Assembly: GCA_017552435.1 (NCBI GenBank)
Contig: JAFZPZ010000073.1
Coordinates: 1 to 47,314, forward strand
Source: Bacteroidaceae bacterium
GTDB lineage: Bacteria; Bacteroidota; Bacteroidia; Bacteroidales; Bacteroidaceae
Direction of reading: 5' to 3'
DNA: 47,314 nt
This document shows, piece by piece, positions 1-47,314 of this stretch; the stretch's first letter is position 1, and each line of letters starts with the position of its first letter. The notes under the pieces were generated by a model. It was not told the DNA's origin. It searched no databases and saw only the letters and a program-made list of their open reading frames with translations. The position numbers and the translations under genes are program-made.

Positions 1-87
1 CAACTGGTCCACCATGTACTGATAGGTCTCTGCCTGGTCGAGGTAATTGAAGTCAAGTGCCTCGATTTGTTTTGCGTTGATGTTCAT
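1..87 (-). CDS. Start of a gene paralogous to the array-linked gene at 29647 (partial)
   Basis: Only the first 29 codons are in the window; the gene runs off the left edge. The start codon is the ATG at 87-85. The N-terminus aligns without gaps to the protein at 29647: both carry AKQI followed at fixed spacing by D, A and Y-M (8 of 21 positions identical, several more conservative). I infer it is a second member of the same family, possibly DUF6261-like; that name is from memory and uncertain. No signal peptide is visible. It sits just downstream of a 41-bp palindrome array, as the other member sits downstream of a 42-bp array. Function unknown. Confidence 0.6.
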   Translation of the reverse strand, partial: MNINAKQIEALDFNYLDQAETYQYMVDQL

Positions 88-126
88 AGTAATTAAATTT
101 AGTTAAAATATTTAACATTTCATGCC

Positions 127-413
127 ATATCGAACCGATTTAGGTTCATTTGTTAAATTTTGTAATCATATCGAATCGATATGAGTCCAACTGTTAAGAA
201 GTCTTAACATATCGAACCGATATGAATCGGATTGTTAACAGGTGTTAATATATCGGACCGATATGGCGTCACTTATAGAAAATCGGCATCAAATCGGCCC
301 GATATGAGTTCCCCGAACTTCCGGCGGGCCCAACTTGGCTTCGATTTGGATTCCCATGTTTCCGGCGGGCCCAACTTGGCTTCGATTTGAGCCCGCCCCG
401 CCTCCGCCGAGGC
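127..413. repeat. 41-bp tandem palindrome array (array 1)
   Basis: Units begin at 127, 168, 209, 250, 291, 332 and 373, exactly 41 bp apart. The first five carry an imperfect or perfect palindrome of the form ATATCGA-A-TCGATAT (127-141, 168-182, 209-223, 250-264, 291-305). Changes in one arm are partly compensated in the other (ATATCGG-A-CCGATAT at 250). Units 2 and 3 hold a second inverted repeat, TGTTAA...TTAACA, in the other half. Units 5-7 drift to GC-rich sequence, with TTCCGGCGGGCCC repeated 41 bp apart at 319 and 360. The array lies between the stop of the leucine-rich-repeat gene and the start of the partial gene on the same strand. Its role is unknown. Confidence 0.9.
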
Positions 414-414
414 G
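399..414. other. GC-rich hairpin at the end of array 1
   Basis: CGCCTC (399-404) pairs with GAGGCG (409-414) around CGCC. It follows the stop of the minus-strand leucine-rich-repeat gene by about 30 bp, so it could help end that transcript, but no T-run follows on that strand. Confidence 0.35.
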
Positions 415-445
415 AAATCGTGGGAAATTTTCTCAAAATGAGTCT

Positions 446-2350
446 TTATTGCCCCGCCATCAGGTCAAGCACGCTGACGAAGTCGGCAATATCCACCTTC
501 CCGTCACCATTCAGGTCAGCCGCGGGATCATCCTTGCCCTCAGCCATTAAATCGAGAACGCTCACTGCATCGGCAATGTCAATCTTGCTGTCACCATTCA
601 GGTCACCCGCGGATCCCGATAGTGACACGATTCTGCCGAAACTGCTCCAAGGCGAAGTTGTCTTGTAAGCCTCAATAGACCCGGCGGGGACATGGAGCGT
701 GGCTGTTGCTGTGGGCGTATTATCGAATGCATTGCTTTCAGTTTGGGGAACAGTCTGTGCCATGCAGAAGACATCGGTCAGAAAGGAACAGACAGTGAAG
801 GCCATGTAGCCGATGCGGGTCACAGTCTCGGGGATGGTGACGGAGGTCAGGCTGCTGCTGCCAGAGAATGCATAGTCCTCGATGCTGTTCACGGTGTAGA
901 TGTCCCCCCAATAGGTTATTGTGGATGGAATAACTATATCGCCGCTATATTCTGTCTCGGAACCTATAACTGTAGCAAACATCGATTCCATGTCAAGAAA
1001 ATAGAAAATGCCGTCAACTTCGGGATCAAATGATAGGATTTCCATGAAATCTTTCCAATATTGTGCTTGGTTGTAAGCATCCCCACTATAGACGGGGACA
1101 TGAAGTGTCGCGTTTCTATAATTGGAGAACGTACCTTTGGCTATACTGGGCGGTGTCTTCATTTTCACTGTGACATCCACCAGATTGTTGCAAAGCCCAA
1201 ATGCTGAATTGCCTATTGTGCTGACATTCTCGGGCAAGGTAATGGAGGTCAAGCTGCTACATTTGTAGAAGGCATTTCTTCCGATGCTGGTCAAACTTTC
1301 TGGAAGGATGACAGAAGTCAAGCTACTACAACCATTGAATGTACTTTCTCCGATGCTAGTCACGGTGTAAGTTAAACCATCATAGGTTATTGTGGATGGA
1401 ATAACTATATCACCGCTATAAACCGGATATGTCGATTTAACTTCGGCAGTCATGGTCTCATTGTCTAAATAATAGCGAATGCCGTCGATTTCGGGATAAT
1501 CTTCCAGGATATTCTTGAAAGCCTTCCAACCAGAAGTTTGCTTATACGCATCCAAGCAACCGACGGGAACACGAAGAACCCCTTGAGAATATGTAGTGTT
1601 ATCAAACGTATAAACGTCTATATTTGGTGGCGTTTTCATTTTTGCTCTGACATCCATCAGATTAGCGCAATTTCCAAAAGCTGCATTGCCTATTATTCTG
1701 ACATTCTCGGGGAAGGTAATGGTGGTCAGGCCGCTGCAAGAATAAAAGGCATTACTGTATATGGTGGTCAAACTCTCTGGAAGGATGGCAGAAGTCAAGT
1801 TACTACAGTTATTGAAGGCTTCTGCTGCGATTTCGACCACACCCTCGGGAATAATGACAGATGTCATACCGCTGTAGCCAGCGAAAGCACAGGATTTAAT
1901 GTAGTGCACACCCTCGGGAATAACCAGTTCTGTTATCTCCTCGCCATTCAAATACAGTTTGTGGGCGTAATATAATGGGTTTGATTCTGAATTAAAGAAA
2001 TTTATATTACACCATGCTAACAAATCCGAAATCATAACGGATGTCAGGCCCGTACAATCAGCGAAAGCCTTTATACTGATGCTTTTCACACTGTTGGGGA
2101 TATAAATGGATGTGAGATCGCTGCAACTATCGAAGGCGCGGCTGCCGATGCTCGTCACGGTGTATGTTTGACTGTTGTACGTGACAGATTCAGGAATAAC
2201 AACAGCACCAGAATACAGAGCGTTACCACAAGTCACTTCTGCCTCTTCTCCAGAGAAGTTGTAATAGATGCCGTCAATCTCCGCATCGTAGGCAGAAGCT
2301 TTGATGCCTGCAAACAAGCAAAGGAAAATTAGAAGTAATTTCTGTTTCAT
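446..2350 (-). CDS. Secreted BspA-like leucine-rich-repeat protein with C-terminal dockerin
   Basis: 634 aa. Residues 1-20 are a signal peptide (MKQKLLLIFLC...ASA). Three similar modules follow, each opening with a 'DGI-Y/R-Y' beta segment and 'YSG-I/V-VIP', then treponemal/BspA-type repeats such as 'LTSVILPESLTSIGRNAF'. Each module ends in 'LHVP...AY...W..F'. The last ~55 residues hold two calcium-loop repeats, DLNGDSKIDIADAVSVLDLM and DLNGDGKVDIADFVSVLDLM, a type I dockerin signature. Families of this kind act at the cell surface in adhesion or binding; the partner here is unknown. No cohesin is seen in the window. A promoter lies far upstream at 2619-2650, giving a leader of about 260 nt. 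Confidence 0.85.
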   Translation of the reverse strand: MKQKLLLIFLCLFAGIKASAYDAEIDGIYYNFSGEEAEVTCGNALYSGAVVIPESVTYNSQTYTVTSIGSRAFDSCSDLTSIYIPNSVKSISIKAFADCTGLTSVMISDLLAWCNINFFNSESNPLYYAHKLYLNGEEITELVIPEGVHYIKSCAFAGYSGMTSVIIPEGVVEIAAEAFNNCSNLTSAILPESLTTIYSNAFYSCSGLTTITFPENVRIIGNAAFGNCANLMDVRAKMKTPPNIDVYTFDNTTYSQGVLRVPVGCLDAYKQTSGWKAFKNILEDYPEIDGIRYYLDNETMTAEVKSTYPVYSGDIVIPSTITYDGLTYTVTSIGESTFNGCSSLTSVILPESLTSIGRNAFYKCSSLTSITLPENVSTIGNSAFGLCNNLVDVTVKMKTPPSIAKGTFSNYRNATLHVPVYSGDAYNQAQYWKDFMEILSFDPEVDGIFYFLDMESMFATVIGSETEYSGDIVIPSTITYWGDIYTVNSIEDYAFSGSSSLTSVTIPETVTRIGYMAFTVCSFLTDVFCMAQTVPQTESNAFDNTPTATATLHVPAGSIEAYKTTSPWSSFGRIVSLSGSAGDLNGDSKIDIADAVSVLDLMAEGKDDPAADLNGDGKVDIADFVSVLDLMAGQ

Positions 2351-2401
2351 ATAAGATATTGTTTGAGGTTATTAAATACATTCAATTATATACGCAGCAA
2401 G

Positions 2402-2466
2402 GCGCGTCTATGCCCCATCGAGGGAACGCAGACGCGCATCTTCCGACCTCGGCGGCTCCAACCGCC
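2402..2466. other. Two hairpins in the leader of the leucine-rich-repeat gene
   Basis: GCGCGTCT (2402-2409) is an exact inverted repeat of AGACGCGC (2430-2437). GGCGG (2451-2455) pairs with CCGCC (2462-2466). Both are in the presumed 5' leader of the minus-strand gene starting at 2350 and could shape its RNA. Confidence 0.5.
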
Positions 2467-2488
2467 TCCGTCGTTATTTCTTTGGACT

Positions 2489-2599
2489 CTAAGGAGAGAT
2501 GTGAGTGAGTGAGTGAGTAGCAAAAATATCCAAACCACCAAATATTTTGGCAATTATTTTCGGACTTCCCGCAACATTTATCGTCACTCTTTCGCTCAT
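2489..2599 (-). CDS. Possible 36-aa leader ORF
   Basis: ATG at 2599, stop at 2489-2491. The peptide begins MSERVTINVAGSPK. It starts about 20 nt after the -7 box at 2619-2626 and has AAAAGGTGAAAAT just before the ATG, a plausible ribosome site. A GTGA tetranucleotide run (2501-2519 region) forms its 3' part and would shift the frame if it slipped. No family is recognised; it may be a leader peptide or chance. Confidence 0.3.
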   Translation of the reverse strand: MSERVTINVAGSPKIIAKIFGGLDIFATHSLTHISP

Positions 2600-2618
2600 A
2601 TTTTCACCTTTTCGCCCA

Positions 2619-2650
2619 CAAATTTACACATTATTTATTATATAGGCAAC
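2619..2650 (-). promoter_or_regulatory. Promoter, family 1 (copy 1)
   Basis: On the minus strand GTTG (2650-2647) and TAAATTTG (2626-2619) are 20 bp apart, matching the Bacteroidetes -33/-7 pattern. The block from GGAATGTTGC to the -7 box is almost identical to those at 3469-3500 and 29218-29249. It points at the 36-aa ORF and the gene starting at 2350. Confidence 0.6.
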
Positions 2651-2705
2651 ATTCCTGCCGGAAATTTACAAAAATCCGGCAATAGCAATCCCTTTCTTTC
2701 AAAAG

Positions 2706-2750
2706 CAATGAGCGGATAACTCCGAAATTTCGTCAGCTATTCGCTCATTG
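2706..2750 (-). terminator. Hairpin downstream of hepT
   Basis: CAATGAGCGGATA (2706-2718) and TATTCGCTCATTG (2738-2750) form a 13-bp stem with one mismatch; the loop holds the palindrome CGAAATTTCG. It begins about 30 bp after the hepT stop. The T-run on the minus strand is short (CTTTTG), so it is a moderate terminator candidate. Confidence 0.5.
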
Positions 2751-2778
2751 TTGTTCGTTCGTTATATATTATAATATC

Positions 2779-3156
2779 TTACAACCCTTCAACCTCGGCA
2801 ATCATCCTGTCGATGACCTCCTTCATTTGCGGCACTTCTTCCTGCACTGTGCGGAACACCACGTCGGTATCTATCTCGAAGTAATGGTGGGCTATCTTGT
2901 CGCGCATCCGCATCACGCCGCTCCAATAGACTTCGGGATAGCGAGGCAGCAGTTCGCCGTGAGTCTGCTTGTCGAGTCCCTTCACTGCCTCGCCCAGCGC
3001 AATCAAGTTCATGCAGATGGCATCGAGACGCATCATACCGCCCGGCGAGGTAAGCAGTTCATTGGGGTCGCTGACCACGGAGGCACGCTCCAAAATCGTC
3101 TCGATAGCCATGCGGATTTTCCGCAGGTTGTCCATCACAATCTCGCGATCAAACAT
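2779..3156 (-). CDS. hepT: HepT-like HEPN toxin (DUF86)
   Basis: 125 aa, the usual length for this family. An all-helical HEPN domain carries R85-DKIA-H90-H91-Y92, an exact RX4HXY motif: Arg and His form the RNase site and Tyr is the residue AMPylated by the partner in characterised HepT-MntA systems. It overlaps the end of the upstream mntA-like gene by 8 bp, so the two are translated together. Known members cleave tRNA or other RNA and are silenced by AMPylation; whether this pair acts in stabilisation or phage defence cannot be told from sequence. Confidence 0.85.
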   Translation of the reverse strand: MFDREIVMDNLRKIRMAIETILERASVVSDPNELLTSPGGMMRLDAICMNLIALGEAVKGLDKQTHGELLPRYPEVYWSGVMRMRDKIAHHYFEIDTDVVFRTVQEEVPQMKEVIDRMIAEVEGL

Positions 3157-3442
3157 AGACGGCCTCCTTTCTGATACGCTCCCTGAGCAGGCTGTTCATG
3201 CCGTCGCGCATTCGAACCAAATCGACGCGACTGCCCAGCATCCGTTCCAGGTCGGTCTGGATGAGGTCGAGCGTGAGCAGCGACGGCACCCTGCCCTCGT
3301 AGCATACGTCCACGTCGCTGTCCTCGGTCTGTTCGCCACGGGCCACGGAGCCGAAGATGCCGATGCGCGTCAGCCCGTACTTGCTTTCTGCCGTCGGCTT
3401 GTATATGCTCAGCAGATGTAGTATCTCACTCTTTGTCTTCAT
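3149..3442 (-). CDS. mntA: MntA-like minimal nucleotidyltransferase antitoxin
   Basis: 97 aa from the ATG at 3442; a longer frame upstream has no start support and the -7 box lies just beyond it. The nucleotidyltransferase motif G31-S32-X10-D43-V-D45 is complete, as in MntA enzymes that transfer AMP to the tyrosine of HepT. It is the first gene of the two-gene operon and overlaps hepT by 8 bp. Antitoxin role is inferred from family and arrangement. Confidence 0.85.
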   Translation of the reverse strand: MKTKSEILHLLSIYKPTAESKYGLTRIGIFGSVARGEQTEDSDVDVCYEGRVPSLLTLDLIQTDLERMLGSRVDLVRMRDGMNSLLRERIRKEAVYV

Positions 3443-3468
3443 AATGGCAATTGTTGTTATTTGCTCTG

Positions 3469-3500
3469 CAAAGATACACATTATTTATTATATAGGCAAC
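3469..3500 (-). promoter_or_regulatory. Promoter of mntA-hepT, family 1 (copy 2)
   Basis: Minus-strand GTTG (3500-3497), 20 bp, then TATCTTTG (3476-3469) followed by CA. The start codon at 3442 is about 27 bp beyond the box, leaving a short leader. Sequence is shared with copies at 2619 and 29218, including CGATTAACTTT upstream of the copies at 3469 and 29218. Confidence 0.75.
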
Positions 3501-3591
3501 ATTCCCGGCAAAAAAGTTAATCGTACTGTAACATTGCCGTTTCCATGTAACATTTTCTTTTTTCTCATACTTATATTAGCGGAAAAGTGTG

Positions 3592-3599
3592 TATATTTG
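3592..3599 (+). promoter_or_regulatory. -7 box for the DUF4251 gene
   Basis: TATATTTG followed by CA fits the -7 consensus; no clear -33 TTTG is seen 19-20 bp upstream. It lies 35 bp before the chosen start at 3635. Confidence 0.4.
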
Positions 3600-3634
3600 C
3601 AATCGAAATGTACAATTGCATAGGAAGGACTTTA

Positions 3635-4144
3635 ATGAAGATGAAATTTGAACATATAATCTCGCGTACATTCTGGGGTTTTGCCTTTGTAGTTATTACG
3701 CTGCTGACATGGGGGTGTGCAAGTTCTCAGTCAAGTGCCGAATATGCAGTCAAGACAAAAAAGGCAGTGACGGAAGCTTTAGCTAACAAGCAACTGCATA
3801 TTAATGTGTACCGAATGAATCCGGTTCGTTATGCTTCTCAAACAGTATCCTATGGCTTCTATCTGGAAATTAAGGGTGATCAGCTGGAGAGCCGTTTGCC
3901 CTATATGGGACAAGTGTATCAGACTGCCACATTCTCCTCTGATAACTTGAACTTTGATGCTACCATTATCAGCTACCATGAGTCTCGACCTAAAAAGGGG
4001 CTGGCCAGAATAGAACTGGCGGTGAGGACGAAGGAGGACATCTACCATTACCAGCTTGATATCTATGACTCTGGCGCTGCATATATTCGGGTTCGTGGCC
4101 AGAATCGCGACAGCATCAGCTTTGATGGTGACTGCGAAGTGTGA
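3635..4144 (+). CDS. DUF4251 family lipoprotein
   Basis: 169 aa from the ATG at 3635, chosen because AGGAAGGA precedes it and a lipoprotein signal follows (hydrophobic run then LTWGC). The body contains 'RLPYMGQVYQ', 'KKGLARIELAV' and a final 'RDSISFDGDC', matching the pattern of the Bacteroidetes family DUF4251. Likely anchored in the outer or inner membrane facing the periplasm. Function unknown. It is transcribed away from mntA-hepT with its own weak promoter. Confidence 0.75.
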   Translation: MKMKFEHIISRTFWGFAFVVITLLTWGCASSQSSAEYAVKTKKAVTEALANKQLHINVYRMNPVRYASQTVSYGFYLEIKGDQLESRLPYMGQVYQTATFSSDNLNFDATIISYHESRPKKGLARIELAVRTKEDIYHYQLDIYDSGAAYIRVRGQNRDSISFDGDCEV

Positions 4145-4239
4145 GAACAATCAGCAACAGCGAGAGCAAAAGGGCGTAGAGAAAGATGCAGGCTGCTGTC
4201 AGCGTCTTGGGTCTGGCAGCCAGCCACCACGCCTTAAAG

Positions 4240-5334
4240 CTATTCCTTCTCATGTCCTAATCTCATTATCCCGTAAATGTTCACAGGCTTGACATTATAG
4301 CCCTCCTTGCGAAGTAGATTTATCAATCCCTCTTCGCCAGGCAAATGTCCAGCACCGACGGCTATCAAGCAGGAACTCTCCTTAACGTTGGAGTCTATAA
4401 CAGGTATCCATTTCTTGTTTCGTCCAGCAACAAGATTATATTGTCCTTTCTGTTGGTATTCATCTAAATAATCTGATGGAGGACTCGTCATTTTTTCAAC
4501 ACTCATATAAAGTGAATCCAGTTCCCCCTTCAGGTAGAAATCTACAGATTTATTTGTGTTTGATTGGGGAGTTTTGCCATTTTCTCGTTTCCTTTCTTTT
4601 TGAAGTGCAAGATTCTTGCAGGTCATATAAAGATAATGACTCTGCCTGGTTAAGTTGCAGGTATCAATATACAATGAATCGTCCTTCTCATCCGTCCTGT
4701 CTTCCAAAGTTTCCAAGTATATAAGGCGCTTCCCCCGTTTCTGTGCCTCATTGCCTATTCCTATGTCCATTTGCACATAGTCAACAGGGAGACTGGTACT
4801 ATACGATCTCTCTAACATATTGACAAACAAATAATAGGACTGCAATATCATCATTGTATATATTGGCCTTAATTCCTCCAAATTAAACTGGGGGGCGTTT
4901 CGTTCTTTCTTGAATTTCCTGATGAACCTTTCCACATAATAAAGCTCTTCCTTACTTGCATAAATATCCTCATAGTTCTTTACTCCTTTAGGCATGAATG
5001 CGTATGAAGGATATTTTTTGTCTTTAGCATCAAAATATGCTTTTAATGCAGATTCCGAAAATACAGCCCCATCGTGCTCCACAACAATTGCATCGACACT
5101 TTCCATTACCCGCTTGAACCCGGGAAGAGTGTCCAAATAATGGTAATTTACAATATGGTGGGTTCCTAGGAGATAAGACTTCTCAGCAACATCTTCCCCC
5201 GTAATCTCCCAGAGAATGCTGTTATCCTTTTGGGATTGGATGCTACTCTCCTTTTCGGATTTATTTCCAGACACGGTGCATCCATAAAAAACACCAAGAG
5301 CAAAAATAAATATGATAATCCTACAAGTTCTCAT
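4240..5334 (-). CDS. TraB/GumN family lipoprotein
   Basis: 364 aa. Lipobox VFYGC at residues 15-19. The family hallmarks are GTHH (57-60) near the start and GAGHLPGEEGLINLLRKEGY near the end. TraB/GumN proteins belong to the Tiki-like metalloprotease superfamily; activity of bacterial members is mostly untested. The middle, with many Lys, Glu and Tyr, is more variable. It lies 76 bp downstream of the beta-helix gene on the same strand and no separate promoter was seen, so it may be read from there. Confidence 0.8.
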   Translation of the reverse strand: MRTCRIIIFIFALGVFYGCTVSGNKSEKESSIQSQKDNSILWEITGEDVAEKSYLLGTHHIVNYHYLDTLPGFKRVMESVDAIVVEHDGAVFSESALKAYFDAKDKKYPSYAFMPKGVKNYEDIYASKEELYYVERFIRKFKKERNAPQFNLEELRPIYTMMILQSYYLFVNMLERSYSTSLPVDYVQMDIGIGNEAQKRGKRLIYLETLEDRTDEKDDSLYIDTCNLTRQSHYLYMTCKNLALQKERKRENGKTPQSNTNKSVDFYLKGELDSLYMSVEKMTSPPSDYLDEYQQKGQYNLVAGRNKKWIPVIDSNVKESSCLIAVGAGHLPGEEGLINLLRKEGYNVKPVNIYGIMRLGHEKE

Positions 5335-5410
5335 ATTAATTAGATTTAGTCCATGTCAGAGTCGCGACCCAAGCGGGCGAACAATTACTGTGGCTCCGAC
5401 AAGAAGATTA

Positions 5411-6922
5411 CTATCTTACAGTCGTGAGGTTCTCTTTGAACGTGAAGGTTCTTTCGTAGCCTTTGGTTTTTACTGTGTATGTTTTGCCCAGTTTGAAAAC
5501 GGGATTGCTGACAAGGCTGGCGCTTCGACGCAAAGAGAATGGAATGGTAACGGTATCGAGGAGCTTATTATTGGCATCATAGATATTGATGGGCTCGTCT
5601 TTCTCGATGCCGAGACCGATGAGCAGGGCTGTAGGTTGATTGGCGGTTCCGGAGGTAGGGACAGAAGGCATCTCGCCCATTCCACCTCCAACTGAGAACA
5701 CTTTGCCTCCCTCGATGACGATTGCTGCGAAGTCGCAATCCAGTCCCTCTTCTGGTGAGCCTACCTGACTCCAGGCATAAACCGTTCCGCCACGAATAAT
5801 GATAGCTGGTTCGCTGCTCTGTTCGTTATTGCCGAAGGGCGAGAAAAAGCCACTCTTGGGATTGGAATCGACTGCATCGTTGCCAGTACTGCGAGCTATC
5901 ACATTAGCGCCATTAAACTCGATGCAATCGCCTGCATTGACGGCATCGTCGGGCGAGAGAACATCCACATTGCCGCCATTGAATACGACACCCTCTTTTC
6001 CTTCTATTCCCTCAGCTCCTGCTGTAGAGGTGCGGACAGACACATTACCGCTGTTGATGGCAATCTTGCCTTTTGACGCGATGCCCTTTGTGGGAGCCAC
6101 ATACTTATGCTTGCCACCAAAGCCGCCTCCGAAGTCAGGGAAATCGCCTTCTATACTGTCTCCCATTTCTGGGCGCATTCCTCCAAAATCTGGTCTGCCC
6201 CCGGGGAAGCCTGGAGGGCCGAAACGTCTTGTACTGTCGCCAGGCATCGGGAAACCGCCTTTCGGCATATCAGGGAAGCCTCCCTCAGGCATTTCCGGGA
6301 AACCTCCTTCTGGGCCTCCTTGGAATCCTTCTGGAGGACCGAAAGGCTTTTCGCCCAAGTTATTGCCAGAGGTCGTCACATTAAGCGTGAGGTCCTCTAT
6401 GGTAATATCCTTCTTGCTCTTGATGCCTCGACAGCCGTCGCCTGTTGCAATAATGTTGAGTGTTCCCTTACCTGAGAGCAGGAGCTTGTCCTTTGCCCAA
6501 ATGGTGGCAGCTTTATGATTGGCGGTGTCGTTGCACGCAGTTATGGCGAGTGTATTCTCTGTGCCTTTAGCTGCCACAATCTCCACCTTCTTCTTATTCT
6601 TCAAGTAAAGCGGAGCACCTTCTTGGCTGGTCAGGTTCAGATTGTCGAGCGTCACCTTTGCCTTACCTTTGGTCTTCAGGTTGAGTTGACCATCGTCGCT
6701 ACTGCCCTTCACTAGCAAAGTGAGTTTATGACTTTCATATAGGCTCTCGACATTCACAATCGCTCCATCTATGGTGACACTCACACTATCCTTTTTAGCC
6801 TGTGTCACCTTTACCTGTGAGCCATTATAGCGAATGGTGATGTCTTCTGCACGACATATACCTGACATCATATTCGCCAGCCAGATTAGAGTGATCAACG
6901 ATAATCTCTTGCGTTTCATCAT
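5411..6922 (-). CDS. Secreted beta-helix carbohydrate-binding-like protein with Gly/Pro/Phe-rich insert
   Basis: 503 aa from the ATG at 6922. An upstream ATG at 6943 would leave almost no leader after the -7 box, so the inner MMKRKR start is preferred. A signal peptide is followed by repeating strands such as 'KAKVTLDNLNLTS', 'GTLNIIATGDGCRGIKSKK' and 'GIASKGKIAINSGNVSV', as in DUF4353/Cthe_2159-type right-handed beta helices, some of which bind acidic polysaccharides. About residues 195-275 are a low-complexity block with 'GGFPEMPEGGFPDMPKGGF'. Likely extracellular or periplasmic; the ligand is unknown. Confidence 0.7.
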   Translation of the reverse strand: MMKRKRLSLITLIWLANMMSGICRAEDITIRYNGSQVKVTQAKKDSVSVTIDGAIVNVESLYESHKLTLLVKGSSDDGQLNLKTKGKAKVTLDNLNLTSQEGAPLYLKNKKKVEIVAAKGTENTLAITACNDTANHKAATIWAKDKLLLSGKGTLNIIATGDGCRGIKSKKDITIEDLTLNVTTSGNNLGEKPFGPPEGFQGGPEGGFPEMPEGGFPDMPKGGFPMPGDSTRRFGPPGFPGGRPDFGGMRPEMGDSIEGDFPDFGGGFGGKHKYVAPTKGIASKGKIAINSGNVSVRTSTAGAEGIEGKEGVVFNGGNVDVLSPDDAVNAGDCIEFNGANVIARSTGNDAVDSNPKSGFFSPFGNNEQSSEPAIIIRGGTVYAWSQVGSPEEGLDCDFAAIVIEGGKVFSVGGGMGEMPSVPTSGTANQPTALLIGLGIEKDEPINIYDANNKLLDTVTIPFSLRRSASLVSNPVFKLGKTYTVKTKGYERTFTFKENLTTVR

Positions 6923-6951
6923 ACCCAATTGTTCATAATTCATTTATGATG

Positions 6952-6983
6952 CAAAGGTAATGCTTTTTCCGGAGCTTCTCAAA
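6952..6983 (-). promoter_or_regulatory. Promoter of the beta-helix gene
   Basis: Minus-strand TTTG (6983-6980), 20 bp, TACCTTTG (6959-6952) followed by CA; a full -33/-7 match about 30 bp before the chosen start. Confidence 0.7.
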
Positions 6984-7035
6984 TCCTGCATGATTTTCTG
7001 TCTTTTTCCGTCTCGTTTTGTGTCCGCACCTTTGG

Positions 7036-7572
7036 CTACTCCTTCACCCAATCTTCAAGCTCCTTTTTCGTCGGACGATTGAGAAGCTTACCTTCCTTCC
7101 AATTTGCCTGTGGGTAGGCCTTTTTCAGGTCTTCACAAGACTGCTTAATGCTGCTGCCGCCACTGGTGGCGAAAGGAATAACCGTTTTACCTTTGAAGTC
7201 GTAAGTCTCCATGAAGGTGTTGATGATGGTAGGACAGGTGTTCCACCAAATGGGGAAGCCAACATATACCACATCATAGTCCTTCATTTTCTTCAGTTTG
7301 CCGGTAATGGCTGGGCGCGAAGTCTTATCTTTCATCTCCAGTGATGAACGGCTCTGCTTGTTACGCCAGTCAAGGTCAGCATCTATGTAGGGTTCTACAG
7401 GCTTAATCTCATACAGGTCGGCTCCAGTAACTTCTATCAGCTGTTCTGCTACAGCCTTGGTCGTTCCCGTTGCCGAGAAATAAGCAACTAAGGTTTTCTT
7501 CTCTTGTTTCTGCGAACTTGCACTGAGGCTAAACATCATCAATGCAGCTAATAATAATGAAATCTTTTTCAT
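7036..7572 (-). CDS. Exported flavodoxin
   Basis: 178 aa from the ATG at 7572 (two further ATG codons lie within 15 bp upstream). A signal peptide ([14 protein letters not shown]...SASSQ) precedes a flavodoxin fold. The FMN phosphate loop is [11 protein letters not shown] (about 32-42); '[13 protein letters not shown]' and 'FATSGGSS' are the usual FMN-contact loops. Family members carry single electrons or help quinone reduction; an exported form is common in Bacteroidetes but its redox partner is not known. It is 64 bp downstream of the metallophosphatase on the same strand. Confidence 0.8.
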
Positions 7573-7636
7573 ATTCATTTTACACATGTTTCAGTCTTTT
7601 TTGTATGCTGTCTCCCTATCTTTGGGCATTCATTCT

Positions 7637-8599
7637 TCAGACAAACAGGACTTCACGTCCGTGGAAAAGGAAATTGCCTGCCACAACGTACTCACGGCAG
7701 GTAGGTGAGAACTGGTCCTCGACGGTGATATGCTCGTGTCCGGCAAGGATGCAGCGCAGAAGGGGTTCACCCTTAAGATATTGGATGAAATCGCGGGTCA
7801 CAGCGTCTTCGCGCTGACGTTGGCAGTCACCAGTTGGTTTTGGGGCTTCACGATAGGTCAGCTGTCCCTTGTCGGTCCAGAAACGAACGGTTGCCCGCCA
7901 TATATTATCGGTGTAGAACGGCACATGCATACACAGTACGATGGGAAGGCCTTTGGCGACTTCATTCTTGAACAGCTCAACCTGTTTGTCGGTCACATAG
8001 CCATAGACATCATCAAGCGTGACAAAGTTCACGCCGTTGACGACCTGACTATACAACGAGATATCGAAAGGATAGACGTTCTGAAGAATATCGCGTGTAT
8101 TGTCTTTGTAATTTTCGCTTTTCTCCTCTTTAGGGTCGCTCAGCCACATGTCTGTGCTGAACTCGTGGTTACCTAGGGAACCAATGACACCCTCACCGAA
8201 ATACTTCTTCACCAGGTCGAAGTTAGCCTCGCTTTGCCAGTCAATGAGGTCACCCGTATGAACCACATAGTCCACATGTTGCTTTGCCCAGGCCAGAGCA
8301 TCGCGCAAAGCCTCCTCCTGCCGTCCACCAAAGGTGGTGGTGCGGTTGTCATGAAGCTGTTGTTTCTTCTCGTTCTCATGGTCATAGGCAGCAGTGAGGT
8401 GGGAATCGGAAATATGCAGGACAGAGAATGGTTTCTCTAACCCGATCTCCACCGTCGCATAGCTTATCGACAGGCGTTCGTACTTTCCCCGCTTGGGAAA
8501 TACCGTAGGATTGTCTTCCGCCAATACTGGCAATTGTGAGGTAGCGAAGAGCGCTCCAACCCCAGCCATCCGCTGAAAAAATGTTCTTCTATCTATCAT
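7637..8599 (-). CDS. Exported calcineurin-like metallophosphatase
   Basis: 320 aa. The N-terminus MIDRRTFFQRMAGVGALFA resembles a twin-arginine signal (RRTFF) followed by a hydrophobic stretch. All metallophosphatase blocks are present: D65-S-H67, HTGDLID, GSLGNHE, CMHVPF and AGHEH. These bind two metal ions and hydrolyse phosphoesters; the substrate is unknown. Export through Tat would fit a folded, metal-loaded enzyme. Likely co-transcribed with the flavodoxin gene. Confidence 0.8.
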   Translation of the reverse strand: MIDRRTFFQRMAGVGALFATSQLPVLAEDNPTVFPKRGKYERLSISYATVEIGLEKPFSVLHISDSHLTAAYDHENEKKQQLHDNRTTTFGGRQEEALRDALAWAKQHVDYVVHTGDLIDWQSEANFDLVKKYFGEGVIGSLGNHEFSTDMWLSDPKEEKSENYKDNTRDILQNVYPFDISLYSQVVNGVNFVTLDDVYGYVTDKQVELFKNEVAKGLPIVLCMHVPFYTDNIWRATVRFWTDKGQLTYREAPKPTGDCQRQREDAVTRDFIQYLKGEPLLRCILAGHEHITVEDQFSPTCREYVVAGNFLFHGREVLFV

Positions 8600-8683
8600 G
8601 TTTTTTTATGTTTACCAGCATCGCGCAAAAATTGTAAAACTCGCTCTTTCATTTGCCAGTTTTAACTTGGGTTCCTCGACACT

Positions 8684-10453
8684 TTATTCCAATATGATTT
8701 CTTGCAAGTCCAGGTCGTCACAATCGGTGGCACGGATAAGTCGTTCGGGTTCCGATATGTTAATATTGTTCGGGTAATCGTGGCTCATTACAAAACGATT
8801 TCCCCGTAGAGTCAGGCCCTTCAGACAGTACAAATCCATTACGGGTTGTTGTATCAGCCGGAACGTGTTTTTCAACACCTTTACATTCTGGTTATAGCGA
8901 CATTCCGGCCATTTATCACGATCGAGTCCCGTTCCTACACTTATGACACCTGTACCCCAATGTCCGTAGTAGCAGTTGTCGAATAGGTTGTTGCGTATGG
9001 TAACATCCCGAACGCCAGCCTGTTCAAACCAGTACCGGGCATCGCCTTCCATCAGAAGGGCTGGTCCACCATTGTGAAAAGTACAGTCCTCGATTAGCAT
9101 TTTTGCTCTCGAGCCCAATAATAGTCCCCTTGCCCGGTTTTGCCCGAAGTAGCATCCACGGATGTGTACCTCGGGGTATTCGCTGCATCCTGCGATTACA
9201 TCCATTGGCTTTGCATCTTCGGGAATGTTGTTTTCCAGATTCACCTCAAAGCGGGTAAGCTCAGTATTTATAGCATGAGCATCCTTTATCTTGGCATGTG
9301 CGTATGTTTGTAAGTTATTGGAACATACAAACTCAATCTGCATTCCCTTTTTCAGGTAATCGAAACCTCGCTGGGCATCGTTAGCCAATTCTACTATCAG
9401 CCTGTTGGGCTGGGCCAGTTCTGCTATGCGGTAGTACACACCATGTATATTCGTGGCATCATCTGTTTGGCATAGCATCCTGCAGTCGTACATTCGTATG
9501 TAGCCACTGCAGTTCACGAAGTGAGTCGCATCAGCTGCTGCGCTCACTACACGATCCTTACCAGGAGCAGGTTCTACGACCAGACGCTCCAGTAGAAGAT
9601 CGCGGCTGCGTTGTGCTATCACTCCCATTCCTCCTGCGTGGTATATGGTAATGTCGTGCAGGGATACACGTTTCGAGTCGCTTATCGTGATACCAGGTAC
9701 TCTTCGCTCTGCCATTCCCAAATTCATCACGTTGCCTACTGTGCCCGTCAGATTGGGATGCATAAGTCTTACAGTTCTGTTTCCCAAATCGATAGCCTTC
9801 AAAGAGCTTCCAGTCCATTGGTCGTTTACTTTCCACTCCGTTTCTAATCGTTTCGGATTGAACTCCAGTAGGTAAAACCAAAGGTATTCTGTTCCCTCCT
9901 CATCGACCATGTGCAACCTTTCCTCATCGATACGATACGGGTATTCTGGACTGAATTTTAAATCGATGTATTCCGGTGAAATACCTACGATATGTCCTTC
10001 GGAATGGAAAGTGCGGTCATAGTCTATGCGCAGGTTCCGCAGTTCGATGTCTTCTGCCTCGCAAACATGAAATGGGCACACGTAGCCGTGGAAGAGCAAC
10101 AGGGCACCGCCTCCGTCTATTTCCAAGTGCCGTAATCCCGTAAGGTCAAAAGCGAAGCAACGTTCATAAGCGCCATTGTTTGAGATATACGTCATGTAGG
10201 GTCGGAGGCCATCGGGCCGGAAGCAGTATGTTCGGTTGTGGAAAAGTAGCCTGCGCACTTTTTTTGTCAGTCGGCAATCTTCCAGTGCCGCCAGTGCCGC
10301 AGGTGAACAATTCTCTGGTGTTCCGAATACTTCCGCGTATGGTTCGAAGTCCAGCGTCTTCGTCTTGCTGTTGTAGGCATGGTCAAACACTTCCGACTGT
10401 CCCCATATAGTCAGAAACAGAAAGAACAAAAAAAATGAAAAGAAGCATCTCAT
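8684..10453 (-). CDS. Secreted GH110-like alpha-1,3-galactosidase
   Basis: 589 aa with a signal peptide (hydrophobic 3-17). The rest is a right-handed parallel beta-helix with many 'I..C.F...ARG' turns. Residues 304-340 contain AADATHFVNCSG and QTDDATNIHG, with D308, D331 and D332 where GH110 enzymes place acidic catalytic residues. GH110 members remove terminal alpha-1,3-galactose from blood-group-B or linear B epitopes. The neighbouring GH27-like gene fits a galactoside theme. A pectinase-like beta-helix enzyme is the main alternative. Confidence 0.7.
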   Translation of the reverse strand: MRCFFSFFLFFLFLTIWGQSEVFDHAYNSKTKTLDFEPYAEVFGTPENCSPAALAALEDCRLTKKVRRLLFHNRTYCFRPDGLRPYMTYISNNGAYERCFAFDLTGLRHLEIDGGGALLLFHGYVCPFHVCEAEDIELRNLRIDYDRTFHSEGHIVGISPEYIDLKFSPEYPYRIDEERLHMVDEEGTEYLWFYLLEFNPKRLETEWKVNDQWTGSSLKAIDLGNRTVRLMHPNLTGTVGNVMNLGMAERRVPGITISDSKRVSLHDITIYHAGGMGVIAQRSRDLLLERLVVEPAPGKDRVVSAAADATHFVNCSGYIRMYDCRMLCQTDDATNIHGVYYRIAELAQPNRLIVELANDAQRGFDYLKKGMQIEFVCSNNLQTYAHAKIKDAHAINTELTRFEVNLENNIPEDAKPMDVIAGCSEYPEVHIRGCYFGQNRARGLLLGSRAKMLIEDCTFHNGGPALLMEGDARYWFEQAGVRDVTIRNNLFDNCYYGHWGTGVISVGTGLDRDKWPECRYNQNVKVLKNTFRLIQQPVMDLYCLKGLTLRGNRFVMSHDYPNNINISEPERLIRATDCDDLDLQEIILE

Positions 10454-10499
10454 TGCTATGATTGATTTTTCTCTTCTCTGTCATGATTTAAAGAAATAA

Positions 10500-10530
10500 G
10501 CGATTCATCGTTGTTGATGTTTCGCTTTTT
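10500..10530. terminator. Hairpin between tRNA-Arg and the GH110 gene
   Basis: GCGA-TT-CATC (500-509 within 10 kb) pairs with GATG-TT-TCGC (516-525), followed on the plus strand by TTTTT. On the minus strand it follows the tRNA and could end its transcript, though the T-run there is weak. Confidence 0.4.
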
Positions 10531-10556
10531 CAGTTCTGCGCCCATAAGTTGGGTTG

Positions 10557-10628
10557 TACTCCCGAGGGGAATCGAACCCCTATCTAAAGTTTAGGAAACT
10601 TCTATTCTATCCGTTGAACTACAGGAGC
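10557..10628 (-). tRNA. tRNA-Arg (CCT)
   Basis: The minus strand folds as a cloverleaf: acceptor GCTCCTG with CGGGAGT, D arm, anticodon loop TTCCTAA giving anticodon CCT, and T arm with GGTTCGATTCC. The 3' CCA is not encoded (ACA follows). No integrase or repeat of the tRNA end is seen nearby. Confidence 0.9.
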
Positions 10629-10697
10629 AACCTTAAAATAAGATTCAAAAATTATAATATTATAATGTTATAATCCAAGCATTCTTCTTTGCGGTTG

Positions 10698-10705
10698 CAA
10701 AGGTA
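10698..10705 (-). promoter_or_regulatory. -7 box upstream of tRNA-Arg
   Basis: Minus-strand TACCTTTG followed by CA, 70 bp before the tRNA 5' end. Confidence 0.45.
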
Positions 10706-10711
10706 CGACTT

Positions 10712-10781
10712 AAAATTCAAAATTCAAAATTCAAAATTAAGAATTAAGAATTAAAAGTGAAAAATTAAGTGAAGAGAAAAG
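10712..10781. repeat. Heptanucleotide ladder, about 10 units
   Basis: Strict 7-bp periodicity: three AAAATTC units, then AAAATTA, two AGAATTA, AAAGTGA, AAAATTA, AGTGAAG and AGAAAAG. It fills the gap between the tRNA promoter and the terminator of the alpha-galactosidase gene. Confidence 0.85.
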
Positions 10782-10806
10782 AAAGGCCCCCAGTTCGGGA
10801 GCCTTT
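10782..10806 (-). terminator. Terminator of the GH27-like gene
   Basis: AAAGGCCCCC (10782-10791) and GGGAGCCTTT (10797-10806) form a 10-bp stem with one mismatch around AGTTC. On the minus strand it is followed by CTTTTCTCTT, 23 bp past the gene's stop. Confidence 0.7.
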
Positions 10807-10828
10807 CTCTATTCTGACCAAATACTTT

Positions 10829-13081
10829 TTAATACTGAACTTTAAGATACTTCACGCCGTGGGTGGGGATGAAGTAATTCACATCTGTGGTGCTGAGGTC
10901 TTGCTGACGCCAGAGGTCGCGAACACTCTGCAGGCTGCCGATACCCATCTCCTTGAAGTACTTCTTGAAGTCAACGCGAGCGTCGGTCTTGCCCACGTTG
11001 AAGATACCTACAGCATACGAGCCGTCGCTGAGAGGACGACTCCAGATCTGGATGCTGCCGTCCAGTACCACACGCTGTGCCTGTTTGCCCAGGATGTCCT
11101 GGTTGACGGCATTCACCTCGTGGTTGCAGAGCAGACTTACAGTAAACTCGTCCATCTGGGCGATGTCGCAACCGATGAGCATGTTGCTGGCAAGCAACGT
11201 CCACAGGCTGATGTGGGTATATTGCTCGTCGGGGGTCAGACGGCTGTCGCGCAGGTTGTTGCTCCAACCCACCTTGCCGACAATCAGCATGTCGGGGTCG
11301 TTCCAGTGTCCGGGTTGTGCGTAGGGATAGAGGTCGGGCTGCTGACCGAAACCGATGTCGTAGAGGCTTTCCCATGTATCGGTGATGTCGCCTGTGGTAC
11401 GCCAGGAGTTAGCATCGACAGCTGCACCCCACTTCCAAACCTCGGCCATACCATACTGGCAGAGGCTGTAGAAGATGTCGCGAGGCTGCTGACGCAGGCA
11501 ACGCTCCATCAGCAGGTAGGGACGCACGTAGCTGGCAACGGTCTGGTTGTCGGGCTCTGTCCTGTGCTTACGGCCGTAGCCGCACCAGTCATACTTCAGA
11601 TAGTCGATACCCCAGCTGTTGTAGCTCTCTGCATCCTGCAGCTCGTGGTCGATAGAACCCAGATAGCCGCCACAGGTCAGGTCGCCGGGAGAAGAATAGA
11701 TACCGAACTTCAGACCCTCGGAGTGCAGCCAGTCACCCAGTTCCTTCATGCTGGGGAACTTCTCGTTCACAGCGATGGTTCCGTCGGGATTACGCTTGGG
11801 AGCTTCCCAGCCGTCGTCGATGTTCATGTAGCAATAGCCGTAGTCTGCCAAACCCTTTTCGATGAGTGCCTTGGCACTGCTGATTACCTTATCCTGAGTC
11901 ACGCTCAAGCCCCAGCAGTTCCAGCTGTTCCATCCCATAGGAGGTGTGAGGCCGATGGTGCTGCCGCAACGGATGGTGAAAGTCTGTGTCTCTTCGCCCT
12001 TTGCATTCTGAGCCTTTACGTTGAAGGTATAGGAGCCGGGATTCTGCAGCGAGCCGCTGAGGGCACCGTTGTCGGGATTCAGGGCGAGGCCCTGGGGCAG
12101 ATCGTCGGAAGAGAATTTCATGGGCTTCTCGCCGCTCACGCCGAAGCGGAAGTGGATGGGTGAGCCCGGACGAACGCCATAGAGCGGTGTGGTGTTAAAG
12201 CGAGGCTCGGCAGGAGCTGCAGGCGTGAGGATGTACTTGGGAATGTACTGTGTAGTGACGCTCAGGCCAGTCTTACCCTCTGTGAAAGTAGCGATGATAC
12301 GCACCATCTGGTGATTGTCGTAAGGCAGGTTGATGGTGCTGCTCTCCTGAGCACTGACGGAAACATCCTCCTTCTTCTCGGTCAGCACCTTGCCTGTTTC
12401 AGGGTCTTGAACCTGAACCGTGAAGTTACCGCTCTTGGTATCTGTCATGCTGCTGTTGAGGGTGCAGACACATTCGTTTCCTTCACCTTCTTTGACGCTG
12501 ATACTCAGGTTGTCGATGGTATTGGGCACACGCACGCTGATGGGACCATTGAACATGCCACCCGGATCGCCGCCGTTATAAACCCTGACGGCCAGCACAT
12601 TGTCGGCATCCCACTTGATGATTTCGTCATCAGCCTGCACTTTGTAAATGCGTTGCCTGCTCCACGCGCTCCTGTAGCCATTCTCGTCGGAGGGGAAGCC
12701 GCCCGACTTACCGATGAGTTTACCGTTCAGATATACTTCGTCGGCATCGTCAATCTTACCCATGTTGAAATCGACGGTCTCCTTGAGGTCTGACTTCTCC
12801 AACATGCTCTTGGGGATAGTCACATGGTAGCGGTACCAGCCAAAGCCGTTCTCGCACTTGACGCCCTGAGACGTCCAGGTCATAGTGTTGCTGATGTCCT
12901 GCCAATCGCTCTCGTCAACATTTACGTCAGCCCACGCAGCTTCATCGCCAAGATGGAATTTCGCATTTTCCAAAAGGATGTCCTGTGGGGCGGATGGTGT
13001 TGAACTAGTACAAGCCAACATCAGCATGGATAGAAGTGAAGTGGTGCATGCCAGCACCAGCATGGAAAGAATTTGTTTCAT
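10829..13081 (-). CDS. GH27-like alpha-galactosidase lipoprotein with N-terminal beta-sandwich and Ig domain
   Basis: 750 aa. The signal region holds two lipobox-like sites (LVLAC and LMLAC) made by a tandem duplication of 12 residues. About 35-185 is a GH2-like jelly roll ('GWYRYHVTIP', 'DEVYLNGKLIG'); 290-372 is a putative Ig-like domain ('LPQGLALNPDNGALSG'). From 376 comes a GH27 barrel: 'TPPMGWNSWNCWG', nucleophile D498 in YLKYDWC, acid/base D565 in TTGDITDTW, and 'PGHWNDPDML'. A C-terminal beta domain follows. It should release terminal alpha-galactose at the cell surface or in the periplasm; beta-L-arabinopyranosidase is an alternative within GH27. It follows the NagX-like gene by 34 bp and is probably in one operon with it. 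Confidence 0.85.
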   Translation of the reverse strand: MKQILSMLVLACTTSLLSMLMLACTSSTPSAPQDILLENAKFHLGDEAAWADVNVDESDWQDISNTMTWTSQGVKCENGFGWYRYHVTIPKSMLEKSDLKETVDFNMGKIDDADEVYLNGKLIGKSGGFPSDENGYRSAWSRQRIYKVQADDEIIKWDADNVLAVRVYNGGDPGGMFNGPISVRVPNTIDNLSISVKEGEGNECVCTLNSSMTDTKSGNFTVQVQDPETGKVLTEKKEDVSVSAQESSTINLPYDNHQMVRIIATFTEGKTGLSVTTQYIPKYILTPAAPAEPRFNTTPLYGVRPGSPIHFRFGVSGEKPMKFSSDDLPQGLALNPDNGALSGSLQNPGSYTFNVKAQNAKGEETQTFTIRCGSTIGLTPPMGWNSWNCWGLSVTQDKVISSAKALIEKGLADYGYCYMNIDDGWEAPKRNPDGTIAVNEKFPSMKELGDWLHSEGLKFGIYSSPGDLTCGGYLGSIDHELQDAESYNSWGIDYLKYDWCGYGRKHRTEPDNQTVASYVRPYLLMERCLRQQPRDIFYSLCQYGMAEVWKWGAAVDANSWRTTGDITDTWESLYDIGFGQQPDLYPYAQPGHWNDPDMLIVGKVGWSNNLRDSRLTPDEQYTHISLWTLLASNMLIGCDIAQMDEFTVSLLCNHEVNAVNQDILGKQAQRVVLDGSIQIWSRPLSDGSYAVGIFNVGKTDARVDFKKYFKEMGIGSLQSVRDLWRQQDLSTTDVNYFIPTHGVKYLKVQY

Positions 13082-13115
13082 AATAAAAATATGTTAGGTT
13101 AATAAAATGTTGAAT

Positions 13116-14219
13116 TCAAACTTTCAGGAACACGCGCTTGCGATAGAGGAAATAGAGGAAGAGCCAGCAGACGGCGATGTAGGCAACCTTAGTGAAGAAC
13201 GCCTGCGAGTCCTCGGGCATCAATTTGACAAGGCCGTTGAAAAGTCTTTCCGAGGTGTAGGAAAAGTTAATGAACCTCTGAGCCAAATAGATTGTGATGG
13301 AGTTCATGCCAATGACTGTAAAGAAGAGTGTCCACTTGCGCCAATTACATACATCTATTATATAATAGAAGAGGGCGAACATCAGTACCGAATAAGCACC
13401 TACGACCATCACAAAGGAACTTGTCCACATCTTCTTGTTGATGGGGAACACCTCGTTCCAAAGTAATCCGATAACCAAAAGTACAACGCCTGCGAGAATC
13501 ATACCCAGAACCTTCTTGCCAGGTGTCAGGCTCTTACGCTCCGATTTCACCCATTCCCCTGTGAACATACCCAACAAGGCTGTTCCGATAGACGGGATGA
13601 TACTGAGGATGCCCTCCGGGTCGATGCTCCCATAATAAATACGTCCGGGCAAAAGGATGCGATCCACATAGCCAACAAAGGAACCCTCGGCTGTAAAGAT
13701 ATCGGCACCGTTACCATCAGGAGCCGGGATGAAACCTGCCACAAGCCAGTAGCCGACGAGCAGGGCAGCCGTTATCCACACGCGAGCCTTCCAACCGGTA
13801 TGGATGAAGATAAGGGCACCAAACATCCAAGCCAAACCGATACGCCCTAACACACTGGCATAGCGAAGCGAGTCGAACTCGAAATTCAATAACCCATTAT
13901 AGACCACTCCGAGGAACACAAGCATCAAGCCACGCACGATAACTTTCTTGTGGATGGCCCATTCCGAGCGTCCCTGCTGACGTTGTTTGGCCAGCGAGAA
14001 GGGGAAGGAAATGCCTGCAATAAAGAGGAACAGGGGGAAGATGGTGTCGTGATGACGGAGTCCGTTCCACTCCACATGATCCATCTGCTCGGCCAGAGCC
14101 TGCGTAAAACCGCAAGGGAACCAAGTGGCCAGTGCTGCAAGCAGCCCAGCGCCACCCATGATGAACAGCATATCAAAGCCCCGAAGGGCATCGATAGACA
14201 TTAATCGCTCGTTTTTCAT
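13116..14219 (-). CDS. NagX/HGSNAT-like membrane acyltransferase
   Basis: 367 aa. The start ERLMSIDALRGFDM is the signature of the heparan-alpha-glucosaminide N-acetyltransferase-like family (DUF5009/NagX). About ten hydrophobic segments follow, with the conserved 'WNGLRHHDTIFPLFLFIAG' loop whose His is the likely acyl carrier. It would sit in the inner membrane and move an acyl group across it to a sugar. In Bacteroidetes such genes lie with glycan-degradation genes, as here next to a GH27-like gene. Donor and acceptor are not known. Confidence 0.8.
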   Translation of the reverse strand: MKNERLMSIDALRGFDMLFIMGGAGLLAALATWFPCGFTQALAEQMDHVEWNGLRHHDTIFPLFLFIAGISFPFSLAKQRQQGRSEWAIHKKVIVRGLMLVFLGVVYNGLLNFEFDSLRYASVLGRIGLAWMFGALIFIHTGWKARVWITAALLVGYWLVAGFIPAPDGNGADIFTAEGSFVGYVDRILLPGRIYYGSIDPEGILSIIPSIGTALLGMFTGEWVKSERKSLTPGKKVLGMILAGVVLLVIGLLWNEVFPINKKMWTSSFVMVVGAYSVLMFALFYYIIDVCNWRKWTLFFTVIGMNSITIYLAQRFINFSYTSERLFNGLVKLMPEDSQAFFTKVAYIAVCWLFLYFLYRKRVFLKV

Positions 14220-14247
14220 TGAACATTAAAAGATTAAACATTGAACA
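14219..14247. repeat. Heptamer-type repeat ending in a start codon
   Basis: On the minus strand TGTTCAA, TGTTTAA, CTTTTAA and TGTTCAA run into the ATG of the NagX-like gene with 7-8 bp spacing. The same sequence family precedes gcvPA and lpdA. Confidence 0.6.
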
Positions 14248-14277
14248 TTATTTTCTCCCCCTAAATGAGGCTGAGGG

Positions 14278-15933
14278 TCAGTATTTGAATGAGCTGCCGC
14301 CGGCAAACTCGCGGAGCAGGCTGGTAGGCGGTACCTGGTCGCCAGGAATGCCGCGGAAATATGCGAGGAACTTGCGCAGGCGAGAGGCTTCGGCATATTC
14401 TAAGGCACGCTCCGGTACCTGTTCCAGAATGGGTATCACCTGATCGCGTATCACACCCAACTCGTAGAGCAGGGCGCTATTGAAGGTGGCGTCGGCCAAC
14501 TTTTGGAAAGGGAATATCCACTTCTCCTCACCGGCCTTGACGCTTGGCGCACGACGAATGGTTTCGACGGCGGAGTAGCCACGATGCCTGTAATCGCGAA
14601 GGACACGGCGAAGTAGTCGGATGTCTGTAGTGGGAATATGGTTATGGTCGTCCAACTGTATGGTGGTGAGGGTCGAGACGTAGATACGGAACTTTTTTTC
14701 GTCTGGTATCTGGCGTGTGAGGATGGGGTTCAGGGCGTGATTGCCCTCCATGACAATGATGTCGTCGGGACCGATGCGAAGCCGTCTGCCTTCGAAGACA
14801 CGCTCTCCGATGCGGAAGTCATAGCGGGGCAACTCCACCTCATCGCCTTGCAACAGGGCACTCATCTGCTGGTTGAAGAAAGTTGTATCAACGGCCTCGA
14901 TACACTCGAAGTCATATTCTCCGTTGGCATCCTTCGGAGTATCCACGCGGTTGACGAAGTAGTCATCGGTACTGATGATACGGGGACGTAGGCCGCATGC
15001 CATCAGGAGGGTAGCTATTCGTTTTGCTGTGGTCGTCTTGCCACTGCTACTGGGGCCAGCAAGCAGTACCATACGTGCTCCCCGTTTCGCTATCTCGTCG
15101 GCAATGTCGCTGAGTTTCTTTTCCTGCAAAGCTTCGCTGACATTGATGAGGTCTGTGGCATAGCCTAATTGGATAGCATTGTTGAGTTCGCCAACAGTTC
15201 GCACGCCCAAGATATCCTGCCAGCGATGGTGCTCACGAATCACATCAAGCATCTGCGTCTGCACCTCTATTTCTTCCAATCGCCAAGGCTCTTTCTGCGA
15301 TGGGATGCAGAGAAGCAATCCGTCGTAGAACCTGATAAGGTCGAAGAGATGCACCTGGCTGGTACGGGTGAGCAGACAACTATAGAAATAATCTATGGTA
15401 TTACCGAGCTTGTAATAGTCTGTGTAGAGGCTGTTTTGACTCTCTAACAACTGCACCTTGCTCTTCATACCACGTTTTTCGAACATCTCGATGGCTTCTT
15501 CGATGGGACACTGAATGCGGTGAATAGGCATGTCGGCATCGATAATCTCCTGCATGCGTTGCCTAATCCGCCTCACATCGTCCTCCTCGACAGGACGGCC
15601 TAAACGGAGTTCACAGTAATAACCATGACAGACGGAACCGCCAATAAGCAACTGCGCGTCTGGATAGGTGTCCTCTACAGCTTTGGCAAGGATGAAAAAA
15701 AGGGTACGCGTATAGGTGCGCATGCCACTGGACGAAGAAAGTGACAGGAATTCAACGTCCTTGTTGTTGTAAAAGCGGTAATTCATGCCCTGCACCTTGT
15801 TGTTGACGCGGGCTGCCACAGGTCCGTAGTCCATGTGGAAGTTTGCTAGGGAGAAAGCGTCATAGAGATTACTGCCGAAAGGAATGCTAATCCTTTTGCC
15901 ATTATTGCGGCAACGTATTTTGAGATCACTCAT
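14278..15933 (-). CDS. Nucleoside (uridine-like) kinase with TGS/ThrRS-type N-terminus
   Basis: 551 aa from ATG 15933 (MSDLKIRCRN); the frame is open further upstream into the sirtuin gene but has no support there. Residues 1-60 are TGS-like, about 75-230 resemble the editing-type second domain of threonyl-tRNA synthetase, and 285-480 are a phosphoribulokinase/uridine kinase domain with P-loop GPSSSGKTT (293-301) and 'STDDYF'. This three-part architecture is standard for Bacteroidetes 'nucleoside kinase' proteins. It likely phosphorylates uridine or a related nucleoside in the cytoplasm. The stop is 58 bp before the NagX-like gene. Confidence 0.8.
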   Translation of the reverse strand: MSDLKIRCRNNGKRISIPFGSNLYDAFSLANFHMDYGPVAARVNNKVQGMNYRFYNNKDVEFLSLSSSSGMRTYTRTLFFILAKAVEDTYPDAQLLIGGSVCHGYYCELRLGRPVEEDDVRRIRQRMQEIIDADMPIHRIQCPIEEAIEMFEKRGMKSKVQLLESQNSLYTDYYKLGNTIDYFYSCLLTRTSQVHLFDLIRFYDGLLLCIPSQKEPWRLEEIEVQTQMLDVIREHHRWQDILGVRTVGELNNAIQLGYATDLINVSEALQEKKLSDIADEIAKRGARMVLLAGPSSSGKTTTAKRIATLLMACGLRPRIISTDDYFVNRVDTPKDANGEYDFECIEAVDTTFFNQQMSALLQGDEVELPRYDFRIGERVFEGRRLRIGPDDIIVMEGNHALNPILTRQIPDEKKFRIYVSTLTTIQLDDHNHIPTTDIRLLRRVLRDYRHRGYSAVETIRRAPSVKAGEEKWIFPFQKLADATFNSALLYELGVIRDQVIPILEQVPERALEYAEASRLRKFLAYFRGIPGDQVPPTSLLREFAGGSSFKY

Positions 15934-16007
15934 AATACTATAAATCAAGAAATTGAGAAAACAAAATAATATAAAACTGTCATTCTCATCCTCTCTTTTC
16001 TTATTTT

Positions 16008-16709
16008 CTAAATATTCAAATTTCTTATTTCCATCAACTCTTTCATCCCTTCGCTGGCACCCTTCATGATGTGATGCACTTGCTCGTCGCTGTTCCATGC
16101 GACAGGCTTCGGGTCGATGAGATAGATGGGGGTGCCGGGCGGAACACAACGGGTAAGGCCTGCGGCAGGATAGACATTCAGACTGGTACCGATGACGATG
16201 AGCATGTCTGCCTTCGCACACTCCTCGACTGCCTTGTCTATCTCTGGGACAGCCTCGCCAAACCACACGATAAAGGGACGAAGCTGGCTGCCGTCTCCGG
16301 CACAATCGCCAATCTTCACTTCGAGATGCTCGGGATCAAGCTTCTTAATGTATCGCGGGTCGTTGGGCGAGAAGCTGCTGGTCACCTTCATCAGTTCGCC
16401 GTGCAGGTGTATGACGTAGCTGCTGCCAGCACGCTCGTGCAGGTCATCGACGTTCTGCGTCACAACTGTCACGGCATGATGCTCCTCCAGCTTTGCCACC
16501 AGTTCATGCCCCAGACAAGGCTTCACATTGAGAAGCTCTTTCCGACGGATGTTATAAAACTCCGTCACCAGTTTCGGATTACGCGCCCAGCCCTCGGGCG
16601 TCGCCACATCTTCCACGTTGTACTGCTCCCACAGACCACCATTATCGCGGAAGGTGCTGATGCCGCTTTCTGCGCTCATCCCTGCTCCTGTCAAGACTAC
16701 AATTCTCAT
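16008..16709 (-). CDS. cobB: Sir2-family NAD-dependent protein deacylase
   Basis: 233 aa. Motifs: GAGMSAESGISTFR (8-21), TQNVDDLHERAG (84-95), catalytic H103 in HLHGEL, and 'VIGTSLNVYPAAG'. Y52-x-x-R55 matches the acyl-pocket pair of class III sirtuins (SIRT5, CobB), pointing to removal of succinyl or malonyl groups as well as acetyl. The zinc module is unusual: only one cysteine (C136) remains between 110 and 150, where four are usual. It lies 74 bp upstream of the nucleoside kinase on the same strand. Confidence 0.88.
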   Translation of the reverse strand: MRIVVLTGAGMSAESGISTFRDNGGLWEQYNVEDVATPEGWARNPKLVTEFYNIRRKELLNVKPCLGHELVAKLEEHHAVTVVTQNVDDLHERAGSSYVIHLHGELMKVTSSFSPNDPRYIKKLDPEHLEVKIGDCAGDGSQLRPFIVWFGEAVPEIDKAVEECAKADMLIVIGTSLNVYPAAGLTRCVPPGTPIYLIDPKPVAWNSDEQVHHIMKGASEGMKELMEIRNLNI

Positions 16710-16824
16710 AATTTATCCCTCCATAACAGCTTATCTACTTAACTACTGGACTACTTTTTGGTAAAAGATACGCAAATATAGTAAAAAAAATGATGCGGAA
16801 GTACGCAGAGTGAAGAAAATGTTT

Positions 16825-16832
16825 TAATTTTG
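16825..16832 (+). promoter_or_regulatory. -7 box of the FKBP operon
   Basis: TAATTTTG followed by C, 28 bp before the first FKBP start; no good -33 TTTG found. Confidence 0.45.
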
Positions 16833-16860
16833 CTGCGCATTTAATAAAATCAGTATTAAT

Positions 16861-17445
16861 ATGGACAAAATCAGCTATGCTCTTGGGCTTGGCATTGGTC
16901 AACAAATAAAGAGCATGAACATAAAAAGTTTTTGCGTTGAAGACTTCGCACAAAGCGTCCGCGATGTGATAGAAGGCAAGGAGACTGCATTCTCCAGTCG
17001 CGAGGCACAAATTATGCTTCAGGAGTATTTCCAGAAGAAGCAGAAAGAGGAGGCTCAGGAGACTATTGCAGCTGGAAAAGCTTACCTTGATGCAAATGCA
17101 AAGAAAGAGGGTGTAACCGTAACGAAAAGCGGCTTGCAGTACGAGGTTTTACAGGAAGGTAGCGGCAAAAGCCCCAAAGCAACCGATACTGTACGCTGTC
17201 ATTATGAGGGACGACTCCTCGACGGAACAGTCTTCGACAGCAGCTACAAACGCGGTGAGCCTGCCGACTTTGGCCTGAACCAAGTCATTACCGGCTGGAC
17301 AGAGGGTGTGCAACTGATGAAGGAAGGCGCAAAGTTCCGCTTCACCATTCCTTATCTGCTGGCCTATGGCGAACAGGGTGCCGGAGCAAGCATTCCGCCA
17401 TTCAGCACACTCATTTTCGATGTAGAACTGATAAAAGTGCTTTAA
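16861..17445 (+). CDS. Cytoplasmic FKBP-type peptidyl-prolyl isomerase
   Basis: 194 aa, no signal peptide. An N-terminal helical dimerisation part ('ISYALGLGIGQQIKS', about 1-75) as in FkpA/Mip is followed by an FKBP domain from about 95. Pocket residues are present: HYEGRL, FDSSYKRGEP, ITGWTEGV, AYGEQGAG and a final FDVELI. It should speed proline isomerisation in folding proteins. First of three tandem FKBP genes; the next starts 54 bp on. Confidence 0.88.
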   Translation: MDKISYALGLGIGQQIKSMNIKSFCVEDFAQSVRDVIEGKETAFSSREAQIMLQEYFQKKQKEEAQETIAAGKAYLDANAKKEGVTVTKSGLQYEVLQEGSGKSPKATDTVRCHYEGRLLDGTVFDSSYKRGEPADFGLNQVITGWTEGVQLMKEGAKFRFTIPYLLAYGEQGAGASIPPFSTLIFDVELIKVL

Positions 17446-17450
17446 AGCAT

Positions 17451-17464
17451 TTCAAAATTCAAAA
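17451..17464. repeat. Short heptamer pair TTCAAAA
   Basis: Two adjacent TTCAAAA units in the gap between the first and second FKBP genes, part of the window-wide heptamer pattern. Confidence 0.5.
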
Positions 17465-17499
17465 ATAATCAAATCCAAAATAACTTAATTTAAACAACA

Positions 17500-18366
17500 A
17501 TGAAAAAGATTTCTATTCTTGCAGCCGTAGTACTGGCTGCCATCATGGGAAGCTGCACAAACAGTGCTCCCAACGCTAACTTAAAGAACGATGTTGACAC
17601 ACTGAGTTATGCTATAGGTCTGGCTCAAACTCAGGGCCTGAAGGAATATCTGACCCAGCGCATGGATGTCGATACCACCTACATCGATGAGTTCGTGAAG
17701 GGTCTGAACGAAGGTGCCAATGCTGGTGACAACAAGAAGAAGGCTGCTTACTATGCAGGTATTCAGATTGGTCAGCAAATCAGTCAGCAGATGGTTAAGG
17801 GCATCAACTATGAAGTATTTGGTGACGACAGCATCAATACCATCAGTCTGAAGAATTTCATGGCAGGCTTCATTGCTGGTACCACTGGCAAGAAAGCTCT
17901 GATGACTACCGACGAGGCTTCTATGACTGCTCAGACCATGATGCAGAGCGTCAAGGCCAGAATCATGCAGGATAAGTACGGCGATTGGAAAAAACAGTGC
18001 GAGGACTACATGGCCGAAATTGCTAAGAAGGAAGGCATCAACGACCTGGGCGACGGCGTTTACTACGAGGTTATCACCGAGGGTAAGGGTGCCATTCCTG
18101 CCGACACCAGCCGTGTGAAGGTCAACTACGAAGGTAAGCTCCTGAATGATACCATCTTCGACAGCAGCTACCAGCGTGGTGAACCCGCCAAGTTCCGTTG
18201 CAATCAGGTTATCCCGGGCTGGACAAAGGCTCTGACCAACATGCCTGTTGGTTCTACTTGGATGGTTTACATTCCTCAGGAGCAGGCCTACGGCGACCGC
18301 GATGCCGGTAAGATTTCTCCATACTCTTGCCTCATCTTCAAGATTGAACTCCTTGGCATTGAATAA
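17500..18366 (+). CDS. FKBP-type isomerase, lipoprotein
   Basis: 288 aa. Signal with lipobox IMGSC near residue 19. The N-terminal half is helical ('TLSYAIGLAQTQGLKEYL', 'QRMDVDTTYIDEFVKGL'). An FKBP domain begins about 195 with VNYEGKL, FDSSYQRGEP, IPGWTKAL and AYGDRDAG. It should act as a membrane-anchored periplasmic folding helper. The N-terminal half closely resembles that of the next gene, so the two are paralogues from a local duplication. Only 6 bp separates it from the next gene. Confidence 0.88.
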   Translation: MKKISILAAVVLAAIMGSCTNSAPNANLKNDVDTLSYAIGLAQTQGLKEYLTQRMDVDTTYIDEFVKGLNEGANAGDNKKKAAYYAGIQIGQQISQQMVKGINYEVFGDDSINTISLKNFMAGFIAGTTGKKALMTTDEASMTAQTMMQSVKARIMQDKYGDWKKQCEDYMAEIAKKEGINDLGDGVYYEVITEGKGAIPADTSRVKVNYEGKLLNDTIFDSSYQRGEPAKFRCNQVIPGWTKALTNMPVGSTWMVYIPQEQAYGDRDAGKISPYSCLIFKIELLGIE

Positions 18367-18372
18367 TCCGCA

Positions 18373-19263
18373 ATGAAGAAAGTAATCTTATTAGCACTTT
18401 GCGCCTGCATCTCGCTGGGCGCAAGTGCTGCCAAGAAGACTGGTAAGAAGAAGAAAGACCAGGCACCCGTGGAGGTGGTCGATACCGTATGCATCGACAC
18501 CTTCAGCTACCACTTCGGCCGCGCCAACTCCAACGGTCTGAAGAACTACCTGGCCCAGCGCATGGGAATTGACACGACCTACATCGCTGAATTTCTGCAG
18601 GGCTTCGACCAAAAGGAGTTCACCGAGGCCGACAAGCGCGAGAAAGCTCGTTTGGCAGGCATCGAAATCCGCCAACAGGTGGAGAGTCAGGTCTATCCCC
18701 AAGCCTCCAAGCAGGTGAATGACAGTACCGAAGTCTTGAACAAGATGCTTTTCGTGCAGGGCTTCCGCGACGGCTTCTCAGGTCAGAATGTCACAGTTCC
18801 CATGGACAGTACCCAGACGCTGGTGAAGAAGCAGTTGGAGTACTACCACAAAGCCAGCATGGAGAAGAAGTACGGTGCTAACCGTATTGCCGGCGAGGAA
18901 TTCCTCAAGGCTAACGCCAAGAAGGACAGCGTGAAGGTCACTCCGAGCGGTCTGCAGTACAAGGTGCTGACGATGGGCACCGGCGCTCTGCCAACAAGGG
19001 AGGACAAGGTGCAAGTCAACTACGAAGGACACCTCATCGACGGTACTGAATTCGACAGTTCATACAAGCGTGGCAAACCCGTCACCTTCCCTGTCGGTCA
19101 GGTCATCGCAGGTTGGACAGAGGCACTTTGCATGATGCCCGTCGGCAGCAAGTGGGAAATCTATGTTCCGCAGGAATTGGCCTACAAGGACCGCGAACAA
19201 GCTAAGATTCCTCCCTTCTCTTGCCTCATCTTTACGGTCGAGCTTCTTGAAATTGAGAAATAA
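18373..19263 (+). CDS. FKBP-type isomerase, secreted
   Basis: 296 aa. Signal peptide MKKVILLALCACISLGASA, then a Lys-rich stretch (KKTGKKKKD). The helical part 'FSYHFGRANSNGLKNYL', 'QRMGIDTTYIAEFLQGF' matches the preceding protein. The FKBP domain has VNYEGHL, FDSSYKRGKP, IAGWTEAL and AYKDREQA, where the usual AYG is AYK. Periplasmic folding helper by family. Followed 27 bp later by the GH97 gene in the same direction. Confidence 0.87.
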   Translation: MKKVILLALCACISLGASAAKKTGKKKKDQAPVEVVDTVCIDTFSYHFGRANSNGLKNYLAQRMGIDTTYIAEFLQGFDQKEFTEADKREKARLAGIEIRQQVESQVYPQASKQVNDSTEVLNKMLFVQGFRDGFSGQNVTVPMDSTQTLVKKQLEYYHKASMEKKYGANRIAGEEFLKANAKKDSVKVTPSGLQYKVLTMGTGALPTREDKVQVNYEGHLIDGTEFDSSYKRGKPVTFPVGQVIAGWTEALCMMPVGSKWEIYVPQELAYKDREQAKIPPFSCLIFTVELLEIEK

Positions 19264-19290
19264 ACATTTTCCCTTACTAAAACTGACTAT

Positions 19291-21240
19291 ATGAAAAAGT
19301 TCCTTTCCCTGGCGGTGCTACTGCTTACCGGTACCATCGCAAACGCGCAGAAACAAGTCAGCGCAACAAGTCCTGACGGACAGACAAAAGTTACAGTAAC
19401 CGTTTACGACCGCATTTACTACGACGTAGAGAGTCACGGCGAACAGCTCTTCGCGTGCCATATCGGCATGACCCTCAGCGATCGCGTCCTCGGTGAAAAG
19501 CCCGTCCTGAAGGGTAAGAAGGTAACAACAGTCAACGAGACCATCACTCCCATCCATCCCCTGAAGTTCAGCACAGTGGAGAACAACTACACCCTGCTCA
19601 CGCTCACTTTTGGCGGAGGCTACAAGGTAGAGTGGCGCGTATATAACGACGGCGTGGCCTACCGCTTCATCACAGAGCTGAAGGGTGACATCGAGGTAAT
19701 GAGCGAAGATGGCACCTGGCAGCTCACCAAACCCAGCAAGCTCGTGCTGCAGCAGCCCGGTGGCTTCAAGACAAGCTGCGAGGAGAACTACTCCGTAGTG
19801 GCCAGCAACGAATGGAAAGCAGACGACAAGATGAGCGAACTGCCCATCCTCATTATGGGCGAGAAGCAGAAGGTGCTCATCTCCGAGTTCGACCTTTTCG
19901 ACTATGCCGGCGTATTCCTCAAATCTAATGGTGAAGGTACCAACGCCTTCTCTATCATCCAGCCCAAGTGTCCGACTGAATACGAAGACAGCGGCGACCG
20001 CAGCCATAAGATTCTGAAGGAGGCTGACTATGTTGCCAAGACCTCTGGCACACGTACTTTCCCCTGGCGCTATATGTACATCACACAGAGCGATGCTCAG
20101 TTGCCAGAGAACGTGATGCCCGTGCGCCTGGCTCCTGCCAACGTCATCGGCGACACCGATTGGATTCAGGTGGGACAGACCTGCTGGGACTGGCTCAACG
20201 GTATCCCATTCGGTCCTGACGTAACCTTCAAGTCCGGCATCAACCTTGACACCTACAAGTACTTCATCGATTTCGCCGCCCGCAACGGCGTGGGCTACAT
20301 CCTGATTGACGAGGGTTGGGCGCTTAACACACGCGACCCCTTCAAGACCAATCCCGAAGTGCATCTGCCCGAGATTATCTCTTACGGCAAGAGCAAGGGC
20401 GTGGGCGTCATCTTGTGGCTCCCCTGGCTCACCGTCGAGCACCACATGGACCTCTTCGAGAAGTTCGAGGAATGGGGCATCAAGGGTACAAAGATTGACT
20501 TCATGGACCGTCAGGACCAGTGGATGATCAATTTCTACGAACGTGTTGCCAAGGAAGCTGCCAAGCACCACATCTTTGTCGATTTCCATGGAGCTTTCCA
20601 TCCCAGTGGCCTGGACTACAAGTACCCCAACGTGCTGACCTACGAAGGTGTACGCGGAATGGAGTACAACGGATCGTGCAAGCCCGACAATACTGTTTGG
20701 CTGCCCTTCCTCCGCAATGCCGTCGGCCCGATGGACTATACGCCCGGCTCTATGCTGAATTATCAGCCCGAGCGTCATCATGGCAACCGTCCCATCTGCT
20801 CCGGCGTGGGCACTAAGGTATTCAATCTGGCAATCTTCGTGCTTGCCGAGAGCAACCTACAGATGTTGATGGATAATCCTTGCCGTTATGACAAGTGGCC
20901 CGACTGCCGTGATTTCCTCACCAGCGTTCCTGTTAACTGGGATGAGACGCGTGTCCTCAATGCTGAAGCTGGTCAGTACTGCGTGATTGCCAAGCGTAAA
21001 GGCAACAAGTGGTTCATCGGTGGTATCACCAACAGCACGGAGCGTGACCTCCAACTCAAGTTCGACTTCCTGCCCGCAGGCAAGGAGTACAAGATGACAA
21101 GCTTTGCTGATGGTGTCAATGCGCACATCATCGCAATGGACTATGTTCGTCAGGAAGGCAAGGTCAGCAGCACAACGAACCTAGCCATTCACATGGCTCG
21201 TAACGGCGGCTGGTGCGCAAGCATCGACCTCGGGAAATAA
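19291..21240 (+). CDS. GH97 retaining alpha-galactosidase-like enzyme
   Basis: 649 aa with signal peptide (cleavage near ANA-Q20). The N-terminal super-beta-sandwich (about 25-280) and (beta/alpha)8 barrel (285-560) are of normal GH97 length. D403 in KGTKIDFMD sits where retaining GH97 enzymes such as BtGH97b have their nucleophile, and E452 in LTYEGVRGMEYN fits the acid/base; inverting SusB-type enzymes lack that Asp. So alpha-galactosidase rather than alpha-glucosidase is favoured. It is last in an operon with three FKBP genes and ends 3 bp from the convergent GH43 gene. Confidence 0.85.
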   Translation: MKKFLSLAVLLLTGTIANAQKQVSATSPDGQTKVTVTVYDRIYYDVESHGEQLFACHIGMTLSDRVLGEKPVLKGKKVTTVNETITPIHPLKFSTVENNYTLLTLTFGGGYKVEWRVYNDGVAYRFITELKGDIEVMSEDGTWQLTKPSKLVLQQPGGFKTSCEENYSVVASNEWKADDKMSELPILIMGEKQKVLISEFDLFDYAGVFLKSNGEGTNAFSIIQPKCPTEYEDSGDRSHKILKEADYVAKTSGTRTFPWRYMYITQSDAQLPENVMPVRLAPANVIGDTDWIQVGQTCWDWLNGIPFGPDVTFKSGINLDTYKYFIDFAARNGVGYILIDEGWALNTRDPFKTNPEVHLPEIISYGKSKGVGVILWLPWLTVEHHMDLFEKFEEWGIKGTKIDFMDRQDQWMINFYERVAKEAAKHHIFVDFHGAFHPSGLDYKYPNVLTYEGVRGMEYNGSCKPDNTVWLPFLRNAVGPMDYTPGSMLNYQPERHHGNRPICSGVGTKVFNLAIFVLAESNLQMLMDNPCRYDKWPDCRDFLTSVPVNWDETRVLNAEAGQYCVIAKRKGNKWFIGGITNSTERDLQLKFDFLPAGKEYKMTSFADGVNAHIIAMDYVRQEGKVSSTTNLAIHMARNGGWCASIDLGK

Positions 21241-21243
21241 AGA

Positions 21244-23190
21244 TTACTGCTGAGCCGGGCCGTCCAGTGTGGGGGTGACGGTAACGATGCACCCCTTCTT
21301 GTCGAAGGTCATCCGGTCAATACAAACCTCACGGTGAATGCCGGGCTCGCGGTTCAAGAAATGCTTATTAATACGGTGATAGACGATATACCATTCGTCT
21401 TTACCGGGAATCTGGAGGACGGAATTATGGGCAGTACCATAGATCCCGTCTTCTGGTTTTTGTTTGATGACGAGATAGTTGTCTTCGTCGATTGTGATAG
21501 GACCGAGGGGTGATTTCGCCGTGCCGTAGCACACGTGGTAGTTGGGGGAGCCAGTGTCGTCAACACTCCACATGAAATAGTAGGTACCCTTGCGATAGAA
21601 GACATAGGCGCCCTCGCGGAAGGCCCAGGTGTCGAGTGTGCCGCCCTTGGGCGTCATGTGGGTGATAGTCTCCTTCTTTACGCTCATCATGTCATCGCTG
21701 AGTTCTGCGCCGGCCATGAAGCCGTTGCCCCAGTAGAGGTAGCACTTGCCACTCTTGGGATCTTGGAAGACATCCACATCGATGGCCTGTCCGCCACGTG
21801 CTTCCTTGGGACGGTCTTCGTCGGTAATGATGGGGGCTCCACTATCCACGAAGGGGCCTGTGGGGTTATCGCTCACGGCTACGCCAATTTCCTTACGGTT
21901 TGTCTGGGGGTTGTGGGCAGAGTAGTAGAAATAGTACTTACCTTTCACCTCAATGATACACGGTGCCCAAGCGTTGCCCGTAGCCCACTTCACCTGGTCG
22001 CCCTTCACATCGAGCATCTTGCCCTCGTCGGTCCAGTCGATGAGGTTCGTAGAAGAGAAGACGCTGAAGTCGTGACCGCCCCAGCCCGGAGTGCCGTCTG
22101 TGGTGCTATAGATATAGTACTTACCCGTCTTGTTAGAGTAGAGCACCTCAGGGTCGGCATGGAAGCCGCTGAGGATGGGCTGCTTGTGGTTGCCGAAAGC
22201 CTTCAGCAGGCGTTCTTTCTCGGCCCGAGTGATGGGAATAATGGTGCCGTGGCGCGGGGTGAATTTGCCCTTTGTTTCCGTGTTCTGAACGAACTGGAAG
22301 GTCTTCAGGTCCTCCGAACGGCAGAACTGATAGTGGTGGGCGCCGTAGCAGTCATACATGATAATCCACGACTTACCGTCGATAGCCTTGCACACACCGA
22401 CGCCCTCCACGGCCTCTTTCGTCTGCTCCACGTTGCCGTCGAGCATCTGCCACTTGTCGGTGAGGTTCTTGGCCACAGCCTGATAGATGCCCCTTCCCGA
22501 CTCCTGCTTGTAGAAGAGGTGGTAGAGCTGGTCGGCCTCGTTATAGACAATGTCGCCGTCGATAGTGGCATTGCCGGCATCGAAGAGCCACTTGGGCTCA
22601 CCTTCCAGGTCCGTGAAGTCCTTGTTGGCATACTGATAGTAAATCCTGTCGAAAGAATCCTGGTCGCTGGTGCGCAGGGAATAGAAGACCATATATTTGC
22701 CAGCTTTGTGGTCGTAGATGGTTTCGGGAGCCCAGACGCGGATGACGTTCTTCCACGTCTTGGTGTAGCGCGTCGGGAAATTGATGGCGGAGTGTTGCCA
22801 GTTGATGAGGTCGGTCGATTTCAGGAGCACCATACCTCGGTTGCTGGCCCATCCCAGGCTCGACTTCATGTCCGTCACCACCATGTAGAATGTCTTGCCG
22901 TCCTCACAGCGCAGGATGTGGGGGTCGCGCACACACTGCGTCAAGGCGATGGTGTCGCTCTCGATGACGGGCATACCGTTGTTCAGCGGCGTGTAGTTAT
23001 AGCCGTCGTCGCTGATGGCGTAGCAGATTTGCTCATCCTCGGGGGCGTTGCTATTGAAGTAGGTGAAAAGGTAGGCCACCATCTCGTTGGGATCGTTTGC
23101 CTCGCCGGTAGCGTTGTTCGTTCTGGCTGCCATTTCATAGGCCGACAGCGACAAGAATGCCGTCAGCATCAGGAATTGCTTAGTTTTCAT
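21244..23190 (-). CDS. Secreted double GH43 glycosidase
   Basis: 648 aa from ATG 23190 (MKTKQFLML); a second ATG at 23199 is possible. Signal peptide first. Two five-bladed propeller modules are joined. The first (about 40-320) has D89 in RDPHILR and 'RVWAPETIYD'. The second (from about 335) has 'GFHADPEV', 'NAWAPCIIEVKGKYYFYYS' and 'IDVDVFQDPKSGKCYLYW'. The HADPE/AP/DVD pattern is typical of GH43 beta-xylosidase or alpha-L-arabinofuranosidase. The first module lies in a more distant GH43-like group and may act on other sugars or only bind. Precise substrate unknown. Confidence 0.82.
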   Translation of the reverse strand: MKTKQFLMLTAFLSLSAYEMAARTNNATGEANDPNEMVAYLFTYFNSNAPEDEQICYAISDDGYNYTPLNNGMPVIESDTIALTQCVRDPHILRCEDGKTFYMVVTDMKSSLGWASNRGMVLLKSTDLINWQHSAINFPTRYTKTWKNVIRVWAPETIYDHKAGKYMVFYSLRTSDQDSFDRIYYQYANKDFTDLEGEPKWLFDAGNATIDGDIVYNEADQLYHLFYKQESGRGIYQAVAKNLTDKWQMLDGNVEQTKEAVEGVGVCKAIDGKSWIIMYDCYGAHHYQFCRSEDLKTFQFVQNTETKGKFTPRHGTIIPITRAEKERLLKAFGNHKQPILSGFHADPEVLYSNKTGKYYIYSTTDGTPGWGGHDFSVFSSTNLIDWTDEGKMLDVKGDQVKWATGNAWAPCIIEVKGKYYFYYSAHNPQTNRKEIGVAVSDNPTGPFVDSGAPIITDEDRPKEARGGQAIDVDVFQDPKSGKCYLYWGNGFMAGAELSDDMMSVKKETITHMTPKGGTLDTWAFREGAYVFYRKGTYYFMWSVDDTGSPNYHVCYGTAKSPLGPITIDEDNYLVIKQKPEDGIYGTAHNSVLQIPGKDEWYIVYHRINKHFLNREPGIHREVCIDRMTFDKKGCIVTVTPTLDGPAQQ

Positions 23191-23217
23191 ACCCGTCATG
23201 TTTTGATTATCGAAGAC

Positions 23218-24789
23218 TTATTTAATTGCTATCTTTTTGCCCTTATAGACATAGATACCCTTGGTTGTGGGACGCCCATTCAGGCGACGGCCGTCGAGGG
23301 TGTACCACCCGGGAAGTGAAGAGTGAAGAGTGAAGAGTAAAGAATTTTCCATTGACTCAATGCCCGTCGTGTACTCTCCTTCATCCAGCCACTTAAAATA
23401 CTTTCCATAAGTTCCGTACGCGGCGAGGGCCCAGAAGAACTGGGTGCCGGCGCTCGTATGGTCCTGGGGAGTAAAGCTGTCGTCTATGCGGTAGAGTTCG
23501 CCTTCGCCGTCCGGGTGGGCGTCGCGGAAGGAGAGGTAATTGCCGAAGGGAACCACCATATCGCCTTTCGAGTGGACGAACTGTATGCGGTGCCAGGGTT
23601 CCCAACCTTCGCAGACGCTATTGTCGATCAGGGCGCGGTGCATATCCTGCCAGACGTCTCCCTCCTCGGTCGGCACGGTGTTGAAGTTCTCTACATTCGC
23701 GACATATTCGTAGAACCCGGGGGTAAAGGTCTTTTCGAAACGCGACCAGACGGAATTCTTCGAGGGTGAATAGAACAGCTCGGCCATTTGCTCGGGCGTG
23801 TAGTGGCGGCCGTTTGCAGTGAGACCGGACTGCGTCTGCTGGTACCATAGCTTTTCTATGTCCCCAGTCGAATAGTTCTTGCTGGCCAGCCAGTCCATGA
23901 TGCCGGTGTCGAGGAACTGCTGCGAGAAGTAGTCTTCAATCACGTGATCCTTCATGTAAGGATAGGTGTCCAGAGCGGCTTTGATAATCATGGGCATGAC
24001 CATCGGCATCGTGCTCATCCCCTTGAGGTGGCTGGTCTGAGTATCATAACTGTACCCGTTATCGTCCAGATAGTAGCGCATGGTTGCGACGAGGTCGTAA
24101 GGTCCGTCGCCGCAAATGCTCCCCTTGAAGTGCAGCTCGTCCGACAGGTCGTTCTGCTCGATGTATCTGTGCACGGCCAGGGCGACAGCACCACCCTGCG
24201 AGAAGCCGTAGCCGAAACTGCGCCAGTCGCTCTTGAGGTCCAATGCGCGCTTGTCGTTGATGTGCTTCTGATAGAGTTTCAAGCCATACTTCACGCCGTC
24301 CAGGACTTGCTGGGACGTCACCTCCTGTGACAGATAGGGATGGCTGCGGTCGCGAGTCACGCCATAGCCCTCGTAATCGGGAGCGATGATGATGCAACGG
24401 GAAATGAAGTTATAGTCGGGATTGCTGATGCCCATGCCATAGCTTTTCTTCACGAGTGCGCCGAACAGCAGGCGTTCGATGCTGTTGTTGCTCGACGAGG
24501 GGCTCTCATTGTCGGAAGTAATCGTGTAGTGGCTATAGATGTGCAGCGACTCGATGCTGTCGGTCTCAGTTGGCTTCTGTGGCATCCACGCGACGAGCAG
24601 CGACGAGAGTACGACATCCTCGCCGGTAACGCTCTTCGACGGATAATTGAACGTGTAGAACTGTGCCTCGCCGTTGCGAAGAACCTCTTTCAGGCTATCG
24701 GACACCTCTACCGCCTGTGCCTTTACAAAGCAGAGACAAAGCAAGAAGGCGATTGTCACTTTTAACTCCCGTTTGTGATTCCTTTTCAT
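23218..24789 (-). CDS. Secreted alpha/beta hydrolase with C-terminal sorting-like tail
   Basis: 523 aa from ATG 24789, chosen over an upstream TTG because AGGAAG precedes it and a signal peptide follows. Nucleophile S197 in GYGFSQGG; 'IIIAPDYEGYG' and 'HRIQFVHSKGDMVVPFGN' carry the oxyanion and acid loops of secretory-lipase-like hydrolases. Probably an esterase or lipase. The end 'WYTLDGRRLNGRP...GIYVYKGKKIAIK' is the tail seen on many Prevotella secreted proteins and may direct type IX secretion. Just before it, four heptamers (GTGAAGA type) are translated in frame as 'LLFTLHSS'. Confidence 0.75.
   Translation of the reverse strand: MKRNHKRELKVTIAFLLCLCFVKAQAVEVSDSLKEVLRNGEAQFYTFNYPSKSVTGEDVVLSSLLVAWMPQKPTETDSIESLHIYSHYTITSDNESPSSSNNSIERLLFGALVKKSYGMGISNPDYNFISRCIIIAPDYEGYGVTRDRSHPYLSQEVTSQQVLDGVKYGLKLYQKHINDKRALDLKSDWRSFGYGFSQGGAVALAVHRYIEQNDLSDELHFKGSICGDGPYDLVATMRYYLDDNGYSYDTQTSHLKGMSTMPMVMPMIIKAALDTYPYMKDHVIEDYFSQQFLDTGIMDWLASKNYSTGDIEKLWYQQTQSGLTANGRHYTPEQMAELFYSPSKNSVWSRFEKTFTPGFYEYVANVENFNTVPTEEGDVWQDMHRALIDNSVCEGWEPWHRIQFVHSKGDMVVPFGNYLSFRDAHPDGEGELYRIDDSFTPQDHTSAGTQFFWALAAYGTYGKYFKWLDEGEYTTGIESMENSLLFTLHSSLPGWYTLDGRRLNGRPTTKGIYVYKGKKIAIK
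23316..23343. repeat. Heptamer repeat inside a coding region
   Basis: Three GTGAAGA units and one GTAAAGA, at 7-bp spacing, within the hydrolase gene near its C-terminal tail (codons about 483-492). 28 bp is not a multiple of three, so gain or loss of one unit would shift the frame into the tail. Confidence 0.8.
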
Positions 24790-24830
24790 AACTTCCTGTA
24801 TTACCAATTAACTCCTATATTATAAAAACG

Positions 24831-24870
24831 ACAAATAGGCTGATAGCCCAGCGGCTAAGAGCCTATTTGT
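24831..24870 (-). terminator. Terminator of tRNA-Leu
   Basis: ACAAATAGGCT (24831-24841) is the exact inverted repeat of AGCCTATTTGT (24860-24870). Read on the minus strand, the hairpin begins at the discriminator base of the tRNA and is followed by CGTTTTTA. Confidence 0.85.
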
Positions 24871-24951
24871 ACCCCGAGCCGGGGTCGAACCGGCACAGGT
24901 TTCCCTATCGGTGTTTGAGACCGACGCGTCTACCGATTCCGCCATCGGGGC
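24870..24951 (-). tRNA. tRNA-Leu (CAA)
   Basis: 82 nt, class II with a long variable arm. Minus strand: acceptor GCCCCGA with TCGGGGT, D arm GCGGAATCGGTAGACGC, anticodon loop CTCAAAC giving CAA, T arm CCGGTTCGACCCCGG. CCA is not encoded. Confidence 0.93.
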
Positions 24952-24962
24952 TTAAACGTCTG

Positions 24963-24970
24963 CAAAGGTA
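24963..24970 (-). promoter_or_regulatory. -7 box of tRNA-Leu
   Basis: Minus-strand TACCTTTG followed by CA, 12 bp before the tRNA 5' end. Confidence 0.6.
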
Positions 24971-24979
24971 CAACAAAAA

Positions 24980-25058
24980 GTGAAAAATGAAAAGTGAAAA
25001 GTGAAAAATTATTTGTTTTTTATGCAAAATCTTAATTCTTAACTCTTAATTCTTAATT
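24980..25058. repeat. Two heptamer ladders between tRNA-Leu and the sulfatase gene
   Basis: 24980-25007: GTGAAAA, ATGAAAA, GTGAAAA, GTGAAAA. 25031-25058: CTTAATT, CTTAACT, CTTAATT, CTTAATT. Both keep exact 7-bp spacing though the words differ. Confidence 0.85.
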
Positions 25059-25064
25059 ATTTTG

Positions 25065-25072
25065 TACCTTTG
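25065..25072 (+). promoter_or_regulatory. -7 box of the sulfatase gene
   Basis: TACCTTTG, 19 bp before the start codon at 25092. No clear -33 element; the preceding sequence is the heptamer ladder. Confidence 0.5.
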
Positions 25073-25091
25073 ACAAGAAAAACTCTAAACC

Positions 25092-26867
25092 ATGCACTCA
25101 AAACTAAAGCTTCCCCTCGGTGGGGTGACTGGGGTCGCGGGATTCCTTTTGCCCTTTATGACTGCAAATGCCAAGTCGCACCCCAATATAATATATATAA
25201 TGTGTGACGACATGGGCTACGGTGACCTGGGATGCTACGGACAGCGTCTCATCAGCACGCCGTGCATCGACCGCATGGCGGAGGAAGGGATGCGCTTCAC
25301 GCAGGCCTATGCCGGATGTCCCGTCAGTGCCCCCAGCCGCTGCTCCTTCATGACGGGCCAGCACACGGGGCACGCCAAGATTCGCGGCAACCGCGAGTAC
25401 TGGGGCGGCACGCTCAGGCAGAATATGTTCGGCGAGAATGCCGACTATTACGTCATCGGGCAGGAACCCTACGACATGACGCATCCCATCATCCCCGAGC
25501 TCTTCAAGGCGAAAGGTTACCGCACGGGCATGTTCGGCAAATGGGCCGGCGGCTATTGGAACTACGACTATCCCGACACCTACATTACCCTGCCCGACGG
25601 CAATACGGACACCAGCAAGAGTCGCGAGAGTTCTTCATGCTCGCTGCCCAACCTCCGCGGCATCGACTGCTTCTACGGCCCCGTCTGTCAGTTCCAGGCA
25701 CATACCTACTATCCCAACTTCCTGAACCGCTACGATCCCGAGGGCCGCGGCGACACGCATCTCGTGGCAGAGGTGATGGAGCAAAACATTAGGTATCCCA
25801 GCCTCACCTCCGGCCCCTCCCCGAGGGGAGGCTTACCGTTTCTCCCCCTCGGGGGAGATAGAGGGGGGCCGGAGGATAACTATGAGCAGCGCTCCCAATA
25901 CTCTGCGGAGCTTATCCACCGATATGCGCTGGAGTGGCTCGACCGCCAGACGAAGGATGAGCCTTTCCTCGGCATCTTCACCTATACCCTGCCCCATGCC
26001 GAACTCTGGCAGCCGCGCGACAGCATTCTGGAGCGCTACCACGGGCAGTTCCCCGCCGACGAGGAACGTTCCTACCGTACCGATGCCGGCAGCTGGTACT
26101 ACGGCGGCAGCGACAAGCACGCACAGTTCGCCGCCATGATAACGCGACTGGACGGCTATGTCGGCGAGATATTGGAGAAGCTACGGGAGAAGGGCCTGGA
26201 CAAGAACACACTCGTCATATTCACCAGCGACAACGGCCCGCACGAGGAGGGCGGTGCCGACCCGTCGTTCTTCGGGCGCGACGGCAAGCTGCGGGGCATC
26301 AAGCGCAGCACCTACGAGGGCGGCATCCGCATCCCCTTCATCTGCTGGGGCGCAGGCATCCCTGCCGGCACAGAGAGCGACCTCCAAGTGGCCTTCTACG
26401 ACCTCATGCCCACCTTCATGGAGTACAGCGGAGCCTTCTCGAAGAAAGAGATAGCGGCCCACAGCAGGACCCTCTCTGACTCCCCCTTAAAGGGGGAGGA
26501 TAATAAGTCTCCCTTTAAGGGAGATTTAGAGGGTCTTCTCTTTGACGGCATTTCCTTCTGCCCCACGATGCTCGGCAAACCCAGCAAGCAGCAGAAGCAC
26601 GACTTCCTGTATTGGGAGATGAGCGATGGCCCGACGCAGGTCATCGGCGTTCGTCAGGGCGATTGGAAACTTGTGGTCAGTCAGGGCAAGCCGTTCCTCT
26701 ATAACCTCAGGGACGACATCCACGAGGACCTTGACCTGGGGGCCGAGAATCCCGACAAGCTCGCCGAGCTCATCGGCATCGTTCATCGCGAGCACACCGA
26801 CAGCCCTTTGTTCCCCATCAAGCTTCCGCGGCCCCCCTCTATCTCCCCCGAGGGGGAGAAACAGTAA
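25092..26867 (+). CDS. Exported S1-family sulfatase carrying palindromic-element insertions
   Basis: 591 aa with an N-terminal signal (to about TANA-K28). Metal ligands D39-D40 in MCDDMGYGD. The maturation motif is S79-A-P-S-R83, a serine-type sulfatase needing an anaerobic sulfatase-maturating enzyme to make formylglycine. Later 'FTSDNGPHEEGG' and 'LRGIKRSTYEGGIRIPF' fit S1 sulfatases of the arylsulfatase/mucin type. Residues about 239-261 and 459-481 and the last dozen residues (from about RPPS) are translated GC-rich palindromic repeats rather than sulfatase sequence; the last one provides the stop codon. The enzyme may still work if these loops lie on the surface. Confidence 0.85.
   Translation: MHSKLKLPLGGVTGVAGFLLPFMTANAKSHPNIIYIMCDDMGYGDLGCYGQRLISTPCIDRMAEEGMRFTQAYAGCPVSAPSRCSFMTGQHTGHAKIRGNREYWGGTLRQNMFGENADYYVIGQEPYDMTHPIIPELFKAKGYRTGMFGKWAGGYWNYDYPDTYITLPDGNTDTSKSRESSSCSLPNLRGIDCFYGPVCQFQAHTYYPNFLNRYDPEGRGDTHLVAEVMEQNIRYPSLTSGPSPRGGLPFLPLGGDRGGPEDNYEQRSQYSAELIHRYALEWLDRQTKDEPFLGIFTYTLPHAELWQPRDSILERYHGQFPADEERSYRTDAGSWYYGGSDKHAQFAAMITRLDGYVGEILEKLREKGLDKNTLVIFTSDNGPHEEGGADPSFFGRDGKLRGIKRSTYEGGIRIPFICWGAGIPAGTESDLQVAFYDLMPTFMEYSGAFSKKEIAAHSRTLSDSPLKGEDNKSPFKGDLEGLLFDGISFCPTMLGKPSKQQKHDFLYWEMSDGPTQVIGVRQGDWKLVVSQGKPFLYNLRDDIHEDLDLGAENPDKLAELIGIVHREHTDSPLFPIKLPRPPSISPEGEKQ
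25807..25875. repeat. Palindromic element inserted in frame in the sulfatase gene (copy 1)
   Basis: 69 bp, 23 codons. Outer inverted repeats CCTCCGGCCCC (25807-25817) and GGGGCCGGAGG (25865-25875) enclose two inner palindromes, CCTCCCC-GA-GGGGAGG and CTCCCCC-TC-GGGGGAG. Confidence 0.85.
26468..26535. repeat. Palindromic element inserted in the sulfatase gene (copy 2, different subtype)
   Basis: About 68 bp bounded by GACCCTCT (26468-26475) and AGAGGGTC (26528-26535). Inner palindromes CTCCCCCTT-A-AAGGGGGAG and TCTCCCTT-T-AAGGGAGA. The same end sequence and inner palindrome occur in the 142-bp element at 33053-33194. Confidence 0.8.
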
Positions 26868-26875
26868 GCCTCCCC
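26830..26875. repeat. Palindromic element forming the sulfatase 3' end (copy 3)
   Basis: 46 bp nearly identical (one difference) to the reverse complement of part of copy 1. The frame passes through CTCCCCC-GA-GGGGGAG and the stop TAA lies inside the element. Confidence 0.85.
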
Positions 26876-26900
26876 GGAGCTGAGCGACAAATGACAGCTG

Positions 26901-29042
26901 TTATTTCAGGACCTTCCTGCGGTCGCTTTGGATGTAGATGCCTTGATGTTCGAGGTTCTTTACTCGAGAAGAAATCCGGCGCCCGCTCAGGTCGTACCAG
27001 ATGTCAGCCCCATCTCCTTCTCCTTTGGAGAGGGCCGGGGAGAGGCTTGTGGAATTGCTCTTGACGGTAATGGTGCACACCGGATGGAAGAACTTATAGG
27101 TGGCATTCACCAGACTGAACGTATAGGTGTCTGCGGGTAGTCCGTTGGGCACGATGAAGTTCACCTGGAACGTCTCGCCCTCACCGACATAGGTCATAGG
27201 CGACAGGCCGCACATCTGTCCTTCATCGTAATTGCCGAAGGTTGCGACGGTCTGGCAGGTTGGCATCATCCTGTAGTGCAGGTCGCCCTTCTGCATCTGC
27301 AGGGTGGCCGTGAACTGGATAGGTTCGCCAGGCGCATAGACGGATTTGTTGTCCGACGAGAGCACAGCCATCTGGTAGCGGATGACGTTCTCGATAGTCA
27401 TCGTCTCTCCCTCCACCGTCAGCTTCATGCCGGTCTGCTCGTGTTCCGTGCAGGGCGTCCATTCCTCTGCTTCGGACGTGCGGAAGCTGGGATAGCACAG
27501 GTATTCCCCGTCGGCAAGCTGGCCCAAGGGAACATCGGTCAGCTGCAGGTCGATGTCATTCTGAAAGTTCACCTCGTGGGTGATGCCGTCTGTCCGGAGC
27601 GTTGTCCTCTCGCCCTGTTTCTCTATGGTGAGTCCCATCTCGGCATTTGTGACGGCCTGGCGTATGTTATAGACTTTGACGGACAGCTCGGGCAATGTGA
27701 AAAGTCCTCCGACGGCCTTGAGGGTGGTGACGGGCGTCTCACACATGACGGACAGCAGCTCCGGGGCGACAGCCGGAGCATCGGGATAGATGCCTCGTGC
27801 AAAGATCTGCTCGACGGTGTAGCCTCCCGTTGGCTTGCTCTGCGGATTCAGTTCGTTGATTCGGTAGTATCCGTCGTAATAGTTCCAACCCCAGTTGACG
27901 TGGAAGAGGTCTTCCTTATCATAACCGTCGATGACGAAGGCATGGCCGCTGCCACCGGCCGTGTTGCTTCCGAAGAAGACGGCCCTGGCTACCTTCAGCT
28001 CGTCATAGAGTGTCTGCAGCCATTCCTGATAGGGATAGAATTCCTGCATACAAGCCGAAACATTCTTAAACCCGAAGCACTTGTTGAGAGCAACGAAGCA
28101 TGAACGCGGTGAGGCTTCAGAACCGCCAGTGAGAGACAAGCCATATTCTATGCCGCTGGCGACGCCGCAGATGTGGCACAGGTCGGCAACGGCCTCCATT
28201 TTGTCGAGCTCTGTTATCCATTCATTCTGACCCGTTTCTTCATTGAAGACGAGATATCGGTCCAGAATGTTGTCCCAGTCGATGAGCGTCCCGGCCGGAA
28301 TGGCCGAGTCGCTATACTTCAGCCAAACGGGAGAGCCTGTATTTATGTCTGTTTTGCGGACAACCACATTCTCCTTGGCAGGAAGGTCAACCAGGGTGGC
28401 CGGTGCAGCCTTCCAGTAGTTCAGCACCTGAGCCATAGCAGTAGCCGAGCAGCCCGTCACAGCAAGGCCAATGGAAGTCATGTTGCCATAATCATTGGGG
28501 AATTCATAGAGCTGCGTACATTCGGGGTCGCTATAGGCCGTAATCTTCGGACATTTTTGGTTGAAGACGCCATTTTGTGTCCAATTGGACTTCAGCTGGG
28601 GCGGAATCGGTTCGCCCAGGTCGGGGACGGATTCTTGGCTGGCCGGCAAGTCGTACTTCTGGATGAGTGCGATCTGTTCGGCGTAGAGCTGAAGCAACGA
28701 ACGCATGTTGTCGGGCATCCGGCTGGCATCGAAGCTGCCGCTGGTGGAGTAGCCCAGAATGGGCTCCGTGCGGTCGTCACCGCTGACGATGACGAAGCCT
28801 TTACCGTCCGGGGCGTTGAACACATAGAGCAGTTCGCTCTCCTGGCTGCCCAGCGCATCCTCCATATCCACCATCTGGGGAGCCTTGCGAGCGCCCTGTA
28901 AGTTCATCCTTTGCTGCATGAAAGCCTGTGCAGTCTGCTGTGCAGCCTTCTTGCCGACGGGCCTTGCCCAAGCCGTCGTGGCAGTCATCAGCATAGCGAG
29001 CAGTATCATGGCTGCCCTGTGAAAGAAAGTATTTGTTTTCAT
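26901..29042 (-). CDS. Secreted C10 (streptopain-like) cysteine peptidase
   Basis: 713 aa from ATG 29042, where a signal peptide begins (MKTNTFFHRAAMILL...AWA); the longer upstream frame crosses the promoter. A Spi-type prodomain (about 28-130: 'AFMQQRMN', 'FVIVSGDDRTEPILGYS') precedes the catalytic domain with C198 in TGCSATAMAQ and H367 in GSGHAFVIDGYD, then 'VNWGWNYYDGYYRI'. Beta domains follow. The end 'IWYDLSGRRI...GIYI' is a sorting-like tail; about residues 664-678 before it are a translated palindromic repeat ('SPALSKGEGDG'). Likely a surface or secreted protease processed by removal of the prodomain. Confidence 0.88.
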   Translation of the reverse strand: MKTNTFFHRAAMILLAMLMTATTAWARPVGKKAAQQTAQAFMQQRMNLQGARKAPQMVDMEDALGSQESELLYVFNAPDGKGFVIVSGDDRTEPILGYSTSGSFDASRMPDNMRSLLQLYAEQIALIQKYDLPASQESVPDLGEPIPPQLKSNWTQNGVFNQKCPKITAYSDPECTQLYEFPNDYGNMTSIGLAVTGCSATAMAQVLNYWKAAPATLVDLPAKENVVVRKTDINTGSPVWLKYSDSAIPAGTLIDWDNILDRYLVFNEETGQNEWITELDKMEAVADLCHICGVASGIEYGLSLTGGSEASPRSCFVALNKCFGFKNVSACMQEFYPYQEWLQTLYDELKVARAVFFGSNTAGGSGHAFVIDGYDKEDLFHVNWGWNYYDGYYRINELNPQSKPTGGYTVEQIFARGIYPDAPAVAPELLSVMCETPVTTLKAVGGLFTLPELSVKVYNIRQAVTNAEMGLTIEKQGERTTLRTDGITHEVNFQNDIDLQLTDVPLGQLADGEYLCYPSFRTSEAEEWTPCTEHEQTGMKLTVEGETMTIENVIRYQMAVLSSDNKSVYAPGEPIQFTATLQMQKGDLHYRMMPTCQTVATFGNYDEGQMCGLSPMTYVGEGETFQVNFIVPNGLPADTYTFSLVNATYKFFHPVCTITVKSNSTSLSPALSKGEGDGADIWYDLSGRRISSRVKNLEHQGIYIQSDRRKVLK
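27008..27047. repeat. Palindromic-type repeat inside the C10 peptidase gene
   Basis: A GC-rich repeat of the CTCTCC-AAA-GGAGA type (minus strand) translated in frame just before the C-terminal tail. It resembles the elements in the sulfatase gene in style but its ends are less clear. Confidence 0.55.
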
Positions 29043-29064
29043 AACATATATTGAATTTCTCCTG

Positions 29065-29095
29065 CAAAGGTACGGGTAAGTGAGAACAATACAAA
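29065..29095 (-). promoter_or_regulatory. Promoter of the C10 peptidase gene, family 2
   Basis: Minus-strand TTTG (29095-29092), 19 bp, TACCTTTG (29072-29065) followed by CA. The block from TTTTATTTTG through CAGG is nearly identical to the promoter at 46827-46857. Confidence 0.75.
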
Positions 29096-29217
29096 ATAAA
29101 AGCTGCATTTTTTTATTGAAATTGTCGAACGAGAGTACAATCTTGCGCTCTGCAGTGTGCAGTCGCAGGCGGAACAAGGCTAATCTCAAAGGTTCGATTA
29201 ACTTTCCCGGCAGGAAT

Positions 29218-29249
29218 GTTGCTTATATAATAAATAATGTGTATATTTG
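29218..29249 (+). promoter_or_regulatory. Promoter, family 1 (copy 3), reading into array 2
   Basis: GTTG (29218-29221), 20 bp, TATATTTG (29242-29249) followed by CA. It shares about 50 bp with the mntA-hepT promoter. Transcripts from it would include a 15-codon ORF and the 42-bp array before reaching the gene at 29647, a leader of about 390 nt. Confidence 0.7.
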
Positions 29250-29274
29250 CAGGCGGATAGCAAAAATTACCACT

Positions 29275-29322
29275 ATGGAGACAAAGGACAAGAGACTTCC
29301 CAAAACCGCTCCCAAGGATTAA
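29275..29322 (+). CDS. Possible 15-aa leader peptide
   Basis: ATG at 29275, stop at 29320-29322, peptide METKDKRLPKTAPKD. It is the first ATG after the promoter at 29218-29249 and precedes array 2. No ribosome site is obvious. Could be a leader ORF or chance. Confidence 0.25.
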   Translation: METKDKRLPKTAPKD

Positions 29323-29421
29323 CTATCCGTCCCGTCACAGACTAAGATAAGATACTGAGAGATTATGAGGAAAAAGTCAAACCAAAAAGACTCGCGCCCT
29401 CCGCCGGAACGGCTGCCGTGG

Positions 29422-29600
29422 GCCACGGAAGACAGAACTGAGGCTCGGGGCTAAATTCCGAGGGCCACGGAAGACAGAACTGAGGGTCTGAGCTAACTAC
29501 CGAGGGCCACGGAAGACAGAACTGAGGCTCGGGGCTAACTTCCGAGCGCCACGGAAGACAGAAATGAACCACGTGGCTGATTTCCGTGGGCCACGGAAGC
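29422..29600. repeat. 42-bp tandem palindrome array (array 2)
   Basis: GCCACGGAAG recurs at 29422, 29464, 29506, 29548 and 29590, exactly 42 bp apart. At each junction a palindrome forms; it is perfect in the last unit, TTCCGTGG-G-CCACGGAA (29582-29598, 17 bp with one central base), and has one or two mismatches in the others. The other half of the first three units (ACAGAACTGAGG...GCTAA) is also conserved; the fourth holds CCACGTGG. It ends 47 bp before the start of the gene at 29647. Confidence 0.92.
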
Positions 29601-29646
29601 AAAAAATAACAGAAAATTTATTGTTTAAAGTTAAAATTCAAACATT

Positions 29647-30588
29647 ATGGCACTTGACATATATGCCAAACAGATTCCAAGCATCGAAATCGGTAGAATG
29701 GACAACGCCACACTGCTGTCGTATATGAATACGGTGGCTGGTCATTGCGCTGCCGATGCTACGATGCAGGCCAAGCTGGGCAACATCTACACCGCTTTCG
29801 CAGCTTCGGCAAACAACTACGACACCGTCTATAACCCATCGCAGAAAGACTTGCTGACAGACGAGCTGAAACGGCTGGACGACATCCGCGACAAAGCTGG
29901 CACCGCCTGGCATACAGCCATCCTGGCCGCAACGAAGTCGCCCAACGCTACAAAACAGCAGATTGCCCTGCAACTGGTACAGCTCTACAAGGACTACCAT
30001 CTGGACGTAAGCGACGAGTACATGAAGCAGACGACGAACATCCAGCAGATGCTTCAATCCATCGAGGGCGACGCGACGATTATGGCAGCGCTTCCCGGCA
30101 TGGGACTGGACGAATTCCTGACCGACCTTAAGACGAAGAACGAGGCTTTCGCCGCCAAGATGGCAGAGCGCACGGCAGGCACCGTCGGCAAGACCACTGG
30201 CGTTGTGGCAGCCGCACGCCTCGACGTGGAACAGAAATACCGCACACTGATGCGCATGGTGAACGTCGTCTCGTCGTACGAAGGCGGTGGCGTGCTCGAC
30301 CAGTTCATCCTCGTGATGACCGCCGAGGTTGAGCACTACAAGCAGATACTGGCTCGCAAGGGCGTCTCCTCCGGCAGCAGCTCCAGCGGTGGCGGCGACA
30401 ATGGCACAGGAAATACCGGAAACACCGGAGATTCCGGAAACACCGGCGATAATACCGGAAATTCCGGAGATTCCGGAGAATCCGGAGATTCCGGAAACAC
30501 CGGCGATAATCCCGGCACCGGCGGTGATTCCGGCGGCGGCGATGATAACGGTGATGACAACAACGGCCCCATCGGAGACGCTGAGTAA
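29647..30588 (+). CDS. Helical protein of unknown function with Gly/Asp/Asn repeat tail (possibly DUF6261-like)
   Basis: 313 aa, no signal peptide or membrane segment. Residues 1-235 look all-helical and rich in Ala, Lys, Asp and Gln; 241-313 are a low-complexity tail of 'GNTGDSG' type repeats built from 9-bp DNA units. The N-terminus 'AKQIPSIEIGRMDNA' matches the partial protein at the left edge of the window. Both genes have a 41/42-bp palindrome array just upstream. The family resembles DUF6261 of Bacteroidetes as I recall it, unverified. No catalytic motif or classical DNA-binding motif seen. It ends in a hairpin shared with the convergent esterase gene. Confidence 0.65.
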   Translation: MALDIYAKQIPSIEIGRMDNATLLSYMNTVAGHCAADATMQAKLGNIYTAFAASANNYDTVYNPSQKDLLTDELKRLDDIRDKAGTAWHTAILAATKSPNATKQQIALQLVQLYKDYHLDVSDEYMKQTTNIQQMLQSIEGDATIMAALPGMGLDEFLTDLKTKNEAFAAKMAERTAGTVGKTTGVVAAARLDVEQKYRTLMRMVNVVSSYEGGGVLDQFILVMTAEVEHYKQILARKGVSSGSSSSGGGDNGTGNTGNTGDSGNTGDNTGNSGDSGESGDSGNTGDNPGTGGDSGGGDDNGDDNNGPIGDAE

Positions 30589-30619
30589 AGCTCGTGCCTC
30601 GATGGCACGTGCTTTACTC
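30583..30619. terminator. Shared hairpin between convergent genes
   Basis: GAGTAAAGC-T-CGTGCC (30583-30598) pairs with GGCACG-T-GCTTTACTC (30604-30619) with one mismatch. It overlaps the stop of the plus-strand gene and lies 6 bp from the minus-strand stop. No T-run, so a bidirectional end is likely but not certain. Confidence 0.55.
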
Positions 30620-30624
30620 AAACG

Positions 30625-31752
30625 TCAGGGGATGCTCACCGTGACGGACGAGGGGAACATGTAGCGGAGGTCGCCGCGCTGGTGCAGAGTGGCCTTCATG
30701 GTCCCGGCGGTCCGTTGCAACTTGCCGCGGAAGAGCGTCCGGCCGTGGTAGAGGACGGTGACTTTCTTGTCCAGGTTCACAAGTTCGTCGTTGAGCAGGA
30801 GCGTCAGGCTGCTGTAGTCGCATTGGATGATGTCGATGGTGTTCTTTTTGACCTCGAGCCTCACGGTCTTCCCCCGCGCAAGTTCTTTCTCCGGAGCGGA
30901 GAGCCAGTAGAATTGCGGGTGCAGGACTTCCTCCTGCCGCCACACAATCTTCTTGGGATACGGGTTGCGTCGGTATTGCGCCATCCAGCTGACTGCCACT
31001 GTATCCACGTGGTCCATCCAGTGCGGCTTGCCCTGGACGATGTGCGTCTCGTGGATGTAGCCCTCGGGGTCTGCCCGCTGCAGGGAATCCAGCTCGGCAC
31101 CGCGCACGCGGTTCTCGAAGTTACGCTTGTAGGCCCCGTCCAGAGCTCCGCACCAGTTCATGAAGGGCAGATTGCGCAGATTCAGGAGCGAGACGTCCCC
31201 CGGATGCCCCGCCATCATCGAGGCAGCGGCCCAGCGGTCCGCCATGCGCGGTGCCATGCGCCACACGCCGTCGCCGCCAGCCGAATAGCCCAGCAGATAG
31301 ACCTTGTCGGGGTTCACATCGCAGAGGGCAACCGTCATCTCTATCAAGGCCTGGTAGAAATCGTCCAGCCCGGGCTTGAACCACATGTCCCAGTCGTCGT
31401 AGGGAGCACGGGGCGCCACATAGATGGCATTCGCGGGCTCGTAGAGGCGTATCTGGTTCTGCCATTGCCGGTCGTTCAACTCCTTCGGAGCGCTGCCGCC
31501 ACCATGCAATGAGATGTAGAGGCTGTAACCGTCGGCCGGCTTAGTCCCGAACTCCCTATACATGAAAGGCATGGTGCGGTCGCCTATCACAATGCGTCCC
31601 TCCCGCCAGCTCTTCTCGTATTTCGCTTTCGTTTCCCGCAGCCATTCCGTGCTCAGGCGGTCGCCCTCCTGCTTGGATTCTTCGCGGCTCAGTCCCTGCC
31701 CGGATACATTCAATGAAAAGAGTACCAGGGCAAATGTCAGTTTATAGTTCAT
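30625..31752 (-). CDS. Secreted esterase/depolymerase-like alpha/beta hydrolase
   Basis: 375 aa with a signal peptide (MNYKLTFALVLFSLNVSG). 'YISLHGGGSAP' is the oxyanion loop, S157 lies in GYSAGGDG, and 'GKPHWMDH' may hold the catalytic His. These fit the PHB-depolymerase/feruloyl-esterase-like group. The last ~90 residues form a beta domain ('KTVRLEVKKNTIDIIQCD'). Probably removes acyl groups from a polymer outside the cell; the substrate is unknown. Confidence 0.7.
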   Translation of the reverse strand: MNYKLTFALVLFSLNVSGQGLSREESKQEGDRLSTEWLRETKAKYEKSWREGRIVIGDRTMPFMYREFGTKPADGYSLYISLHGGGSAPKELNDRQWQNQIRLYEPANAIYVAPRAPYDDWDMWFKPGLDDFYQALIEMTVALCDVNPDKVYLLGYSAGGDGVWRMAPRMADRWAAASMMAGHPGDVSLLNLRNLPFMNWCGALDGAYKRNFENRVRGAELDSLQRADPEGYIHETHIVQGKPHWMDHVDTVAVSWMAQYRRNPYPKKIVWRQEEVLHPQFYWLSAPEKELARGKTVRLEVKKNTIDIIQCDYSSLTLLLNDELVNLDKKVTVLYHGRTLFRGKLQRTAGTMKATLHQRGDLRYMFPSSVTVSIP

Positions 31753-31864
31753 AGTTTATCGTTATGGGTTACTATTCGGTTAAAAACGACGGATTCTGAT
31801 TACCAGAGCACGCAAATTTACGAAGAAAATCTGAATTCTTAACGCATAATTCTTAAATTTTATA

Positions 31865-31872
31865 TAATTTTG
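31865..31872 (+). promoter_or_regulatory. -7 box of the porin gene
   Basis: TAATTTTG followed by CA, 58 bp before the porin start. No -33 TTTG at the right distance. Confidence 0.45.
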
Positions 31873-31929
31873 CATGGTCGGAGGACACGAAAAGGTCCTC
31901 CAGAAGTTTAATCATTAAATTCAAACAAA

Positions 31930-33048
31930 ATGAAACAACAAACTTTTTTCGTAAAGGCTACGCTGGCAGTGGCACTGGCCATCTTCAGCAGCACTGCGGC
32001 CATGGGACAATCGGACTCTGTCGCATTCTCTATCAGCAAGAATGGCAGAGTCGAGTTTAAAGAACTCACCGAAAAGAAATGGTTCAAAGAACTGACAAGC
32101 CGCATCCAACTTCATGGTTACGCCCAGGGCGGCTACAACTACACACACCAGGGCGGCACCGACAAAAACACATTCGAACTCAAACGCGTTCTTTTCTGGG
32201 CAAACGCCCAAATTACCGACCGCTGGTCGTTCCTCTTCATGCACGACTTCTCGAGCGTCGTACAGGAATTCTACACAGACTATCGCATCACAAAGAACAA
32301 AGCCCTTACCGTCCGTCTGGGACAATTCAAGAATGGTCTGTCTCTCGAGAACCCCCTCTCCCCCACCGCTATGGAAGCCATCGACGTTTACAGCGAAGGC
32401 GTGACATACCTCACCGGCTGCGGCAGCGACCCGCTCATGGGTGTGCAGTACGGCCGTGACCTGGGTCTCTCGCTCTTTGGCGAAACCAACAACGGCAAGT
32501 TCCGTTACGAGGTGCAGGTGATGAACGGACAGGGCATCAACAAAAAGGACGGCAACAATTTCAAGGACTTCATCGGACGACTGGAATACCGTCCAGCGAA
32601 GGGCCTGAACCTGGTTGCCACAGGGCAGATAGGTCGCGGTCACGCCATCGCCACCTCGGTCTATAACCCTGACATCAAAGTAGGAGAAGATTATAAGCGC
32701 AACCGTTGGACGTTGGGCTTCGACTATAAATCCAAGTGGTTCAACACCCACGGCGAATATCTGGACGGCTACGACGGCACCGTCTTCAGCCGTGGCGGCT
32801 ACCTGACCGGCGCCGTTCCCCTGGGCACACCCAAGGTGGAGTTCGTGGGCTCGTATGACTACTTCAATTTCAACACCTCACGTGGCTACGACCAGCACAA
32901 AGCCATTGCCGGCTTCCAATACTGGTTCTACAAGAAATGCCGCGTGCAGCTGCAGTACGTCTATAAGAGTGCCTACGTCGCCGACGGCATGTTCGTGCAT
33001 GGTGACAGCCACGCCATCATGGGACAGGTACAGGTGAGGTTCAACTAG
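31930..33048 (+). CDS. Outer-membrane porin (phosphate-selective porin O/P type)
   Basis: 372 aa. Signal peptide ends near AMGQ. The remainder alternates aromatic-rich strands ('RIQLHGYAQGGYNYTH', 'RWSFLFMHDFSSVVQEFY', 'LTVRLGQFKNGLSLENPLSP') and ends with 'IMGQVQVRFN', a C-terminal Phe-type beta-barrel ending. This is the usual size and layout of Bacteroidetes OprP/OprO-like porins. The transported ion is not shown by sequence. The gene stands alone with its own promoter; a palindromic element follows the stop. Confidence 0.8.
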   Translation: MKQQTFFVKATLAVALAIFSSTAAMGQSDSVAFSISKNGRVEFKELTEKKWFKELTSRIQLHGYAQGGYNYTHQGGTDKNTFELKRVLFWANAQITDRWSFLFMHDFSSVVQEFYTDYRITKNKALTVRLGQFKNGLSLENPLSPTAMEAIDVYSEGVTYLTGCGSDPLMGVQYGRDLGLSLFGETNNGKFRYEVQVMNGQGINKKDGNNFKDFIGRLEYRPAKGLNLVATGQIGRGHAIATSVYNPDIKVGEDYKRNRWTLGFDYKSKWFNTHGEYLDGYDGTVFSRGGYLTGAVPLGTPKVEFVGSYDYFNFNTSRGYDQHKAIAGFQYWFYKKCRVQLQYVYKSAYVADGMFVHGDSHAIMGQVQVRFN

Positions 33049-33052
33049 GGTG

Positions 33053-33194
33053 GACCCCCTCCAACTCCCCCTTGTAGGGGGAGGGGTGGTTACCTGTTAG
33101 AGTTATTTCACAGATTTAATGAATTAAATGTTATCCCCATAAACTCTCAAACACATTTTATTCTCCCCCTACAAGGGGGAGCAGAGAGGGGGTC
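33053..33194. mobile_element. 142-bp MITE-like element with ~31-bp inverted ends
   Basis: The left end runs GACCCCCTC then CTCCCCCTTGTAGGGGGAG (33053-33083); the right end is its inverted copy (about 33163-33194) with two small differences. It has no coding capacity and fills the gap between the porin stop and the symporter start. No target-site duplication is evident. A shorter relative lies at 26468-26535. Confidence 0.7.
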
Positions 33195-33203
33195 TTAAAT
33201 ATC

Positions 33204-34733
33204 ATGATAATAAAAGTTCTCCTGACCGTTATCTTTCTGGTCGTAATGGTTGGTGTGGGAATCTATTCCCGTAAGCAGGCCAGCAGTGTAGAAGGATTCG
33301 TCCTGGGCGGACGTGCCGTAGGTCCCTGGCTCACGGCTTTTGCCTTCGGAACAAGTTATTTCTCAGCAGTAGTATTTGTCGGCTATGCCGGACAGTTCGG
33401 ATGGAAGTACGGACTCTCCAGCGCCTGGATCGGCATCGGCAACGCCGTCATCGGTTCGCTCCTGGCATGGATTATCCTGGGCCGCAGGACCAAATTGATG
33501 ACACAGCACATCGAGAGCCGCACGATGCCCGACTTCTTCGGCACCCGCTTCGGCGACCAAGGTCTGCGCGTGGCAGCCTCCATCATCGCCTTCGTGTTCC
33601 TGATTCCCTATACCGCTGGCGTCTATAGCGGCATCTCCCGCCTGTTCGAGATGGGCTTCGAGATTCCCTACGAATACTGCGTGGTGATTATGTCCATCCT
33701 GACAGCCGTCTATGTAATTATCGGCGGCTACAAGGCAACGGCGATGAACGACTTCATCCAGGGCATCATCATGCTGTTCGGTATCGTGGCCGTCATCATC
33801 GCCGTGCTGAATGCGCAGGGCGGACTGACAACAGCCGTCGAGAAGCTGGCCCAGTTGCCCTCCGATGCAGACCCCGCAGTGAACGGCGGCTTTGCCTCGT
33901 GGTTCGGTCCCGATCCCTGGGGACTGCTGGGCGTGGTCATCCTGACCTCCCTCGGCACGATGGGTCTGCCGCAGATGGTGGGTAAGTTCTACTCAATTAC
34001 CGACGAGAGCGCCATCAAGCGCGGCACCATCATCTCCACCATCTTCGCCTTCATCGTGGCTGGCGGCTGCTACTTCCTCGGAGGTTTCGGCCGTCTGTAC
34101 GAGCCAGTCATCAACGAGGCGACCGGCAAGATTGCCTTCGACTCCATCGTACCCGCCATGCTCGTCACGTTGCCCAACATCCTCATCGCCCTGGTGGTGC
34201 TGCTGGTACTGAGCGCCTCTATGTCCACGCTGGCTTCCCTGGTGCTGACCTCCAGCTCCACGATGACCCTCGACCTCATCTATCGCGACAAGAAATCCCT
34301 CCCCGGCGAGGTGGAGGAAGGAACCATCGATGACATCGTGGCCGAGAAGATCGAGCGCCGCAAGGTCGTCGTGATGCGCGTGCTCATCGTCTTCTTCATC
34401 GTCATCTCCCTGTTGATAGCCCTGAACCCGCCCACCTTCATCGCCCAACTGATGGGCATCTCGTGGGGCGCTCTGGCCGGAGCCTTCCTGGCTCCATTCA
34501 TGCTGGGCCTCTACTGGCGCGGCGTCACACCCGTATCTGTATGGGCATGCTTCATCTGGGGCGTTGGCCTGACCGTCATCAACATGCTGGCCGGCAATCC
34601 CATCAATCCCATCAACTGCGGCGCCATTGCCATGCTGGGCGGCTTCCCCGTCGTATGGCTCGTCAGCCTCTTCTCCAAGAAGATGCCCGCCGCCGATGTG
34701 GCCCGCATGTTCGAGTGCTACAAAAACAAATAA
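33204..34733 (+). CDS. Sodium:solute symporter (SSS family)
   Basis: 509 aa, about 13 membrane helices. It begins directly with a helix and the SSS signature region 'EGFVLGGRAVGPWLTAFAFG' and 'YFSAVVFVGYAGQ'. 'YVIIGGYKATAMNDFIQGIIM' and 'ASMSTLASLVLTSSSTM' are typical of PutP-type Na+ symporters. It would import a small organic solute, often proline or another acid, with Na+. It lies 36 bp upstream of paaK on the same strand, so the solute may feed that enzyme. Confidence 0.85.
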   Translation: MIIKVLLTVIFLVVMVGVGIYSRKQASSVEGFVLGGRAVGPWLTAFAFGTSYFSAVVFVGYAGQFGWKYGLSSAWIGIGNAVIGSLLAWIILGRRTKLMTQHIESRTMPDFFGTRFGDQGLRVAASIIAFVFLIPYTAGVYSGISRLFEMGFEIPYEYCVVIMSILTAVYVIIGGYKATAMNDFIQGIIMLFGIVAVIIAVLNAQGGLTTAVEKLAQLPSDADPAVNGGFASWFGPDPWGLLGVVILTSLGTMGLPQMVGKFYSITDESAIKRGTIISTIFAFIVAGGCYFLGGFGRLYEPVINEATGKIAFDSIVPAMLVTLPNILIALVVLLVLSASMSTLASLVLTSSSTMTLDLIYRDKKSLPGEVEEGTIDDIVAEKIERRKVVVMRVLIVFFIVISLLIALNPPTFIAQLMGISWGALAGAFLAPFMLGLYWRGVTPVSVWACFIWGVGLTVINMLAGNPINPINCGAIAMLGGFPVVWLVSLFSKKMPAADVARMFECYKNK

Positions 34734-34769
34734 TTTCAATATTTAACTCCATAACTATTAAACGATACA

Positions 34770-36077
34770 ATGTCTTCAAACTATTTTAACCCAGAAGTCG
34801 AAACCATGTCGAGGGAGCAGATCGAAGCGCTCCAACTCGAAAGGCTCCAGAAGACGGTGCGCCACTGCATGAACAATGAGTTCTACCGCAAGAAATTTGC
34901 AGAGGCAGGCATCACACCAGATGATATCAAGACGCTGGCGGATGTCCGCAAGCTGCCATTCACTACCAAGCAGGATTTGCGCGAGACCTATCCCTTTGGA
35001 ATGTCCTGCGTGCCCATGAAGGATTGCGTCCGTCTGCATTCCTCCAGCGGAACGACAGGTAACCCCACCGTTATCCTGCATACCAAGAAGGACCTGGACG
35101 AGTGGGCCAACCAGGTGGCCCGTAACCTGTGGATGGTGGGCCTTCGTCCTGATGATGTCTTCCAGAACTCAAGCGGCTATGGTATGTTCACGGGCGGTTT
35201 GGGCTTCCAGTACGGAGCCGAGAAGCTGGGTATGCTGACGGTTCCTGCTGCGGCCGGTAACTCGCTGCGTCAGATTAAGTTCATCAGGGACTTCGGTACT
35301 ACTGCCATTCATGCTGTTCCCAGTTATGTCACTCGTCTGTATGAGGTGATGAAGGAGCAGGGCGTAGATCCCCGTCGCGACACCAAGCTGAAAGTGCTGG
35401 CTATCGGTGCCGAGCCTCACTCAGAGGAACAGCGCAAGCGCATCGAGGACATGATGGGCGTTAAGGCTTACAATTCTTTCGGTATGTCGGAGATGTGCGG
35501 CCCTGGCGTTGGCTTCGAATGCCCAGAGCAGAACGGTATGCACTTCTGGGAGGACTACTACATCGTAGAGATTGTCAATCCCGAGACCCTAGAGCCCGTT
35601 CCTGATGGCGAGATTGGCGAGCTGGTACTCACGACGCTCTGCCGTGAGGCTATGCCCCTGTTGCGTTATCGTACGCGCGACCTTACCCGAGTATTGGGCA
35701 GAACCTGTCCTTGTGGTCGTAACCATGTGCGCGTGGACCGCATGAAAGGGCGCTCAGACGATATGATGGTATTGCGTGGCGTCAATATCTTCCCCATCCA
35801 GATCGAGAAGATTCTGATGCAGTTCAGCGAGCTGGCCAACAACTATCTCATCACGCTCACGACGGACGAAGAGAACGACAACATGACGGTAGAAGTAGAG
35901 CTCGCCCAAGCCACCGACGACTTCAAGCAGCTGCAAACACTTGAGAAGGAGATTCGCCGCCGCCTAAAGGACGAGATTCTGCTCACCCCCATCGTCAAGC
36001 TGGTTCCCCTCGGCTCCCTGCCCGTCAGCGAAGGCAAAGCCGTCCGCGTCGTAGATAAGAGAAAGGTTTACCAGTAA
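34770..36077 (+). CDS. paaK: Phenylacetate-CoA ligase
   Basis: 435 aa, standard length. The AMP-binding P-loop is SSSGTTGNPT (91-100); 'YNSFGMSEMCGPGVGFECPEQ' and 'YRTRDLTRVLG..CPCGR' follow, with a C-terminal domain 'GVNIFPIQIEKIL'. It joins an aryl acid such as phenylacetate or indoleacetate to CoA using ATP. In gut Bacteroidales it is usually next to an ACT-domain gene, as here, and is thought to serve reductive or fermentative aromatic amino-acid metabolism; the 2-oxoacid oxidoreductase is not in the window. Confidence 0.9.
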   Translation: MSSNYFNPEVETMSREQIEALQLERLQKTVRHCMNNEFYRKKFAEAGITPDDIKTLADVRKLPFTTKQDLRETYPFGMSCVPMKDCVRLHSSSGTTGNPTVILHTKKDLDEWANQVARNLWMVGLRPDDVFQNSSGYGMFTGGLGFQYGAEKLGMLTVPAAAGNSLRQIKFIRDFGTTAIHAVPSYVTRLYEVMKEQGVDPRRDTKLKVLAIGAEPHSEEQRKRIEDMMGVKAYNSFGMSEMCGPGVGFECPEQNGMHFWEDYYIVEIVNPETLEPVPDGEIGELVLTTLCREAMPLLRYRTRDLTRVLGRTCPCGRNHVRVDRMKGRSDDMMVLRGVNIFPIQIEKILMQFSELANNYLITLTTDEENDNMTVEVELAQATDDFKQLQTLEKEIRRRLKDEILLTPIVKLVPLGSLPVSEGKAVRVVDKRKVYQ

Positions 36078-36129
36078 CTCCTCGTAATAACGAAATATCG
36101 ATCTAACGTAATAAAAATAAAGAAAAGTT

Positions 36130-36558
36130 ATGACTATCCCTCAACTTTCCATCTTCATTGAGAACCGTTCCGGTACACTCATCAAGGTTCTCGATGCTCT
36201 GAAGGAAGCAAAAATCCAGATTATAGCCTCCACTATTGCCGATACCGCCGAATACGGCATCTACCGACTGATCTGCAGCGAGCCCCTGCGTGCCCAAGAG
36301 GAACTGAAGAAGGCTGGAGTGGCCGTTGCCCTCAGCGAAGTATTCGCCATCGAGATTGACGACCAGCCCGGTCGTGCAGCAGAAGCTGTTAAGGTCTTCA
36401 GCGAGGCTGGCATCAGCATCACCTACATGTACTCGTTCCTGTTGCGCGGCAAGGGCATCCTGGTGTTCCGCACCGACAACACCGAACTGGCTCGCAAGGC
36501 CATTGCCGAATATAATCTGCGCTACATCTCCGAAGAAGACCTCGCCAGCTGGTCGTAG
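36130..36558 (+). CDS. Tandem ACT-domain protein
   Basis: 142 aa made of two ACT domains: 'QLSIFIENRSGTLIKVLDAL' (about 5-65) and 'EVFAIEIDDQPGRAAEAVKVFSE' (about 70-135). Such stand-alone pairs bind amino acids and sense them; this one follows paaK by 52 bp and probably reports aromatic amino acids to that pathway. No catalytic or DNA-binding domain is attached. Its stop is 1 bp from the convergent CAT-like gene. Confidence 0.85.
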   Translation: MTIPQLSIFIENRSGTLIKVLDALKEAKIQIIASTIADTAEYGIYRLICSEPLRAQEELKKAGVAVALSEVFAIEIDDQPGRAAEAVKVFSEAGISITYMYSFLLRGKGILVFRTDNTELARKAIAEYNLRYISEEDLASWS

Positions 36559-36559
36559 A

Positions 36560-37186
36560 TTATTCCCATTTCATCTGCTCTATCTCCTTCTGCAATCCAT
36601 TCAGGAAACGGGCTACATGACTGCCGTCCATCTGGACATGATGGAATTGCAAGGAGATAGGCAGTGTGGTCTTGAACAGGCCCTTGCGATACTTTCCCCA
36701 TGCCAGGAAGGGATTATTGAAGACACCACTGTATTGGTTCACGATACAGTCGAGTTCCGTTTGTACAACAGCGGAAGTGCCAATAACCATGTACTCCTCG
36801 AGTAAAGAATTTCTGCACTCACTGGCCGTCCGGGCTGTTATCTCAAGATAATCACGGTTGAACTGCTGCAAGTCCTCCGTGAATGGGATGTCGTAGAAGT
36901 TGAGCCCGCCCTTGCGATTTCGCACGATGCCGTTGATAGCAAGTTTGTCGTAACGGAATAACTTGCCATCATCCGGCAGCAAATAGAACTCGTCTATCTG
37001 GCTGGCTGCCTTACCAATACACCAGCACAACAGCGTCGTGAACTTTATTCCTGTCCGTTTGCTGACCTTCACCAAACGGGTGACATCAAACGTTCTCATA
37101 ACTGTCACCATCGGCATCGGTGACGACATCCACATATTGAATGCCTCTGCCCGACTACTTTCCTGGGGATTTATTTCTTGTCTCAT
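36560..37186 (-). CDS. Chloramphenicol acetyltransferase-fold acyltransferase
   Basis: 208 aa, the length of one CAT subunit. The catalytic HHVQMDG (182-188) matches HHxxxDG with its general-base His. 'FTTLLCWCIGKAASQIDEF' and the 'YSGVFNNPFLAWGKY' loop also fit. Many CAT-like proteins in Bacteroidetes do not confer resistance, and the acceptor is not predictable from sequence. No mobile element is close by, so I read it as a chromosomal housekeeping relative. Confidence 0.8.
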   Translation of the reverse strand: MRQEINPQESSRAEAFNMWMSSPMPMVTVMRTFDVTRLVKVSKRTGIKFTTLLCWCIGKAASQIDEFYLLPDDGKLFRYDKLAINGIVRNRKGGLNFYDIPFTEDLQQFNRDYLEITARTASECRNSLLEEYMVIGTSAVVQTELDCIVNQYSGVFNNPFLAWGKYRKGLFKTTLPISLQFHHVQMDGSHVARFLNGLQKEIEQMKWE

Positions 37187-37216
37187 CTTTTCATATGCAC
37201 TAAAACTCGTGCCTTA

Positions 37217-37354
37217 TTATTTCGCCAACACTTTTTTGCCATCGATGATGTAGATACCCTTTGGCGATTTAGCATGCACAAGGATTGCTGTCTGTGCCCA
37301 CAATGTCGTCACTGTTCCCACGATGAGGAGCGCCAAGGAGAGTAGTCGTTTCAT
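37217..37354 (-). CDS. 45-aa mini-ORF: signal peptide joined to a sorting-like tail
   Basis: ATG at 37354, stop at 37217-37219. Residues 1-21 are a clear signal peptide (MKRLLSLALLIV...LWAQ). After only eight residues the rest reads KSPKGIYIIDGKKVLAK, the same tail that closes the hydrolase at 23218 and, more loosely, the C10 peptidase. So the ORF has a secretion signal and a C-terminal tail but no body. It may be the scar of an internal deletion in a secreted-protein gene, or a real small secreted peptide. It is downstream of nothing obvious and divergent from lplA. Confidence 0.6.
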   Translation of the reverse strand: MKRLLSLALLIVGTVTTLWAQTAILVHAKSPKGIYIIDGKKVLAK

Positions 37355-37452
37355 CAGATGTTAAAAGTTAAAAAATAAATGGTAAAAATGTAGTATCTGG
37401 GTACAAAGATAAGAAACTTTCTGCAAACCCGAAAAATTTTTTGGCCTTTAAA

Positions 37453-37484
37453 TTTGTCCTTCTGAGAAAAAAGAAGTAATTTTG
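37453..37484 (+). promoter_or_regulatory. Promoter of the lplA-gcv operon
   Basis: TTTG (37453-37456), 20 bp, TAATTTTG (37477-37484). A full match; the leader to lplA is about 65 nt. Confidence 0.7.
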
Positions 37485-37554
37485 TGGCCGCATATATAAT
37501 ATATAAGGAAATAGAAAACCGTCTCCTCACATCTAACCTCTCTCCTCTCATTCT

Positions 37555-38271
37555 ATGACCTATGTTTCTTTGCCATGTAATGACACACGTCGCCTGAGTT
37601 TCTATCTGGCGATGGAGGAATATGCGGCGAGAACCCTTAATGAGGGCGACGACCTGTTCTTCCTCTGGCAAGTGGAACCGACAGTCATCTTCGGGCGGAA
37701 TCAGATCATCGAGAACGAGGTGAACATTCCCTATTGCCGCGAGCACGGCATTCAGTTCTATCGCCGCAAGAGCGGAGGCGGGTGCGTCTATGCGGATAAG
37801 TCGAACGTCATGATGAGCTACATCACTCGTTCGGACGAGGTGACTACCACCTTCAGCCGCTACATGGAGATGGTCTGCAAGATGCTGCAAGATTTAGGAC
37901 TTCCGGCCACCTCAACGCAAAACAACGATGTGCTCATCGGCGATAGGAAGGTCAGCGGCAACGCCTTCTACCACATTCCCGGGCATAGCATCGTTCACGG
38001 AACCTTGCTCTTCGACACAGATATGGAGCACATGCTAAATGCCATCACGCCACCGCAGACGAAGCTCGACAAACACGGCGTACAGAGTGTCCGCCAACGC
38101 ATCACATTGCTCAAGGAACATACAGACCTCAGCATTGAGGCTTTCAAGGAACATGCCATCCGCAAACTCTGCGACAAAGAATTGAAACTGACCGCAGAAG
38201 ATGTGAAAGGCATCGAAACCATCGAACAAGAATACCTCGACCCAAACTTTGTTTGGGGGATTAGGGATTAA
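37555..38271 (+). CDS. lplA: Lipoate-protein ligase
   Basis: 238 aa. Motifs: IFGRNQ, RRKSGGGCVYAD (70-81), catalytic K132 in DRKVSGNAFY, and VHGTLLFDTD. It activates lipoate with ATP and attaches it to lipoyl domains, here presumably GcvH. It lacks the long C-terminal accessory domain of E. coli LplA, like many short Bacteroidetes forms. It heads the glycine cleavage operon. The last codons and the stop lie in the first units of a 7-bp repeat ladder. Confidence 0.88.
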   Translation: MTYVSLPCNDTRRLSFYLAMEEYAARTLNEGDDLFFLWQVEPTVIFGRNQIIENEVNIPYCREHGIQFYRRKSGGGCVYADKSNVMMSYITRSDEVTTTFSRYMEMVCKMLQDLGLPATSTQNNDVLIGDRKVSGNAFYHIPGHSIVHGTLLFDTDMEHMLNAITPPQTKLDKHGVQSVRQRITLLKEHTDLSIEAFKEHAIRKLCDKELKLTAEDVKGIETIEQEYLDPNFVWGIRD

Positions 38272-38327
38272 GGATTAGGGATTAAAGAATAATAAATAGT
38301 AAATCGTAAATCGTCAAATTGTAAATG
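38257..38327. repeat. Heptanucleotide ladder between lplA and gcvT, about 10 units
   Basis: GGGATTA, GGGATTA, AGGATTA, GGGATTA, AAGAATA, ATAAATA, GTAAATC, GTAAATC, GTCAAAT and then TGTAAATG containing the gcvT start. Seven-bp spacing is kept while the word drifts. The lplA stop lies in the second and third units. Confidence 0.85.
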
Positions 38328-39404
38328 GAAAAACAGACTTGTCTCTATGACCGCCATGTGGCTCTCGGCGCACTCATGTCGCCTTTCGGCGGTTTCATCA
38401 TGCCCATTCAGTACACCAACATCACCGACGAACACAACGCCGTGCGTCAGCATTGCGGTGTCTTCGACGTGAGTCACATGGGCGAAGTGCGCATCACAGG
38501 TCCCGATGCAGAAAAGTATGTTCAGCACATCTTTACGAATGATGTCGCTGGCGCTCCCGTCGGACAGATTTATTATGGTATGATGCTCTATCCTAACGGC
38601 GGCACCGTGGATGACCTGCTCGTCTATAAGATGGGTGAGAACGACTTCTTCCTCGTCATCAACGCTGCCAATATCGACAAGGATGTGGCTTGGATGAAGG
38701 AACATACCGCAGGTTTTGACATCAAACTTGATCACCAGAGCGACTACTACGGACAGTTGGCTGTACAGGGTCCTGAAGCCGAAGCTGTCGTTGAGGAAGT
38801 GCTCGGTATCCCCTGCAAGGAGTTGAAATTCTACACGGCAAAGGTCGTTGGCGACATCATTGTTAGCCGCACAGGATATACCGGCGAGGATGGTTTCGAA
38901 ATCTACGGCTCGCACGAGTTCACACAGAAGTCTTGGGACAAGCTCATCGAGAGCGGACGCTGCAAACCCTGCGGCCTCGGTTGTCGCGACACCCTGCGCT
39001 TCGAGGTAGGTTTGCCACTTTATGGCGACGAACTCAGCGCAGACATTTCGCCCGTGATGGCTGGTCTCTCGATGTTCTGCAAACTCGACAAGGAGGAATT
39101 CATCGGCAAGGATGCTCTCGTGGAGCAGAAGGCAAACGGTGTGCCTCAGAAGCTCGTTGGCATCGAGTTGGCAGACAAGGCAATTCCCCGTCACGGTTAT
39201 CCAATATTGAATATGGAAGGTGAAGTGGTGGGCGAAGTAACCACAGGCTACCACTGCCTCAGCGTCGATAAGAGCGTCTGCATGGCTCTCGTCAAGACAG
39301 AGTTTGCCAAGCTCGACACTCCCCTCCAGATACAAATCCGCAAGAAGGTCTTCCCCGGCACAGTGGTTAAGAAGAAATTTTACGATAAACATTATAAAAA
39401 GTAA
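38325..39404 (+). CDS. gcvT: Glycine cleavage system T protein (aminomethyltransferase)
   Basis: 359 aa, normal length. 'FGGFIMPIQYTNITDEHNAVR', 'GVFDVSHMGEVRITGPDAEKY' and 'SRTGYTGEDGFEIY' are standard GcvT blocks that bind tetrahydrofolate and the H-protein arm. It moves the methylene from the aminomethyl-lipoyl arm to THF and releases ammonia. gcvH follows after 5 bp. Confidence 0.95.
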   Translation: MEKQTCLYDRHVALGALMSPFGGFIMPIQYTNITDEHNAVRQHCGVFDVSHMGEVRITGPDAEKYVQHIFTNDVAGAPVGQIYYGMMLYPNGGTVDDLLVYKMGENDFFLVINAANIDKDVAWMKEHTAGFDIKLDHQSDYYGQLAVQGPEAEAVVEEVLGIPCKELKFYTAKVVGDIIVSRTGYTGEDGFEIYGSHEFTQKSWDKLIESGRCKPCGLGCRDTLRFEVGLPLYGDELSADISPVMAGLSMFCKLDKEEFIGKDALVEQKANGVPQKLVGIELADKAIPRHGYPILNMEGEVVGEVTTGYHCLSVDKSVCMALVKTEFAKLDTPLQIQIRKKVFPGTVVKKKFYDKHYKK

Positions 39405-39409
39405 CAATT

Positions 39410-39793
39410 ATGGCACAATTCAAAGAAGGACTCCTTTACAGCGAGTCACACGAGTACATTCGCGTAGAAGGCGAATTTGGTTACATTGGTATTTCCGACT
39501 ATGCTCAGCACGCTCTGGGCAACGTGGTTTACGTTGACATGCCCGATGTAGATGACGAAGTTACAGCAGGCGAAGAGTTTGGTGCTGTTGAAAGCGTCAA
39601 GGCTGCCAGCGACCTTATCTCTCCCGTCAGCGGCACCGTCGTAGAGGTTAACGAGGCTCTTGAGAACGAACCCGAGCTCCTCAACAAGGACGCTTTTGCC
39701 AACTGGATTATCAAGGTTCAGCTCTCCGATTCCTCTGAGCTTGACAACCTCATGGACGCCAAAGCATACGAAGCATTCTGCGAGAATGCCTAA
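39410..39793 (+). CDS. gcvH: Glycine cleavage system H protein
   Basis: 127 aa. Lipoylation lysine K64 in AVESVKAASDLISPVSG. 'YSESHEYIRVEG' and 'IGISDYAQHALGNVVYVD' are typical. It shuttles the aminomethyl group among P, T and L proteins. Its stop TAA overlaps the first ATG of a heptamer repeat (TAATG) that leads to gcvPA. Confidence 0.96.
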   Translation: MAQFKEGLLYSESHEYIRVEGEFGYIGISDYAQHALGNVVYVDMPDVDDEVTAGEEFGAVESVKAASDLISPVSGTVVEVNEALENEPELLNKDAFANWIIKVQLSDSSELDNLMDAKAYEAFCENA

Positions 39794-39823
39794 TGTTCAA
39801 TGCTCAATGTTCAATGTTCAATG
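39793..39823 (+). repeat. Heptamer repeat at the gcvH-gcvPA junction
   Basis: Four ATGTTCA-type heptamers (the second is ATGCTCA) run from the gcvH stop into the gcvPA ATG. Every unit carries an ATG, in rotating frames. The identical 31 bp occurs at 42540-42570. Confidence 0.9.
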
Positions 39824-41137
39824 AATTTTAAGTTTTTTCCCCATACTCAGGATGACCTTCAGGCGATGATGGCGAAGGCGGGGGTGAAAGACCTCGACGG
39901 CCTCTACGCCCAGATTCCTGAGAGCATCCGCTTCCGGGGCGACTACAAGTTGCCCTCGGAGATGAGCGAGATGGAGGTGCGCGATGTCTTCGCGAAACTG
40001 GGTTCGCAGAACAAGCAGCTGACCTGTTTCGCGGGCTATGGTGTCTATGACCACTACACCCCATCCGTGATTCCACAGTTGTTGAACCGCTCGGAGTTCC
40101 TGACCTCCTACACGCCGTATCAGGCAGAAATCTCACAAGGCACGCTCCACTACATCTTCGAGTACCAGAGCATGATGACCGAGCTGACAGGCATGGACAT
40201 CAGCAACGCCTCGATGTACGACGGCACAACTGCTGCTGCCGAGGGCATGATGATGGCTGTGGCTGCTGGCAAGAAGCAGAACAAGGTGCTGGTGTCTGCC
40301 GGCATGAATCCCAAGACACGCGAAGTGCTGGACACCTACGCCCTACATCAAGGCATCGAACTGGTGACCATTCCCATGAAGGATGGCGTGACTTCGAAGG
40401 AGAACCTCGAAGCACTATTGGCCGAGGGTAGCGTTGCCGGCGTGATGGTGCAACAGCCTAACGTCTATGGTATCGTGGAGGACTTCACCGGCTTTGCTGA
40501 GGCTTGTCACGAGCAGAAGGCACTCTTCATCATGGATAGCGTCGCTTCCGATCTTGCCGTGCTGAAGACTCCCGGTGAGTGGGGTGCCGACATTGCTGTG
40601 GGCGACGGCCAGAGCCTGGGCATTCCCATGCTCTTCGGCGGTCCCTACGTAGGCTATATGTGCTGCACGGAGAAGCTTATCCGCAAGATGCCGGGCCGCA
40701 TCGTCGGCATGACTAAGGATAATCGCGACCAGCGTGCCTTCGTGCTGACATTGCAGGCTCGCGAGCAACACATCCGTCGCCAGAAGGCCACTTCGAACAT
40801 CTGTTCCAACCAGAGCTTGATGGCACTCTTTGTAACCGTCTATTGCTCGTTGATGGGTAAGCAGGGCGTGAAGGAAGCTGCTGAGTTGTCCTACGCAGGA
40901 GCACACTACCTCTGTGACGAACTCAAGAAGACGGGCAAGTTCCAGTTGGTTTACGACAAGCCCTTCTTCAATGAGTTCTTTGTGAAGTACGACGGCGATG
41001 TGGATGCCCTCTACCAGCGTTTCATTGATGCCGGCTTCCTGGGCGGCGTCAAGTTCGAAGACGGACTGCTCTTCGCTGTTACCGAGAAGCGTACGAAAGA
41101 AGAAATTGATAACCTCGTAAAGATTGCTGCCTTATGA
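39821..41137 (+). CDS. gcvPA: Glycine dehydrogenase (decarboxylating) subunit 1
   Basis: 438 aa from ATG 39821 ([12 protein letters not shown]), the family's usual start; an in-frame ATG seven codons upstream is part of the repeat. '[23 protein letters not shown]' and '[23 protein letters not shown]' are hallmark blocks. With GcvPB it decarboxylates glycine. The stop overlaps the gcvPB start (ATGA). Confidence 0.95.
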
Positions 41138-42540
41138 ACAATAGATTATATGGAAACCTGATTTTCGAACTTTCGAAAGAAGGCCGCAAAGGCTACAGCT
41201 TGCCGAAGAACAACTTTGGCGCTTACGAGATACCGGCTTCTATGAAGCGTGCGGAAGAGGCTCAACTGCCCGAATGCGACGAGCTGACAGTGGTGCGTCA
41301 CTATACGAACCTCTCGAACAACAACTTCGGTGTGGATACGGGCTTCTATCCCCTTGGCTCTTGTACCATGAAGTACAATCCGAAGATTAACGAGGAGATG
41401 GCTGCCCAGCCTCAGTTCCAGAACCTGCATCCGCAGCAGCCTGCTGACACCACGAAAGGTGCTTTGGCTTTGGTGACACTCTTGGAGAAGTCGCTCTGCG
41501 AACTGACGGGTTTGGCTCACTTCACCTTTAAGCCTTACGCAGGAGCACACGGCGAGTTGACAGGCCTGATGACCATCGACAACTACCACCGTTCTCGCGG
41601 CGATAAGGCTCGCAAGAAGGTGATTGTTCCTGATAGCGCTCATGGCACGAATCCTGCCTCTGCAGCGGTTTGTGGTTTGGAGATTATCGAGGTGAAGTCG
41701 CTGGCCAATGGTCAGGTCGATCTAGCCGACCTGGAGAGACTAGTAGAACTGGAAGGCTCTAGTATCTCCGCCATGATGATGACCAATCCCAACACACTCG
41801 GACTCTTTGAGACGCGCATCCCTGAGATTGCCAAGCTCATCCACGAGTGCGGCGGCCTGATGTACTACGACGGAGCCAACCTGAACCCGATGCTGGGTGC
41901 CTGCCGTCCTGGCGACATGGGCTTCGACGTGATGCACATCAACCTGCACAAGACGTTCTCCACGCCTCATGGCGGCGGCGGCCCCGGTGCCGGTCCTGTC
42001 GGAGTGCGCGAGGGCTTGCAGGAGTTCTTCCCCGTGGTTTCGCCCTACTTCGGCAACTTCGGCGTGATGATGCGTGCCTACGCCTACATTCTCTCGCTGG
42101 GTCGCGAGCATGTCAAGGAGGTAGGTCCGCTGGCTGTGCTGAATGCCAATTACATCAAGGAGAGCCTGAAGGATGTCTATGAGCTGCCCATCGACACGGT
42201 TTGCTGTCATGAGTTCGTGTTCGATGGCTTGAAGGACAAGAGTACAGGTGTCACCACGATGGACGTTGCCAAGCGTCTGCTCGACTACGGCTATCATGCG
42301 CCCACCATCTACTTCCCCTTGCTCTTCCACGAGAGTCTCATGATTGAGCCTACGGAGAACGAGAGCAAGGAGACGCTGGACGGCTTCATCGCCGTGATGC
42401 GCCAGATTGCCGAGGAAGCCAAGACCAATCCCGACGAGGTGAAGTCAGCGCCCCACACCACGCCCATCGGCCGTGTGGATGACGTGCTGGCTGCCAAGCA
42501 TCCTGTTGTGACGTATCGCCAACTCAAGGCGGAAGCATAA
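41134..42540 (+). CDS. gcvPB: Glycine dehydrogenase (decarboxylating) subunit 2
   Basis: 468 aa. Pyridoxal-phosphate lysine K273 in [17 protein letters not shown]; '[15 protein letters not shown]' is also conserved. It overlaps gcvPA by 4 bp, giving tight translational coupling and equal subunits. Its stop TAA again overlaps an ATG of the heptamer repeat leading to lpdA. Confidence 0.96.
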
Positions 42541-42570
42541 TGTTCAATGCTCAATGTTCAATGTTCAATG
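42540..42570 (+). repeat. Heptamer repeat at the gcvPB-lpdA junction
   Basis: Same 31 bp as at 39793-39823, with the same variant second unit, again starting inside a TAA stop and ending in the next gene's ATG. Confidence 0.9.
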
Positions 42571-43827
42571 AAAGAAACTGATCTTATTATCATCGGCGCG
42601 GGGCCTGGAGGTTACCGCGCCGCTGAATATGCTGCCAAGCAAGGCCTGAAGGTCGTCATCTTCGAGGGCGCTGAGGTGGGCGGTACATGCCTGAATGTGG
42701 GTTGTATCCCCACGAAGACTTACGTCCACTCGGCTTCTTTTGCTGATGCTCGTGAGCGTATGGCGCAGGTGGTGCCCCAACTCCGTCAAGGCGTCGAGGG
42801 CATCCTCTCGAATCCCAACATCACCCTGGTTCGCGAGAAGGGAATGTTCACCGATGACCACACCGTGAGCGGCTACACCGCCCCGTACATCATCGTGGCT
42901 ACAGGTTCCAGCAGCAAGCTCATTCCCGTTCCCGGCATCGATAGTCCCAAGGTTGTCGATTCCACGGGCCTGCTGAACCTCGACACACTGCCTGGGCGCC
43001 TCTGCATCATCGGTGCAGGCGTCATCGGCATGGAGTTCGCCAGCGTGTTCCGTCGCTTCGGCGCTGAGGTGACGGTGATTGAGTTCCTGAAGGAGTGTCT
43101 CCCAGCCCTCGACAGCGACATCGCCAAGCGTCTCCGCAAGCAGATGGAGAAGGAAGGCATCGCGTTCAACTTGCAGTGCGGCGTCAAGCAGATTGCCGAC
43201 GGTGAGGTGTTCTTCGAGAACAAGAAGGGTCAGACGGAAAGCGTGGAGGCCGATGTCATTCTGGTGGCAACGGGTCGCAAGCCGAACGTTTCGGCAGACT
43301 TCTCCAATGCTGGCTTTGACTACGACGAGCGCAAGGGCATCGCTGTCGATGAGAATTTCCAGACGACTGTTCCTGGCATCTATGCCATCGGCGACGTGAA
43401 CGGCAAGCAGATGCTGGCTCATGCTGCGGAGATGCAGGGCATCCACGTGGTGAACCGCATCCTCGGCAAGCAGGACAACATCCGCTTCGAGGTGATGCCC
43501 GCCGCCATCTTCACCAGCCCCGAGGCCGCCTGCGTCGGTCCCAGCGAGGACCAGCTGAAGGAAGCCGGCACGCCCTTCGAGTGTCACAAGTCCTTCTACC
43601 GCGCCAACGGCAAGGCTTTGGCAATGGGTGAGACGGAGGGAATGGTCAAGCTCTGCACCGAGCCCGGCGAGGGCCGCATCCTCAGCGCCCACATCTTCGG
43701 TGCCCACGCTGCCGACCTCGTACAGGAAGTCACGGCCTACATCACCCTCGGTGCCACGCTCCAGCAGCTCCGCGAGACGGTACACATCCATCCCACCCTC
43801 TCCGAGGTCCTTATTGGCGTCAACTGA
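42568..43827 (+). CDS. lpdA: Dihydrolipoyl dehydrogenase (L protein)
   Basis: 419 aa from ATG 42568 (MKETDLIIIGAG). FAD-binding GAGPGG, redox cysteines C41 and C46 in GGTCLNVGCIPTK, NAD-binding 'IIGAGVIGMEFASVF', and the C-terminal HIHPTLSE. It reoxidises the H-protein lipoyl arm to make NADH. It is somewhat shorter than typical forms of about 450-470 aa but no motif is missing. Last gene of the gcv operon. Confidence 0.93.
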   Translation: MKETDLIIIGAGPGGYRAAEYAAKQGLKVVIFEGAEVGGTCLNVGCIPTKTYVHSASFADARERMAQVVPQLRQGVEGILSNPNITLVREKGMFTDDHTVSGYTAPYIIVATGSSSKLIPVPGIDSPKVVDSTGLLNLDTLPGRLCIIGAGVIGMEFASVFRRFGAEVTVIEFLKECLPALDSDIAKRLRKQMEKEGIAFNLQCGVKQIADGEVFFENKKGQTESVEADVILVATGRKPNVSADFSNAGFDYDERKGIAVDENFQTTVPGIYAIGDVNGKQMLAHAAEMQGIHVVNRILGKQDNIRFEVMPAAIFTSPEAACVGPSEDQLKEAGTPFECHKSFYRANGKALAMGETEGMVKLCTEPGEGRILSAHIFGAHAADLVQEVTAYITLGATLQQLRETVHIHPTLSEVLIGVN

Positions 43828-43846
43828 GAAGGCTGATAAACAACTA

Positions 43847-46207
43847 ATGAAATCCCAGAACCTTCTCTTCTTACTCTGCTTGCTATTTGCAGCACTCAGT
43901 TTATCGGCAGAAACAGCATCTTGTACGCTCACCTATACCCAACCTTCTAAGAAATGGATGGGTTCACTGCCATTAGGCAACGGGCGTTTGGGAGCGATGG
44001 TTTATGGCGGCATCGGTCAGGAAACCGTTGCGCTGAACGAAGTAACGCTTTGGAGCGGACAGCCTGATCCGGATTGCAACAATCTCTGCGGTCCGGAGAA
44101 ACTGCACGAGATGCGTGAGGCCTTTCTGGCAGGTGATTTGGAGAAAGGCAACCAATTGGGCTGGCAGAGCCTCTGCGGTCATGGGAAATCGTTCGGCACT
44201 CATCTGCCTTTCGGCGACCTGCTTATTACAGGGACAGAAGGAACGGAGTCCGACGCGAAGGCGACGAACTACACCCGCTCGCTCTCGTTGGATGAAGCCG
44301 TGGCCCGTGTAGCCTATACATTTAATAATATACAGTACACCCGCGAATACTTCGCATCAAATCCGTCGCAAGCGTTCGTCGTTCGCTATTCTGCCTCGAA
44401 GAAGAAGGCCATCACAGCCAAAATCTCACTGCGCATGCTGCGCCATTCCTCCGTCAGCACACAGATGGTGGGAAGTCGCTGCGGTAATCTGATGGTTGAG
44501 GGTGATGCCCGTTTCGATAAGAATGGCGAGGGTGGCGTAAACTTCCGTGGAGTGGTACGCGTTACCTGCGAAGGCGGTACTGTCGTGGCGACAGACGATG
44601 CCATCACTGTCACAGATGCCAACGCCATGACCATCGTTTGCGACATTCGTACCGATTTCCAGAATCCCGACTACCGTGCTCTCTGTGACAAGACGGTGGA
44701 GCAGGCTGCTGCCAAGACCTACAGACAGTTGCGGGCCGAGCACGTGGCCGACTACCAGCCGTTGTTCCGCCGCATGCGTATCAGCTTGGGCGCAGACAAT
44801 CCTGCACCGACCGAAGCCTTAATCGCAGAGGCTCTCCGGGGCAAGGCAAGTCCAGCATTCGACGCCCTCTTCTTCCAGTATGGCCGATACATGCAGATAG
44901 CGTCGAGCCGCGAGGACTCTCCGCTGCCTTCTAATCTGCAAGGCGTCTGGAACGACAACCTGGCCTGCAATATGCCCTGGACGTGCGACTACCATTTCGA
45001 CATCAATATCCAGCAGAACTATTGGAGCACCAACGTAGCCAATCTGGCGGAGTGCAACACGCCGCTCTTCGGCTACATGGCCCTGTTGGTGAAGTATGGC
45101 AGCGAGACCGCACGGAAGATGTATGGCTGTAGAGGCTGGGTGACCCACACCATCAACAACGTATGGGGCGATACGGCACCGGGCAACTCCGTGGGATGGG
45201 CCATGAATGTTTCCGCCGGCGCCTGGATGATGTCGCACCTCTGGACACACTATGAGTACACGCTCGACAGGGACTACCTGCTTCGCACGGCCTATCCGCT
45301 GCTGAAGGAGACGGCCCTATTCTTCATGGACTACATGGTCGAGGACCCGCAGACGGGATGGTTGCTCAGCGGGCCCAGCATATCACCCGAGAACAGTTTC
45401 CGCACGGCCGACGGCCACGACTATTCGCTGTCGATGATGCCGACCATCGACCGCGCTGTCATCTACGACATCTACAATGCCTGCATCCAGTCGTGCCGCA
45501 TCCTTGGCATCGATGCCGACTTCTGTGCCCAGCTGGAGCGCGACATCAAGCGGTTGCCGCCGCTGATGCTCAATGCCGACGGCGAGTTGCGCGAGTGGCT
45601 TGTCGAGGGTGCACGCCGCAGCGTTCCTTCTCACCGCCATGCCTCGCACCTGGTGGCGCTCTACCCATACGGTCAGATATCGCCGCGCCGCACTCCAGAC
45701 CTGGCGAAAGGCTGCGAGAACTTCCTTCGCAACCAGACGTCGAACCCCGAATGGGAGGACACCGAGTGGACACGCGGCAACAACATCAACTTCTATGCCC
45801 GGCTGTTGGATGGCGAAAAGGCATACGAGTCTCTGACCGGACTCTACCGCGTCTTTATGCGCGAGAACCTGATGACGGTCTCGCCGGCTGGCGTGGCCGG
45901 AGCCCAGGAGGATATCTTTTCCTTCGATGCCAACGAGGCAGCTGTGGCGGGTGTCTGTGAGATGCTGCTGCAAAGCTACGACGGCTGTCTCGACTTTCTC
46001 CCTGCCCTGCCCAATGCATGGCGGGACGGCAGTGTGAACGGCATCTGCGCTCGCGGAGGCATTGAGGCCGACTTCGTCTGGAAAGACAAGCGGGTAACAT
46101 CGGCCACGTTGCGTTCCCGCATCTCGCAGACAATAACGGTTCGCATCAACGGCCAGACGCAACAGGTTCATCTGACTGCCGGCCAAACCGCCAGCATTTC
46201 TCTTTGA
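43847..46207 (+). CDS. GH95 alpha-L-fucosidase/alpha-L-galactosidase-like enzyme
   Basis: 786 aa from ATG 43847, where a signal peptide starts (MKSQNLLFLLCLLFAALSLSA); the same frame is open farther upstream inside lpdA but only as a shadow. The N-terminal domain begins 'WMGSLPLGNGRLGAMVYGG', and the (alpha/alpha)6 core holds 'SNLQGVWNDN', 'CDYHFDINIQQNYW' and 'HRHASHLVALYPYGQI'. GH95 enzymes remove alpha-1,2-fucose or L-galactose from host or plant glycans. It starts 19 bp after lpdA yet is unrelated to glycine cleavage. Confidence 0.88.
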   Translation: MKSQNLLFLLCLLFAALSLSAETASCTLTYTQPSKKWMGSLPLGNGRLGAMVYGGIGQETVALNEVTLWSGQPDPDCNNLCGPEKLHEMREAFLAGDLEKGNQLGWQSLCGHGKSFGTHLPFGDLLITGTEGTESDAKATNYTRSLSLDEAVARVAYTFNNIQYTREYFASNPSQAFVVRYSASKKKAITAKISLRMLRHSSVSTQMVGSRCGNLMVEGDARFDKNGEGGVNFRGVVRVTCEGGTVVATDDAITVTDANAMTIVCDIRTDFQNPDYRALCDKTVEQAAAKTYRQLRAEHVADYQPLFRRMRISLGADNPAPTEALIAEALRGKASPAFDALFFQYGRYMQIASSREDSPLPSNLQGVWNDNLACNMPWTCDYHFDINIQQNYWSTNVANLAECNTPLFGYMALLVKYGSETARKMYGCRGWVTHTINNVWGDTAPGNSVGWAMNVSAGAWMMSHLWTHYEYTLDRDYLLRTAYPLLKETALFFMDYMVEDPQTGWLLSGPSISPENSFRTADGHDYSLSMMPTIDRAVIYDIYNACIQSCRILGIDADFCAQLERDIKRLPPLMLNADGELREWLVEGARRSVPSHRHASHLVALYPYGQISPRRTPDLAKGCENFLRNQTSNPEWEDTEWTRGNNINFYARLLDGEKAYESLTGLYRVFMRENLMTVSPAGVAGAQEDIFSFDANEAAVAGVCEMLLQSYDGCLDFLPALPNAWRDGSVNGICARGGIEADFVWKDKRVTSATLRSRISQTITVRINGQTQQVHLTAGQTASISL

Positions 46208-46226
46208 GACAAAGCTGACAGAGAAA

Positions 46227-46251
46227 CGGGCAAAGGCAACGCTTTTGCCCG
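46227..46251 (+). terminator. Hairpin after the GH95 gene
   Basis: CGGGCAAA (46227-46234) pairs with TTTGCCCG (46244-46251), 20 bp after the stop; T-run weak. Confidence 0.5.
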
Positions 46252-46312
46252 ATGTTTCGGAAATCATAGGACAGAACTAATGAAACGTTGAACCGGCACG
46301 GCGCTCTCATAC

Positions 46313-46344
46313 GCTCTCACTCCAACCGAAGTGGGAGCTTTTTT
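46313..46344 (+). terminator. Intrinsic terminator
   Basis: GCTCTCACT (46313-46321) pairs with AGTGGGAGC (46330-46338), one G-T pair, followed by TTTTTT. It is the strongest terminator of the window and should end the GH95 transcript. Confidence 0.85.
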
Positions 46345-46445
46345 GTGCAGAAATTCTTCCTTTCTTTGCCCCCGAAAGTTCCGCAGGGGCGGATGTGGCT
46401 GAAAAGACGCTTTCCTAATGGCCTGAAAACTCCTCATTTCAAAAT

Positions 46446-46738
46446 GAGGCACTTTCCTGACGTTCGGAAAAGTCAAATTTCGCATTTTTCTGTCTAGTAA
46501 TTCATCTGGAAAGTCAAATTTCCCAAAAGTGGCACTTCCAGACGATGCGGAGACTGCCTCATTTCCAAAAGTGGCACTTCCAGACGATGCGGAGACTGCC
46601 TCATTTCCAAAAGTGGCACTTCCAGACGATACGGAGACTGCCTCATTTCCAAAAGTGGCTCTTCCAAACGATGCGGAGACTGCCTCATTTTCAAAAGTGG
46701 CACTTCCAGACGACTTAGCGGCTCGAAAACGACCACTC
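46446..46738. repeat. 42-bp tandem repeat array (array 3)
   Basis: GTGGC(A/T)CTTCCA recurs at 46529, 46571, 46613, 46655 and 46697, exactly 42 bp apart; the first two units are identical. The palindrome is short, AAGTG-G-CACTT. Older, degenerate units reach back to 46446, where AAGTCAAATTT recurs 41 bp apart (46470, 46511) and CCTCATTT-CA-AAATGAGG forms a further palindrome. Because 42 is a multiple of three, both strands look like open frames here, but that is a side effect of the repeat. Confidence 0.9.
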
Positions 46739-46826
46739 GCCGCGTGAGTGACAGGTGGCTCCGGCAGTGATTCCGGTGGTGGCCCTGGCTTATTATCGCT
46801 CGAAAAAAAAATAAAAACAGTTTTAT

Positions 46827-46857
46827 TTTGTATTGTGCTCACTTAATCGTAACTTTG
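46827..46857 (+). promoter_or_regulatory. Promoter, family 2, of the last gene
   Basis: TTTG (46827-46830), 19 bp, TAACTTTG (46850-46857) followed by CAGG. It closely matches the C10 peptidase promoter at 29065-29095. The start codon is 32 bp beyond. Confidence 0.75.
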
Positions 46858-46888
46858 CAGGCAAAATAGCATTCATATTACAAATATT

Positions 46889-47314
46889 ATGAAACAGAAA
46901 TTACTTCTTTCGGTTTTAGCACTGTTCCTGGCCGTAACGGTTCGGGCCAGCGTGGTGATTAACAGCACGAATTTCCCCGACGAGAACTTCCGTGCACAGG
47001 TGGCCGAGGCTTTTGACGAAGACGGCGACGGGACCATCAGCGACGAGGAGATGGAGGCCTACGGCGGACATCACAACTTCTGGAATGTCAGCAACCTGAA
47101 AGGCATCGAACTGCTGACATCCATTACCGAACTGTATATCACAAATTATCCGGGCGAGCCCTGCCTGAGGACATTCGACTACGCCCTGCCGAACCTGTCC
47201 ACGCTGGATATCCAGGACCAGGTCGGTGAATTGACAACGGTAGATGCATCGAAGTGTACCAACCTGGAAACTTTCTTGGCAGGCGAGAATCCCGCCAACC
47301 TCTCAACGCTGAAA
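46889..47314 (+). CDS. Secreted leucine-rich-repeat protein with EF-hand-like segment (partial)
   Basis: 142 codons to the window edge; the C-terminus is missing. Signal peptide MKQKLLLSVLALFLAVTVRA, then 'INSTNFPDENFRAQVAEAFD' and a calcium-type loop DEDGDGTISDEE, then leucine-rich strands ('LKGIELLTSITELYI', 'LPNLSTLDIQDQ'). This N-terminal layout is common in gut bacterial surface leucine-rich-repeat proteins. The first 20 coding bases equal those of the gene starting at 2350. Surface binding role inferred. Confidence 0.75.
   Translation, partial: MKQKLLLSVLALFLAVTVRASVVINSTNFPDENFRAQVAEAFDEDGDGTISDEEMEAYGGHHNFWNVSNLKGIELLTSITELYITNYPGEPCLRTFDYALPNLSTLDIQDQVGELTTVDASKCTNLETFLAGENPANLSTLK

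Follow-up and report, generated by a model that had tools for sequence, protein, structure and literature searches.

Genes for DUF6261 proteins in Bacteroidales are frequently preceded by an array of palindromic (dyad) units that repeat every 41 to 42 bp, and the word carried by the units changes together with the protein encoded behind the array. The occurrence of such arrays next to DUF6261 genes in many gut and rumen bacteria, each in a version that changes with its protein, suggests a cognate pairing of protein and DNA site. The uncharacterized DUF6261 family thereby gains a frequent genetic partner, the palindrome array.

The window, the whole stretch of 47,314 nucleotides that was analyzed, is one contig (C95) of a 3.5-Mb genome assembled into 129 contigs. 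It contains the following features.

1 to 87, minus strand: 5' portion of another DUF6261 gene that the contig edge truncates (29-amino-acid fragment)
126 to 265, minus strand: 41-bp array (period 41, 3.4 copies, 77% matches) with alternating dyads CATATCG-N3-CGATATG and TGTTAAG-N4-CTTAACA
29219 to 29249, plus strand: Bacteroidetes-type promoter-like site (TTG, 20 bp, TATATTTG), read from the sequence and matched by a scripted pattern
29275 to 29322, plus strand: short leader ORF METKDKRLPKTAPKD, read from the sequence
29365 to 29454, plus strand: leader ORF MRKKSNQKDSRPPPERLPWATEDRTEARG of the RPPP-bearing class, which stops inside the array
29416 to 29599, plus strand: 42-bp dyad array (period 42, 4.4 copies, 85% matches)
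29647 to 30588, plus strand: DUF6261 protein of 313 amino acids, with a helical core (about residues 1 to 236), a Gly-rich linker, and the C-terminal tag GPIGDAE
46518 to 46713, strand unassigned: third 42-bp array (94% matches), from the tandem-repeat search, with no DUF6261 gene behind it

The protein encoded at 29647 matched the DUF6261 profile (PF19775) with an E value of 2.4e-26 and 92.9 bits, above the curated cut-off of 27, and its gene comes last in the order promoter-like site, two short leader ORFs, 42-bp array, DUF6261 ORF. The 29 residues at the left edge are the same as those that open the DUF6261 proteins encoded on two other contigs of the same genome (C87 and C91). The first-pass annotation had claimed that both family members in the window have a 41- or 42-bp palindrome array upstream, each with a word of its own, and this was confirmed by the repeat search, by PF19775, and by folding as single-stranded DNA, in which positions 126 to 265 and 29416 to 29540 gave z scores of -5.01 and -4.45, respectively, against 200 dinucleotide shuffles. 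When the array at 29416 was searched against its own genome at an E value of 0.001, the single match was the array itself. Only its last unit holds a perfect dyad (29582 to 29598); read by eye, 8 of the 9 arm positions pair in the first unit, and each middle unit carries one or two mismatches. The promoter-like site, called with what we take to be the Bacteroidetes-type consensus, lies at -428 from the ATG by the scripted pattern, and likewise at -428 in a 98% relative (L202).

The third array is absent from the first-pass annotation, and its positions 46518 to 46660 fold no better than chance (z of 0.51, dinucleotide shuffles). DNA resembling that of a Gly linker follows at about 46756 to 46782 and gives weak short blastn matches to genes for tagged proteins (see below), and the third array is possibly the remnant of a lost tagged-gene locus. 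The protein encoded from 46889, downstream of this array, gave weak below-cut-off matches to EF-hand and leucine-rich-repeat models. Elsewhere in the window, a 7-bp tandem repeat, AATGTTC (4.6 copies), occurs at 39792 to 39823 and at 42539 to 42570, two gene junctions 2.7 kb apart.

Arrays at DUF6261 genes and elsewhere

DUF6261 was present in 5 of the 61 genomes of a genus sample and in 20 of the 198 genomes (16 of 151 genera) of an order sample, with a maximum of at least 18 copies in one genome. Named relatives comprised 14 loci in MAGs called Prevotella, Prevotellaceae, Bacteroidaceae, or Bacteroidales, many of them from rumen. The genome of the window gave 10 DUF6261 matches; 6 of the 8 with visible upstream DNA carry 41- to 42-bp arrays with their own words, as does the left-edge copy.

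For the survey, 108 of at least 141 DUF6261 places, in 23 genomes, were analyzed (21 of 27 from the genus sample and 87 of 114 from the order sample); the total is a minimum, as scoring stopped at 18 candidates in four genomes. Excluded were 5 contig-edge or fragment copies, a locus with an uncertain start (L044), one with little upstream sequence, and 26 further places. An array of 40 to 43 bp, or a multiple of that period, was detected by TRF within 600 bp upstream of 76 of the 108 genes, versus 4 of 105 downstream regions, 0 of 108 coding sequences, and 0 of 108 shuffled sequences (one shuffle per gene). This bears out the prediction of the first-pass annotation that most homologues would have 40- to 43-bp arrays upstream. 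With the left-edge copy and 10 of the 14 named loci added (of the other 4, 2 duplicate loci already counted and 2 are truncated), 86 of 119 genes have an array. Counting arrays of any period of at least 10 in the same gene sets gave 77 upstream, 11 downstream, and 3 in coding sequence; of the 77 genes in the upstream count, 76 had a base period of 40 to 43 bp, meaning that the repeats are helically phased. At least one marginal array went undetected by TRF, namely at L165, which is negative in the count of 108 but for which a 41-bp array was reported on the other strand. A 40- to 43-bp periodicity beyond that at other lags is kept by 16 of 33 array-negative genes, 1 of the 33 being not scorable.

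Periods of 42 bp (39 arrays) and 41 bp (27 arrays) dominate. A repeat of 42 bp is a multiple of 3, and the array is open in the frame of the gene at L051 and L044, as coding repeats of 14 residues in frame with the gene would be. Such a coding role is barely credible, however, given that 41-bp units are nearly as common and that open frames occur in 46 of 86 arrays on the sense strand and 49 of 86 on the antisense strand.

Arrays also occur away from DUF6261 genes. Twenty stretches of the window's genome, 400 kb in total and selected so as to avoid known DUF6261, HU-HIG, and tag matches, contained no array of 40 to 43 bp and 10 of 20 to 23 bp (7 scoring below 80). In the same genome, a 40- to 43-bp array lies downstream of a decayed DUF6261 copy (L008). 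The one-contig genome G255 had 16 arrays of 40 to 43 bp in a 400-kb sample that contains 1 of its 18 DUF6261 genes, and only 1 of the 16 adjoins a DUF6261 gene. One G255 word recurs at three places, two of them without DUF6261, and one of these two adjoins a gene that we take to be ruvB-like. Because of this recurrence, and because most of the sampled arrays lie elsewhere, the array is not confined to DUF6261 genes in G255. Arrays equally frequent at unrelated genes had been named as grounds for abandoning the pairing; they are indeed common elsewhere in G255, but DUF6261 genes remain highly enriched in that genome, with an array at 15 of 18 versus an estimated expectation of about 3%. Among the G255 arrays (loci L219 to L238, L261, and L262), some are downstream of other genes or perhaps inside ORFs.

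The numerous G255 arrays and the recurring word would fit satellite-like DNA that slippage and recombination produce, that is tolerated in the vicinity of DUF6261 genes, and that is now and then copied to other places, and so would the 11 of 30 tagged reading frames in the window's genome that run off contig ends. We nevertheless consider such an origin unlikely in view of the array-free 400 kb of the window's genome and of the base period of 40 to 43 bp in 76 of those 77 genes. The reading that we favor, tentatively and with somewhat less than even confidence, is that the array is a set of cognate DNA sites belonging to the gene behind it, which the DUF6261 protein or an obligate partner would bind. 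The 32 of 108 genes with no TRF-detected array and the arrays away from DUF6261 genes (in G255, at 46518 to 46713, and at L008) count against this cognate-site reading.

The dyad units as DNA or RNA

The units of the arrays are palindromic beyond column-permuted nulls, with z scores below 0 in 66 of 76 arrays and below -1.65 in 40, which is a further argument against satellite-like DNA. In 55% of 84 units, the main dyad scored at or above the 95th percentile of shuffled counterparts; its arms pair at approximately 2 to 8 bp from the dyad center, and the center is weakly constrained. A second dyad, 20 to 22 bp from the first, was present in 28 of 84 units versus 8.2 expected. In the proposed mechanism, an array would be a run of 16- to 19-bp dyads, with arms of about 6 to 7 bp and about 3 to 4 unconstrained central bases, spaced every 41 to 42 bp, and the second dyad, often half a period off (about 21 bp, two helical turns), would place the sites on the same face of the helix.

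An array of hairpin-like units could instead act as RNA, as a string of leader hairpins, a type III-like antitoxin, or an attenuator read with a leader peptide, and the first-pass annotation had offered a guide-like RNA as one option. The order of promoter, leader, repeats, and ORF in the window fits an RNA role, as does the finding that 14 of 120 upstream regions (2 of them duplicate records of a locus) have a proline-rich (RPPP) leader ORF just 5' of the array. However, nothing in the arrays pointed to selection for RNA hairpins. Mismatched arm pairs were G.T in 58 cases and A.C in 67 (p of 0.47), that is, with no wobble bias; sense and antisense strands fold alike (p of 0.68), with fewer G-U pairs on the sense strand (415) than on the antisense strand (511). 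This lack of wobble and strand bias is indirect evidence against a folded RNA. At 14 of the 86 arrays, a full promoter-like site was in reach: 8 of these sites precede the array, 5 separate it from the ATG, and 1 falls within it. A terminator-like site between array and gene, as called by a simple hairpin-plus-T-run script, was found at 3 of 86. In the 14 loci searched, the window locus (L005) included, no array matched Rfam above the gathering score, the only match being one tRNA, and PADLOC defense models gave 0 matches at an E value of 0.01 with the three proteins searched. Since there is neither wobble nor strand bias, promoter sites lie on either side, and terminators are rare, the array is better read as a DNA element, and an RNA role, the guide-like one included, appears very unlikely.

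The RPPP leaders occur in the window (29365 to 29454) and at L007, L042, L043, L046, L048, L202 to L204, L207, L209, and L214. The motif is often KDSRPPP and is common to distant DUF6261 subfamilies, and CCTCCGCC is present on the sense strand in the 14 RPPP-leader regions, with 0 on the antisense strand. The proline run could stall the ribosome.

Type III toxin-antitoxin systems (ToxIN, CptIN, and TenpIN) have a repeat array right before the protein gene, a terminator between the two, and a ToxN-like endoribonuclease (PMC5086642). DUF6261 loci resemble these systems in their upstream tandem repeats and in having their own repeat at each locus, and differ in the rarity of the terminator and the lack of an RNA signature. 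As for the endoribonuclease, the DUF6261 profile gave no match to PDB chains up to an E value of 1, and the predicted all-helical model had no clear match among known structures. The RNA or type III reading is disfavored because the mismatches lack an RNA bias and terminators are rare. No published description of DUF6261-array pairing turned up in listings of open-licence literature.

Array words and the proteins behind them

In 51 cross-genome protein pairs at a tree distance below 1.0, the mean word score was 34.8, versus a mean of 13.8 (standard deviation of 0.84, maximum of 17.7) in 2000 shuffles of the word labels; these pairs lack independence, and part of the co-variation could stem from linked DNA being inherited together. 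The expectation that the palindrome would covary with the protein clade was thus upheld. Among close homologues, the array was conserved by 4.6 standard deviations versus 1.5 and 1.0 for the flanks, a comparison in which repeated units give the aligner more chances. Partial correlations with the word were 0.23 for the N-terminal half of the protein and 0.28 for the C-terminal half, so that the N-terminus is not singled out. In L207 and L209, the two proteins agree at 229 of 245 positions, and 12 of their 16 differences fall within residues 1 to 60; between their consensus units, both dyad arms are swapped symmetrically (GG..CC to AA..TT). In such a pair, 93% identical and with a symmetric word change, a specificity code could be sought in a few residues. 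These patterns suggest that the word is specific to the adjacent protein, as in a pairing of protein and DNA site.

Recognition of each array by its own protein would be the most economical reading of this co-variation. The DUF6261 protein encoded downstream, as a dimer or oligomer, or else a DNA-reading partner, would bind its own word and turn the array into a phased row of nucleoprotein at the gene's 5' end, which could provide self-regulation and a locus-specific anchor. AlphaFold2 predicted the 29647 protein as an all-helical bundle (pLDDT of 82, pTM of 0.54, 15 sequences); its core has a pI of 5.2, and DUF6261 cores have a median pI of 5.8 and a median net charge of -4. Neither a DNA-binding fold nor a basic surface was found in the model or by charge, and this, with the acidic core, counts against the cognate-site reading. 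Direct DNA binding by DUF6261 is something that we infer from the array and not from the fold.

A general nucleoid protein, such as HU-HIG, could instead read the phasing or dyad shape and not the word, with DUF6261 as a passenger or co-factor. A constant period with varying words would suit such a reader, as would the acidic DUF6261 core and the HU-HIG genes of the window's genome, which have 20- to 23-bp arrays and encode the same tag. We find this doubtful, as the words of close homologues are kept beyond the flanks and vary symmetrically, and a reader of shape alone needs neither.

Iterons, parC centromere arrays, and plasmid operator arrays are short helix-phased direct repeats that lie beside the gene of their binder, with an own word in each system. 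The DUF6261 arrays are likewise helix-phased repeats adjoining a gene, each with its own word, and binding would be the corresponding step here; unlike those systems, DUF6261 has no recognized DNA-binding fold, and some genomes have at least 18 chromosomal copies. If the arrays serve plain autoregulation in the manner of operator arrays, the pairing would be a variation on a known theme.

A C-terminal tag shared with HU-HIG proteins

In four of the five genomes checked, DUF6261 proteins and HU-HIG DNA-binding proteins share a C-terminal tag that is specific to the genome. In the window's genome, a degenerate DNA pattern for GPIGDAE occurs at 30 places and its backward control at 0. Of 34 domain matches, 26 were used for the tag count, with plain HU proteins and cut ones excluded; GPIGDAE ends 18 of these 26 proteins (8 of 10 DUF6261 and 10 of 16 HU-HIG), and one more ends in GSGDME. 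The 18 ends are written in 13 different DNA spellings, synonymous by definition, and the tag is therefore conserved as a peptide. The tag of G032, GGLAG, ends 5 of 7 DUF6261 and 6 of 8 HU-HIG proteins examined, and its pattern occurs at 15 places, one of them (L308) chance-like. The tag of G033, NGME, is found on DUF6261 proteins L042, L046, L048, and L052, on the second piece of L050, and on 4 of 9 HU-HIG proteins examined; L054 of the same genome ends in DDGME. In G165, RPGIL ends all 3 DUF6261 proteins and 4 of 8 HU-HIG proteins examined, and the four without it include two plain HU proteins; the seven tagged proteins and one HU-DNA_bdg/DUF4469 protein are the tagged frames at 8 of the 12 pattern places. 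The exception is G171, in which DIIL ends 4 of 5 DUF6261 proteins and neither of its two long HU-HIG proteins. No comparable shared DUF6261 ending was seen in the remaining genomes examined.

The HU-HIG family (PF18291) resembles DUF6261 in being multi-copy in the same genomes and in its Gly-rich linker as well as in the tag, and in the window's genome it likewise has phased arrays. Of 24 genome matches, 23 were scanned (L091 was left out), and L098 and L109 were dropped for lacking upstream DNA or having cut ends; arrays of 20 to 23 bp were upstream of 12 of 15 long HU-HIG genes, two of them also detected as 42 bp, and of 0 of 6 others. The family differs from DUF6261 in having an HU/IHF-type domain and a period of mostly 20 to 23 bp versus 41 to 42, and its arrays are fewer and less regular in the four other genomes. 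Tagged HU-HIG genes had no 20- to 23-bp array in 4 of 4 cases in G165 and in 5 of 6 in G032, and array and tag are therefore separable.

SSB is a nucleic-acid protein whose flexible Gly-rich linker ends in a short conserved C-terminal tip that acts as a docking hub. The tag of DUF6261 and HU-HIG proteins likewise sits on a flexible Gly-rich linker; it differs from the SSB tip in varying by genome and in being common to unrelated families. In some genomes, the linker and genome-specific tag could dock a common partner, and a tag common to two unrelated families predicts an undiscovered partner of this kind in each tagged genome. By extension, DUF6261 and HU-HIG might form one Bacteroidales chromosomal addressing system, in which each protein binds a private phased array and the tag gathers the marked loci to the common partner, with words and specificities co-diverging and the tag diverging by genome. 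We hold this extension to be improbable. The mostly array-less tagged HU-HIG genes of G032 and G165, together with the G171 HU-HIG proteins without the DUF6261 tag, count against the cognate-site reading with its docking tag.

Several contigs of the window's genome begin within tagged genes at identical or almost identical bases (C25, C30, and C76; C13, C55, and C83; C87 and C91), and for this reason we think that near-identical copies of tagged genes with different linkers probably break the assembly. The linkers of L066, L078, and L079 contain segments of the form LTPDPSPxGEG, which may derive from another repeat. A palindromic repeat of the CCCCCTTTAGGGGG type lies directly 3' of the stop codons of six tagged genes (L065, L071, L075, L078, L080, and L082). 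One tagged protein of 410 amino acids (L087, contig C124) has no Pfam match and an 11/33-bp array in front of its gene. Finally, a frame of 33 to 35 amino acids resembling the "smalltalk" protein NF033879, for which one sequence was scored, follows 7 of 27 tagged genes examined, six of HU-HIG type and one DUF6261 (L059, L063, L066, L068, L071, L073, and L084).
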